From NCBI RefSeq assembly GCF_026210795.1, contig NC_089432.1:2852001-2916000 (forward strand): a DNA stretch of 64,000 bases, in the 5' to 3' direction. Under the pieces are notes generated by a model. The model was not told the DNA's origin, did no database searches, and saw only the letters and a program-made list of their open reading frames with translations. This document shows positions 1-64,000 of the stretch, in pieces; positions within the stretch are counted from its first letter, which is position 1; each line of letters starts with the position of its first letter. The position numbers and the translations under genes were made by a program. Origin of the DNA: Rhizophagus irregularis (Eukaryota; Glomeromycota; Glomeromycetes; Glomerales; Glomeraceae).

Positions 1-1350
1 ATGTTTAGTTGATTAGATTTCTAAATAAACAATGTTCATACAGCAAATTTATTATTAAAATGCAAAAGCATCTTAAAACATTAAGCAGAATAAACAAATT
101 TTAATTAACAAAAAATTTAAGATAATGAAATTTTATTTATAAATAACATTCCCATTGGAAATACTAAAACTAAAGATTAGATCCAGTATTTAATATTCAG
201 ATTTAAATCCAAATATCAAAAGAAATCAGATATAATAAATCTGGATGGAAAAAAGGAAACCAGATTTATCATATCTAACTAAAACTAATTTGATTTTATA
301 TCTAAATATAAGTTTCTTTCAGATTCACATTTAAAATTTTTAATTTTCCTCTTCTTTTTATTAATTAATCTTCTAATATTTCTACAATACATTAGAATTC
401 TTTGAATATAATAATTTTATTTATGTTCAGTGTTAAAAAGTCAAAAAATGAAACTGGTAAAAAATATTTGGAAAAAAATTTTAAGGGGAAAGGGGCTCAA
501 AAAAGGTGGTAAATTAATAAGAAAATGTTGGATCATCGATTCAAAGACATAATATTGTTGTACAGGTTCTTTCTTTAATTAAATAATACGTTGAGATATA
601 TCATATGGCCTCATGTCATGTTGTACCGATATACATCTCTAGTAATGATTTGCTGAGTTGCTAATGTAAAAATTTTTTTTTTTTTCCCTAAAATAAATTA
701 CTATGATATTATTTGGGTTTTTTGTTTTGTAAAATTAATAAGCATATAAATATTGCATTATTTCAACAATTAAAAGTATTTTATTAGATGTTACAGATGA
801 CCAATAAATTTATAATTTGTGTAACTTATCATGCATTATTGACGTCTCACAATAAACACTTGATTTCTAGAGTGATCGGTTATTTATAAATATGGTAAAT
901 AATTTATAAACAGAATGAATAATTTATATAAGATACATAATTATTTGAAATATTTTTTTCTCTAAAATTTGAAATTAATGCTAATGTATAGATTTTTCTA
1001 ATATAAATTGTATTATGTGTTAATATTTAATATAACAAATATTCAAAATATTCAAAAGCAACATTTATTTCAATCATTATCCATGTTTATATACTATATA
1101 ATTTAATAATGAAATATGTAATAATTAAATTTTGTAAAGACTGTTAGCTATTTTTATTTTTTTTATTTATTTATTTATTTGTTTTTTTTTTCTTTCTGTG
1201 ATCAATTATTAGAAATTATCACACAGCTAATTTGACAAATCTGAATAAATTTTAAAAAAAATTTCTAATTTACATACAAAATTATCTTGACCTTTATATA
1301 GAAATTTTTTATGACTATTACATAATTTTTGTTACATATAATATATAAAA
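1..1350. other. AT-rich intergenic DNA, no gene seen
   Basis: No open frame with recognisable protein sequence and no clear terminal repeats were found. The stretch is rich in homopolymer A and T runs and contains a TTTATTTATTTATTTATTTG microsatellite-like tract near 1160. It ends at the left terminal repeat of the next element. Confidence 0.6.
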
Positions 1351-2978
1351 TAGAAAATTGCTAACCGTCGCCTGGGCCTGGGACCTCGATCACGTGACAG
1401 ATTTAATATTTTTGATTGGCCAGATTGGCCACATGATCGCGTCATGTTTATTTGTTTATCGAATCTCGTTTTTCAGTTTTTTCGGTCTGTTTTTTCGGTC
1501 TCAAGGTATTTTTCTTTTCTTTTATTTTTATTTCTAACTTACATTCTGGTTTCTTACTACTCTGTTTCATTATTTTTAGGTCCTTTAGTCCTTCCGGTTC
1601 TGTAATTAAGGTTCAGTTGTTTTTCACTTTACGTTTCGTTTCTTTATTTTTTATTATTTTTATTTTGTTTCTGTTTCATATTTCGGTTTTCAACGATTTT
1701 ATTTAGATATTTTAGTTCTTTCGGTTCTACAATTAATAATGGTATGTTTTTTTATTTTATTTTTTTATTTTTTTTATTTCGTTTCTATCTTATATTTCGT
1801 TCCTTACTAAACTTCAATTTTTTTTACTTTATCTGTTATGGTTTTATTTTTTACTTGGTTTCATCATTACCCAACCTCCTATCATGATCATTTTAATTTT
1901 TTATTTTTTGTATTACTTCTCATTATTCCATCCTTTCGTCTCCCATTATTTTCTATTACAACTTTTCATTTTCTATTATCTCTATCTTTTTCTCTCCTGT
2001 TTACTTCCCATCATTTCCTTTTGCCTCTCATCACTCCTTTTCGTCTTCCATCAACTCCTCTTCATCTTCCCATCACTTCTTTTCGTCTCCCATCGCTCAT
2101 TTTCGTCTTCCATCACTTCTTTTCGCCTCCCATCACTTCTTTTCGTCCCTCATCACTCCTTATCGTCTCCCATTACTCCTCTTCATCTTCCCATCACTCC
2201 TCTTCATCTTCCCATCGCTCATTTTCGTCTCCAATCACTCCTTTCGTCTTCCATCACTAATATTCGTCTCCCATCACTTCTTTTTGTTTCTAATCACTTC
2301 TTTCGTCTCCCATCGCTTCTCTTCATCTTCCTATCACATCTTTTCGTCTCCCATCACCCCTTTTACCTTTAATCACTCTTCTTCGTCTCCCATCACTCCT
2401 TATCGTCTCCATCACTTCTTTTCATCTTCCATCACTCATCTTCATCTTCCCATCACTTCTTTTCGTCTTCCATCACTCCTTTTTACCTCCCATCACTCCT
2501 TTTAATCTCTCATCATGTCCTATTTCTCCTTTTTGTTTCCTATCACTTCTCATTATTCTTTTTCATCTTCTATTACTTTCCATTACTCCATTGTTGTTTC
2601 ATTTTTTTTATTAGCATCTTTCTCCTTGATCATTGTAATTTACTTATTTTTTTTTATTTATTGTTATTGTTTTTTTTATTTGTATTGCTTCATTAAAAAT
2701 AAATACGGTGATTTTTTTCTTTAAGATCGTAAATGTGTGACTTAAATTTTAATATTTGTAAATAAAAATAAAATTTCATTAAAATAAGATTTATTTTGAA
2801 TAAATGTGTTTGCAAAAAATTTTTTTAAAAAACATCTTTGCAATAAAATTTTAAGTTTAACCAATCAAAAGTTAAAAAAATCAGCCATCAGCCGATTTAC
2901 TATATATTGTACATCATGTGACATATTTGAAAAAAAACCCAGGCAACAATCGCCCAGGCGACGGTTAGCAATTCCCTA
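1351..2978. mobile_element. TIR-bounded non-autonomous element carrying a pyrimidine minisatellite
   Basis: The ends form an inverted repeat: AATTGCTAACCGTCGCCTGG at about 1356-1375 is matched in reverse complement at about 2954-2973. A weaker match continues inward to a TCACGTGAC / TCACATGAT motif. Outside the ends the flanks share TATAAAA, which could be a target duplication, but the exact border is uncertain. The interior is T-rich (1450-1850) and then a degenerate 20-21 bp minisatellite (about 2030-2560, core CCCATCACTCCTTTTCGTCT). The long frames here are low-complexity Ser/Phe/Pro/His strings without family resemblance, so I do not call genes. The 3' part reappears in inverted orientation at 29640-30160. 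Confidence 0.6.
2030..2560. repeat. Degenerate 20-21 bp minisatellite (CCCATCACTCCTTTTCGTCT type)
   Basis: More than twenty imperfect units of CCCATCACTYCTYTTCGTCT are visible back to back, with substitutions such as CTTCATCTT in place of CTTTTCGTC. The strand bias is extreme (almost pure C/T plus CA). The complementary strand of the same repeat is present at 29925-30160. Confidence 0.85.
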
Positions 2979-3179
2979 TAAAAAATATTTTTATGGATGG
3001 TTTCAAAATTATAATACTACTTTTGTGATATATAGTTGATATTATCATAAATTTTTTTCCAAAAAAATTTCTTGCATTTTTGGCATTTTCTGAACAAATT
3101 TTGTTTAGTCAATGTTATTTTTACTTTTCCATGGGACAATAGAACAAATCTTGTTATATTACATAATCGTCTAGCCAGC

Positions 3180-3815
3180 GGAATTAAAAGATTATTATGC
3201 GGAACGTCCACCACGTGTCTGTCTAAGGTCAGGCCAGAGAAACGGCTGCCTTGGCTCTGGTAGCTCACCACCCTCGGGCACAATCGAGCTATCATGACCA
3301 ATTGGTAGACCATTAGGTCGCAAAACTGGGGGGAGTAATCCTTCCCATATAAAAAAGGAATGTTTAGAATATATACGTAAAATATACAATATACATAAAA
3401 TGTCTATAGAATATCCATAAAATATATAAAAAATATACAAAATGGGCTCACTGTATATAAAATGTACAAAAAAGTATATGAGTCCCCTTTGCATATATCC
3501 TATGTATTTTATGGACATTCTATAAACATTTTATGTATAATGTACATTTTATGTATGTTTTCTGAACATTCCTTTTTTATAGGGTTCTGATAGCCGAAAT
3601 CATGCTTTCATCCTTACTTTGGTGGGTCCTGGCGTTCTTAGAACTCCCCGTTTCCCGTTCCATTTTTACCACCAAGGTGACACCTTGTAGCGGTTTGGTT
3701 TTCAATTTTCGAATTGCTATTGATTTTGTTTTAAAGTCTTTGTAATTTTTACTGTAACTTCGTTCACTTCGTGAAATAAAAATAAAAATAAAATATTACA
3801 CAACCAGATTATGTT
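3180..3815 (+). mobile_element. 3' tail fragment of a LINE-like (or SINE-like) retroelement, interrupted
   Basis: This is a block of clearly higher GC than its surroundings. It runs from about 3195, is broken by the foldback element at 3348-3581, resumes with GGGTTCTGATAGCCG and finishes in CGTTCACTTCGTGAAATAAA followed by an (AAAATA)n tail at about 3775-3802. A simple A-rich 3' tail and the absence of an intact reverse transcriptase frame fit a 5'-truncated non-LTR retrotransposon end. No RT motif is present, so the class is inferred from tail structure only. A small hairpin (TTACACAAC/GTTGTGTAA) follows the tail. Confidence 0.45.
3348..3581. repeat. 234-bp foldback (MITE-like) element inserted in the retroelement tail
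   Basis: The two halves are imperfect reverse complements over roughly 115 bp each. The left half begins TATAAAAAAGGAATGTTTAG and the right half ends CTGAACATTCCTTTTTTATA. Both arms repeat ATACATAAAATGT-type motifs. The flanking GC-rich sequence reads as one block once this segment is removed mentally, which indicates insertion. No coding capacity. Confidence 0.7.
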
Positions 3816-4012
3816 GTGTAACCTGGAAATTATTTACAAACACTATTCCGAATAGGACCCAGAAATATATAAACTCCCCCAGCGTAACAGTCAAAAAAAT
3901 CTTGGGCACGTGATTCATGTGATTTGACTGCGGCTAAGTGTGGCTATGGAAATTGCAATACGCAGTTATTGCTAAATTAACTTCCTAAAGTCAACACTAA
4001 CTCCAAAAGTAA

Positions 4013-4215
4013 AAGTTTCGGCCTAAACTAACCTTCCTTACCTAACCCTAAGATACTCCAATGTCTACGTTATTTTCAAGGATAAGTATTTCCGCCTAAA
4101 ACAACTTTCCTTACCCTAACCCTAAGAAACTCCAACATCAATTTATCTTCAAAGATAAGTATTTCAGCCTAAAGTAACTTTCCTTACCCTAAGATACTTC
4201 ACTCCAAAGATGATT
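4013..4215. repeat. Three tandem copies of a ~75-bp unit containing CCTAACCCTAAG
   Basis: The three units share AGT(T/A)TTTC.GCCTAAA..AACTTTCCTTACCCTAA...GA(T/A)ACTCCAA and a closing TTCAAGGATA/TTCAAAGATA. Only the first two carry ACCTAACCCTAAG or ACCCTAACCCTAAG. The telomere-like hexamers are too few and too embedded for a telomere. No function is suggested. Confidence 0.7.
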
Positions 4216-5027
4216 GCTTGAGAATATAATGAAATTTTATAGATATTAATTCATAAGAGTAAAACAAATTCTTTTAAATTAATAAATTATTGTAATTATT
4301 TTATTTAATATTAATTTGACAATAAAATTTATTCAATTTTAATTTATTAAAATACATTAATTTAAAATAAATTATTTTAAATAATGAGTGCTATCAATAT
4401 GCCTTCCATGTTAATGACATGGTTCACTTATTTTGCCTTACTAATTTTTGATGCAGACTAGTTTTGCTTTTCTAGAAGAGAAGGTAGCATTAATTAGGCT
4501 GTCAAATAACAGTTGCAAATTAGTTTGTTGAACTGGTATTATTGCTTACTTGGTGATTTCCAAGATATTAGGTTTATTCTACAAATTTCATATATTTCTG
4601 CAAGTAGCTATTGTAAATAAAATAAGCCAACTTTTTTTTTTAAAAATAAAAATTTGTATTCTTTGGTATTGGTAATGTAGACGCGAAAAGAAAGGAAAGC
4701 TTTAAATAATAGCTTAAATAATACGCGATAAATATTTAAATAGATCAGTTGCCACAAACTGCACCGTATGTAACAAAATCACATGCCCAAAAATCACATG
4801 CCCGAGCTTTTTTTGATGGTGTTACTGGGGAAGATGAAATATATATATAGGGTCAGGTGATGAGAAAAATTTTTTACTATGAACTGTACGCATTTTTTCA
4901 GGGCCGGAATTATGATAATGTCAGTCGGTTACTATAATAGGAAATAAAATTCTGACTGGTATTATCTAAAAAAGGAAAGATTTTCATGACTTTTTTAGTT
5001 CAAAACTTCAAATACGCCTTTTATATA
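4216..5027. other. AT-rich intergenic DNA, no gene seen
   Basis: No supported coding frame. It contains two close ATCACATGCCC motifs (about 4780-4805), resembling the GTCACGTGCC motif in front of the downstream kinase gene. There is also a GGGCCGGAATTATGATAATG string near 4900 that resembles internal sequence of the hAT MITEs, so transposon debris is likely. Confidence 0.4.
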
Positions 5028-5746
5028 TAGTGCTTCGATCCGGATGAAATCCGTCATCCGGATTACACAAAAAAAAAATCCGGATTATATCCAGTTTGAT
5101 CCGGATTGAAATCCGGGTCAGAAATCCAGGTGAAATCCGGAATCCGGATCAGATTTCATATATAAAATTTTTTAGATTGCATATGACGATCCATATTAGA
5201 GATAATGGTACTTATTAATACAATTTGGTAGGTTTTTTTAAATTTTGTAGCCTTTTTTCCGATTTGATTATTGAATTTGAATTAGCTTATTTTATCATAA
5301 TTCGGGCCGGCACTATTAATTTGGCCTGAGTTACAAATTTTATTCAAATTTTGATAAAATCAGGCTTAAAAAACAATATCGCTTCTTAAATTATGATTTT
5401 ACTTAATAAGATTAATAAAAATGTAAAAATAATTTTCACTTTAATTATATTAAATAAATTAATAATAAATAAATAATTTTTTACTAATCATCAATTTATC
5501 GTTGTTCATGACAAAATTTATATATTACAAAATTATTTATCAGTTGCGAAACTAATAGACTATTTATTTATTACAAAATCTATAAAAAATATTAGAAAAA
5601 ATTTTTTTTTTCTATCCAGATTCCGGATGAATCCGGATATTTTTCATCTGGATCAAAATCTGGATCAAAACCGGATATCCGGATGAAAAAAAAATCCGGA
5701 TTCATCCGGATTCATCCGGATGGACTAGAAACGGATCGAAGCACTA
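5028..5746. mobile_element. hAT-type MITE, copy 1 (8-bp TSD TTTATATA)
   Basis: The ends are TAGTGCTTCGATCCGG (left) and its reverse complement ending CGATC..GAAGCACTA-type sequence (right, ACGGATCGAAGCACTA). They are flanked on both sides by TTTATATA (5020-5027 and 5747-5754). An 8-bp duplication with a short TAGTG-type TIR is the hallmark of hAT elements. Subterminal regions on both sides are packed with ATCCGGAT repeats, likely transposase-binding sites. The interior is AT-rich with GGGCCGGCACTATTAATTTG-like sequence and no transposase, so it is non-autonomous. A sister copy with the same ends is at 27826-28725. Confidence 0.88.
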
Positions 5747-6003
5747 TTTATATATATATTTCTGGGTCCTTTCCAAATGATCATCACAAATTTTTTAACG
5801 AAATGCAAAATGAGACTGATACGCCACAGTCGCCACACTGCCACACAAAAAGTCACGTGCCGGTGATTTTTTGGACCATACATTTACTAATTTGATTATA
5901 TGGAAATTTATTTATAAGAACTATTCTGAATGATCATCAATTAATTTTTGACCATAAAGAACCATTTTTGTTGATAAAATTTTTTGGTTTACTTCATTGC
6001 ACT

Positions 6004-8467
6004 ATGTATAATAAAAACCATTTTTGCAAAATCCAAAATGACAAAAATAACAATGAATGGGTTGATTGGATCGAAGAAGCACTTGCTAAAGGATATTTTA
6101 AATATTACGAGATTGAAACGTTTAAAAATATTCAAGTGATTGGTTCCGGAGCATTTGGAAAAGTTTATCGTGCAAATTGGAAAAATGTTGAACGTTATTT
6201 AGCGTTGAAATCTTTTTTTAATCTTGATAACATCACCGTAAAAGAAATTGTTCATGAGGTAAATTTATTATTAAAAAAAAAAAAATTTTTTTAAATTGTA
6301 CATTTCTTTTAAATACATTTTATATTTTCTTAAAAATCCATAATATAGCTTAAACTACAACGAGATGTAGATTTTCATGGCAATGTTATTCGCTTTTATG
6401 GAATTACAAAATTGGAGTCAGGTATTGATAAATTACTAAATTCATAATATTTACTTAAAATTTATTTTTATTTTTATTTTTTTTTGCAAAAACTAATAAA
6501 ACTTTATTTCTTTTCTTTGTTAGAAAATAAAATCGACCAAACAATAAATTATATGTTGGTAATGGAGTACGCAGACGGTGGTACTCTTCGAGATTATTTG
6601 AAAAATAATTTTAATAGACTTACTTGGACCGATAAATATAATTTAGCTTATCAATTAGCTTGTTCTGTATCATGTCTACATGACGAAGGGATCGTTCACC
6701 GAGACCTGGTAATCTTTTTTTTTAATATAAAATAATAATATGATTATTCATAGAAGCTAACTTGCATTTATTTGTATTAGCATTCCCGTAATGTGTTAGT
6801 TCATCAGAATTCTATCAGATTGGCGGACTTTGGGTTATCTAAAAGGATCGACGAAGCATCTAGAACACGTTCAAAATTACTTGGTATGACTCCCTATATT
6901 GATCCAAAAGTATTATTGAACAACAATTTAAAATTAAATAAGAAGAGCGATGTGTATAGTATTGGCGTATTGTTATGGGAAATATCAAGCGGGTACCCAC
7001 CATTTCATTATGAGCCAAATCAGGTTAGTTTAATCTATGAAATTTCACAAAATCGAAGGGAAGAAATAATTCCTAATACTCCATATAATTATTCTAATCT
7101 CTATACTGGTAAATATAATTTCAATATTAAATACTGTATAAACATTTTTCAAAATAATTGTTTAATTAAATAAATATTATTAATTATTAGAGTGTTGGAA
7201 TGGTGAACCAATCAATCGACCAAATATACATGAAGTTGTTAATAGGCTAAAATTTATTTTAAATTTTAGTAATAGTATAACAGCTTGTCAACGGAATGAT
7301 ATGAATTATATGTCTAACCAAACTAATTCCAGGCTAAGGGAAATTCTAACTCCTAGTAGTACTAAAATTTCATTACATGGAGAATTATCTCAAATGATCG
7401 AAAATTTTAATAATATGAATACAAATGACATAGATAGGATGACTACAAATAGACAAATTAATGTTAATATTTTATCTGTGCAATTAAGCATTGTAGCTAA
7501 AGAAATAGCTGATCTTATTTTTAGGGAAATTAATGTAAGAAATATGGTGAATGAGAAACATGTTTTTGATTGTCTTAGAAATCATAATGTAAATTCAAGA
7601 GAAATTTTTGATTGGATATTAAATGATCAAAACAACCTAAATTCCATTTTTTTACTTGGATATTTTTTTTATTGTGGAATTGAAACAGGTAGGAATGAGT
7701 ATAAAGCATTTGGTTTATTTAATTATGCGTCGGGACAGGGTCATTTATTAGCACAACGTTATGTTGGAGAATGTTATGAATTTGGAAGAGGAATTACAAA
7801 AAATGAAGATGTAGCTTACGAATATTATAAAACATTGGCTCGTAAGGGTTATGCAATGGGACAATTTAAATTAGGTTGTTTCTTTGAATACGGATTAGTT
7901 GTTAGAAAGAATCTAGAAATAGCTGCATATTGGTATGAAAAAGCTGCATATCATGGAAATTTGGTAGCTTCGAAAGCTCTTGGTTATTTATATATGGTTG
8001 GAAATGGTGTTGATGAAAATCATCAAAAGGCTTTTGAATTATTCAAAAAATCAGCGGAAGGAGAAGATTTAGATGGAATTGTGTTGTTAGGAAATTGCTA
8101 TAGTGATGGAATTGGAATTAGTATTGATAAGCCAAAAGCAGCTGCATTATATCAGAAGGCTGCATGTTTAGGACATAAGGTAGCTCAATATAATCTTTCT
8201 ATAATTTATGATGAAGGAGTCGGTATTGAAAAAGATTTAGATAGAGCGATTTACTGGTATAATCGTTCTAAAGAAGATGTTTCTTTTGATGATGATAATC
8301 ATTCTTCCGTATCTTTTTCATCTAATTCTAACGATAATACTGATGATGATAACGATAATTATGATGATGATGACGGCGAAGAGAGTAACCATTACCGTAT
8401 TCAACGCAACCCCGAAAATAAGCAACATGGGCGGAATTATGGCATTTTTTTTGGCCCGCATTACTAA
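6004..8467 (+). CDS. TKL-type protein kinase with C-terminal Sel1 repeats (paralogue 1)
   Basis: Five exons: 6004-6258, 6349-6421, 6524-6708, 6781-7108, 7191-8467, all with GT-AG introns; the sum is 706 codons including the stop. The start is ATG 6004, which aligns with the paralogue at 17560; the frame extends upstream only through a TTG. The kinase domain has a Gly loop GSGAFGKV (residues 47-54), Lys in LALK (69), HRDL (168-171), DFG (187) and SDVYSIGVLLWE. The usual APE is replaced by IDPKVL. From about residue 430 there are Sel1-like repeats (pattern A..LG..Y..G.GV..N...A...Y.KAA..G). The C-terminus is an Asp/Ser-rich acidic tail followed by a short basic stretch. It is probably an active Ser/Thr or TKL kinase with a scaffold domain, as in the expanded Glomeromycotina families; its substrate is unknown. 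It is a tandem relative of the gene at 17560 and of the minus-strand pair near 57.8-64 kb. Confidence 0.9.
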
Positions 8468-8823
8468 ATCTTGGCTCGCATTACGTGCAAAAGTTGTTGC
8501 TTATTTTCGGATGAATACGTATTATAGATGCCTCTAAATTGATTTTTAGAGCCGATTCTCAATTTTCGTTCTATTAATGAATTTGTATCATTTGTATAAA
8601 AACATAAATTTCAATTATTTGAATTATTTATGTAGCATTGTATTTTTGTTTAGAATAAAATTATAATTATAAGATTTATAATAAATGATTAAATTTCCTG
8701 ATTTCCATTAAATGTTTTAAAATTGTTGTGTGGCATTTTAAAAGAAAATAATGACAGAATGTTAATTTTCCAACTAAAATTAAAAATAAATTGATTAAAT
8801 AGTCAACAAACTAACTTTATTAA
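8468..8823. other. 3' flank of kinase-Sel1 gene, duplicated
   Basis: No gene. The segment around 8640-8800 (ATAAATGATTAAATTTCC ... AAAGAAAATAATGACAGAAT) is recognisably similar to 20840-20960, behind the paralogous gene. The duplication that created the two kinase-Sel1 genes therefore included the 3' flank. Confidence 0.6.
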
Positions 8824-9410
8824 TTGCCGATCCGCCTAAAAACGGCACTGCGTTACTAATAAAATTCGGGGATAATAGCGATAATAAAAAAAAGCATTTT
8901 TTGCATCTCGCGCGCGAAATAAGTTTCACCCATTTTACAAACAGAAATATCATAAAAACAATATTTTCTTTCATTTTATGACAAGTCATATTTGCCAAAA
9001 AATTTTATAATTATATTTCTGTAACTGGTTTTCTTCAACTTTCACTTGTTTTTAATAATAAAAATATTTTAAAAAAGCTTTTAAAACCAACTTTAGAAGC
9101 TAAAAATTATAGGTTTTTATTGTAAATAATGCAATATAGTAAAATGAAATATTGAAATTTCGTATATTTTAAGGTGTAAATCTGACGCGCGCGCATAGTA
9201 AACTCATTATTTTGCATACGAATGTATAACTTTTTTTTGCAAATTCGTTTTTTTCAAGTATTTTTTCAGTATATCATATGATTTTTTTTTTATAGTCAAT
9301 ATGTCATCTATGAGATATCCTTTTTTGAAGTTTGTGTTCTAGCACAAAATCGGCAAATTTAACCCCGAATTTTATTAGTAACGCAGTGCCGATTTTAGGC
9401 GGATCGGCAA
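8824..9410. mobile_element. MITE with ~50-bp terminal inverted repeats, TTAA-flanked
   Basis: TTGCCGATCCGCCTAAAA begins the left end at 8824 and its reverse complement ends at 9410. The match extends about 48 bp inward to AATAAAATTCGGGG. Both ends abut TTAA (8820-8823 and 9411-9414), compatible with a TTAA target duplication, although the surrounding AT-richness makes this weak. The interior holds CGCGCGCG-containing motifs near both subtermini and no transposase. A short minus frame inside has no protein resemblance. Confidence 0.75.
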
Positions 9411-9414
9411 TTAA

Positions 9415-10398
9415 TTAAATACCGTAGTTCTTAGACGCTGTATTTTATGTCTAATTACCTCGTAACAATTACATTGTCTTAAACTTGGTATTACTATTGT
9501 TATTACACTTAAGATTTTAAATTTCATATAACATTACTTTGTTATGTATAACTAATTGGTACTAAGTTTTTTGAGCCAAAAAGCGGTTTTTTGACAAGGA
9601 TTTGATGTAATCATAATTTTGATAATTTTTGCTTCAGTAATTGTCCATGTAAAAGTACTTACACTTTACAGTTAATATAGCTAACTTTAAATCCATCATA
9701 AATTAACATTCTTAACATCATTCTATCAGATGTTGTAAATTTTGTTTAAAGAAAAAAAAATAAAAAAAAATTATCCAGTAATTTTTTCTTTAAAAGAAAC
9801 ACGGAAATTTCCGTAATAATTATCTTACGGAATTAACTCATCCGCACTTTATTTTATCCAAACTGGTATTTATATAAATGTGACATCCATTTTTAGCTAA
9901 CAGTAACTTACTATATTTGGATAAATGTAAGAAATCATTGACTGTTGCAAAATACATTTTTAATAGTCCAAAGACAGCTAATTTGATATTAATTTATTAT
10001 TTATCGGATTAATATAAATGTAATAGACGTTAACTAATTTAGAAAATTATTTTGAGTTTAATGAAATAAGTAAATTATCAAATCATGGACGCGCGATTCC
10101 TTTAATGAGTTTAATGTGTAATATGATAATAACAGATGGCATCTGCCAATTTCGTATAATACTATATTATAATTATAATTAATGTTAATTAATAAAAAAA
10201 CCCCCGAATAAAATTTTACTTCCAAATAATGGGATCTACCGTTAGTATACTCTAATAATAAATAAAATTTCTTTCATTTTGACCATTTTGATTTTCTAAA
10301 GGAAATAATTGATCAATTAAATTAAAAGCACATTTAAAAAAATTTTGCGAATTTGTTTTTCAACTAATAATAAAACCTCTGCATTAACTTTATTAATA
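9415..10398. other. AT-rich intergenic DNA, no gene seen
   Basis: No coding frame or paired terminal repeat is visible. It lies between the long-TIR MITE and the proposed Helitron 3' end. Confidence 0.5.
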
Positions 10399-10434
10399 CT
10401 AGGAAACGGTAACCGTTGGTGCGTCCGAAGCGTC
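10399..10434 (-). other. Candidate Helitron 3' terminus (hairpin + CTAG)
   Basis: Read on the minus strand: GACGCTTCGGACGCACC, then the near-perfect palindrome AACGGTTACCGTT, then TTC-CTAG, then T. Position, polarity relative to the RepHel gene and CTRR motif all agree with Helitron 3' ends. The stem is short, so confidence is moderate. Confidence 0.5.
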
Positions 10435-10634
10435 ATAAATCACATGTTCATAAATTTAAACTATAAAATGTAATACTAATAATGTAACACTAAAAATGTA
10501 ACACTAAAAATGTAGTAAAAAAATGTAACACTAAAGTAATTGTATCACTAAAAAATGTCATTTTATTATCATACTTTGTATTACGTTGCAAATTTTCAAT
10601 TTATTCCCATGATTGTCAAAAAAAAAAATAATTA

Positions 10635-13600
10635 TTAATGTGAATTTTGAAGAGTCATTAACCTTGATTCTTCTTCTATTCTTTCTTCTAATCTTTTGAG
10701 AGATTTGATGCGCTGGAGTCTTTCAAAGGAAAATGGGCTAAAGAGAATATCTTTAAGAGCACAGACTCGTGAAATAGCCACGAATGATTGTCCAGCTGCA
10801 TACTCCTTTTTTCCAATATCTATCACCGCTTTTTGTAAAGTTAAACCCTGACTTTTATGAATAGTAATAGCCCACGCAAGGCAAATAGGTACTTGCAAGC
10901 GTGAGCAAGTTACTTTTTTCCCCTCCCAACTGTATCTAATTGGTGAAACCGGCACAAGCCTTTTACCTTCTTCAGTAACAATAGCCGGCCCATAATAATT
11001 GTCAAATTCTATAAGAACAGCAATAGGAAGTGAAGGAGGGGACTGGTTTTCTTCGAATATGATTTCTTGGACAGTACCCAACGATCCATTGACCAAACCA
11101 ACTTCTGTCCATAAGTTAATCCTAAGCATAACTCTTGCTCCTCTTGCCAATAATAATTGAGCCTCAAGTCCTTTTGCCAGCTCAGGATCAGCTTTACTCG
11201 TCTCTTTACCTCCTGTATGGATAGCTTTGATTAGAGCAACAGGACAATTTAACGATTTAAGCTTATTAACATTAAATTCAGCAACATCGGACTTCCGATA
11301 CATGATACATATGGCATCTGAGAATTCTGCTGATGTAATATTTGTTCCGTTGCTGAATTGAGTAGTAAGTTCTTTCCAGTCATCTAGTGTTGATTCACCA
11401 TCACGCATTCGCAATAATATGGCTCTAAACTTGCGCTGTACATCCGAATCACCTGACTGACGTTGAATAACATCGAGCTTATAAACTTCACGGAACTGTC
11501 TATATGTCTTGATACCTTCATTTGACAATGTATCTCGAGAAATTTTTGAGTACATTGGTTCATCACGTACCGGCGGAAGCTGGCCAAAATCTCCAACCAA
11601 TATTATTGAGCGTCCACCAAAGACTTTATTTTGTTTCTGAGGGAAAGCTTGGCGTAATCTCATGTTGATTAAGGCAAGCATACGACGCCCTACCATACTT
11701 TTTTCATCTATAATTAAATATTCTACGCCTTCTAATTTTTTCTGTAACTTTTTCAGGCGTTCACCATTTAGATCTAGCTTATTGTTGGATATAGGAATTG
11801 AAAGCGCTGAATGTATTGTTATGCCGCGAATGTTGAAGGCCGCTACTCCGGTTGGCGCAAGCACTAAAACAGGTGAATGCTCAGTTATATTGTTATTTCT
11901 TGCAATTTCTTGCAAACGAGATCGAATCATATTAATTAAATACGACTTTCCAGTGCCTGCAGTTCCCATTACAATAACATTGAGCGCGTCAACGTTACCA
12001 GGATTCAATATTAATGCTTGATAATGAGATTCAACTCGCTCAAAGATTATTTTTTGTTTTTCATTTAATGTATGGGGGTCTACAACACGATCAGTGACAT
12101 TATCATTCTGTTCAACATACAAATTACGAGCATTTTGTATGAAATTGGGAGAATCAGCAAGATCAATATTGGTATAACGCTGTCTAACATCGCCAACCCA
12201 GTCATAATTTCTATCAATCTCACGTAAACCCAATTCAGAAGAACCTTCTAAAATCGCGTCCGGTCTCATTTCTGATAAGATCATCCAGTCAGGCCGCTGT
12301 TCTTCATCATCATCAAATTCCTCGTATTCGTAATCACTATCTTCATCATTTGATTCGTTCTCTAAGTTATCTACTGGAGGACCAAGTATGTCAACAGGAT
12401 CGTTTTCAATTATCTCACGATGGCGATAATAGAGTTCTGACCATGATATAGTATTGTTTTCGGTTAATTGGGAAAGGTCACGATGGCACACATGAAGAAG
12501 AACTTTTACACGGCAAAATTCTTCCCATTGAGGTCCATCAATCTGAGGTGAAGGTCGTGGCCAAATACGAACTATATTTTCTTTTTTACATGGTTTCCAC
12601 TGACCTTTCCAAAAGTTATATTGTAGGTGAAGCCGGAAAAGTGAAACATCATCAAGTTCAGCAGGACAAACCCAGTACTTTTGCAAAGGAGACTGTACTG
12701 TTTGGCCAACTTCACTATCGGCCAAAAATGATTCTTCGTTGTTGTCTCCCGTTCCACAAAGCCATCGATGCGTTAATTTGTTAAGGTTTAAAGTGACAAA
12801 CCGGCGACTTGAATGATATAAAGGAATACTGAGCAGCAGATGGCAAGTTTCCTGTGCCGAAATATCACGTTCAGCGACAGTATGGAGTAATAAACCTTGG
12901 AAAACAGGCAAAGACGAAGCATCAGGAGCATTTTCGTTGAGAATCTTGTTCAAGATCTCAGAAAAAGCGGCTGAGCGTGGTTCCGATTTGCTGGCGTACT
13001 TTGACACGTACTGTAAAGCCGTATTCATGCTGAGTATCGGTTTTAAATCAACGTTCGCTCGCCAACCTTGGAGTTGCAATCGATCATGAGGGTTGACATA
13101 CTCATCGTTTCTTGCCGTTATTAACTCAGGTTGTCCTTTATTATCTCGTAAGTACGTGTCATTAGTGATCTCTTTTGGATAACCAAATCTGCAAATATTT
13201 TTACCTGCGCGATCCACACGAAGACAATACGCAGGATTACATCTAGTATGACGCTGCAGTTTGTTGACTAACTCAATGTAATCTTGCAGGTCATCACTCA
13301 ATTCTTCAGGGCGTTTTTTACAGGGATGTTGAGCAGGCACAGGTGCGTCTTGATCAGGATTCTTTGTTGTAACTAATGAATCTAGGTAACGCACCACATT
13401 ATTCATCATGTCTTCATCTTCCTTCATTTTTTCCCAATCAATAGATGGAGCATCCTTCCTTTTCCCAATGCCATGAACATGAGGGCTGCCGCGGTGCTGC
13501 CACTCAAATCTATACCAATAATCTTCAAGATTCCATTTGGGAATTAACACTTTTTCTAAGAACAATTTGAAACGTTTTTCGAAAAACCAAGCGGAAATGT

Positions 13601-15146
13601 GAGGATTCTCAATCAAATCTTGTCGCCTATATCTATCAGCATCCTCTACATCCCCATGCGGCATAAGATTGTGTAACTCAGGCCAATGTAGGTCGGCTGC
13701 GCTGAATGTAAAAAATATCATTCCTTGTGATCCTAATTGCCTTATCATATCAGCAAGCTCATATCGCCTCTTTGTCCAAAACTGTCTAGTTCCACGTAAG
13801 GCTTCCCCAAATCTTACAATTCTGTCAGCCATGTGATTGTCTTTTTCTATCATCTCTTTTATTTCTTCAACGGTATACTGCTTATCATCTAAAACTTGCT
13901 TAACATATACTTTTGCTTCTTGCAGCGCCCTCCATCGCATTTGCGAATTTAACGCAAAATATCTCCAACGAGGATGACAGGCAAATCTTCCATCCTTATA
14001 TTTAAGTAAATGCGAAAAATATTCGGAAGGTTTAACCTCTCTAACGTGATTAGAACGAAGATCTCCATTCCCGGTTGGATACAAAGTAGGGAAGGCACAT
14101 GCAATATAACCGGGTGTTTGAAACTCATTGATAGGAGTTCCATCTATACTTGGCCACATAATAGGAAGATCATTATCTTGCATCCTGTTAAGAGTGTCGC
14201 CGATGGCTTGTTCTTCATTAGGTGATGGAAGTGGAGCAGGAACAAAGTTACTCCCTATCATATCTTCATAAACATCGTCATCATCGTTAAAGCGTTGTTC
14301 CACATCGTCAATTTGCGGAAGCTGATCATCAATTGGTCCGTCTTCAGGTAAGGATTGCAATACTTCTTCATCAATAACAATATCAGTATAATAACGATTA
14401 TTTTGTTTTAGCCAGCAAAGTGCGCGAGTGACCTTAGTGCGACGAACAGTGAAATTTTTGTATATCAAACTATTTGCAGATTTACGACGCACAATGAGAA
14501 CGTCAAGAGAAGACGGATTTCTGGGGAGCTGTGTTGCAAATTCTTCCACGTTTTGTGGAAAGTTTATAACATTACCACGATAAGCATACTGACCACCACG
14601 AAGACAATATACTGAAACAATAGGAAAGATCCTTGCAATCAACATTTCCTCTATTTCGGTAAGATCACGTAATTCTTCTGGCACATCACCAGGATCCATA
14701 TTGTTATCGGCAGAAAACTTTTTAACAGTATTTTTGTCATAGTAACAGCGACGACATTGTCCACTTATAATTTCGATGGATGGAAATCGTTCATTACACA
14801 CTGGGCAACAATTATTTACGAAGCTATTAATCTTAGTGCGAAATTCATGTAGGAGTTTCCTATCAGCTTCAGAAAGTCGAGATTCGTCAGAATCATCTTG
14901 CGTTGGTTCATCCTGTCTGTTGAGTTGCTCTTCAATATTTGATAGAGCAAGCCTTTCTTTTCTTTTCATATGGTAACGTTCACGTCTTTTTTGCAATCGT
15001 ATTTCACGTTGTTCTGCAGTCTCAGTTGCTCTTTTTACGCGTTTATTCTCTTTGTCCTGAGCCAGTCTATTTTCACGTTGCTCAACAGTTTCATCCGATC
15101 TGTTTTTTCGTTTTCGTAATGTATCACGAAGTGGCTGGGAAACCAT
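10635..15146 (-). CDS. Helitron Rep-helicase (RepHel) transposase
   Basis: Single-exon protein of about 1503 residues from ATG 15146; the frame extends 15 codons further only through a GTG. The N-terminus is a charged, coiled region with repeated T.EQRENRL motifs, then a zinc-finger-like CPVC...CRRC segment. The Helitron Rep domain has the HxH metal site in SPHVHG (about residue 570) and the two-tyrosine motif in YVSKYASK (about 730). The Pif1-like SF1 helicase has Walker A GTAGTGKS (about 1080), Walker B LIIDEKSM (about 1160), VGDFGQLPPV and the C-terminal WAITIHKSQG and FVAISRV motifs. The frame is intact and less AT-rich than its surroundings, so the element may be autonomous or recently active. 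It nicks and unwinds DNA for rolling-circle transposition. It is not a cellular Pif1, because the Rep domain is fused in front. Confidence 0.95.
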   Translation of the reverse strand: MVSQPLRDTLRKRKNRSDETVEQRENRLAQDKENKRVKRATETAEQREIRLQKRRERYHMKRKERLALSNIEEQLNRQDEPTQDDSDESRLSEADRKLLHEFRTKINSFVNNCCPVCNERFPSIEIISGQCRRCYYDKNTVKKFSADNNMDPGDVPEELRDLTEIEEMLIARIFPIVSVYCLRGGQYAYRGNVINFPQNVEEFATQLPRNPSSLDVLIVRRKSANSLIYKNFTVRRTKVTRALCWLKQNNRYYTDIVIDEEVLQSLPEDGPIDDQLPQIDDVEQRFNDDDDVYEDMIGSNFVPAPLPSPNEEQAIGDTLNRMQDNDLPIMWPSIDGTPINEFQTPGYIACAFPTLYPTGNGDLRSNHVREVKPSEYFSHLLKYKDGRFACHPRWRYFALNSQMRWRALQEAKVYVKQVLDDKQYTVEEIKEMIEKDNHMADRIVRFGEALRGTRQFWTKRRYELADMIRQLGSQGMIFFTFSAADLHWPELHNLMPHGDVEDADRYRRQDLIENPHISAWFFEKRFKLFLEKVLIPKWNLEDYWYRFEWQHRGSPHVHGIGKRKDAPSIDWEKMKEDEDMMNNVVRYLDSLVTTKNPDQDAPVPAQHPCKKRPEELSDDLQDYIELVNKLQRHTRCNPAYCLRVDRAGKNICRFGYPKEITNDTYLRDNKGQPELITARNDEYVNPHDRLQLQGWRANVDLKPILSMNTALQYVSKYASKSEPRSAAFSEILNKILNENAPDASSLPVFQGLLLHTVAERDISAQETCHLLLSIPLYHSSRRFVTLNLNKLTHRWLCGTGDNNEESFLADSEVGQTVQSPLQKYWVCPAELDDVSLFRLHLQYNFWKGQWKPCKKENIVRIWPRPSPQIDGPQWEEFCRVKVLLHVCHRDLSQLTENNTISWSELYYRHREIIENDPVDILGPPVDNLENESNDEDSDYEYEEFDDDEEQRPDWMILSEMRPDAILEGSSELGLREIDRNYDWVGDVRQRYTNIDLADSPNFIQNARNLYVEQNDNVTDRVVDPHTLNEKQKIIFERVESHYQALILNPGNVDALNVIVMGTAGTGKSYLINMIRSRLQEIARNNNITEHSPVLVLAPTGVAAFNIRGITIHSALSIPISNNKLDLNGERLKKLQKKLEGVEYLIIDEKSMVGRRMLALINMRLRQAFPQKQNKVFGGRSIILVGDFGQLPPVRDEPMYSKISRDTLSNEGIKTYRQFREVYKLDVIQRQSGDSDVQRKFRAILLRMRDGESTLDDWKELTTQFSNGTNITSAEFSDAICIMYRKSDVAEFNVNKLKSLNCPVALIKAIHTGGKETSKADPELAKGLEAQLLLARGARVMLRINLWTEVGLVNGSLGTVQEIIFEENQSPPSLPIAVLIEFDNYYGPAIVTEEGKRLVPVSPIRYSWEGKKVTCSRLQVPICLAWAITIHKSQGLTLQKAVIDIGKKEYAAGQSFVAISRVCALKDILFSPFSFERLQRIKSLKRLEERIEEESRLMTLQNSH

Positions 15147-15660
15147 TTGATTTACGATTTTACAAGCAATTAATATCAACGAAAACAACACAGCAATAAA
15201 AAATTCAGTGGTATATAATATTTATGAATACAATTGTTTTATTTTTTATTTATTTTTATTTTTATTTTAATTTTTAATTAAAAAAAACAAATACATTGTA
15301 AAAATTATAAATAATAAAAAAAAATTAATTACTATTTTTTGAATGCCGTAAAAAACTTTTAAGAAATAACTTAAAAGAATTTTAAGTAAGGGATGAAAAA
15401 AAACAAAATAATAAAATTAAATTTTTTGAAGATATTTTTAACGTGTAAACAGTCATGTGTCATGTGATTTTATAAAGATATTTTTAGAATCAGGGGCATA
15501 AAGATGCACGTAAACAAATCTAAGGTTACACCTGATCCTTAGATTTTATTGGCCATACACGCGTGCGGACAGACACCAACATGCATGGTATGGAGTAGTA
15601 TGGAAGTGTCCTACGCTTACGCTTCGGACAATAAAATCTTAAGCAGATCTTAACGTGACC

Positions 15661-16354
15661 GTAGATGATTATCATATGGTTATTATTGGACAGGGGCGTT
15701 TAAAAGTCTTAACAGACTATTTTTCTACCGATTTTCTCAATATTGTAAAAAGTTCGTATTCGTAATATTACATTGAATTTAATTAATAATATTTAGTTTT
15801 TACTTTTTATTTATCAGACAAATAAAGCTTGATTATGATTTATTGCTTGCTCGTGTAATCCTACTCACGTGATAATAAGTCAAAAACTCAGTTAATAAAA
15901 TTTGACAAATCAGTAGATTGATGATGAATTTATCGATGTTAAAAGTACATACGAATATGAAAATTTTCCAAGAAATTAGTTCCAAAATATAAAAGTCGCT
16001 GCGCGCTGAAAATTTAAAATACTAAAATATATTTAACGTCTCAATAAGTTTATTAAAATTTCTTTAATTAACTTTTTTATTTAACCAACTTTGTTCTAAC
16101 AGATAAAAAGAGTAATCATATACAGTACATGTACTTGACTTCGGAAAGAAATTAATTTTACATATTTTGTTACAATCGTTATTAAAAATTTTGTAATTCT
16201 GTAAAAACGAATAATATTCAGTTATTTCAGTATCATAACAATCTACGGTTTCGTTAACGTTAAAGCTAATGCTGATCTTCGTTATACTTATTTATTTAAA
16301 TATAGAAAAGAAAAAGTTAACTAAAATATATAAGAAAACTGCGAATTACGACGA
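15661..16354. other. AT-rich intergenic DNA, no gene seen
   Basis: No supported frame or terminal repeat. Confidence 0.5.
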
Positions 16355-16465
16355 CAATGCTTTTATGTGCGAAAAGGAATTGGAATTGAATAAGACGTAG
16401 ATTAAGAAATTTATTGGTATGAACAATCTGCTAAACAAGGTATCAATATGCTAAAAATCGATTAA
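16355..16465 (+). pseudogene. Remnant of the last Sel1 repeat of a kinase-Sel1 gene
   Basis: In the frame starting TAT at 16364 the translation is YVRKGIGIE, stop, DVD, stop, EIYWYEQSAKQGINML. It aligns with the last Sel1 repeat of the neighbouring gene (EKDLDKAIYWYEKSAKQGD). Two in-frame stops and no upstream repeats show it is a dead fragment of a third family member on this strand. Confidence 0.7.
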
Positions 16466-16759
16466 TATATTTAAAATTAGAAATAATTCATGTAAAACTA
16501 ATTAAAAAATATTTATAAATTGTTCTCTTACGTAACTTCTCAGATTATTTAAAATATTGGTATGTAATTTTCTACTAAAACATTTAAAATTGATGTGTCT
16601 TTTGAACTGACCGACCGGTTGACAATCATTTTAAACAAATGAAGTACCTAAAGAAAAAATAATTTTAATTTTTTTTTTAAAAAATGATACATATAAAAGT
16701 TATTTAACATTCTGGCTGACAAATTGTTGTTCAGATCACACAGTTGGTGATGATCATGT

Positions 16760-17417
16760 GCTACAACCCCCGTAAAAATTCCGCAACATCACTTCCCGTC
16801 TTCCCGTGATGATCCAATAAATTTTATTGGGTCATATTTGTTTGTGTACCATTTATATTGGAAATTTCCACGATTTTTTTTAAAAAAAGAACAATTAAAA
16901 GGTCAAAAGAATATTTACAATGCAATTCTTGTAAAATGTTTCGTTTCGTTTACAAAATTTACTATTAATTTTTTTTAGGGATATCTTATTTATTATTTTT
17001 AAAAAATTTAGTTTTAAAAAAGATTTAGTATTAAAAAATTGTTTTTTTTAAAAAAGAAAATTTATACTTCAAAGTCATGTTTAATAACAACTGGTTTTCT
17101 TGTGAGATACTAAAATTAAATAAATACATTATTTTAATGTAAATAAGGTAAAATATATCCTTTATTATATATTCTTGTCGAAAGTTTTTCGTTCCAAGTT
17201 TTCAATAAAAACGGTATTTTAGTATGTATTTTAATATTATCAACTATACAATGAATAAGATAAAATAATATTTATATATAGCAAATGGAAAAACTGTAGA
17301 CGATATTTATGGTAAAAGGGCTGAAAGGAGCGGAAAAACGTATCTTTGTACTTTAGTGAAATGTCACATCTGATCATCACGGGAAGTGATATTACGGGAT
17401 TTTTTTCGGGTGTTACT
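16760..17417. mobile_element. Long-TIR MITE with ATCACTTCCCG / CGGGAAGTGAT arms
   Basis: The left arm CTACAACCCCCG...CAACATCACTTCCCG...CCCGTGATGATC (16760-16813) is matched in reverse complement on the right: GATCATCACGGGAAGTGAT...CGGGTGTTACTTTG, 17372-17420. The left arm has a small internal duplication of CTTCCCGT. The interior is AT-rich without frames. Exact ends and target duplication could not be fixed. Confidence 0.6.
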
Positions 17418-17559
17418 TTGAATAACGCCTATGTAACGCTATCCCTGCCGCGGATGGACTTCAATGTTTGTTACTAAAAAAGTAAACTCTATCACAAGGT
17501 CCCATAAGTTTTTTTTCGTCCTGTTTTGTCAATAAATTTTTTCACTTACTTCATTCACT

Positions 17560-19933
17560 ATGTCTAATATTAATAATAATAATAATAACGAAATGAAAAA
17601 TAACGGGAATACAGATGAATGGATAAATTGGATTGAAGAAGCGATTGATAAAGAATATTTAAAATATTATGAGTATGAAAATTTTAAAAATATTCAAGAA
17701 ATTGGATCCGGAGCATTCGGAAAAGTTTATCGTGCAAATTGGAAACATTTTGAAGATTATTTAGCGTTAAAATCTTTTTTTAATCTTAATAACGTCACCA
17801 TAAAAGAAATTGTTAATGAGGTAATTTTATAAAAATATATATACTATGTATATATATATTATTTATTTTTGCATATTCTTTGTAAATTTAAAGAAGTGTA
17901 ATTCAAATTTTTTTTTTTAAAAAAAAAACTTTTAAATGATTATACATTTATTATTTTAGCTCAAACTTCAACTTGACGTAAGCTTTCATAATAATATTAT
18001 TCGCTTTTGCGGAATTACAAAATTTGAATCAGGTATTGATAATTTTTACAATTACGTATATTTATTTTTAAAAATGTTTTTTTTGCGTAAATTCAATAAA
18101 TAAATAATTATTATTAATTTTTTAATTTTTTTTTTAGAAAATAAATTCGACCAATCAAAAAATTATTTGTTGGTAATGGAGTACGCGGACGGTGGTACTC
18201 TTCGAGACTATTTAAAGTATAACTTTAGTAGACTTACTTGGATCGAAAAATATAACTTGGCTTATCAATTAGCTTGTTCTATATCATGTCTACATGATGA
18301 AGGAATCGTTCATCGAGATTTGGTAATTTTTTATTATTAAACGATAATAATAATATTCCATAAAGTTAGCTTACTTTTGTTTGTACATTATAATAGCATT
18401 CTCGTAATGTGTTGGTTCATCAGAATTCCATCAAGTTGGCAGACTTTGGGTTATCGAAAAGGATTGATGATGCAACAAAAACACAATCAAAATTGCTTGG
18501 TATGATTCCTTATATTGACCCAAAAGTATTAGTGGATGAAAATTTAAAGTTAAATGAAAAGAGCGATGTATACAGTATTGGAGTATTATTATGGGAAATA
18601 TCAAGTGGAAATTCACCATTTCATGAAAAGACAAATAAGGTTAGTTTAATCTATAGTATTTTGCAAGGTAAAAGAGAAGAGATTATTCCTGATACTCCTA
18701 TTGATTATTCTAATCTCTATACTGGTAAATATGATTTCAATATATTAAATATAACGTTTCTTTATTATTTATCGAAATAATTGTTTAATCAGATACATAT
18801 TTTAATTATTAGATTGTTGGAATGGTGAACCAAGTAAACGACCATCCATACATGAAGTTGTTGATAGGTTAAGAAAATTTGTTATAAATTCAAACAGAAT
18901 AACAATTTATCAACAGAATGATATGTCTAATCAAACTAATATCAAGCCAAATGATAATCTAGGTTCAGTTAATAGTGGAAATTCGTTATCTGGGGAATTT
19001 TCTCAAGTGATCAAAAATTTTGGTAATACGAATTCAAATGAACTAGATATGATGTTTGCAGATAAATTCAGAGATAAAATTTCATCTGAGAAAATAAGCA
19101 TATTAGTTAATGAAGTAGTTGATCTCATTTTTAAAGAGATTAATGAAAGAAATGTTGCAAAGCGACGTCATGTTCTCAATTATCTTAATAATCATAATGT
19201 GAATTCAAAAGAAATTTATGATTGGTTATTATCTAATGAATCTAGTAATACAAGTTTTATTTTTTTACTTGGATATTTTAATTATGTGGGGATTGAAACA
19301 ACTAAGAATTATGAGAAAGCTTTCGATTTATTTATTAATGCACTAGATAAGGATAGCCTATTAATACAATTTTTTGTTGGAGAATGTTATGAAAATGGAA
19401 ATGGTGTTACAAAGAATGAAAATCTAGCTTTTGAATATTATGAAGAATTGTCCGATATAGGGTATGCAATGGGTCAATTTAAATTAGGCTGGTTTTATGA
19501 AAATGGATTAGGCGTTAAAAAAGATTTTAAATTAGCAGCTCAATTTTATGAAAAAGCTGCAAATAATGGACATTTGTTAGCTATGCATAATCTTGGAAAT
19601 TTCTATAGACGTGGGGTCGGTGTTGAAATGAATCATCATAAAGCTTTTGAATTATTTAAAAAATCAACTGAAGGAAAATATTCAGGTGGAATAATGATGT
19701 TAGGATATTGTTATGATCTTGGTATTGGAATTGATAATGATAAGCAAAAGGCAGTTGAGTTGTATGAAAAAGCAGCAAATTTAGGACATAAGGTGGCTCA
19801 ATATAATCTTGCTATGATGTATGAAATAGGTGACGTAGTTGAAAAAGATTTAGATAAAGCAATTTATTGGTATGAAAAATCTGCTAAGCAAGGAGATAAA
19901 GATGCTCGAAATAAGTTAGATGGATTTATATAA
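17560..19933 (+). CDS. TKL-type protein kinase with C-terminal Sel1 repeats (paralogue 2)
   Basis: Five exons: 17560-17820, 17960-18032, 18138-18322, 18397-18724, 18813-19933; 656 codons including the stop. Exons 2-4 have exactly the lengths of paralogue 1 (73, 185, 328 nt). The start ATG follows CATTCACT, as in the paralogue (CATTGCACT). An Asn-rich N-terminus precedes the kinase domain, with GSGAFGKV, LALK, HRDL, DFG and SDVYSIGVLLWE all intact and IDPKVL in place of APE. Sel1 repeats occupy about residue 430 to the end. It lacks the acidic tail of paralogue 1 and ends just after the final repeat. Expected to be a catalytically competent cytosolic signalling kinase; partners unknown. Confidence 0.92.
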
Positions 19934-20484
19934 AATTTTTTTTAATAAGTAATTTCATTTTATTACATACATATATATACGTAAATTTAACCTTTCTGAT
20001 TTATATAAATTATTTAATATTTATTTATTTTTTTTTATAACAAACTAGCAGTTACCCGTTGCTTCGCACCGGGACCAATGAGTTTGTTTAAATAGAAAAT
20101 TTTTGTAATACTAAGTAAATTGCTTATAATTAGGAATTCAATATAAGTAATAATTAGTTGACAAAAATTAATAAAATAATATGTATTGAATTATAAGTGT
20201 AAATTTAGATCTCGTCCCTTTGCGTGATGTTTAAATCTCGCCTTTATTTCAAAAAAGGATATTTTTATGCCGATCATTTAATTCTGACCAGAATTAAATA
20301 CGTCTGATTTAATGAAACCCCCCTTCCCGAAAATTCAATAAGTCAAAAATAATATTAGAAACCATCTTTGTTGCTTTAAGTAAACTTGCAGAGCAGGGGA
20401 AAATACACATAGTAAACATTTATTAAAAAGTTTGTATATTAAGATTTTCTTTTTTTGTTATAGGATGCGAAATTTTAAAATCAT
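19934..20484. other. Intergenic DNA with a short dispersed motif
   Basis: No gene. AAACTAGCAGTTACCCGTTG followed by CTTCGCACCGGG (about 20042-20074) recurs in diverged form at about 56128-56158. CCCGTTGCTTCGCACCGGG can fold back on itself. The recurrence suggests the end of a dispersed element. Confidence 0.4.
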
Positions 20485-20485
20485 A

Positions 20486-20702
20486 CAGGGGCAAAAATTA
20501 CACGTTCTCGACCCTCCTCATATTACTTTCTTGACCCGGTCAAAATAGGCATGATCATGTATGACAAAAATTTATTTTCTTGACCTGCAAAAAAAACACT
20601 GACGTATTGTTATTTTTCTTTTATAGACACAATCACACAAAGAGATTAATTGAAAAAAATAATATTAATACGAAGTGGGTCAAGAACGTAATTTTTGCAT
20701 CA
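20486..20702. repeat. ~220-bp MITE-like inverted repeat
   Basis: GGGGCAAAAATTACACGTTC with TCGACCC at the left is matched in reverse complement by GGGTCAAGAACGTAATTTTT at the right (20676-20700). The interior contains a second TTCTTGACC motif twice. No coding capacity. Imperfect arms make the borders approximate. Confidence 0.5.
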
Positions 20703-21115
20703 GGGGAGGCATATCACGGGCTTTAATTATATGGCATGGGATTTCAAGTTACACAATTTAAACTATTTATACATGCTAGTTTAAAGGTTACGGTTACACT
20801 TGTATTTTTTTAGTTATATACAGTAGATTATGATTCAAACCTAGTATAATAAATGATTAATTTTCTATTTAAAATTGTTTTGTCTTTTTAAAGAAAATAA
20901 TTGTTAGAATATTAATAAGGGAATGTTCTAGTCTAAATTATTAAAATTAATTAACTAACAAATTTTATTAATCTAATGATTTATTTACAACAACAATTAC
21001 ATTATCATAAACACAAGTTATATATAAAGTAAAATAAAAGAATTTAGTTAGTTTAAATTATAATTAAATATTATATTATATAAACAAGTAATAATAGAAT
21101 TAATAAATAACTTAC

Positions 21116-22242
21116 AAACTATTTAATAAAGAATTTGTTAGTAATAATAGAATAAAATAAATAACAGTAGTTTAAATTATATGTAAGACGGGGTGATGAT
21201 CACCGGTGGCTGAAATTATGACGATCGACCAGCATTAAAAAATATAGTGCCGGTATAATTGATAATTCTGGCCAACGGTGATGATCACCCTGGTGATTTG
21301 AAGTAAAAATCATAATAAAATTAAATAAATAACTCATAACTTACCAACTAAAGAAATACAAAATAATTTTTAAATAAAGAATTTAGTTAGTTTAAATTAT
21401 ATGTAAATACTATGATATAATAGAATTAAATAATTAACATACCATCTATAAATAATTTTTTAAATAAAAGAATTTAGTTTAAATAAATTATAATAAAATT
21501 AAATAAATAACATATAACTTACCAACTAAAAGACATTACAAAATAATTTTAAAGAATTTAGTTAGCTTAAAATTATATAAATAATAGAAATATAGGTATT
21601 TATAACTTACACCCTAGTATTAATTAATTAATTATTAGTTAAATATAAATGTAATACAAATATTTTACTGCATATTAAATATATCACTTACAATCTGGTT
21701 ATTTAAATTAAGAATATAATTAGTTGAATTATATAAAATATTAAAACAAATAAATATAATATTGTAACTTACTATCTGTAATACAATTAATTATTAAATA
21801 GTTATTTAAATAAAGAATTTAGTTATTTTGAATATTATGCAAAATAAATAAAGTAAAAAAAAAATCTAATAACTATCAACTTACTGACTATATTGATTAC
21901 ATGAAATATAACAAAAATGATAAGTAATTCTATTATTATTCAATTGTAATATAACTTATTAACTTACGAGCTAAAAATATTTAATATAATTTTTTGTATA
22001 ATATAGTTAATTTAAATTATATTTATATATTATGTAAGGTATAAATAATTATAGGTAGTATTTAAATGTATTTACAAATAAAAATTTAATATTTTAGCAT
22101 GTTTAATATACCTTTAGATTCCCTGATGCTACTTTCTTTAAATTCTTCAGAAACTAATTTATTACATTGCAAGTTTGTTAAAAATTTTAGAGTTCTAATT
22201 ATATACTATATAATTATTACCTTTATTATTACTTTCAGCCAT
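21116..22242 (-). pseudogene. Truncated inverted copy of the microexon kinase gene (5' part only)
   Basis: On the minus strand exon 1 (22242-22221) encodes MAESNNK and exon 2 (22153-22112) encodes VSEEFKESSIRESK, both with GT-AG borders. Intron-like units follow, each beginning GTAAGT or GTATGT and ending TAG/CAG, separated by single codons: CTC (21968-21970), TCA (21885-21887), ATA (21773-21775), ATT (21692-21694), GGT (21611-21613), TTG (21523-21525), ATG (21443-21445), TTG (21345-21347), TTT (21116-21118). The first exons and six of the first six to seven codon positions match the locus at 34092. Beyond about 21000 the similarity stops and no kinase domain follows, so this copy is probably a 5' fragment of the gene or a non-functional duplicate. 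A MITE-like insert lies in the last intron. Confidence 0.6.
21186..21298. repeat. ~110-bp MITE inserted in a microexon-array intron
   Basis: The left end CGGGGTGATGATCACCGGTG is matched in inverted orientation by CGGTGATGATCACCCTGGTG at the right. It interrupts an otherwise typical intron unit, lengthening it to about 226 nt. It is richer in GC than the array. Confidence 0.65.
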
Positions 22243-23160
22243 TATTATATAATTATCTCTGACTGGAAAAGATAATGTAAATATTTTTTTCTTTTTTTTA
22301 TTGTTAAACGCTTTTATTAATATGGGTATATATGGTAATAATATTTATGCCAAGCATTGTAGAACTTGAGCCCGTGTAATACACGTTTGCCACCTCAAAG
22401 CTACAAAAGATCGTCCTTTATTTATAACAACAAAATATTAATATATCCCAAGTTACACATATACTATAATAACGCACGTCAATAAAGGGTTCACTCTTTT
22501 TCCTGAACGAATTCCTTTCGTATTTATAATATTTCACAACTCTTCCCAGATACCTTTCAAGTATCGCCTATTGCAAGAACAAATTAAATAAAATTACACA
22601 AAAATTAAAATCGCACAAAATAATATTTACACAAAAAAATATTTACACAAGAATAGTTTAACGTAAATTACGGTCGTTACACTAATAAAATACTTTAAGA
22701 ATTTATACACTTAAACTAAATATAATACTGCGCTCTATAATTAATTGCGAAATCGCAGTAACTGGTTGATCATTTCGTCTTTATCGTCTTTAATAGGTAA
22801 TTACTAATCACCTTTATTTTATTTTTTTGTGTTACAATTGATTATATTGTTAGAGTCTTTATTAACTTGAAGATAAGAATGCCGAAAAGCTTGAATCCAT
22901 AAACAGATTTTTCTTAATATATTCTACATTATTACAAACAAAACATAAATACACAACTCACAATAAATAACATATTAACTGAAAAAATATTAAAGGGCGT
23001 GCCAACTTGATTCCTGACGCCACCCTAGTTATTATATTATTTTAGTTAGGATTTCTATACGTTTCTTTTATAGTTCACCATCACCAATTCACCACCACTA
23101 CCATCACTGCTACTTTTATCCTCATATTGCCTTTCTGTTAACATTTTTTTTAATTTATAA
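22243..23160 (-). promoter_or_regulatory. 5' flank of the inverted microexon-gene copy
   Basis: Several blocks are reverse complements of 33670-34091. They include TATATACCCATATTAA near the gene start, GAAATGATCAACCAGTTACT with GCGATTTCG, and GGCAATATGAGGATAAAAGT followed by a GGTGGTGGTGAT-like run at the outer end. Shared, spaced blocks upstream of both copies fit a duplicated promoter/5' region. This copy has an extra ~370 bp (about 22360-22740) absent from the other. No core promoter motif was assigned. Confidence 0.5.
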
Positions 23161-23209
23161 ACTATTTGGGTAAATTTAATAATACACTAAATACAGTATG
23201 TATATTATT

Positions 23210-23720
23210 ATTTAATGGATGCAATAGAAGAAAGAAAAAAAAATTTGGGGAAAAGAAAAAGGATAAAGAAAGAAATGGGATTTAAAAAAAACAAGTACCG
23301 AAAAAAAGGACAATAATTCGGTCAAAAAAAAGACCAAAAAAAAATTCAAAATAAAAATTAATAATATGGTCAACAAAAAGACCGAAAAAAATAATATAAG
23401 TCTTAAAAGATTATTTAATAAAAAAAAAGTAATAATTTTTCGGTTTTGGAAAAAAACCAAATCTAGACGGGAAAAGAATGAAAAAAAAAACAAAAAAAAA
23501 GAGAAAAAGGAAAAAAAACGAAAAATTTTTGAAAAAGATAAGAAAAAGGAAAAGAAAAAGGTGTTTCGAAAGAAATTTGAAAAAAAAGTTTGAAAAAAAA
23601 GAAAGAACTATTTGTAAAGGATCGGTTCAAGAAAAAAAAAGAAAATTAAAAAAAGGGGAAACGAAAAAATTTACCGATCGGTTGGAAAAAACCAAAAAAA
23701 AAAGCCGATCAAGCGGCTCT
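23210..23720. repeat. Purine-rich low-complexity tract
   Basis: Dominated by A-runs with GAAAAAG, GACCGAAAA and AAAAACC motifs on the plus strand. Long frames on both strands are Lys-only or Phe-only artefacts of composition. Similar (reverse-complement) TTTTTTCGGTCTG motifs occur at 1475-1500, and related AAAACCGAAA motifs occur at 56420-56660. Confidence 0.7.
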
Positions 23721-25588
23721 TAACAATTCAAAATTAATTTATACAGGCTAATCTAAACGTTCATAACTAAATTTTCTACTATATAAAAATAAATTTAACT
23801 ATACTAAAGTAATTTTCTGTGTAGTGTGTTATGTTTGATCTAAAGAAATATTTGTCACAATATTACCTATATCTTATTCAGCGTTACCTCTTTTTAATAT
23901 TTTTACATCTCAATTTTTTTTAATCTTTGTTTTTCTGTAAATTTCCATCATCATTAATAATATAGTCTCGTCGAGTCGTCGATATATTAAGGTCCTTTGA
24001 CAACGACTAATACGTATGTTAAAGCACCTTTCCCATAATTTGAGTACAACCCTTTAGTATCTTTATCGTGTTAAATTTATTGCTTGTACTAATTTCCAAG
24101 CTTTGAATTTTCCATAAAAAATTTTTGAATTTTTGCGCATTATTTTGATAAAATATATATTAATGGATCTTATTATTTGACATTTCTCTCTATATATATA
24201 TATATAAAATATATATATTGATTCAAATTTATGAATTCTTCTAATTTCGTCAATGATTTCTAACATAGTGGCTTCATTTCGTCATATTCTCAAACGTGTT
24301 CCCATGATTCCTCCTCTTAATTGCATCGAGGTTACATTCCAGAAATAATCATTACTATTTTTGTTAAAATAAACACTATACGTGGGCAAATCTTTCAAAA
24401 AAATTTTTATTATTTTGTACATTCTATCGTTACTATCCACTATATTTTTTGTAATTATTTTGATTGTTGATAAATTTCAACAGTAGTAATCCAATCAAAT
24501 TCTTGTAGAACATTGTTATCATAATTTATCATTTCGTTCTTGTATTTTGCATTCTTGGCAAGCCTTTAATTAAATTGTTGCCACCTGATCACCAATGGAA
24601 AGTGATAAGAAAAATTTTCTATAGTAATACGTATTCCAAATTATTTCGTAATTACATTATTTCAAATTATTATCAATGAAGGCGAAGTAAAGGAGTATTT
24701 TTGCCGCGTTTCTCTATGGTATTGCGCCACGTTGAAATTTACAATTGATAATTTGAAAATGTGAGAATTTGATGTAAATAATTATTTTAAACCAGTCATC
24801 CGTAAAATCGTAAATTATTAATGAGGACAAAGTAAAGGAGGTGTATAATTATTTTTGCTATGTTTTTCTGTATTGCATTTAAAATATGGATTATCACTTG
24901 AACTTGAGCGAAATGTTTCGGGCATCAAACTTTATAATGAATCCAAAAAAGTCTACTTCTTACTTTTTTAAAGTGGTAGAAGTACTGTATATCCAAATTA
25001 TTTTCTGAAATTAACAAAATTAATAAAATTAACTAATATCCCGATTTAAAAATATTTTTATATTTTCTTCAAAATGCACAATAAAATTTACCGCCAATTA
25101 AATGAATCAAAATGGCGAATTTTTCTAATTAACCAAATAAGAAAATAAAATATGAGTAAATGATTTTATAACTAATTTTTATTTTTATTTTCTTATGTTT
25201 TGTTTCTTAATTAAATACTCTTTGTATGTACAAAAAAATTTATTTATGAAAAAAAAAGCATAATAACGTCTAGTAATATGCAAGTAATGTTACCATTCGT
25301 CATTTCTTAAGCGATATTAAATCTTCATTTTATTTTATTTACATGATTTTCATGATATACATTCGAAGATATGCCATTAAGTAATACAAACTAGTGAATC
25401 GCCTAAACCTTGTGAAGCCCGGACTAATAATTTCCCATCCATGTTGATCATTTGATCATCAACTTATAAGGATGTGATACAAATTAGCTTTGTGCAACCT
25501 ATTTATTTTTAAAATTAAAAAAAAAAAATCATTACCAGTTAATATGCTGTAAGCGTACACCACTTGGTTTTTAAAAAAAGAAAAAAAA
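23721..25588. other. AT-rich intergenic DNA with a short direct repeat
   Basis: No gene with recognisable domains. Two related segments, AATGAAGGCGAAGTAAAGGA (about 24675) and AATGAGGACAAAGTAAAGGA (about 24820), head a diverged direct repeat of roughly 145 bp. On the minus strand around 24290-24400 a short stretch reads like decayed protein (NDYFWNVTSMQLRGGIMGT), but it is broken by stops and I could not assign it. Confidence 0.4.
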
Positions 25589-27063
25589 ATGACATCACTT
25601 TTTTATTCCAATCTTTCAAAAGACCTCTCCTTAATATTAAATAATGCTGACGATTACAATGTCATTATCCATGTTGGTGAAAACGACAATAAAAAAGAAT
25701 TTTATGCGCACTCAGTTATTTTACGTGCTCGTTCTTCTTATTTCAAGAGTGCACTTTCTACTAATTGGATTACAAAGAAAAATAATATGATTATATTTAA
25801 TAAACCAAATATTACTCCAGCCATTTTTGACATAATTATAAAGTAAGGATAATAATATTATTATTTTATTACATTATATTTGTTTTAATAAATTTTAATT
25901 TAAGATATATTTATACCGGAGAGCTTGATTTAACTAAACAACCGGGTGAAAATATTCTTGGATTGTTAATTGCATCTGATGAATTACTCCTTGAAGAATT
26001 ATTTGAATATGTTCAAAATTATTTAATTGAAAAACGAACTAGTTGGATTTATCAAAATTTCGTTCTCGTTCTTAATGATGTGTTTAGACTCGACAGTTGT
26101 AAGAAGCTACAAAATTATTGTCTTGAGTCTATCTGTAAGGATCCACTTCCATTTATTACTTCAAAATCTTGTCTGTTATTAGATGATAATGTCGTTTTTA
26201 GCTTGCTTAAAAGAGATGATTTACAAGTTAGAGAGATTATAATTTGGAACTTTTTAATCGAATGGGGTATTGAACAAACTCCTGATTTGCGAAGTGATAG
26301 AAATAATTGGAATAATGAGAATTACGAAACATTGGAGAAAACTTTAAATCAATTTATTCCTCTTATTCGGTTTGTGGGAATTTCTCATGAAGAATTAATT
26401 GATAAAGTTCAACCTTATAAGGCTATTATTCCCAATAATCTTTTAAAAGAAATTGAAGAATTTTGTTATAATAATATCTTACCAACTTTACCTCTCAGAA
26501 CGAGAAAAATTGAATCAAATATTATCAAATCAGAACTTATAAATTTAATAATAGTTAATTGGATTGACAAAAAAGATATTATGATTACTCGTACTGGTAA
26601 TGATCCTTTATATAAATTTAATCTTATTTATCGTGGTAGTCGTGATGGAATTAATAATAAATCATTTAAAAATAAGTGTAATGGAAGGGTAGCAAGTTTA
26701 GTTTTAATCAAAGTTTCAGGATCGAATAGAATCTTTGGTGGATATAGTTCTATTGGATTTAGTGCTTTAGGAAATAATCTTTGGAATAAATATGATGGAA
26801 TATTTTATGATTCATCAGATAATTTTATTTTTTCATTTGAAAATAGTGAAGATATACATAATATAAAAATAGGTCGTATAATAAATAATGATAAAGCTAT
26901 TCAAGATATTGAAACTTGTGGTTTTAATTTTGGTTGGAGTTCATTATCAATGATTAATACTAATTTAAATATTGTTAATCATGATATTTATGAAAGGATT
27001 TTACCTACAGAAAAAATTTTTTATATTACGGAATTAGAAACTTTTTCTGTAACTAAATTATAA
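25589..27063 (+). CDS. BTB-BACK-TLDc domain protein
   Basis: Two exons, 25589-25842 and 25905-27063; the 62-nt intron starts GTAAGG and ends TTTAAG; 471 codons including the stop. The BTB domain spans about residues 1-115 (V.I.VGE....KEFYAHSVILRARSSYFKSALS; YIYTGELDL), then a BACK-like helical region to about 260. A TLDc domain from about 290 follows (LIYRGSRDGIN...FKNKCNG, TLVLIK-like VSGSNRIFGGYSSIGF, FIFSFEN, CGFNFG). BTB proteins commonly dimerise and act as substrate adaptors for Cullin-3 ubiquitin ligases. TLDc domains are linked to oxidative-stress responses and V-ATPase binding. This architecture is strongly expanded in Glomeromycotina. The frame is intact. Confidence 0.92.
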
Positions 27064-27540
27064 TTTTGTTTCATTCTCATTTAATAAAGCATATAATTTA
27101 TTATTATTATAATTCTAAAGTCATTAAGAGACAAAGGATGCAGCTTTTTTAAGTGATTTTATTAATAAATCTTTAATTTTTAAGGCATAGGTAAAGGGAG
27201 CTTTTATTATGTGAATATGGAAAATATAATCAATTTTAATTGAACAAATCCGTGTTATGTTTGATTATGAGAAATCAAACCTTTACATTGTTCAATATTC
27301 ATAATCAAATAACTACCAAAATATAGGGTGTCCGATAAATCCAAATAATTCGCAAAGTGTAGCGTTATAATTAATCACTAATAATGAAAGAATTGATAGT
27401 ATTGAAAATAATTAACCATAAGGTCACATGCAATATATTAATAATAATTTTTTGTTAATAAATTGGTTTTTTGTATTTTGAATTTTGACAATCACTGAAG
27501 AAAAATTCATGCAATTTTTTTTTCTTAATATTAAGAGAGC
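27064..27540. other. AT-rich intergenic DNA
   Basis: No gene. An AATCAAAC / GTTTGATT pair at about 27258-27280 makes a weak hairpin. Confidence 0.4.
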
Positions 27541-28790
27541 TTAATTGTGGATTATGCTGCAATTGAATTTCATAATCCTGAGATTAAAAAATCAGTGTCA
27601 ATCCCTAGTAGGTCAATAATTATAACATGTAAAAATATCAAATTTCTTAATCAGATTATAAATAATAATCAGTAGAAGATATATCATGTATTCAATTTAA
27701 TTGAAAATATTAAACAAAATCTTAATCATCTTTCAATCATTATAGATGAATGTAGTACAATTCTATTACAAAATTTAGGACAAACCAATCCTCCTAAATT
27801 AGAAAATTTACATCTGTATCTTTATTAGTGCTTCGATCCATGCATGGATAAAACCGCGGTATCCGGATATCCAAAAAAAAAATAGCTATCCGGATACCGC
27901 GGTTTTATCCAGATAAAATATCCGGAGAGAAAATATCTGGTTTGAACCGTTATCCGGATAAAAAAAATTATAAAATATTTTTTTTAATCATTTAAATTAC
28001 CTTATTTATTGAAATTATTATCTATTAAATTACCATTTGTTAAAATCATAATCTATCTTACTAAAATTACTATTAGAATATTCAATAATTCAGGCCATCT
28101 ATAATGCCAGCCCGAATTTTGTGAAATTGATATTTGTCAAGAGGCAGCAGTATCCGGCCCAGCTTAATAAAATTTGGGATTTTTGTAATTTTGGCCGCCA
28201 TTATATGTTTGGCCCAAATTACTGTTGATCCATGATTTAAAAAAAAAATTTTTTCTAATAGTTAGGCTGAATTGATTAATTTTATGTTACAAAATGGTAT
28301 ATAAATATAATAAAAATAATTAGTTTATGCCTAATCTTCCATTATTTTGCGATTTTAATGTGCTTTTTATATTTATAATAATGTATTTATTGCAAAATTT
28401 TACGTTTCTCAAATTTTCAAAAAATTGACATAATTCAGGCAAAATTCGTAGTGCTGGCCGAAATTAAAATTTTATTTTGTTTAAAATTAATAAAATGTCA
28501 CTAATTTCGTTAAAAATATTAAGTCAAAATTTAATTAAGTTAATGCCACTGATATTATTTGTTAAGATCGATCAATGAAAAAAATTATTTATATATAATC
28601 TTATCCGGGTTTCAGTTTCTATCCGGATATATCCGGATTTATATCCGAACCGAATAATCCAGATAAAACCCGGATAATTTTTTTAATTTATCTGGATAAC
28701 GGTTTCTACCCGGATCGAAGCACTAATCTTTATCACATTAGATTATATACTAAAGAAATCAAATTTTTTAAAAAATTTCTTTAGTAACTG
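27541..28790 (+). pseudogene. F-box/LRR-like gene relic split by a hAT MITE
   Basis: The segment at about 27625-27825 (AAAAATATCAAATTTCTTAA ... AATTGAAAATATTAAACAAA ... CATCTGTATCTTTAT) closely parallels 45650-45855 of the intact F-box gene, but carries stops and indels. The MITE at 27826-28725 is inserted at ATCTTTAT, the position of TATCTTTATTACATTGAA in the intact gene. Weak similarity to the following codons (AAATC..ATTTTTTAAAAAATTTCTTTAGTAACTG against GAAGTATTTTTAAAAAGTTC) resumes after it. The N-terminal F-box is missing. Confidence 0.65.
27826..28725. mobile_element. hAT-type MITE, copy 2 (8-bp TSD ATCTTTAT)
   Basis: The ends are TAGTGCTTCGATCC and GGATCGAAGCACTA, with exact 8-bp duplications ATCTTTAT at 27818-27825 and 28726-28733. 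It has the same termini and subterminal ATCCGGAT repeats as copy 1 at 5028, and internal AATGCCAGCCCGAATTTTG / GGCCGAAATT motifs related to it. The interior is AT-rich with no transposase. Confidence 0.9.
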
Positions 28791-29021
28791 GATGAACAAT
28801 TTCTAGAATTCGACAAGTTAGAATCTACAGTTTAAGTTTAAATTATATTAAAGTTAGTTATAGAGTCATTAATGGTCTGTCATTAATGGTTCTAGATATT
28901 TAGAAAGTTTATACGTTATATTTTATATAATAAACTAAATAAATGCGTTACTAACTAAAAAAAAAAAATTAGGAAAAGGATTATTACAATTAAAAAGTCA
29001 GGATGAACTGACAGTAGGTGA

Positions 29022-29321
29022 AAACGGGATTTGAGACCACGGGCGCGGATTAAGTCAAACAATCACACATTTAGAGCATCAAAAGACGAACAATATTATG
29101 ATGTAGCTGATAGTTTAGCAGATCTGAAGGTTTCTAATGGCGAAAATAAAGATGTATCAACAGGTAAAGTAAGTACTAAAGAGAAAGAAAATGTAGGTAT
29201 TATCAATGTAAATAGGAAATGTGCTGCTGAAACTCAAGCTTCTAGAGGGTATAATGATATCAATAGTAAAAGTAGTGATAGTGATGGACTATGGAAAGCC
29301 GCCATGGTCAAAAGTGCGTAG
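29022..29321 (+). pseudogene. Unrecognised coding remnant ending in a transposon TIR
   Basis: An open frame without an ATG translates to a hydrophilic, non-low-complexity sequence (NNHTFRASKDEQYYDVADSL, ..KEKENVGIINVNRKCAAETQ..). It runs into the left TIR of the 3.7-kb element. The composition is protein-like, but I do not recognise a family. It may be the truncated end of a host or transposon gene. Confidence 0.3.
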
Positions 29322-29469
29322 CAAAACATAGCGTGTATACGCTATGTTTTGTAGCGCGTATACGTTATATTTCACGGCGGGTTACCCCTGTTCTGTCTGT
29401 TTCAGGGGTAACCTGTTGCAAAAAATAGCGTTTAATACGCTATATTTCATAGCGTTATATACATTATAT

Positions 29470-29615
29470 GTTATGACGGGTACCCGTTATAAGAAACGGC
29501 AGGTACCTGTTATAAGGAACGGCGGGTACCCGCTATAAGAAACGGCGGGTACCCGTTATAAGAAACAACAGGTACCCGCTATAAGAAACGGCGGGTCCCG
29601 TTATAAGAACTGGCA
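29470..29615. repeat. Tandem ~23-bp repeats, GGCGGGTACCCGTTATAAGA type
   Basis: Six to seven adjacent units of (A/G)(A)CGG(C/A)(G/A)GGTACC(C/T)G(T/C)TATAAG(A/G)A are visible, and each carries a KpnI-like GGTACC core. A related array with GATATGTG in place of GTTATAAG lies at 31470-31600 on the same strand. Confidence 0.85.
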
Positions 29616-29639
29616 GTCAGCATATTAACTTTTGATATC

Positions 29640-30160
29640 AATAATGATAATTATTTATTTAATGAAATTTTATTTGCAAATATTAAAATTTAAGTCACCC
29701 ATTTACGATTTTAAAGAAAAAAATCACCATATATTTATTTTTATTTAAGTGTAAAAATAAAAGAAACAATAACAATAAATAAAAGGATAAGTAAATTACA
29801 ATAATCAAGGAGAAAGATGCTAATAAAAAAATGAAATAACAGTGGGAGTAATGGAAAGTAATAGAAGATGAAAGGTAGTAAAAAAGAGTAATGAGAAGTG
29901 ATAGGAAACAAAAAGGAGAAATAGGACATAATGAGAGATGAAAAGGAGTGATGGGAGACGAAAAGAAGTGATGGGAGACAAAGAGGAGTGATAAGCAATA
30001 AAAAGGAGTTATGGGAGACAAAAAGAAGATGAAGAGGAACAAAAAGAAGTGATGGGAGACGAAAAGAACGAAAAAGAGTGATGGTAGACGAAGAGGAGTG
30101 GTGGAAGACGAAAAGGAGCGATGGGAGATGAAAAGAAGTGATGGGAAGATGAAGAGAAGT
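29640..30160 (-). repeat. Inverted partial copy of the 1.35-kb minisatellite element
   Basis: AATGAAATTTTATTTGCAAA...TTAAGTCACCCATTTACG is the reverse complement of 2715-2785. The following purine-rich AGGAGTGATGGGAGACGAAA units are the complement of the minisatellite at 2030-2560. The terminal inverted repeats of the original element are absent here. Confidence 0.85.
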
Positions 30161-31440
30161 AAAAATTTATTAAAATTGTAAATTTAATAAAAAATTTTCC
30201 AATAAATTTTCAATCAATTTTTATAAAAAAAATTAAAAAAAAATTTCAAGCCAAAATTCTCAATACACTTATTAAAAAAAAACTATTATCAATAAAATTT
30301 TCTATTAAGATTTCTAAACAAAATTCTCCATCAAAAAAATAAAAAAAATTTTCAACAAACAATTCTCTAATGAAATTCTCAATCAAAAAAAATATTCCTG
30401 ATTAAAAAGATTCTTACCACCTATTAAAAAAAATTCTCAAAGAATTTCTATATCAAAAAAAAACTCTCCTATTAAAAAAAAAATCTTTACCGAAATTCTC
30501 TATCAAAAAAAAGTCTTCCCTGTTAAAAAAATTTACACTAACGAAATTATCTATCAAAAAAAAATTCTATGATGAAATTTCTATCAAAAAAAAAAAAAAT
30601 TCTCAGCGAAATTCTTTAATGAAATTCTCTATCAAAAACAATCCCCCTATTAAAAAAAATTCTCTAATAAAATTCTCCGTCAAAAAATACTTTCACCTAG
30701 GGATGGCAACGGTTATAATCATAACCGTTTAACTGACCGTTTAACCACATTTAACTGACCGTTTGACCGACCATTTAAACATTTGACCGACCATTTTTAA
30801 CCGTTTAACCGACCATTTGACTAATTATTTAAGTAAAATAGTATAACCGACCATTTAACCGACCGTTTAACCAATTTTTTAACCGACCATAACCGACTGT
30901 TTAAATTTCTATAACTGATTATAACCGACCATAACCGACCATAACCGACCGTTGCCATCCCTACTTTCACCCATTAAAAAAATTCTCAAAAGAAATTCTT
31001 TATCAAGGAAAACTCCCTCAATTAAAAAAAAATTCGTAACGAAATTCTCTATCAAAAAAAATTTCACTTGTTAAAAAATTTTCTAACGAAATTATCTATC
31101 AAAAAAAAATCTTCTCTATTAAATAATTCTCTATCAAAAAAATCTCTCCTGTTAAAAAAAATTGCTCCAACAAATTAAGTATACATCAAAAAAAAAAAAT
31201 CTCATTAAAAAAAATTCTCCAATGAAATTTCTATCAATTAAAAGTTTTTAACAAAATTATCCATCAAAAAAAAACTCAGAAATGTTCCTATCAATGAAAA
31301 AAATTTTCTAACGAAATTTTTTATCAAAAAAAATCTTCTTATTAAAAAAATTCCCAATGAAATTCTATCAAACAAAGCCTTTGCCTATATTAAAAATAAA
31401 AATTCTCTACAAAATTTGTTTATAAAAAAAAGCCAATAAA
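30160..31440. repeat. Degenerate ~45-bp tandem repeats (AAATTCTCTATCAAAAAAAA type)
   Basis: Dozens of imperfect units alternate AACGAAATTCTCTATCAAAA runs with CTCCCCTATTAAAAAAAATT. Units vary from about 35 to 50 bp. A hAT MITE is inserted at 30708. No coding frames. Confidence 0.75.
30708..30963. mobile_element. 256-bp hAT-type MITE (8-bp TSD CTTTCACC)
   Basis: The ends TAGGGATGGCAACGGTTAT and ACCGTTGCCATCCCTA are inverted repeats. They are flanked by exact CTTTCACC duplications (30700-30707 and 30964-30971). TAGGGATG resembles Ac-like hAT termini. The interior is made of repeated ACCGACCATTTAACCG / ACCGTTTAACC motifs, so it is almost entirely subterminal binding-site-like repeat. Confidence 0.9.
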
Positions 31441-31469
31441 AAAAAAAAATTTTTTTTTAAAAAAAATTA

Positions 31470-31600
31470 AATGGCAGGTACCCGATATGTGAAATGGCGG
31501 GTACCCGATATGTGAAGCGGCAGGTACCCAATATGTGAAGCGGCGGGTACCTGATATGTAGAACGGCGGGTACCTGATATTTGAAACGGCAGGTATTCGA
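31470..31600. repeat. Tandem ~27-bp repeats, GGCGGGTACCCGATATGTGA type
   Basis: About five units of GGC(G/A)GGTACC(C/T)(G/A)ATAT(G/T)TGAA(A/G)(C/T)GGC follow each other. They are the inner partner of the array at 29470-29615 within the same large element. Confidence 0.8.
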
Positions 31601-31702
31601 TCCCTTAATAATTTAAAATTTGGTCCAAAATAAATTAATAAACCATTATAATATAAAGCGCATACGCGTTAAATTATGTAGCGTATACACGTTGCTTTTT
31701 AT

Positions 31703-32860
31703 GGCGGTGTAAACAGTCAAATATCAAGCATGAAAATATGATAAAATTCAACCACCAAATGTAATTGCCAAATATCAAGAACGAACAAATTAATTGTGAA
31801 TTGGCGTAGACGGATAAATAATTAGCCGAAAAGGATAAACATTTAGGAAGAGATATGATCTACATGATGTAATATTTATCAAATGATTGACAAAGAACCA
31901 ATAGGATAAATAGAGTCGATCAATTGGGGCTTAGCAATCTTTAACAATGAGAACGATTAGAAAGAATAATTATAAGCCACAAAAGATAGATTATAAGCAA
32001 AACACATAAAGCGAATTGAAAGAACATATAAAATAATGTCAGAAAGATTAAAGAACATAAAATAATATAAAAGATAATATAAAAAGATAGTATAAAGATG
32101 GAACATAAAAGATGACATATTAAAAAGAACATATATAAAAAGATAGCGTATTTAAAATATAGATAATACAAAGATATTATAAAAGATAATATATATATAA
32201 AAGATAGCATATTAAAAGATAGCGTATTTAAAATATAGATAGTATATTAGAAAGATAGTTCAAAGATAATATGTAAAAAGAACATAAAAGATAGTATATA
32301 GATAGAATAGAAAGTAGCGTAAAATTTGTATAAATAGAGAACGGAATTCAAAGTAATTCCACAGTTCTCATCCACAGAACTCAATAAAAATATAAGTTTC
32401 ATTTAATTATTTGTTAATGAAGTTTAATATTAATTAGAGGTAATAGGTTCGCCCTAAACTTTAATTAATGTTCGCTTAATTAATTTTGATTGAATAAAAT
32501 GGAAATTTAAGATGAATTAAATATATACTTTTGGAAGGTAATAATTCGTAGCGAGAGCTATCGAAGTTTGAAATTAAAGGTAAAAGTGGATATAATTTGG
32601 GGAAAATTTAGAGAAGTTAATTTTTATTTTATATCGTTTAATGTTTTATATTACTAACGCTATTTATGTCATGAACCAAGAATGTTGTTGTTATATGTTG
32701 TTGTATGTTGTTCGTTGATTATGTTGTTTGATTATGTCGTTAATTATTTGCTTGTTCGTTTAATTGCTCGTTCGTTTGTTTATTTGTTCGTTCGACCATG
32801 AGAATGCCCGTTCGATGTGGCAACTCTGTAAATTGATGACAGAGGGAATTGGGGGATCTC
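31703..32860 (+). mobile_element. LTR-like segment with TATA box and poly(A)-type signal
   Basis: A TATAAATAGAG box (about 32330) is followed at a promoter-like distance by CCACAGTTCTCATCCACAGA and AATAAA (about 32383), an arrangement typical of retrotransposon LTR R regions. It begins near TGTAAACAGTC at 31704. Upstream is a tract of degenerate AAAGATAGCGTATTTAAAAT-type repeats (32040-32310). Downstream are TTGTTCGTTCG-type repeats (32690-32800). No matching second LTR, primer-binding site or gag-pol frame is visible, so this is a tentative solo-LTR-like call. Confidence 0.3.
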
Positions 32861-32986
32861 AGCAGGTTACCCCTGAAATTGACAGGTTAACCCAACAGAA
32901 CAGGGGTAACCCGCCGTGAAATATAACGTGTATACGCTATGTTTTGTAGCGTGTACACGCTATGTTTTGCTACGCACTTTTGACCA

Positions 32987-33669
32987 CTACCGCTTGCCAT
33001 AATGGACATACGCTAGATTAGACAAGTTTTAAACTAGCATGGTCTTTTTTGGTGTAGGTTTCAATATAAATTTGTAGAAAATAGATACTTTATTGACACA
33101 CTGTATGTATATATGGTGAATATGGGTCTGATTAAGATGTTAATTGACTCCAGCACTAATAAAGTATTAGTCAAAAAAAAAAAAAAATTAACCAGTTAAT
33201 GTACCTTCGAAAATTAATTAACTAGTTAATAACTGTATGTACATATATACTGTATATTCTTTTATAATAATTTTACAATAATTAAAAAGTATTTTTACTA
33301 AATAAAACAATGCTACTTGATATTATATTATAAATTAAAATTATTCAAAATTACAAAAAACAGTTATTTATAAAAACTACATATATTAAAATTAATGTTA
33401 AATAACTCTTGAATGTAAAAATATTCAAAATAATAGGTCATCAGAATTTTAATATTCAGCTGGAATAATCTTGAAATTGTAACACTTAAAAGAAGTGATT
33501 TTATAACTGTTCCTGAAGCAATTAGAGAATATGAATGACTTGAAAGAATAGCCAATAACCTCTTGCCAATCTAACGTCTATTGCACCTATTGAATAATAA
33601 TATACATATTATTAAATTTGCTCAAATAGTTTATAAATTAATGAATAAAATGTTAATTTGATTTTTTTC
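32987..33669. other. AT-rich intergenic DNA
   Basis: No gene. An AATTAACCAGTTAATGT / AATTAACTAGTTAATAA pair at about 33187-33233 and a CACTAATAAAGTATTAGTC palindrome suggest further small-element debris. Confidence 0.4.
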
Positions 33670-34091
33670 ACAGCATAAAACAATCATGTTAATAGAGGCA
33701 ATATGAGGATAAAAGTAGTAGTGATGGTAATGGTGGTGGTGATGAACTATTTACACCTCCCTAGTTAATTGTAAACGAAATGTCGAAACATATAGAATTC
33801 TAACTAAAATGATATAATAATAAATACCCTAACAATATAATCAATTGTAATTAGGAGCTTTGAAATTACAAATCATGTGATAAGATGCAGTGTAAGACGA
33901 ATAAGAAACACCAAAAAAATAAATAGTAATTGCCTAAAACGAAATGATCAACCAGTTACTGCGATTTCGTAACATATGCAATGCTTGTACTTGTGATCAA
34001 CGGCTTTTGCATATAATGCATTTTGTATAAATATTACCATATATACCCATATTAAAGAATATTTACATTATCTTGAGATAATTATATAGTA
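33670..34091 (+). promoter_or_regulatory. 5' flank of the microexon kinase gene, conserved in the inverted copy
   Basis: The blocks GAGGCAATATGAGGATAAAA, AACGAAATGATCAACCAGTT, TATATACCCATATTAA and ATTTACATTATCTTGAG... occur in the same order, reverse-complemented, in 22243-23160. Conservation of spaced blocks directly upstream of a conserved ATG fits a promoter plus 5' UTR. I cannot place a transcription start. Confidence 0.5.
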
Positions 34092-37000
34092 ATGGCTCAC
34101 AGTAATGATAAGGGTAATAATTATATGTAATATATATAGCGTATAATTAGAATAAAATTTTTAAACAAATTTGCAATGTAATAAAATTAGTTTCCGAAGA
34201 ATTTGAAGGAAGTACTAGTACCAAGGAATCTGAAGGTATATTGAACAGGCTGAAATATTAAATTTTTGTTTGCATACTATCTATAATTGTACCTTACATA
34301 ATAATTTAAGCAAACTAACTATTATACAAAAAATTATATTAAATAATTTAGCTCGTAAGTTAATAGGTTATATTACAATTGAATAATAATGGAATTACTT
34401 ATCATTTTTGTTATATTTCATGTAATTAAATAACTTATTTAATAATTAATAATACTATAGTCAGTAAGTTATTAGTTATTTAAATATTTGGTTTTTTACT
34501 TTATTTTATTTTACATAATATTCAAAATAACTAAATTCTTTGTTTAATAACTATTTGATTAATTAATTGTATTACAGTTGGTAAGTTACAATATCATATT
34601 TATTTGTTTAATATTTTATATAATCCAACTAATTATATTCTTAATTTAAATGACCAGATTGTAAGTAATATATTTAATTTGCAGTAAATATTTTGTATTA
34701 CATTTATATCCAACTAAATAGTTAATTAATAATACTAGGGTGTAAGTTATATATACCTATATTTCTGTTATTTATATAATTTAAATTAATTAAATTAAAA
34801 TTATTTTGGAATTTCTTTTAGTTGGTAAGTTATATGTTATTTATTTAATTCTATTGTTACTTAATTTAAACTAATTAAATTTCTTTATTTAAATAGATAG
34901 TAAGTTATAAGCTATTTATTTAATTCTATTATTACTTGTTTATATAATATTTATATATAATTTAAACTAACTAAATTTCTTTATTTAAATAGATAGTAAG
35001 TTATAGGTTATTTATTTTATTACTTGTTTATATAATATTTACATATAATTTAAATAACTAAATTCTTTATTTAAATAGATTGTAAGTTATAAGTTATTTA
35101 TTTAATTCTATTATTACTTATTTATATAATATTTATTTATAATTTAAACTAATTAAATTATTTATTTATAATATTATTTAATAATATAGGGTGTAAGTTA
35201 TTTATTTAATTCTATTATTACTTATTTATATAATATTTACATATAATTTAACTAACTAAATTCTTTATTTAAAAAAATATTTTGTAATTTCTTTTAGTTG
35301 GTATGTTATAACTTATAAGTTATCTATTTAATTCTATAATATTTATTTACATTAGTTGTTTACATATATGATTTATATATAATTTAAAATTAACTTCTTA
35401 TTTAAAAAATTATTTTGTAATTTCTTTTAGTTGGTAAGTTATAAGTTTTTTATTAATCCTATTATTACTTGTTTATGTGATAATTAAATATAATTTAAAC
35501 CAATTAAATTCTTTATTTAAATTATTTAAATAGATGGTAAGTTATAAGTTATTTAATTCTATTATTACTTATTTATATAATATTTACATATAATTTAAAC
35601 TAACTAAATTCTTTATTTAAATAGATGGTAAGTTATAAATTATTTATTTAATTCTATTATTACTTATTTACATATAATTTTAACTGACTAAATTCTTTAT
35701 TTAAATAGATTGTAAGTTATAAGGATTGATTTAATTCTATTATTACTTATTTATATAATAATATTTACATATAATTTAAATTAACTAATAAATTCTTTAT
35801 TTAAATAGATGGTAAGTTATAAGTTATTTATTTAATTCTATTATTACTTATTTATATAATATTTATTATTTACATACAATATAAACTAACTAAATTCTTT
35901 ATTTAAAAATTTATTTTATAGGTGGTATGTTATTTATTTAATTCTTTTATTACTTATTTATATAATATTTATAATATGAGTAAATTTATTCATCGCACGT
36001 GCGATGCATCGCCACTTTCCTTTTTTGTAAATTATTTATGTTGATCAACCTGCTTATACATCGCCACCCCCCTTAAAATGGCAATGATAAACATAAAAAT
36101 TTGCATCGCACGTGCGATAAATAAATTATTTCTTATAATATTTACGTGTAATTTAAACTAATAAAATTCTTTATTTAAATAGATTGTAAGTTATAAGTTA
36201 TTTATTTAATTCTATTATTACTTATTTATATAATACTTATATATAATTTAAACTAACTAAATTTTTTATTTATAGGGCGTAAGTTATATTTATTTAATTC
36301 TATTATTACTTACTAATTATATAATATTTACATACAATTTAAACTAACTAAATTCTTTATTTAAAAAATTATTTATAGATGGTATGTTATTTATTTAATT
36401 CTATTATTACTTATTTATATAATATTTTCATATAATTTAAGCTAACTAACAAATTCTTTATTTAAATAGATGGTAAGTTATGAGTTTTTTATTTAATTCT
36501 ATTATTAGTACTTATTTATATAATATTTACATATAATTTAAACTAACTAAATTCTTTATTTATAATATTATTTAATAATATAGGGCGTAAGTTATTTATT
36601 TAATTCTATTATTACTTATTTATATAATATATACATACAATTTAAACTAACTAAATTCTTTATTCAAAAAATTATTTCATAGATGGTATGATGTTATTTA
36701 TTTAATTCTATTATTACTTATTTATATAATATTTACATATAATTTAAACTAATTAAATTCTTTATTTATAATATTATTTAATAATATAGGGCGTAAGTTA
36801 TTTATTTAATTCCATTATTACTTATTTATATAATATTTATTATTTACATACAATTTAAACTAACTAAATTCTTTATTTAAAAAATTATTTTATAGATGGT
36901 ATGTTATTTATTTAATTCTATTATTTAATATTTACATATAATATGAATTAACTAAATTCTTTATTTAAATAGATAGTAAGTTATAAGTTATTTATTTAAT

Positions 37001-39374
37001 TCTATTATTACTTGTTTATATAATATCTATATATAATTTGAACTAACCAAATTCTTTATTTAAATAGATTGTAAGTTATAAGTTATTTACTTAATTCTAT
37101 TATTACTTATTCATATAATATTTACGTATAATTTGAAGTTTTAAACTAACTAAATTCTTTGCTTAAAAAATTGTTTTATAGATGGTATGTTATTTATTTA
37201 ATTCTATTATTACTTATTTACATAATATTTTCATATAATTTAAACTAACTAAATTCTTTATTGAAAAATTATTATTTAATAATATCTGATAGGGAGTAAG
37301 TTATTTATTTAATTCTATTATTACTTATTTATCATATAATTTAAACTAAATTCTTTATTTAAAAAATTATTTAATATTATAGGGCGTAAGTTATTCTATT
37401 ATTACTCATTTATATAATGTTTACATATAATTTAAACTAACTAAATTCTTTATTAAAAAATGATTTTGTAATTTCTTTAGTTGGTAAGTTATAGGTTATT
37501 TATTTAATTCTATTATTACTTATTTGCATATAATTTAAACTAACTAAATTCTTTATTTAAATAATTATTTTATAGATGGTATGTTATTTATTTAATTCTA
37601 TTATTACTTATTTATACATATAATTTAAAGTTTTAAACTAACTAAATTCTTTATTTAAATAGATACTAGTAAGTTATAAGTTATTTATTTAATTCTATTG
37701 TTACTTATTTATATAATTTACATGTAATTTAAACTAACTAAATTCTTTATTTTTATAGATGGTATGTTACTTATTTAATTCTACTATTACTTATTTATAC
37801 AATATTTATATACTAATTTAAACTAACTAAATTCTTTATTTATAAAAATTGATTTAATAATATAGCTTGTAAGTTATTTGTTGTTTGTATTTTATATAAT
37901 ACTTATTTGTTAATTGAATTTTTTCATTCAAATTTCTGTTACTTTAGTTGGTAAGTTGTAGGTTATTATTATTATATATATTTATACAAAAACTAAGACA
38001 TACAGTATATTATATTAAATTTTTATTTAAATTTTAGAGTAAGTGTTGATTTTAATCTTATAACTTTTGATATAAATTTCAATATAATTTCAATTATTTA
38101 AATTTGTAGATTTGGAAAAAGTGGAAATGTAAATATGGATAACTTTATTTTAGAAAAAAAATTAAAATGGATTCCTTATGATAAATTTAAAAATATTGAA
38201 TATCTTGATAAAGGAGGATTTGGTACTATATATAAAGCTAATTGGTTAATTAATAATGAAGATAAAGAAGTAGTTCTTAAATGTCATGATAATTTAAGTG
38301 AAAATTTAAATGAATTTTTAAATGAAGTATGATAATATATTATTTTATTTTATAATTTAAATCATAATTTATTTATACTAATATATTATGATTTTTTTAT
38401 AGTGGAAATATCACAAAAGTTGTTTAGGTTCAGATAAAATTATTTATTTTTATGGCTTTACAAAAGCTCCAAATACTTTGAAATATATGATGGTAATGGA
38501 TTATGCAAATGGAGGTAATTTAAGAGGAAACTTAACAAGAATAATCGAAATTGTTTGGAATCAAAAATTATATATGTTACATGAAATTATTTCTGGACTT
38601 AATAATATACATGAACAAAATCTTATTCATTGTGATTTTCATGATGGTAATATTTTAAATCATTATGAGAATAAAATTTATATTAGTGATTTAGGATTAT
38701 GTAAACCTGTAAAATCATTTATGAAAAAATATGATATTTATGGTGTTATACCATTTATGGCACCTGAAGTTTTAAGAGGCAAATCTTATACTCCAGCTAG
38801 TGATATTTATAGTTTTGCTATGATTATGTGGGAATTTACATCTGGGGTAACACCATTTAATAATAGAGCACATGATGTTCAACTTAGTTTAAGTATTTGT
38901 AAAGGTGAACGTCCTGAAATTATCAAAAATACTCCACAATGTTATGTAGATTTAATGGAAAAGTGTTGGGATGAAAACCCATTAAAAAGGCCATCTTCTA
39001 AAGAAGTTTTGAATATTATTAAAAATTGGGTTTTTTTTTCAGGTAAAGGGGAAGTTGAAGATATTAATGAAAAATTGAAATGTAATATTATGGAATTTAT
39101 AAATGCACCAATTGGGCATAACAATAATCTTTCTATTGAATCTCATCCACAGTCATGTTATACAAGTCGCTTACATGGTTTTACTAGTAAACAATTGAAT
39201 GAAATTCTTGGAAGTAGAGATTTACAAGCTTATTATTCAAGTCAATCTACTAGTGGAAAAGTGAATGAAATTCTTGAAAGTGAAGATTCACAAGCTAGTG
39301 TAAAAGTGGATGAAATGCTATTAAGTGAAAATTTGGATGATTGTATATTTAATTTGAAGTCATTAGGTATGTAA
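34092..39374 (+). CDS. TKL-type protein kinase with N-terminus encoded by ~37 microexons
   Basis: Proposed exons: 34092-34113 (MAHSNDK), 34191-34235 (VSEEFEGSTSTKESE), then one-codon exons at 34352, 34461, 34578, 34658, 34739, 34822, 34897, 34993, 35079, 35190, 35298, 35431, 35534, 35625, 35709, 35809, 35922, 36183, 36276, 36379, 36470, 36584, 36683, 36790, 36896, 36973, 37068, 37182, 37293, 37383, 37481, 37576, a 6-nt exon at 37663-37668, 37759, 37866, 37948 (start positions, 3 nt each), a 1-nt exon at 38038, then 38110-38326 and 38403-39374. The sum is 456 codons with no internal stop. The microexon part reads ALIDWFDNNWFV... and is rich in Asp, Gly, His and Trp. The kinase domain has Gly loop KGGFGT (about 94-99), VVLK (117), HCDFHDGNIL (Asp 210), DLG (228-230), APE (252-254) and an intact RP..KEVL end, so it is likely active. 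FGKSGNVNMDNFI, lying before the ATG at 38135, resembles the segment that family members have before WIPYDKFKNI, which supports an upstream start. Splicing of the array is inferred. Confidence 0.6.
34355..38109 (+). repeat. Tandem array of ~37 intron-like units (72-130 nt) spaced by single codons
   Basis: The consensus unit begins GTAAGTTATAAGTTATTTAT or GTATGTTATTTATTTAATTC, continues TATTATTACTTATTTATATA and AATTTAAACTAACTAAATTC, and ends TTTATTTAAATAG. It carries a 5' splice-site consensus, an AACTAAC branch-site-like motif about 15-45 nt before the end, and a TAG acceptor. Successive triplets between units are CTC, TCA, TTG, ATT, GGT, TTG, ATA, ATA, ATT, GGT, TTG, TTG, ATG, ATG, ATT, ATG, GTG, ATT, GGC, ATG, ATG, GGC, ATG, GGC, ATG, ATA, ATT, ATG, GGA, GGC, TTG, ATG, then ATACTA, ATG, CTT, TTG. 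Central units are nearly identical; the first six and last three are diverged. Confidence 0.9.
35984..36126. repeat. ~140-bp MITE inside one array intron
   Basis: TTTATTCATCGCACGTGCGA at the left and TCGCACGTGCGATAAATAAA at the right form inverted ends, and each arm itself contains the palindrome ATCGCACGTGCGAT. It expands the host intron unit (35925-36182) to 258 nt while both splice-like borders stay intact. Confidence 0.75.
38135..38140 (+). other. Internal ATG of the kinase gene, alternative short start
   Basis: An ATG here would give a 388-residue kinase (65 codons before the 38327 intron plus the last exon) beginning MDNFILEKKLKWIPYDKFK. The open frame and family-like residues (FGKSGNVN) continue upstream into the exon that starts at 38110. 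I therefore prefer the distal start, but this ATG could serve a transcript that skips the array. Confidence 0.4.
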
Positions 39375-39542
39375 TATAGTATATAAAAAGAATTAAATTT
39401 TATGAATTATTTATATGAAATTAATTTAATTATTTAATTATTTAATTAATTAGATATTAAAACAGACAAAAAATAACTAATTATAAAAATTTATAGTTTT
39501 TTTTAAAGTGATATTTGATGTCATGCATTTAACAGAAATTGT

Positions 39543-39775
39543 TTAGATTTATTTAAACACTAAGGCTAAAGTAGTAAAATAGTTTACAAATTTCTTAGTT
39601 TGTAATTTAAATAATTCCTTTTTTTTATAGCTTATCCAAGAATTAAATATTATATTCTCTTTTATTTTACTTAGAATTATTTAAGCACTAAGACTAGAGT
39701 AGTAAATATTTTACAAGTTTCTTAGTTTGTAATTTAAATAAATCTTTTTTTTTAACTTTTCCAATTATTATATAT
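39543..39775. repeat. Direct duplication of a ~125-bp segment
   Basis: Two adjacent copies share TTTCTTAGTTTGTAATTTAA and an upstream TTTAA(A/G)CACTAAG(G/A)CTA(A/G)AGTAGTAAA. They lie just downstream of the kinase stop codon. No function suggested. Confidence 0.75.
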
Positions 39776-39867
39776 AAATTATCAAAATAATAATATAAAA
39801 CCATGACCAATAATGTGTTGGCTTTTATTTTTAAAAATTATATATTAAGACAAGACATTACATTATA

Positions 39868-40379
39868 CATCAGGAAATTTGTTTAGGCATAATTTAGTGT
39901 AATATTTCGGAGGTGGTGTAAAATTTCGAAATATTACACTAAAAATGTAATATTACAAAAGTTTACACTTTTAAATTTGAATAATTATAGTAATTTAAAA
40001 TATCTCGCTATCTACTGATCCAATCAAGACGATCTATAGCTCATTGGAATCAGACGAATCGAATGGTAGTAAAATCGCATTTCTACAGTTGATAGAATGT
40101 TCTATAGTATGCAATAAAGTTTTAAATTAATAGAAAGTTATCTATCAAACGTAAAGATACGATTTTACTACCATTCGATTCGTCATGATGAGCTGATTCC
40201 AATGAGCTATAGATCGTCTTGCTTGGATCAGTAGATAGTGAGATATTCTTAAATTACTATAATTATTCAAATTTAAGAGCATAAACTTTTGTAATATTAC
40301 GTTTTTAGTGTAATATTTCAAAATTTTACACCACCTCCGAAATATTACACTAAATTACGCCTAAACAAATTTCCTGATG
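39868..40379. mobile_element. 512-bp MITE with ~200-bp inverted arms, TA-flanked
   Basis: CATCAGGAAATTTGTTTAGG at the left and its reverse complement at the right end the element. TA dinucleotides flank both ends (39866-39867 and 40380-40381), as in Tc1/mariner-type insertions. Almost the whole element is two imperfect arms, with inner matches such as CTACTGATCCAA / TTGGATCAGTAG and ACTACCATTCGATTCGTC. The arms enclose a short loop around 40110. Transcribed RNA would form a long hairpin. Confidence 0.85.
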
Positions 40380-40736
40380 TACATAATTATTTATAGTTAT
40401 TTTAACTTTATTACACTAATAAGCATTAAAAGGCAGTTAATGGTCAAATTGTAAAATATTTTTAGAACTTTTTTGTTTACAACATTTTAAAAATTATTTT
40501 AGCAGTCATTACAAACTTATTATGATTTTTTTAAATCATATTAACATTTCCTAATAAAGATATGTATTGAAAATATTTTGCATGTTTAAGTGACCAATTT
40601 CACATTTGCCTATTTGATTCGAAAGGTTACCTTTGTTTTGTAAGCTATTTTTAAATAGCTTTTTTAATAACCTTGACACCTTTGCATTTGATAATTGATC
40701 AAATTTTTACATGTAAAAGATATTTGTAGAGCTCCA

Positions 40737-41597
40737 AATGGGTCAGGTCAGGTCAGGTTATATCAGGTTGTCTGTTTGACCTGACCTGACCTGAAACCTG
40801 AAAAATTTTTATTAAAGTATTGAAAAAAAACGGTACAAAACTTTTTTTTTTAATATAATATTATGAAAAAAAACGTTTTTGCAACGTTTTTTATTAAAAT
40901 ATTGAAAAAAAATATTGCAAAACGTTTTTTTTAATATAACATTATGAAAAAAATGTTTTCGCAACGTTATTATTGAAATATCAAAAAAAAAACGTTACAA
41001 AACATTTTTTTAATATAATATTATGAAAAAACGTTTTCACAATGTTTTTTCTCGAAATCTTGCGATTCAACATTTTTATATTAAAATCATATAAAAAAGT
41101 GAATCCCAATACTGCAATTCACTTTTTTATATTGATTTTGTATAAAAAAAGTGAGTTGCGGTATTGCGATTCACTTTTTTATATAGATTCTATATAAAAA
41201 AAGTGAGTTGCGGTATTGCAATTCACTTTTTTTATATAGAATTAATATAAAAAAGTGAATCGCAATATCGCAACTCACTTTTATTATATAAAATCAATAT
41301 AAAAAAGTGAATCGCAATACCGAAACTCACTTTTTTTATATAGAATCTATATAAAAAAGTGAATCGCAATACTGCAACTCACTTTTATTATATAAAATCA
41401 ATATAAAAAAGTGAATCGCAATACTGCAACTCACTTTTATTATATAGTAGAATCAATAGTTTCAGGTCAACAGGTCAATCAGGTCAGGTCAATCTTCATA
41501 CCTGACCTGAATTTTTTTTAAAATCTCATACCTGACCTGAACTTCAGGTCAGGTCAGGTCAGGTTACCTGAATTTGGCTGACCTGTTCGGAGCTCTA
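40737..41597. mobile_element. hAT-type MITE with GGTCA arrays (8-bp TSD GATATTTG)
   Basis: The TIR is TAGAGCTCC / GGAGCTCTA, with exact 8-bp duplications GATATTTG at 40729-40736 and 41598-41605. Subterminal arrays of AGGTC/GACCT (GGTCAGGTCAGGTC and its complement) sit at both ends. The centre (41060-41450) is a set of alternating-orientation units around AAAAAGTGAATCGCAATA and its complement, so the element has strong foldback potential. No transposase frame. Confidence 0.9.
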
Positions 41598-41605
41598 GAT
41601 ATTTG

Positions 41606-43534
41606 CACAAATTTTTTAGAGTTGATTATATACTATATGAATTTTTGGAGGAAAATAATCATTTATTAACCTTTTTCCAGAAATAGGGATAATACAAATA
41701 ATGCATCAACTAATAATGAAACAAAAGATCTTGAGTTAACAAAAATTTTGCCACTAGATAACTAGTAAATTGAAAATACAATGTAAGTACTAGCTATATA
41801 ATAATAAATAATAGAATTAAAGAAAACAATAAGTACTATTAAATAACCTAATAAAATTTTCCACCTTAATTTAAAGTACATAATAATAATTGGAAAAATA
41901 AATGAAGAATAAAGTATATATATTATGGTATTATTCATAGGAAAACTTCATATATAGAAAGATTCCACCCCACACATTACTGAAACCTAAGAATTACTAC
42001 TGCTAGTTTTAAATGAAAATTTGTAGAAGCTATAGATAGCTAAATGAATTATAAATAAGCAACTTGTAAATTACTATAGATAGTTTAATAATTTACTAAT
42101 TAGCAGCTTTTACAATACTTATAGATTACTAAGTATTTGTGTTATTAATCAATTTATAGTATTTTAGGTGACCTAAATATATATTAAAGTAAACATGTAT
42201 TAAATTACTAGACCACCTAGTGGCAGCTATGTAATTATATTATAGCAATAATATAATAAATACAGTAAGTAATAAAATAAACAGCTGTAAAATAAAATTG
42301 AATAATTCTTTCCATTTGTATTACTTTCATCATGTATAAAGTATGCATGATGGGTAGGGATGATGATGACTCTATTGATTCAACTTGGTTCTACAAATTG
42401 AAATAAGACAGAGTGAGTGACTCAAAAAACATGTTCAGAGTGGAATTTGGAACCAAACTGACTTGGAGTGACTCAATGCAACAAAAAAATCAAGTTTTGA
42501 TACGTACAAAACTTGGTCTTTCATTTTCCCAGAAGCCCCACTCGAAAAATCTATGCATATACTTGAGAAGTACAAGGTCTAATGAAGTTGTCCTTAAAAA
42601 AGCAATTTTGTTTAAAGGAGACCTAAAAGAATATAAGAACCAGTTAGTATAATGTTATTTTTTTAAAAAAACTTTTGTCAGATATTTGCAAGACCTAATT
42701 AATTCCTTTTCCTGAAACTCTAAAACTAGAAAAAATAAGATAAACAGTAAATCAAAAAAAAATTTAAGTTTCAAAACTTACATTCGCATCCATTTATAGC
42801 TGAATTGAAGTCTACAATAAAAATTTGAATTCTAGCCAAATTCTTTAAAAAAAAAAAGGTTTACTATTTCACTATTTAAAATATTATAAAATATTAAAGT
42901 TATATAACAAAACATTACAAATCTTACCATTTTAATGAAAAGATAGTCCCAAAACCTACAAAATAAAGGAAAAATTAACATGATATTTCTTTCAAAAAAA
43001 TAAATTGAAAAAAAAGTTTTGAAATGAGACAAAACTTATCACTTCTTTAACATATCACTATCCAGATGGTCCCAAAATCTACAAATAAAAAAAACATTAA
43101 TATGACATTTAAAGAAGTTAGGTTTTAATATGAAGCTTACTTTTTCTGATTCTTATTGTTTGGACCTACATAATCCAAAATCAGATGTTGGACCTGCAAA
43201 AAGACAAATTGCAAAACATTAGTTAATGTTTTATCAAAAACAAAACAAAATAATAACAAAATTTATGCCTTTGAAGTATCTAAAGCAGAAATAGAAACTG
43301 GAGAGAACCTACAAAAAGAGAGTAAAGAAAAGTTAGTAATATTTCTTCAGAAAAAAAATGAACTTTGAAACTGAAATTCATCTCAGGATTCTCATTAGGA
43401 ACCTTGAAAGAACAACAATCGTAATTTTTCTTCAAATTTGGGTATGTTGCTATGGTAGAAAGAAAATGAGCAATCGCTGTTGTATAGTAAAACTTTGTGG
43501 CACTTGCGAAAAGTGGACTGGCTGCAAATAAAGC
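41606..43534. other. AT-rich intergenic DNA, no convincing gene
   Basis: A short frame at 42413-42652 lacks an ATG and has no recognisable domain. Diverged repeats of AGTCCCAAAACCTACAAA / GGTCCCAAAATCTACAAA occur at about 42946 and 43068. Likely decayed transposon or gene sequence. Confidence 0.4.
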
Positions 43535-43759
43535 GTTTTATAAGTGATTAGAGAATGTGATATTGAAGTATTTCTAAAAAATTCTCAAGATACTTTTGTT
43601 AAGAAATTATTAATCTGTAGCATTTATAATCAGGAAGATATTTTACCTTCTATAAAAGCTAAGAATATATCTTTTAAAAAAAGAAGGGTTAAGTATTTGG
43701 CTATTAATGTTTTTTTTAGAATAAATGATAAGGAATTGTTTTCATTTACTTGTTATTGA
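43535..43759 (+). pseudogene. C-terminal fragment of an F-box/LRR-like gene
   Basis: The open stretch ECDIEVFLKNSQDTFVKKLL ... EDILPSIKAK ... KKRRVKYLAINVFFR ... KELFS aligns with the C-terminus of the intact gene ending at 46165 (ACDFEVFLKSSQDTFIKKLL). The N-terminal 85 per cent is missing and the end is disrupted. It is a truncated tandem duplicate. Confidence 0.8.
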
Positions 43760-44480
43760 GATTATCATTGTTTTTATTAGTTCAAAAATCTGAATTCTTT
43801 CTTTATTTGGTGATACAATAATTTGTTTTGTCATAATTATGCTCTATTAACTTTTGGTTTTTGTATTATTTACTGGAAAAAAATTATTAAACCAAGTAGC
43901 CAAAAGGAGGAGAAAATTAAAATGAGGATGCAACAAAGAAGTTTAAGCATTGTTGTAACAATATTTCTATCATAAATATCTTAATATCTTATTAAATGTA
44001 ATGCTGGATGCACAGATATATGAAATGGGAATAACTGAACGGAGTAAAAGTAGATAAAGCTTCGAATAATTTATAAAAAAATTAAACATAACTCGCATAA
44101 ATGAAGCAAAAAAAGAATTAAATTAAGTGAACTCTAACTTTAATTACAATCATTTTCCATGATTCAAAAAAGTTGTGATTTCAACAGTTAAAGGGTAGGT
44201 ATTTATTATATAAATTTTATTATTATAAATTATATTTAATAGGGTGCCTATTAACCTAAGCATTTACATAAAATAGATTTTCTATAATAAAGCACTGTGA
44301 GGGTATAAGTTATAAAAAATATCAACCTAAACATTAAAAAATTTTGGTAAAAAAAAATTAGAGATTAAAAGTTTATTACGGCTTAAAAAAATTTTGATTA
44401 ATATTGCATGATCGGCATCATCAATTAGACGAGTTTTTTAATTCTTGACATTATAAGTTTGTTATTTACGTCAGTGACGT
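43760..44480. other. AT-rich intergenic DNA
   Basis: No gene. Around 43830-43880 there is weak similarity to 46360-46420 (downstream of the first F-box gene: TTATTTACTGAAAAAAATGATAA..), which suggests duplicated 3' flanks. Confidence 0.4.
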
Positions 44481-44489
44481 TACACAATA

Positions 44490-44593
44490 CAAATTGTGCG
44501 ACAATATCGGAATCACCATTTCCGAAAATTTAAATTTATTCATAGTAAAATGTGATACACAAATACCTCTCTTTTTCTCCTTTAGTTTACAAT
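44490..44593 (+). promoter_or_regulatory. Conserved 5' flank of F-box gene 1
   Basis: GCGACAATATCGGAATCACC, TTCCGAAAATT, CATAGTAAAATGTGATACAC and CTTTAGTTTACAAT occur in the same order and spacing before the second F-box gene (47437-47541). The identity ends near the duplicated gene borders. The shared block probably contains the promoter and 5' leader. Confidence 0.55.
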
Positions 44594-46165
44594 ATGTCAT
44601 GTTCAAAAATATTTTCAGGAAATTTTCCCGAATTAACTTATGAAATTATAAAATATTTTCAAAATGATTTTTTAACTTTGCATTCATGTATTTTAGTTAA
44701 CAGATTATGGTGTCGTTTAGCAACTCCATTATTATGGGAAAATCCTTTTTCAATTCATACTGAAAATTATAATTATATTGAAATTTACTTACAATATTTA
44801 AATGATGATTTTAAAGCGAAATTAAAAGAATATAATATTATTATTAATTCATTACCTTCAAATACACTCTTCAATTATTCTAGTTTTTTAAAATATTTGA
44901 ATATATCTAAGTTTATTTCTTCTGTTATAAATTGGCTTGAAGCTACTAATGAAACTTCAATCTATTCTGATTTTATAAGATTAACATCTGATATATGTTT
45001 ATCATTATTGAAAATATTTATTGAAAATGAAGTAAATTTAAATGTTCTTGAAATTGACTTCAAATATACTCCTTATAAGATAAATTTAGATGATATTCTT
45101 GAGTTAATTTTACAGAATACAAATTTCATTCACAATATTAGAAATTTAAACCTTTATATTGTAGAAAATAAGGAACTTAAACATCGTATATTACCAATAA
45201 TTGAGTTACATCAAAACCTTAAAAAAATTTTATTAGATAATAGTTTTTTTTCATATCAATCATTATTGTTATCAAAAGATTATAATTGTTCAAACACCTT
45301 AAGTACAATTATTTTCTTTTACGTTGACTTTGAAGGTATAATCAATTTAAATAGAATATTTGAACAATTAAATGTTTTAGAATCCGTTCATATAATTCAT
45401 TGTTCTTCTTTAAATACTAGTTTTACTCAACAAATTATTAATTTAACTAAACCATTTAAATTAAAGTCTTTATTTATAGAAAATATAGAAGAGTTATCAG
45501 AAATTGAATCATTACAATTATTAATACAAAAGTCTTGTGATTATTTAGAAAATTTTGGGTATGATTGCGGACTTATTTATCCACATGAGCTAAATACTGG
45601 GATCCCTCAGGGAATACATCAATTATTAGATTTAATTATGATACATTGTAAAAATATCAAATTTCTTGATCTGGATATAAATGATAATCGGATTATTTTT
45701 CCAGCACTCAATTTAATTGAAAATATTAAACATAATCTTAATTATCTTTCAATCGATATATATGATAATATTAAAGAAAATAATTCATTTGTAATACAAA
45801 GATTAGGAGAAATTATTCCTTTTAAATTAGAATATTTGCATTTATATCTTTATTACATTGAAGCATGTGATTTTGAAGTATTTTTAAAAAGTTCTCAAGA
45901 TACATTTATTAAGAAACTATTGATCAATAACTTTAACTTTACTGAAGGTCAAGATATTTTACCCTCTATAAAAACATATATCATGAAAAAGAGAAGGGTT
46001 AAGTATTTAGCTATTAATGGTGCTTTCTTTAGATCTGAATTCGTTAGTGATGAATTGTTTTCATTGAAAGACGAAGTGAAGGAATTTATGTTGTATGATA
46101 TTAAAGTGCAAAGTTATCATGACTCAATAATTAACTTGTATGATTATATGAAAGAAGTTAATTAA
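44594..46165 (+). CDS. F-box protein with LRR-like C-terminal region (copy 1)
   Basis: Single exon of 524 codons including the stop, from ATG 44594 (MSCSKIFSGNFPELTYEIIK); the frame extends 5' only through a GTG. Residues about 8-55 match the F-box pattern of this fungal family (LPELTYEI..YF..D..TLHSC.LVNRLWCR...PLLWENPF). The remainder is a Leu/Ile/Asn-rich series of irregular beta-alpha units (NLKFLDLDIND, LEYLHLYL), as in leucine-rich-repeat F-box proteins. It is expected to bind Skp1 in an SCF ubiquitin ligase and recruit an unknown substrate through the C-terminal region. Tandem paralogue of the gene at 47542. Relics at 27.6 kb and 43.5 kb belong to the same family. Confidence 0.88.
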   Translation: MSCSKIFSGNFPELTYEIIKYFQNDFLTLHSCILVNRLWCRLATPLLWENPFSIHTENYNYIEIYLQYLNDDFKAKLKEYNIIINSLPSNTLFNYSSFLKYLNISKFISSVINWLEATNETSIYSDFIRLTSDICLSLLKIFIENEVNLNVLEIDFKYTPYKINLDDILELILQNTNFIHNIRNLNLYIVENKELKHRILPIIELHQNLKKILLDNSFFSYQSLLLSKDYNCSNTLSTIIFFYVDFEGIINLNRIFEQLNVLESVHIIHCSSLNTSFTQQIINLTKPFKLKSLFIENIEELSEIESLQLLIQKSCDYLENFGYDCGLIYPHELNTGIPQGIHQLLDLIMIHCKNIKFLDLDINDNRIIFPALNLIENIKHNLNYLSIDIYDNIKENNSFVIQRLGEIIPFKLEYLHLYLYYIEACDFEVFLKSSQDTFIKKLLINNFNFTEGQDILPSIKTYIMKKRRVKYLAINGAFFRSEFVSDELFSLKDEVKEFMLYDIKVQSYHDSIINLYDYMKEVN

Positions 46166-46710
46166 CTATTAGTAATAATAATTGGAAAATATTAGATAGG
46201 AATATTCTTTTGTATTACAATAAATTTGTTATTATTTTACTTATTCTAAATAAAAATATTTATTTATTTATTTGATATTAAAATTATCAAGAATTTTTAC
46301 TTTTTTTATCGGTCCAACAAGGGATCTCAAACAGTAATTTGACATGTCATAATTTAAAGAAAAAACAAAATTCTCTCTATGAACACTAGTTCCTGTCTTA
46401 TTTACTGAAAAAAATGATAATAAAAGTAGTCAAAAGGGGAGAAAGAAAATAAGAAGGAAAATGGAGGTAAGAAAATCAAGAAGAAGTTTAACTTTTAAAT
46501 ATTGTAATTTCATCATAAAATATAATCTTATAGAAACTAGTAGCCAGCGCTATTGGTTGATGTAATAATAATTCCATTCAATAATGTATTACAAAATGAG
46601 AATAACAGGAGTAAAAGTTGTAGAGAGAAGCCCAAAGGAGTAGAAAAAATTCTAGAAAAATTAATTTTCCAGAGTGGTTAATTATTACTCTAATAAGCTT
46701 TGTTATTACT

Positions 46711-46896
46711 GTAAAGGAGTTGCAAGTAGTCCCTACTAATGAAAAGCCGGCACCTGATTCTGTGATTCGAGGGCAACCCGAAAGGTATGTACCTGAAAGA
46801 ATACTTCAACATCGTATTAGGAAATGCCAGCATCAATACTTAGTTACATGGGAATGTTATCCAGATACTGAAGCTACCAAAGTCACATTGAACTAG
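46711..46896 (+). pseudogene. Chromodomain remnant of a Ty3/gypsy-type retrotransposon
   Basis: The frame reads ...PAPDSVIRGQPERYVPERIL, QHRIRKCQHQYLVTWECYPD, TEATKVTLN, stop. It matches the chromodomain pattern Y.VE.IL.HR.RKG..QYLVKW.GYP...ATWEP found at the C-terminus of chromovirus integrases. The Trp after EAT is lost and the frame stops at once. No integrase or RT lies upstream. Confidence 0.7.
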
Positions 46897-47436
46897 ACAA
46901 TTTTGAAAAATTACATTACTAATTTGTTTAATAAGTGGGTTAAAAAAAAATGTTGATCAGTTTATAGCCACCTGTAGTAAATATTTCACTAATTTTATTT
47001 CATTTTTTTTTTTTTGAATTTTCAAGATTTTTGATTTAAATATGTGTAAATAGCTGAAGGATACGATTTAGATAATTTTGAGAAAAGTGGGAACAAATTT
47101 TAAGACAATTAATATGTTTGTAATTAAAATAAATCTGGTCATATTTAGATTCCTAGTCTGAATTATGTACTCCGCTAAATTTATATCATTATGTTATGGT
47201 TATCTCCAAAATAATTGATTGGTGTAATGGATTTGATCAATAGATTCATATTATGAATGTTGACCATTTTTGTTGACGATAACATAATAATTTATCACTA
47301 AATTAGAATAAATTTCATAAATTGGAAAAATTTAATATGTATACAATCTATAATAATTTTGTCCAGAATTATTAAAGTGAAACAATCGCTGATTGACATA
47401 TAATTACGTTATGATGTTTACGCAAAATTGGCGAAA
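46897..47436. other. AT-rich intergenic DNA
   Basis: No gene. No terminal repeats seen. Confidence 0.4.
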
Positions 47437-47541
47437 ATTGTGCGACAAATATCGGGATCGTCATTCCGAAAATTATACTTAAACAATCCATAGTAAAATG
47501 TGATACACGATTACCCTCTCTCCCCTTCTTTCGTTTACAAT
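47437..47541 (+). promoter_or_regulatory. Conserved 5' flank of F-box gene 2
   Basis: This is the counterpart of 44490-44593: GCGACAAATATCGGGATCGT, TTCCGAAAATTATA, CCATAGTAAAATGTGATACA and CTTTCGTTTACAAT immediately before the ATG. Confidence 0.55.
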
Positions 47542-49086
47542 ATGTCATGTTCAAAAATATTTTTAGGAGATTTGCCCGAATTAACTTATGAAGTTGTAAA
47601 ATATTTTCATAATGATTTTTCAACTTTATATTCATGCGTTTTAATTAACAGATTATGGTGTCGTTTAGTGACTCCATTATTATGGGAAAATCCTTTTTCA
47701 ATCCGTACCAGGAACTATAATTATTTAGAAGTTTACTTACAATATTTAAATGATGATATTAAAACACAACTAAAAGAATATAAAGTTATTAATAATTCAT
47801 TACCTTCAAATACATTCTTTAATTATTCTATGTTTTTAAAACATTTGAATATACATAAGTTTGTTTTATCTTTTGAAAATTGGCTACGAGCTAAAACTCC
47901 AACCTTCGAAATTAGATTTACAATACTATTGAATGATATATGTACATCACTATTTAAAATATTTATCGAAAATGAGATAAAATTACATACTCTTGAACTT
48001 GAGATTTACTTTTTATATAGTGACACAATTTATGATAATATTATTAAATTAATTTTAAAGCATCCAAATTTCATTCATAATATTAGAAATCTAAAATATC
48101 TTGTGCGTGATTTTTGTACTAATATTCCAGTTAATGATCATCTATTACAAATAATTAAATCACATCAAAATTCAAAAAAAAATTTATTATCAGGATATAT
48201 TGATTTTCGTCTATATCAATCATTATTATTTTCAAAAGATTTTAATTGTTCAAATACCTTAAATACAATTACATTCTATCGAGCCAATTTGATTCATTTT
48301 ACTAGTAACATATTCGAACAATTAAATGTTTTGGAATCTGTTCATATTATTTATTGTTATTCTTTAAATGAGAATTTTCTTCAACAAATTAATAATTTAA
48401 CTAAACCATTTAAATTAAAATCTTTATTTATGGATGGTTTAATATCAATCGAATCAATAGAATTATTATTACAAAAATCTGGAAGTTATTTAGAAAATTT
48501 TGGGTATAAAATTCGCAATTCACTAATAAGTCAACGACATTTAGAATTAATTATAAAATATTGTAAAAATCTCAAATTTCTTGATTTTCATGGATATGAA
48601 AATCGGGTTACTTTTCGAGTAATCGAAAATATTATTAAACAAAATCTTAATTATCTTTCAATCAATATTGGGAGAGATTGTTATGGTAATATTAAAGGTA
48701 GTTCAATCATATTACAAAATTTAGGTCAAGTTCTCCCTTCTAAATTAGAATACTTGAGTTTGACTCTTACTATTAAAAGAAGTAAATTTAGAGTATTCTT
48801 AGAAAATTCCCAAAATATTTTTATTAATAAATTATTAATAATGCAAATAGGTAGTTATGATATTTTACATTATACAAAGGAATTTATTATGAATGAAAAA
48901 AGAGTCAATTATTTAGCTATCAGGAACAGTTATAATATAGATTTGTATGATTTGAGAGATGTAGTAAAGGAATTTAAGTTACATAATATTAAAGTTCGAA
49001 GTTTTTATGATTTAAGTTTATCTGATAAACTTAACCATCCTAGAGATTCTTTAAATAATAATCTTATTGATTATTTACGAGGATGA
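47542..49086 (+). CDS. F-box protein with LRR-like C-terminal region (copy 2)
   Basis: Single exon of 515 codons including the stop, starting MSCSKIFLGDLPELTYEVVK at ATG 47542; the frame extends upstream only through a GTG. It has the same architecture as the gene at 44594: an N-terminal F-box (about residues 8-55, ending PLLWENPFSIRTR) and then a long Leu/Asn-rich region with LRR-like segments (NIRNLKYLV, NLKFLDFHG, LEYLSLTL). The two proteins are near-identical over the F-box and diverge increasingly toward the C-terminus, as expected when the substrate-binding part evolves faster. Intact frame and shared 5' flank suggest it is expressed. Confidence 0.88.
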   Translation: MSCSKIFLGDLPELTYEVVKYFHNDFSTLYSCVLINRLWCRLVTPLLWENPFSIRTRNYNYLEVYLQYLNDDIKTQLKEYKVINNSLPSNTFFNYSMFLKHLNIHKFVLSFENWLRAKTPTFEIRFTILLNDICTSLFKIFIENEIKLHTLELEIYFLYSDTIYDNIIKLILKHPNFIHNIRNLKYLVRDFCTNIPVNDHLLQIIKSHQNSKKNLLSGYIDFRLYQSLLFSKDFNCSNTLNTITFYRANLIHFTSNIFEQLNVLESVHIIYCYSLNENFLQQINNLTKPFKLKSLFMDGLISIESIELLLQKSGSYLENFGYKIRNSLISQRHLELIIKYCKNLKFLDFHGYENRVTFRVIENIIKQNLNYLSINIGRDCYGNIKGSSIILQNLGQVLPSKLEYLSLTLTIKRSKFRVFLENSQNIFINKLLIMQIGSYDILHYTKEFIMNEKRVNYLAIRNSYNIDLYDLRDVVKEFKLHNIKVRSFYDLSLSDKLNHPRDSLNNNLIDYLRG

Positions 49087-50260
49087 ATATCATATATAAT
49101 TCATGACGATTTTATCATATGACAAAAAATTGGATGTTCCCTGTAGTTAAATCGATTGCAAATAAAAGTTTTAATAAATCATTTGATATTAAATTATTGC
49201 AAAATTAGATATGAACTAAAGCTTTTAATCTTATAAATTTCTTACTATCTGGATGAGCGAATACTGCATATTTTTTTCTTTTAAAATATATCCTTTCGAT
49301 ATCTAATGATCCGATTATCCATGTTTTGGCTAAAAATGCAGAAACATTCCTGAGAATAATTTTCTTTTTAAATATATTTCTCTAGATTGTGAAGCATCTT
49401 GCATAATTATTAGGAGCATATTGTTTTCGTTATAAAGGAAAAATCTTCGAATTTTGATACGAGTTATCGTGAAAAAAAAATGTTTGTGTTATAAATAATT
49501 TTTACTTTATTTTATTATTTATTGTAAATTCTGATATCATTTCTTCTCCACAGCGAGAAATTTTTTTACTAAAAAAAATTCAAATTACTATTAATATTTT
49601 CAAAATGTATCCCTAATAACATTTTAATCGAAGAAGTTAAAAAGATTTACCCTTATTAAGCTAATTTGGAGACTTCAAATAATTCGAATGAAAGTTAGTA
49701 ATTTTTTGGGTGATTTCAATTTGAAATTTAACTTTTAAGTGTTTCTCGTTTGGAGTTTCTAATATTTCCACCTGACAAAAAATGTTCGAAATTACTAAAA
49801 TATGCTTAGTTACTTATTTTATTTAGATTTTACTCACTTTAGCATACCCGTATTTATTTTCTTATTTAGAAATTTGCCAAAAAATGATTTATAATACGCT
49901 CATATCGATGTGGTAAAGTTACCAATAAAGGTCATTAATAAAAAAAGAAAAAAAATAAGCTTTATTTTATTGTAAGTCAAAGTATTACCGTAAATATAGT
50001 AGATCAAACTAGTAACGCAATTGCATCAAAGATTTAAATATCTGGGATATCTATTGGATAATAGGGAAGGATAATATGCGGATAAATCATTATCGGATTT
50101 GACGGATAATGGATCCAAACTCTAGGTTGATATTGAATAGTACATAATTTTTTTTTATAGCAAATATTGGAAAAATATTTTTCAATAAAATACATGAAAA
50201 GTTACAAATTTTATTCCATCATGAGATAATCATTGAATTGTGATGTGTGCCGTGACCGAT
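49087..50260. other. AT-rich intergenic DNA
   Basis: No coding frame with support. Repeated short TATCTGGGATATCTATTGG-type and GATAATGGATCC motifs near 50040-50115 resemble decayed CCGGAT-element sequence. Confidence 0.4.
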
Positions 50261-50261
50261 G

Positions 50262-50690
50262 AACCTGGATAATTACCTGGATAATTTTATTTTCCGGATA
50301 TCCGGTTTTATCCGGATAAATATCTGGTTAAAAAATATCCGGTGAATCCGGATAATAAAGTTTTGAAAAAAAATTTTAAAACCATAAGGGTAGTGGCGCA
50401 GCAATTTTAATGATCACGATTTTAACGGAAAATCGATTTTTTTTTTATATGCTTCAATTTATTTGCTTTTATATATATTGTAATATATTTATTTATGTTA
50501 ATTACATTTTTTTATAAATTTAAAAAATTGGTAGCATAATTCAGGTAAAATTCATAATGCCGGCCGAAATTATAATTTTTAATAAATGTCATTTATCTGA
50601 ATCGGTAAAAATCGGATAATTTTTTTAATTTATCCGGAATTTATTCGGATAACGGATTCTATCCGGATCGAAAAGTTCGAAACATTATTT
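50262..50690. mobile_element. Decayed relative of the CCGGAT-type hAT MITE
   Basis: The left side has CCGGATATCCGGTTTTATCC and the right side TTATCCGGAATTTATTCGGA then CTATCCGGATCGAAAAG. The interior includes ATAATGCCGGCCGAAATTAT, as in the copies at 5028 and 27826. The TAGTGCTTCG ends and target duplication are not preserved, so the borders are approximate. Confidence 0.55.
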
Positions 50691-50856
50691 TGAGGCACAG
50701 ATCTTACTAAAATAAGTTAATTTTGAATGGACGCTTCCGAGATGATCGATAATTTACGCCAACTTATGGTTGTACAAACGTACGCTTAAATGTAAATATT
50801 ATTCCTAAAAATCTTACACTGGTAGAAGTTTAATTCTTTTGCAACAAAAAAAAAAT

Positions 50857-53800
50857 ATGGAAGGAAGTTCATGTCAGGTAAATTACAATTTAAGTAATAT
50901 TAATTATTTTAATTAATTAAAAATTGAGTTTATAATAATTTCATAAACATGTAGAGCGGAAGTTCTTCTAGCAATACTATTCCAGAAATTCACGACTCTG
51001 TTTTTTCATATAAAATTGTTTCGCATGAAAACTTCATCAATAATAGTATTCTTTTAAAATTAGAAGAGGATGGATTTATAACTCCCGATGAAAAGGCAGA
51101 AGAACTTATTAAGAAACTGACCGGCATAAAATATTTGTATGTATTAAAATTACTTTTTGAAAATTTACAAAATGAATTTTCACCTCAAATTCTCCGAGAT
51201 ACTTTGGTTGCCTTAGCGGATCCGACTCCATTCGATTTTTATGCAAAACAAAGTGTGACTAGATTGGAGTTACATTTAAGAACTTGGGTAACAGTCTTAG
51301 AACGGATATGCTTTTCACCAATAGTACTTAGTAAAGAACTTAGAGATAAAGTTTATAATTCTTTATCAAAATTTGCAGAAATTCATCGTAAAACGACTCA
51401 AGTTTTTGAAATAGGACTTGATAATAATTTTAGATCAAATTTTAACCAATTTAATCAACAAAACAACGATCAAGATGGCCAAATTATCAACAAAAAGCGT
51501 AATTATAACATTGACTTCTTATTAATCCACTTACGAGACACATTACATAGTTTGCGTGATGATGAAACTTGGTTTCAAGAAATTATACGAAGAACTAAAG
51601 AATTACTTAAAGCTACATTGAATATTACCCCAGGAATTTTATCAGTGGCGGGAGTTGCTCTTCCAAATGATAATTGTTCAATCTTATCAATGCTTACTCA
51701 AATACGTAAAAGCTTAAGTTTTAAATATCCTGTAGCATCTTATTATGTAGATTGGAGAATTATGTTGATGTTTCAACATAATCTTTTCACCTGGTCTGAA
51801 GGTACTGAAATGATAATTAGTAAGAAATTCTGCGAGTTGGTATTAATGGAATATCTTTGGGGCTTCTTGGAAAGAGAATGGATTGACATAACTAATAAAT
51901 CTATTTTAGATTCTCAAACAAAATTTGATGAAGTATCAAATAAAGTTACTAAAGCTTTAAAAAACACTGGAAATTTCTTAAATGATCTCGCTGGAAATGA
52001 ACCTATTGCATTACCACATACCTTATGGTTTGGAATATTGGATCTTGCACAAAACCTTATTCAAAAATCTACTCAAACTGCTACATATGGTCTTTGTTAT
52101 TATTTAGCAATTGAATCACTTAATAAAGCTCCAAGTAGTTTCATTCAATTTAAAGCAGTTGAAATATTATTACATTTACATAATATTGATAGTAAAATGT
52201 TTTCAATGATTGATGATGATATTGATCAATATATAAAAAAATTAAATGAAAATAAATCATTTGAAGAAAAATTTCAAAATTTATTATTATTTATTAAAGG
52301 AAAATATCTTGAAGACTTAAAAATTTTAAGTGAAAATATTGGAAAAGAAAAGGAAGGAAAAGGAAAAGGAAAAAGTTTAAGTCAAAATTCATATTTAAAG
52401 AGAGAACAAACATCAAATTCTAATGTTATAGATATTATAGCAGATGAAATGACATGTCCAATTAGTAGTGAACCAGAGGATCAATTATGTATTTTAATAT
52501 GTCAACATACATTATCATTAAATAATTTAAAATTATTAAAACAAAAATTATGTCCTAAATGTAGAGAAAAAATTGAAGAAAATGACATCAGATATTTACC
52601 ACAAAATTCCATTTATAAAAATTTATATATTAAATTTTCTGAATCTGGACATATTATACCTCCAATTAAATTAGAAAATTCAGATCAAATATATGATAGT
52701 GATGATTCAGATAATTCAGAAGCTGATCTTATATTAGCTAAAAAGAAAAAATCTATGAATTCAATTATTAAATTAAATTCAAATATATCATTATCATCAA
52801 TACTTTCAAGAAATTCAAAAAAACAACATCCGACTTATCAAAATATTATAAAAGAAATAAATGAAAAACATTATGAAAAAGCTGAATCATTGTGCAAAGA
52901 ATTTTTAAATTTTTTTCCTAAAAGTTATTCTTTAAGATGCATTTTAGGTTTTATTTATAGATGTCTTAAAAATTATGAACAAGCACACTTCTATTTGAAA
53001 GAAGCCATTAATTTAAAACCAAAAGAACCAATTGCTTATTTAATTTGTGGAGAAATATTTTTTTGGCAAAGTAACTATAGTGAATCAGTAAATAATTTAT
53101 GCATGTCAATAGATTATAAGGTTAAAATAAATAACGTATATATAATAACTGGAAATAGTAACTTATTTCATGACTGTTATGGTACATATTACTATAATAT
53201 TGCATTAAGAAATGATCCAGATAATTATTTATGTCTTAAGTATAATGCATTTTGCTATGCAAAGTATGGTTATTATAATAATGCTTTAGAAATGTTAGAT
53301 AAACTGCTGAATATCAACAATGATGATTCATTAATTTTATGTTATTATGGAGAAATTTTATATATCATAGGACAATATAGTAAAGCTATATCATATTTTA
53401 CAAAAGCAAATATTATTGATCCAGAAAATACTCATAATTTAATTAAAAGAGCTATTGCCTATTATACTCTTCAAGATTATAATAAAGTTTTATTAGATCT
53501 TGATAAAGTTATACAATTAGATCCATTAAATAGTTTAGCATATTATATCAAGTGTCAAATTTATTATGCAAAAAAAGATATTGATAATTCTATAATGGTA
53601 TTTAAAAAGTATAAAGAATTATTAGATTTTAATGATATATTAGCAAAAACTCGACTATTTCATCTAGAATATTTACTGAATAAAAATAATTCTACAGAAT
53701 TAAATAATAAATTAACAAAAATTAAAATTAATCAAATTTCTAATATTCAAGGTAGTGTATTACTACTTTTTGTTAGATGCAAAGTATACATAGAATTAAA

Positions 53801-54878
53801 AATGTATCATGAAGCAATGTTAGACTTGGACTTGTTACATTCTAAACGTTATGGATATGAATATAATTCATATATTCATTTATTACGAGAATACACGGAT
53901 TTTTGGTTATATTTAAATGTTAATAACAATAATGATCTTTCCGAACTTGGAATTGTTAATGGATTTAGTAAACACATTTATGAAAGTAAGAGAATGCTTA
54001 ATTTATTAATTTCTTATAATGTTTTATAATTGATCTATTAATTAATAAATTATTTAGAATCACACGTTTATTTTATATCAAATCTGGTAAATTTAAATAG
54101 TGAACTTCATCAACTTCAAGAAAATGAAATAAATAGGTAAATGAATGTATTCATTATGCATTTTAAAATTTCAAAATTGTGTGGTAAATTTTTTAACTAT
54201 GAATTTCTTAGTTTATCAGGAAAGATAATAAGTTCAAAAAATGAAGAGCTTCATTTGAATTTGCCCATGCTATATTTTGAGTGGTGTGATGGAATTATTT
54301 GGAAAATAAATGTTAAAGAAATACTAAATAAAGATTGCTTTATAAAATTTATAATTAAAAGCACTGTAAGTTTATTAATTGCTAAAATCTCTTTTTTCAC
54401 TATTAAAATGTTATTTTAAATTAATATATGGATTTATTATTTCTGCATAGTATAAGGATTCTAAACTAAAACATTATGAACATGTGTTAAAATATGAAGA
54501 TGTGTTAAAACTTGAGGGATTAGGTTGGATTGAATATAAACTTCCAAAAATTAGAAATAACCATTATATACAACCTTCAATTGAAATAAATGGTTCTATT
54601 AATATGGTATATTTCATTTTACTTGTGACATTTTATATAAAAGAAAATTGGTTTGAGTAACTCAGCATTATTATTTATTCATATAGCAAATAGATTATTT
54701 CCGACATGGGTCTAATAGAGAAAAGATAACTTATATTCCTAACGTATGTATAGGTGATTTATTACCAAATTTTTATAAAACTTGTCCAAATATTCCAGAA
54801 ACTTTTGAAGATAAATATTTTTCAAGAAAAGAAATGGAAAGCTTGCTTGAGCTGAAGGATATAATTAACCACCTATGA
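50857..54878 (+). CDS. RING-like/TPR repeat protein, candidate E3 ubiquitin ligase
   Basis: Six exons: 50857-50877, 50955-53985, 54058-54136, 54212-54365, 54451-54606, 54687-54878; 1211 codons including the stop. The ATG at 50857 gives a seven-codon first exon (MEGSSCQ). The 3' exons restore a C-terminal domain (KSHVYFISNLVNLNSELHQL ... WCDGIIWKINVKEIL ... YEDVLKLEGLGWIEYKLPKI ... YFSRKEMESLLELKDIINHL) that a simple longest-frame reading would miss. Residues 1-460 form a helical region without a recognised domain. A zinc-binding RING/U-box-like module lies at about 503-545 (CPIS...C.H...CPKC). About ten TPR-like repeats follow at about 635-990 (A...L...I.LDP). A Lys/Gly-rich linker precedes the RING. 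I recall this architecture from Glomeromycotina, but its function is undetermined. Exon borders fit GT-AG and keep frame throughout. Confidence 0.8.
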
Positions 54879-55739
54879 CTGTTTTTTTTTAAATTGATAC
54901 TGTTTCATTTTTTTTCATTTGCTTTATTTGTAATATTTTAAAATTAATGAATTCATTTTATTTATTGTAAAAAAAATTCAATTTAAAAATAATTAAACTA
55001 ATATATTAAAAACTTTAGACATCACTAACCTTGACCCAAACCTAAAAGATAAAAGAAAGAAAAATAATAGAAAGAAAAAAAATAGTAAAAAAATACTAGG
55101 AAAAAAATATTATTAAAATAAAATTTGGAGGTATTTATTATAGCATCACAGCATCTTTCCGATCACTGATCCAAATATAATAGGTAAAAGAATGAAAAAA
55201 AAATATTAACAAAAAAATAGATGTGAAAAAAAATTATTATTGAAAACAAGGATTGAGAAAAAGAATGATTAATAATGTACTTATATAACAACTAGTTAGG
55301 TTGATGTGTGGTGACTTCATCGCCACCAGATAGATTGTTCAAAGCATAAGTGATTGGGTTAAAAATAATACAATTTTTTTTTTTTGATAAATGATAGAAA
55401 ATTTTCTTTCTATGATTTAGAGTGCGAAGTTCACTGTTAATAAACACATATTCTAGATATCAAATAATAATTAAAACATTACAAATAAAAAATTTTTTCT
55501 TTTAGTAATAAACGCCGTTACTAGATTAGTATTTATGACAAATTGTAATTTGTATAATAGAAATCTCGTACAAATAAAATATAGTATCAGGCAAACATTA
55601 TTTATTAGGTGTTATTGCATATTACAATATTACAAATATCAGTTATTATAAATTGAACAATTATTATAATAGTAGAAATTTCCTGCAATGGCTATTTGTC
55701 ATTTTATTTTTTTTATTAAATCTGAAGTCTTGGTAAACC
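54879..55739. other. AT-rich intergenic DNA with low-complexity tracts
   Basis: No gene. GATCACTGATCCAAATATAA with a following A-rich GGTAAAAGAATG tract (about 55160) recurs near 56385 (GATCACTGATCCAAACATAA), so this is low-copy repeat debris. Confidence 0.4.
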
Positions 55740-55995
55740 CAGACAATATAATTTCATCACTTTTTCATTATGCTGTACTTCTCTTTTATCAGCTTTTAAG
55801 TCAGCATCAGATATTTCTTCAGTTAATTTTTGCATATCTGAACTGAAAATCTTCCTTTATTTCTTCTTTTGTTACTTTGACACTCCAGCTGATTAATTTC
55901 TGTATAACCAGAAATTGCCATTGCTTCAAACTTTTCATTTCCGGCATCAAATATTGATTGAATTGTTGAATCTCTTCCTGAATGGTTAGAAATAT
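55740..55995 (-). pseudogene. Decayed tyrosine-recombinase (Crypton-like) C-terminus
   Basis: On the minus strand near 55995-55850 the translation NISNHSGRDSTIQSIFDAGN / EKFEAMAISGYTEIN resembles the NHSGR.T.I..LF.AG..E..VMAISGH end of fungal tyrosine recombinases; the HxxR-type catalytic region is partly preserved. Frameshifts follow, and the upstream domain is absent. The assignment rests on a short motif. Confidence 0.4.
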
Positions 55996-56127
55996 TCATC
56001 TAGATATATAATACCACATACAATGCAGACTTCTTCGTGAAGCCATTTCTCTGAACAATTTTTCACCAAGTAATCAATAAATCAATCTGCATGTACAATT
56101 TGACAGATATTAATATTTTTAAAATAA

Positions 56128-56158
56128 ACTAGCAGTCACCCATTGCTTCGTACTAAGA
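56128..56158. repeat. Dispersed motif copy (AACTAGCAGTCACCCATTGC)
   Basis: Diverged second copy of the motif at about 20042-20074, including the following CTTCG. Both sit in AT-rich intergenic DNA after a gene or relic. Confidence 0.5.
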
Positions 56159-56279
56159 TCAATGAACTTAAACCATAAATAAATTGTGCACAAATAATAT
56201 TTAAATTTATAATCATTTTAATGATTACATACTAATTAAAAGGTTGTAAACAAAAAAATATATAATTATTTTAATTATT

Positions 56280-56700
56280 ACGCAGCAATGACCCGATCCA
56301 AAGCTATGAGATGAAGAGATGAAAAAAAAATTATGAAGGGAAAATAATTGGTAAAAAAATAAAGAAATGGGGAAAAAGCCAATCTGATCACTGATCCAAA
56401 CATAAATGGTGAAATTTTTTCGGTTTGAAAAAAAACCGAAACGAAAAAAAAGGGAGAAATTTCAGTTTAGAAAAAACCAAAAAAAAGAAAATTAAGAATA
56501 TTAATTAAATATTTAGAAGAAAAAATTTAGGTTGAAAAAAAAAATGAAAAAAATTTTAAGAAAAAATTAGCTTTAAAAAAACCAAAAAGAAACTAAATTT
56601 AAAATATTAAATACTGGAAAATTTTTGGTTTAGAAAGAAATTAAGAATATTTGGGGTGAAAAAAAACTGAAAAATTTCAACAGTGGAATAATAAAAAAAA
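56280..56700. repeat. Purine-rich low-complexity tract with AAAACCGAAA motifs
   Basis: A-runs are interrupted by GGTTTGAAAAAAAACCGAAA and TTTAGAAAAAACCAAAAA. The composition is like 23210-23720. No coding value. Confidence 0.6.
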
Positions 56701-56722
56701 AATTCCGTTAACCGGAATTGGA

Positions 56723-57210
56723 TTAGCCCTCTGTACATTGAATCATCATTTGTGATGGAAAAGCAAAAAAAATGAGCGCTGTATCATAACCTAAACTGGA
56801 AACTAAAGGCGTTGACACTTTTGGCTTTTCTTTACCGCTATTAGATCGTGAAAAGATTGGTAAATTCAGCATCTTGGTATTATCTGTAGAGTCTAAAAAT
56901 AATCTAATGATCAATTTTTTTCGAAATTATTTATTGATATTATAATACAATAAAAAAAAATTAAAAATTTTCTTTTACCTCATTCTTGAGTTCAAACTTC
57001 ATAATAATCTGTATCCTTTATCAAGAATGTTAAACAATAAGTTTCATAGTTTTGCTCTGCTGGAATATCATTTATTGTTTGCGTAAGGGAAGGTTTTATT
57101 GCAATTTCCTATGTAACCGTTGGAGCAATACCAGGATATATCTGAGTAAGTACCTTTTATTGTAATTTCAGATTTTTCTATTGCTGATACATTTGTCTAT
57201 CAAGATACGG
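56723..57210 (-). pseudogene. Unrecognised coding remnant
   Basis: The minus strand carries protein-like stretches. One is SAIEKSEITIKGTYSDISWY near 57190-57130. Another is TQTINDIPAEQNYETYCLTF with LIKDTDYYEV near 57080-57000. A third, after a possible intron, is LFLDSTDNTKMLNLPIFSRS with ..PLVSSLGYDTALIFFAFPS to a stop at 56723. Frames shift between them. I do not recognise the family; it is a decayed or mis-framed gene end. Confidence 0.35.
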
Positions 57211-57825
57211 TCAGAGCTCAATACAACTAGTATGCGATATAACGAATTTCATGATAAAGCTATTTTTCAAGATTTTATTTATATACAGTATATGAATATA
57301 CTTACAGACGGCTCTAAACATAAATTTCGACATAGCAAGTTCTGACTTTACGTTAAATCAGCTATATAAAATAGACAATGTTATATGTTACTTTGTTTTT
57401 TTTTATTTCATTCTAAGTTGATACTATTATGCAGTATGCTGTAGCGTATTCTTCGCATATAAGTATTTCCATTTACTGTAGGTCTCTCATTTTTCTATTT
57501 TACAATTACAGCATTTGTAACAGACTAATAGTATGAATAAAATAAAAAAAATGTAGTAATAATAAAGTTTTTTCTTTATGATTCTTGAAGGTATTAAGCA
57601 ATATTAATTAACATGTCTAATTTAGAGCAAAGTTTTTGTGAAATCATGTATTATGGCAGTGGTATAATGATTTTATAGACAAAAATTTATTTTATTTATA
57701 AATTATAAAAATTATATCGTTTAAATACAAAAAAAAATTGAAAAATACAAATTACTTTGAACTATAATTATTTAATTTTTAATTAAACTAAAAATCCAAA
57801 AAAAAAGCTATTATTAAATTCAATC
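57211..57825. other. AT-rich intergenic DNA, 3' flank of minus-strand kinase-Sel1 gene
   Basis: No gene or repeat recognised. Confidence 0.4.
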
Positions 57826-60057
57826 TTAAACTTTTTTCAACATATTTAATTTTAATTTTGCATCTTGATCTCCTTGTTCAGCAGCTTTTTTGTACCAATA
57901 AATTGCTTGATTTATATCCTTTTTAATTCCATTACCATTTTCATACATTAATGCAAGATTAAATTGAGCTGTATCATTTTCTAAATTTGCTGCTTCTTGA
58001 TATAATTCAAATGCCTTTTGTACATTAACATCAGTTCCAATTCCATTATCATAACAATATCCTAAAAGATTTATTCCACCTGAATTTTTTCCATCCGCTG
58101 ATTTTTTAGATAATTCAAAAGCTTTATTATCATCATCAAGTCCAAATTCACTTCCATGTATATGTAATAATGCAAGATTATATTGAGCTAAATTATTACC
58201 TAAATCTGCTGCTTTTTGATATAATTCAAATGCTTTTATCCTATTAACATCAGTTCCTATTCCATTATAATAACAATATCCTAATAAATTTATTCCACTT
58301 AAATACTTTTTTTCTACTAATTTATTAGATAATTCAAAAGCTTTAATATGATTTATAATAGTACCATCACCATCTATATACATTAAAGCAAGACTAAATT
58401 TAGCTATATTATTACCTAATTCGGCTGATTTTTTATATAATTCAAAAGCTTTTTGTTTATTAATAATAGTTCCAATTCCATAATAATTAAAATATCCAAG
58501 TAAATAAATAGAATTAGAATTATTTTGATTATTTAAGAGCCAATTATAAATTTCTTTTATAGAAATATTAAAAGTATTAATAATTTTAAAAACATCTTTT
58601 CTTCTTGTTTTTTCTTCTTTTCCTTCATTTACTTCCTTAAAATAAAGTTTAACTAATTCATCAATAATAATACTTAAATCCTCTTCATAAATGTTTCCAT
58701 GAATATTTTGTGTTGTAGGTTCGATTTCCTTTATATTAATTTTATTAAAATTTGGAATAATTTGAAATAATTCTTCATTCGATGAATCATTTGTATTTGA
58801 TGTATTACCATAATCAAAATTAAGTTTAGGTTTCTGTGTTATCGTTTTGTTTTTTGTAATAATTTCTTTTAATTTAGCAACTACTTGATCCATTGTTGGT
58901 CTATTATCTGGTTCATTATCCCAGCATTCTAAACAAGAAACAAAATGAGATCTTTCAAATTTAATGTTTTTAAAAATTAAATCATTATATTTACCTGTAT
59001 AAAGAATAGAGTAATCAAGAGGAGTATTTTGAACAATCGTCTCTCTATAACCTTGTAAGATTCGCATAACCAAACCAGTATCAAATGGTTCATCCTTAAA
59101 TGGTAGTCTACCACTTGATATTTCCCATAATAATACACCAATACTATATACATCACTCTTCTCATTTAATGGAGATTGCTTTATTATATTAATATTATTT
59201 AACCATTTTGGATCAATATAAGGAATTTTATCGAATGAACTCGATCGTTGATTATTAGATTCTTCAATTCTTTTTGATAAAAATCCAAAATCGGCTAATT
59301 TGATAGTATTTTGATGAACTAATATACTGCCAGGGTGCTATTATAAAAATATAATAATAAAATATATAAGTGATCAAACATAAAAATAATTTTTAAAATA
59401 ATTTTAATGAAATAAGTCAATTAAGTCAATTACCAAATTACAATGTACGATCCATCTATCATGTAAAAATAATACAGCACATGTCAATTGATATGCCATT
59501 TCATGTTTATCTTTCCAAGTAAGATTATTAAAATTTTCTTTTAAATAGCTTCGAAGGGAACTACCATCAGCATACTCCATTACAAGTAAACATTTCTTAG
59601 TTTGATCAATTAGATTTTCTAGAAATAAATGAGTTTATTGATATAAAAAAAAAGTAAATATAATATTCTTAAAAATATTTAATATTTTTTCTTACCTTTG
59701 TCAGTGATACCAAAAAATTTAATAATTTTTTTATTTAAATCAACTTCACGACGAAGTTCAAGCTAATATTATTAAAATTAATATTAATTCTATTACGAAT
59801 AAATTAATCGTATATAATAAAATTACCTCGTGGATGATTTCCTTTACATTTGTGCTGTTAGCGTTAAAGGATTTAAGTACAAAACATTTTTCCGAATTTT
59901 TCCAATTTGCACGACAAACATTTTTACCAATTTTTTTAATATTATGAAAATGTTCGTATTCATAATATTTTATATCATTTTCAGAAATGGCTTTTTCAAT
60001 CCAAATAATCCAGTCATTTGGATTTTTGTTAATTTGTACGTCGTTTTTGTCAGACAT
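57826..60057 (-). CDS. Probable pseudokinase with Sel1 repeats (paralogue 3)
   Basis: Exons on the minus strand: 60057-59827, 59762-59696, 59618-59434, 59337-58995, 58928-57826; 643 codons including the stop. Exon 3 is 185 nt as in all paralogues. The Gly loop is deleted (KKIGKNVCRANW against IQEIGSGAFGKVYRANW), and HRD is replaced by HCN (residues 158-160), removing the catalytic Asp. The VAIK-type Lys (FVLKSF) and DFG (177) remain. Catalysis is therefore unlikely, and a scaffold or allosteric role is a reasonable inference. Sel1 repeats fill roughly residues 400-640 (A.ELY.KAADLGN.LAQYNLA). The last intron (58929-58994) is 66 nt with no stop in frame, so its retention would give a 22-residue-longer protein. 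Head-to-tail with the next minus-strand paralogue. Confidence 0.88.
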
Positions 60058-60359
60058 TGAAAAAAATTATTATAGAGAGTACTATGGAGTTAAAAAAAAA
60101 AATAAATAAATAAAATAAAAATGAAAAGGCCAAACATTAACCCTTTATAAGTAAACATATTAGTCAGGTCATTGATCTGTTACGTTATTTGGTTAGTCAA
60201 TTATGCACGTTATCTATTATGCATAATAGTTGTTTTGTGATTTGTCACGTGATATTTCGATATTGTTAATTCAATGACGGATAACTTCCCGACAACCATT
60301 TTCTCGGCGTACCCTTTACCCAACAATGATTGTTCCGACATGGCAGATACCCAAAGGAC
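60058..60359. promoter_or_regulatory. 5' flank of the paralogue-3 gene
   Basis: Short A-rich leader, then a GTCACGTGAT motif (about 60245), similar to CACGTG motifs in other gene flanks here (5856, 15877). No core promoter identified. Confidence 0.3.
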
Positions 60360-60930
60360 TTTTACCAATAGGCACATTTCCCCAAAATGAGTGATTGGAT
60401 AATCGTTCGTGGACAATTTAGCATATTTTCTTTTTCTTTCTGTCGATAAAATGTCTGTCGGAATATATTTGTTGGGATATATGTTGTTTGGATACGTATT
60501 GTTGGAATGTGTTGTTGGGATAATATCACGTCGAGAAAGTCCATTCGGTAATATGTCGTGCCGACCGCCGATAAAACGTTGTCGAGCAAAGGATATTTTG
60601 GAGAATGGTCGTCGGGAAAACCGTGGTATGTCCCTTTAATATGAAGTATAAAATGATTCAACATAATTTCTTATATAATTTTCCTAATTTTGTTAATTTC
60701 AAAGATTTCTTTGTATGAACAATGTAAACAAATACAGACAGACCTATACTGTTGTTTTGGGAAAATATATCGGTATATCAAATTATCGTTATCGTTACGG
60801 GTCTGGTTCACTTCATCGACAAACATTTCACGACAAACGTTTCACCGACAAACGTTTCACCGACAAACGTTTCACCGACAGGGTTATTTTACCGACAGAC
60901 AATCATTTCACCGACATAAAAAATAAATAT
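60360..60930. repeat. Foldback-like element with inverted GTCGG / CCGAC repeat arrays
   Basis: The left half has CTGTCGATAAAATGTCTGTC, GGAATATATTTGTTGGGATA and related TGTTGG/GTCGGG motifs (60435-60620). The right half has an 18-bp direct array of CGTTTCACCGACAAA (60822-60915). The two halves carry complementary motifs, so single-stranded DNA or RNA could pair. A weak third block (CTTCACCAACAAACATTTCA) lies at 61272-61300. Short frames inside translate as Arg-Gln-Thr-Phe-His repeats only. Confidence 0.55.
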
Positions 60931-62009
60931 TGAATAAACCAGTACAACTAAAATTCGTTACTCAGTTTGCAACATATAACAGAGTTAGAATTATAAATTA
61001 AAACTGGTATCGTAAAAATAAGAAAAGTTACTTGAAACAACATATTAAAAAGTGTAAAGGATTCGTGAAACCAACAAAAACTAGTTAGCTCGATCTCAGT
61101 CCGGAACTAAAGCAAGCTTTATATAGTACAGTAAATGATCGCTAAAAGTTTGTATAATTCCGAGTTAGATACTATATACAGTTGATAATTGCCTGTACCG
61201 ATAAATTTTCCATGTCCCGTTTCACAATTACAGTAATAAAAAAACCGGGTCGCGTTTAACTCACCGGCAATTACTTCACCAACAAACATTTCACCGACGA
61301 ACGTTTACAAATATATATAAAATTAAATATAAAAATTTTAAATATTTTTACATATATCTTAATATGAAATAGGAAATTTTTATTGTTAGTAACAAGTATT
61401 TCTTTGTTAGATTAATAAAATACAAAAAACTACTACTATAGATTTCCTTAGGGGAATAGCACGTACTTTTCAGAATAGTTTATTTTTTTTAATAAATGTA
61501 TCAATGTTTTGTTGTGATGATCAAAACTAAAAAGGTTAATACAGTATATATATTATATATATTTGTTAGTAACGCGCATTTCTTTTATTATTTTAATAAA
61601 ATTTATAATTACATATAAAAAATATAAAAGATATAACTATATGTTATTCTATCTGCTAACCACTCTAAGATGAAAGAAAGTATTAATACTTAACTAAATA
61701 TCTAAAAAAAGGTTTTATAATAAAATATCTATTTTTTTTAAAGTAAGCATCACGAACATAATATCCAATTATGTATTAATTATTTAATTATAATTTATTA
61801 GCTCTTACATGTTTATTTTTAATATATACCGAAATCAAAAGTCGTATATAAATATATAATTAAATTTAATTTGTACAATCTCGTAAATATTATCACTCTT
61901 TAGCGTAAAAAAAAAAGGTATGATAAACCTATACTATTATTAAATCAAACTAAAATATTGTTTATCTAAAAATTATCTATAGTTTATAATTCAAATAATT
62001 CATTATTTT
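60931..62009. other. AT-rich intergenic DNA
   Basis: Apart from the CACCGAC block at 61272-61310, no gene, terminal repeat or RNA gene is seen. Confidence 0.45.
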
Positions 62010-64000
62010 TTAAAAAAATTCTTGCATATCATTTAAATCATTTAATCTATACATAGCATCTTTATCTCCTTGTTCAGAAGATCTTTTATACCAATAAATT
62101 GCTTGACTCATATCTCTTTTAGTCCCATTTCCACTTTCATACATCAAAGCAAGATTATATTGAGCTATACTATTTCCTAAATTTGCAGCTTTTTGATATA
62201 ATTCAAAACCTTTTTCCATATCAATATCAGTACCAATTCCTTTATAATAACAATAACCTAATAAATTCATACCACCTGAATGACCACCTTCCGCTGATCT
62301 TTTAGATAATTCGAAAGCTTTATCATCATCTTTATCAATAACTTCACCATCAATATACATATCAGCAAGATTACATTGAGCTCTAATATTTCCTTGATCA
62401 GCAGCTTTTTGAAATAATTCAAATGCTTTTTGTACATCAACATCAGTTCCAATTCCATTATAATAATAATATCCTAAAAGATTTATTCCACTCAAATATT
62501 CTTTTTCTGCTAATTTTTTAGATAATTCAAAAGCTTTATCATAATTTTTAATATCACCTTCACCATCTTCATATAAATAAGCAAGACTATATTGAGCCAA
62601 ACAATTATCTAATTCTGCTGATTTTTGATATAATTCAACTGCTTTTTCTTTATAAACATTAATTATAATTCCATGATAATTAAAATATCCTAATAAATAA
62701 ATAGAATTTGAATCATTTTGATTATTTAAAAGCCAATTATAAATTTCTTGTAAATTTATTTTAAAATTATTAATATAATTTAAAATATTTTTCTTTCTTG
62801 TACTTTCTTCTTTTCCTTCATTTACTTCTTTAAAAGAAAAATTAATCAATTCATCAATCACAATACTTAAATTTTCTTCAAATATATTTTTATGAATATT
62901 CTTTGTTGTAGGTTCTAATTCTTTTATATTTGTTTTATCAAAATTTTGAATAATTTGATATAAATCTTCATTTAATTGATTATTATCTGATGTTAGTGAT
63001 GTAGAATCAAGTTGATCTGATCGTTTTAATATCATTTTGTTTTTCGTAATAATTGTTTTTAATTTAGAAACCACTTGATTAATTTCGGGTCTATTATCTG
63101 GATCGTTATTCCAACATTCTAAAAATAATAATAATAATAATAATAGTAAATATAAGATTTTAATTTAAATAACATTAAAAATTAATTATATTTACCAATA
63201 TAGAGAATAGAATAATCAAGAGGAGTATTTGAAACAATTGATTCTCTATAACCTTTTAAAATTTTCATAATTAAATTATCATTATATGATTCATCTTTAA
63301 ATGGTGATTGACCACTTGATATCTCCCATAATATTACACCAATACTATAAACGTCACTCTTCTGATTTAATGAGTACGGATTTGATGAGTACGAATTTAA
63401 TAAGTACGGTTTTAACATTTTTGGTTCAATATAACATATCAAATCCGATTTTTGATTAGATAATTCCTTGGCCCTTTTCGATAATCCAAAAACGGTTAAT
63501 TTGATTGTATTTTGATGAATTAATATATTATTAGGGTTCTATTGTAAAAAAAATATATAATATGAATTTTATGAAAATCTTTTAAATTATTCAACATTAT
63601 AAAAATTAGTAAAATTACCAAGCCACAATAGGAAATCCCTTTATCATGTAAATGTGATACAGCACATGTTAACTGGTATGCAAATTCGTACTTGTCTTCC
63701 CAAGTTAGTTTATTAAAGTTTTCTTTCAAATAGTTTCGAAGGGAATTACCATTAGCGTACTCCATTACTAATAAATATTCCTTCGCTTGATTATTTCGAA
63801 CTTCTAATTCAAAAGTAGTTAATTAATATATTTTATAAAGTCGAATTAAAAATATATAATTCATAACTTTAAATATTGTAATACATATATTACCTTTACT
63901 CGTAATACCAAAAAATCTAATGATATTTACGTGTAAATTAACATCGTTACAAAATTCAAGCTAAATTACAAATATAACTGATTCGTAAATGATTAGACCA
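62010..64000 (-). CDS. Probable pseudokinase with Sel1 repeats (paralogue 4), 5' end outside window
   Basis: Exons visible on the minus strand: 63960-63894, 63803-63619, 63538-63196, 63118-62010. Lengths of 67, 185 and 343 nt equal those of paralogue 3. The first exon, with the Gly loop, lies beyond 64000. HRD is replaced by YCG (HDKGISYCGL) and DFG by VFG (LTVFGLSKR), so both catalytic and metal-binding aspartates are missing and kinase activity is very unlikely. SDVYSIGVILWEISSG remains. The activation region carries a short LLNSYSSNPYSLNQ insertion with repeated codons. Sel1 repeats run from about 62700 to the stop (A.ELY.KAANLGNSIAQYNLA). It is the closest relative of the gene at 57826. 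Confidence 0.85.

Follow-up and report, generated by a model that had tools for sequence, protein, structure and literature searches.

Putative arrays of serially spliced one-codon exons in kinase genes of Rhizophagus irregularis

A microexon array upstream of two kinase exons

Within the window (i.e. the whole 64,000-nucleotide stretch of Rhizophagus irregularis DNA analysed here), we delineated on the plus strand a putative gene in which two short exons are followed by a microexon array, a 1-nt exon and two kinase exons, and on the minus strand another array, cut down to 9 units, that the earlier note had not described. The predicted parts are:

21116..22242, minus strand: truncated relative, with an ATG at 22242 in exon 1, an exon 2 and 9 microexons (21970-21116)
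34092..34113, plus strand: exon 1, ATG GCT CAC AGT AAT GAT AAG G, encoding MAHSNDK plus 1 nt (phase 1 at its end)
34191..34235, plus strand: exon 2, 45 nt, acidic VSEEFEGSTSTKESE, phase 1 to phase 1
34352..37950, plus strand: microexon array, 36 microexons (35 of 3 nt, 1 of 6 nt) separated by 35 introns
35992..36118, plus strand: MITE-like insert inside one intron, with 17-bp terminal inverted repeats
37663..37668, plus strand: sole 6-nt microexon of the window array, ATACTA
38038..38038, plus strand: 1-nt terminal exon 'A', in the context TTTTAG-A-GTAAGT
38110..38326, plus strand: first kinase exon, EFGKSGN...KWIPYDKF...FLNE
38403..39374, plus strand: second kinase exon through the stop codon, with HCDFHDGN and DLG stretches

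In agreement with the earlier note, a scripted count from TAG/CAG to the following GTRNG donor (34352-37950) recovered 36 spacers, all of 3 nt except one of 6 nt, as well as intron lengths of 72-130 nt (36 introns, including the last), apart from a single 258-nt intron that carries the MITE-like insert and has both splice sites intact. Two other elements of that description held in part: the donors are GTAAGT or GTATGT except in the 3-nt unit at 36683 (GTATGA for GTATGT), and the branch-like motif attributed to every intron was recovered in 32/36 (permissive pattern) but not in the rest. The tandem repeat unit of the array is AT-rich, and its microexons, read across the junctions, would yield ALIDWFDNNWFVDDDYGDWHDGHGHDNYGRLDDTNAF. 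The 36th intron (37951-38037, 87 nt) connects the array to the 1-nt exon at 38038, which takes the reading phase from 1 to 2 and so brings the kinase exon into frame. The claim of a stop-free frame leading into the kinase is borne out (455 aa plus stop), but only if this exon, previously unmentioned, is included. The joined protein contains a kinase domain (PF07714, 2e-42, residues 89-336) that passes the Pfam gathering score (PF07714 / PF00069, 145.8 bits vs 23.1), and the HCDFHDGN and DLG stretches of the second kinase exon are presumably its catalytic motifs. Exon 2 has a possible alternative acceptor 9 nt downstream, which would leave the frame unchanged, and in the truncated relative a scripted search found neither a 1-nt exon nor a kinase. 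The earlier caution that one open frame constitutes weak evidence is well founded, since AA, AG and GA are the sole unit starts able to make a stop in this phase, and 0/37 units of the window begin with any of them.

Splice-site spacing and related arrays across the genome

The window contains 32 copies of the motif AGNNNGTAAGTTA over its two strands, as compared to 0.17 expected in shuffles, and at the genome scale TAG-N3-GTAAGTTAT was found 3772 times, versus 62 for the reversed control pattern. With the same donor, N6 spacing was also in excess genome-wide (119 vs a reversed control of 57), and neither N2 (35) nor N4 (40) rose above its reversed control (55 and 110, respectively). Across 36 arrays (picked via pattern matches, and hence a non-random sample), strictly counted exons measured 3 nt in 895/910 cases and 6 nt in 13, with 2 scored as 2 nt, for which (L046 and L047) an alternative upstream acceptor gives 6 nt and represents the better reading. 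These arrays comprise 10-73 units (apart from the 9-unit truncated copy), with ~30 one-codon exons per gene being typical and 73 present in the largest fetched locus. Left out of the counts were L017 and L026 (which coincide with L016 and with the window, respectively), L012 and L027 (no array called) and L001-L008 (overlapping L009); from L020, which overlaps L019, only the last three units were counted, one of which repeats the last unit of L019.

Within the sequence examined, the 1-nt terminal exon is present in 33/36 arrays, and a kinase-like motif lies within 700 nt in 34/36 by a loose test; a stricter one, demanding the required phase, places it in 27/35 chain rows. At the end of the L048 array the 1-nt exon is present and no kinase was detected in the ~820 nt examined. 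Upstream of other arrays we observed first exons that resemble exon 1, and at the position of exon 2 the relatives bear repeated EFEGS / KESK stretches. Their upstream exons were chosen by a script (23/35 chain rows passed its score) that requires an open frame, so the picks do not count as independent evidence; several of them (e.g. in L016) are not credible. Among the 17 joined models, 16 run from the picked ATG via the array to the kinase exon, L023 being the exception (stop at residue 13); L010 terminates early within the kinase.

Stop avoidance at junctions and divergence of microexons

With the junction phase set by exon 1 and the kinase exon, and the chains split at gaps >180 nt, the junctions of consecutive microexons (33 arrays from the same genome) contained 0/941 stops, as compared to 28.4 +/- 4.2 when exon order was shuffled, each stop being absent in its own right (TAA 0 vs 9.4, TAG 0 vs 14.5, TGA 0 vs 4.2). 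Unsplit chains gave 1/1011 vs 33.4 (the one stop crosses a 203-nt gap), and distinct consecutive pairs only gave 0/351 vs 21.1. No such avoidance was seen in reverse-order pairing (29 vs 28.6), nor at distance 2 (35/854 vs 26.2 expected) or distance 3 (34/771 vs 23.7 expected), where the counts exceed the shuffled means. The lack of stops at consecutive junctions across arrays answers the caution raised above and points to selection on a consecutively spliced product; it likewise supports, at the level of prediction, the earlier proposal of one-codon exons, derived from multiplied intron-plus-codon units and spliced to a kinase mRNA.

The alternative phase joining the last two bases of one microexon to the first of the next produced 184/1011 stops. 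Reading microexons as whole codons gave only 2/1045, and was rejected on account of its phase mismatch with exon 1 and the kinase exon; as this phase is also nearly stop-free, stops alone are insufficient to exclude it. Intron lengths are evenly spread modulo 3 (325/308/308), so that a genomic read-through frame does not explain the absence of stops. Several non-stop combinations also fall below the shuffled mean (ACT 4 vs 14.4, GTT 28 vs 50.1, GGG 31 vs 50.1, ATC 0 vs 2.9), which makes the shuffles an imperfect null and indicates that unit order is non-random in other respects. Spacers of 5, 7, 8, 9, 10 and 11 nt (12 in total) were excluded from the stop counts; several of them duplicate a 3-nt unit next to a GTAAGT that is itself doubled, and others have weak donors.

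The microexons have a GC content of 38.5%, as compared to 9.7% for the introns (which carry strong splice signals), and their third base is unbiased (0.00 bits), as opposed to at least 0.44 bits at each of the 26 flanking positions examined. Among 70 unit pairs whose flanks diverge by 0.8%, 34% of exons differ versus 2.4% of 3-column intron windows; between similar units the microexons thus diverge far more than their introns, which falls short of proving positive selection. Synonymous changes made up 9/66 single exon differences, a deficit that is not significant under a uniform model (13.5 expected, p=0.11) and reaches p=0.0087 when transition bias is taken into account; a wider pair set held 13 synonymous and 120 nonsynonymous single differences (no expectation computed). 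An ungapped 3-nt window comparison (0.603 vs 0.711) was set aside because it ignores indels.

Proposed gene structure, rival readings and significance

We put at roughly 90% the probability that the locus is a protein-coding gene, member of a large family, in which an intron-plus-codon unit was tandemly multiplied and all microexons are spliced in order; the reading builds on the spacing of 3 nt, the joined frame with its 1-nt exon, the consecutive-only stop avoidance and the codons that differ more than introns, as established at the level of the DNA. The spliceosome would excise every intron, probably via ordinary intron definition, and join the 3-nt exons serially, then the 1-nt exon and then the kinase exons, with a protein gain of one residue per ~100 nt of DNA. 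Since the growing 5' exon would adjoin the next GTAAGT donor after each step, splicing may proceed 5'-to-3', resembling recursive splicing but leaving 3 nt per step. Units may be gained and lost via unequal exchange, which would be harmless to the frame because each of them is a whole codon, and the array segment may be a variable region through which a signalling kinase receives its input.

The microexons might instead be used with frequent regulated skipping, generating many variants per gene as in the schistosome micro-exon genes, for which differential splicing offers a precedent (by a title cited in PMC10526429). Since each unit contributes one complete codon in phase 1, its skipping would leave the frame intact, but the neighbours that one or two skips would create are unprotected from stops (the distance-2 and distance-3 pairings above), which suggests that skipped forms have no large share in the products under selection; we consider frequent skipping unlikely and rare skipping compatible with these data. 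We judge it very improbable that the whole array is a single long intron, or a series of pseudo-exons that are skipped, and that the kinase is made either by joining exon 2 directly or by starting internally at 38136. Such a reading would agree with the database proteins retrieved: the array peptide was absent from all 129 examined, among the matches listed (120 of 475 plus 9, inspected with a start-motif regular expression and, at the N-termini, by eye); a query with the L021 joined model (residues 34-80, upstream of a stretch that this model lacks, for scripting reasons, at the end of its first kinase exon) returned one candidate and no match; the orthologue P0006, identical to model residues 69-455, lacks the array peptide and begins at the internal ATG; and P0001 and P0010, by our reading, omit everything except a single 7-nt cryptic exon (NNNGTAA) joined to exon 2 with the frame kept. 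Unused sequence would nevertheless not be expected to show consecutive-only stop avoidance or exact 3-nt spacing, or to keep a frame-restoring 1-nt exon in 33/36 arrays. A satellite with no coding role, or an element that delays expression and depends on a large number of functional introns (the 3-nt spacer then being a relic of the founding unit), is scarcely credible: it would fit the AT-rich tandem unit, the strong intron signals and the unit order that is non-random beyond stop avoidance, but does not predict that TAA, TAG and TGA are all missing from one phase, the codon spread, the occurrence of 3- and 6-nt spacers without 2- or 4-nt ones, or a spacer that diverges more than its flanks. 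On the junction-stop test, together with its controls, we reject satellite DNA, a single long intron and skipped pseudo-exons as explanations of the array.

The serially spliced one-codon array has partial counterparts in known systems, as portrayed in the portions of the sources considered. Schistosome micro-exon genes possess many tiny exons (6-81 bp, or 3-81 bp according to the abstract, mostly 15 bp and mostly multiples of three; 10-20 per gene) that are hard for automatic annotation, introns of <=5 kb and secreted products (PMC10526429); the Rhizophagus arrays, judged by their sequence, share the many consecutive very short exons, but theirs are of 3 nt (895/910) and belong to an intron unit repeated head to tail, which leads into a kinase. 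Aphid bicycle / megacycle genes have many small single-phase exons, with >100 microexons in one gene (PMC9168663); internal bicycle exons are nearly all in phase 2, unlike the phase 1 of Rhizophagus microexons (one codon base before each intron), and by our arithmetic exons that number >100 for ~2000 aa far exceed one codon, with no mention of an intron-plus-codon repeat in the portion considered. Ratchet points of recursive splicing resemble the array in having a strong donor right after the acceptor and, as proposed here, in the stepwise removal of a long region (PMC8605326), but their juxtaposed '0-nt' sites add nothing to the mRNA, whereas the Rhizophagus sites are separated by 3 nt (895/910) that would be left in the mRNA under coding selection. 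The single-nucleotide exon of Arabidopsis APC11 and known 3-nt exons demonstrate that exons of 1 and 3 nt are spliceable (PMC4674806); those are lone exons, as compared to ~30 per gene plus a recurrent 1-nt exon here.

We did not find one-codon exon arrays described among the papers listed by searches of an open-access library. If the proposed gene design is correct, no exon-intron structure known to us is more extreme: a coding region with one codon per exon, dozens serially, in many genes of one genome. More tentatively, and with somewhat less than even confidence, we suggest a hypervariability device, in which the variable and possibly recognition-giving part of these kinases is written residue by residue, unequal exchange alters its length and order without frameshift, diversifying selection makes the codons change many times faster than the surrounding introns and strict recursive-like 5'-to-3' splicing operates on ~5,900 one-codon exons in the genome (an estimate from 3,710 matches in excess of background, given that 62.4% of units fit the pattern). 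Should the proposed structure be right, it would challenge ideas on the minimum exon size for efficient and ordered splicing, make the limits of intron definition and serial splicing directly testable, and show that introns offer a route to a freely extensible protein region. The N-termini of many kinases would, moreover, be mis-annotated in an important plant symbiont, and this fast-changing kinase segment may relate to partner or self/non-self recognition in arbuscular mycorrhizal fungi.

The joined gene in the window and its database models

The earlier note had described a tandem array of about 36 one-codon microexons feeding a protein kinase, and our measurements confirmed its architecture: the units (34352-37950) comprise 35 exons of 3 nt and a single 6-nt exon, use GTAAGT or GTATGT donors (save one GTATGA) and alternate with introns of 72-130 nt (plus one of 258 nt). 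The joined frame does enter the kinase as proposed (open over 455 aa), but only through a 1-nt exon that the note did not mention.

34092-34113, plus strand: exon 1
34191-34235, plus strand: exon 2 (45 nt; a second acceptor would give 36 nt)
34352-37950, plus strand: microexon array
38038, plus strand: 1-nt exon A (TTTTAG-A-GTAAGT)
38110-38326 and 38403-39374, plus strand: kinase exons

In this joined model phase 1, reached at the end of exon 1, is preserved by exon 2 and every microexon, and the single A (38038) completes a GAA codon with the opening base of the kinase exon, EFGKSGN then leading into the kinase. The predicted protein consists of an acidic leader, a variable segment and a kinase domain (Pfam PF07714, 2e-42, residues 89-336), and its residues 69-455 are letter-for-letter identical to P0006, a database protein of Rhizophagus irregularis DAOM 197198w whose model, by reading, begins at an internal ATG. 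By this identity the source is R. irregularis or a very close relative.

The array peptide was found in none of 129 retrieved database proteins, which include the 120 matches listed out of 475 in one search (start motif searched by script, N-terminal parts inspected by eye). By reading, the models of P0003, P0005 and P0007 run through part of the last intron, and those of P0001 and P0010 insert one 7-nt exon (NNNGTAA), whose donor lies 4 nt beyond that of the microexon; the frame happens to be the one that the full array and the 1-nt exon together would produce. In P0019, from Rhizophagus clarus, few residues separate the exon-2-like end from the kinase start (KESK-AYDSC-KFGKSEN); these residues may come from a handful of joined microexons, or the gene may have a form that lacks the array. 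Exons of 3 nt are poorly placed by aligners, and silence on microexons in the excerpts on a Nanopore-refined annotation is thus no disproof. Such an annotation exists for R. irregularis (2,533 kinase genes), and the excerpted text describing it leaves microexons unmentioned (PMC10234402).

Elsewhere in the window, a 9-microexon shortened relative of the gene family lies on the minus strand (22242-21116) without a kinase, and encloses, by eye, an insert with inverted ends (~21293-21186). Tandem repeats of ~216-219 nt (57943-58505 and 62147-62698), seemingly coding on the minus strand, presumably resemble Sel1-type repeats, and arrays at 2006-2515 and 29931-30146 have the 20-nt consensus units TCCCATCACTCCTTTTCGTC and ATGGGAGACGAAAAGGAGTG, which are rotated reverse complements of one another.

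Genome-wide spread and array ends

Across the 146.7-Mb, 32-contig genome, in which the window spans C4:2852001-2916000, TAGNNNGTAAGTTATAAG had 812 matches versus 0 for the reversed pattern. With a shorter pattern, tested at four spacer lengths against reversed controls, we counted 3772 versus 62 matches for 3 nt, 35 versus 55 for 2 nt, 40 versus 110 for 4 nt and 119 versus 57 for 6 nt; by these counts the spacer is fixed at 3 nt, with 6 nt modestly over its control. As 62.4% of units in the fetched arrays match the shorter 3-nt pattern, we estimate by scaling that the genome may hold ~5,900 one-codon exons. The fetched arrays are part of the genome's total (final set 36 arrays, 1139 units; 9 to 73 units per array in single loci), and their strict exon lengths are 3 nt (895), 6 nt (13) and apparently 2 nt (2), both of the latter becoming 6 nt via an alternative acceptor. 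Several 6-nt microexons are mixed with 3-nt ones in L046 (C21:737000-743200) and L047 (C24:854300-857700), and matches to the 6-nt pattern are also grouped at C16:3493422-3496668 and C24:904857-920514.

Of the 36 arrays, 33 end in a 1-nt exon (A in 31, G in one, T in one) and 34 are followed by a kinase-like motif (loose pattern, any frame, within 700 nt); under a stricter pattern, 27 of 35 chain rows have the kinase exon in the phase required. Both features are absent from the window's minus-strand array and from L019, the end of which falls in the next locus (L020, with its own 1-nt exon, C, and kinase), while L024 has the kinase motif and a degenerate TTTTAGAGTAATTG but no 1-nt exon with matching donor. 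A further array end, L048 (C1:2291000-2292200, minus strand), has the 1-nt exon (TAG-A-GTAAG, twice) and no kinase within the roughly 820 nt examined, and is perhaps a shortened copy or a different gene. By reading, the array peptide starts ALNDW in 11 of 33 arrays, and DW or NW occurs among the first five residues in 28 (exceptions L010, L011, L018, L025 and L031).

Junction stops and unit divergence

The caution that the open frame of the window's array is little proof was justified, for none of its units can form a stop in this phase. A junction codon consists of a microexon's final base and the first two bases of its successor. Many units in other arrays begin AA, AG or GA, and a junction stop is possible only where such a unit comes after one ending in T. 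Among 33 arrays (1039 units in 34 chains, of which the L019 tail in L020 is one), unsplit chains had 1 stop in 1011 junction codons versus 33.4 ± 4.6 (minimum 17) when units were shuffled 2000 times within arrays. This sole stop straddles a 203-nt gap where a unit was possibly missed. With chains split at gaps >180 nt, stops fell to 0/941 versus 28.4 ± 4.2 (1000 shuffles, minimum 16; TAA 0 versus 9.4, TAG 0 versus 14.5, TGA 0 versus 4.2), and with each ordered microexon pair counted once, to 0/351 versus 21.1 expected. Adding three arrays gave 1/1035 versus 32.6, the stop falling across an L046 unit left out for its ambiguous acceptor. Stop avoidance was absent in reversed unit order (29 versus 28.6) and with one unit skipped (35/854 versus 26.2) or two (34/771 versus 23.7), the counts for skipped units both exceeding the mean of the shuffles.

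A, C or G preceding AA, AG or GA was observed 145 times versus 110.3 expected. Other combinations also lay below (ACT 4 versus 14.4, GTT 28 versus 50.1, GGG 31 versus 50.1, ATC 0 versus 2.9) or above the shuffles (GAT 97 versus 71.6, TTT 79 versus 51.7), the shuffle being an imperfect null because unit order is non-random in other ways, as expected of block-duplicating arrays; besides stops, no combination with an expectation of at least 4 was zero (10 of 16 starting dinucleotides listed). In the DNA, ~96 nt separate the bases that form a junction codon, and intron lengths are spread evenly over the three remainders modulo 3. We see no DNA-level cause for the absence of junction stops (0/941); the product of consecutive joining must be translated with sufficient frequency for stops to be purged by selection.

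Intron bodies are 9.7% GC and microexons 38.5%, and the third microexon base (the codon's first) is evenly used (26/23/26/24% A/C/G/T, 0.00 bits), each of 26 flanking positions examined having at least 0.44 bits. Among nearest unit pairs, 34% of exons differ versus 2.4% of 3-column intron windows in the 70 pairs with introns 0.8% divergent on average, and 51% versus 6.3% in the 186 pairs at 2.2% flank divergence. Pair choice by flank similarity depresses flank divergence, and held-out near-exon intron stretches served as control: these diverge by 4.6-9.2% versus 31-56% per site for exons in four classes (selected-flank divergence up to 10%), and by 11.6% versus 50% and 16.1% versus 71% in two small classes above 10%. 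This shows that codons diverge more than introns between units; it does not prove positive selection, because introns are maybe constrained, short exchanges may copy exons, and a synonymous test was not significant under a uniform model. In L019 (C2:1345500-1355400) a ~13-unit block is present two to three times, and units therefore spread both singly and as blocks.

Proposed splicing and relation to known systems

The arrays are presumably spliced by the ordinary spliceosome. Because each intron has a strong donor and an AG acceptor, usually with a branch-like motif (727 of 928 introns by a simple pattern), single introns could be recognised by intron definition, and removal would probably be serial, as a 3-nt exon gives little space for two complexes side by side. 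On a 5' to 3' route, the grown exon would adjoin the next donor after each step, leaving three bases behind. Recursive splicing at ratchet points, as excerpted from PMC8605326, is much alike in being stepwise, but the arrays differ in that three bases are retained per step. Nearest in kind are schistosome micro-exon genes (PMC10526429), aphid bicycle genes (PMC9168663) and an Arabidopsis 1-nt exon (PMC4674806); as far as the portions of these sources at hand describe them, none has head-to-tail coding arrays with one codon per exon, as in R. irregularis. No report of such arrays was among the papers listed in searches of the open-access literature. The arrays can also be regarded as an extreme form of micro-exon genes.

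Because a unit is one codon with equal phase on both sides, the frame would be kept whatever number is gained, lost or exchanged, and after such turnover only stops at new junctions would need purging. Array sizes of 9-73 units fit this frame-neutral gain and loss. That the variable segment helps to recognise partners or self is no more than conjecture.
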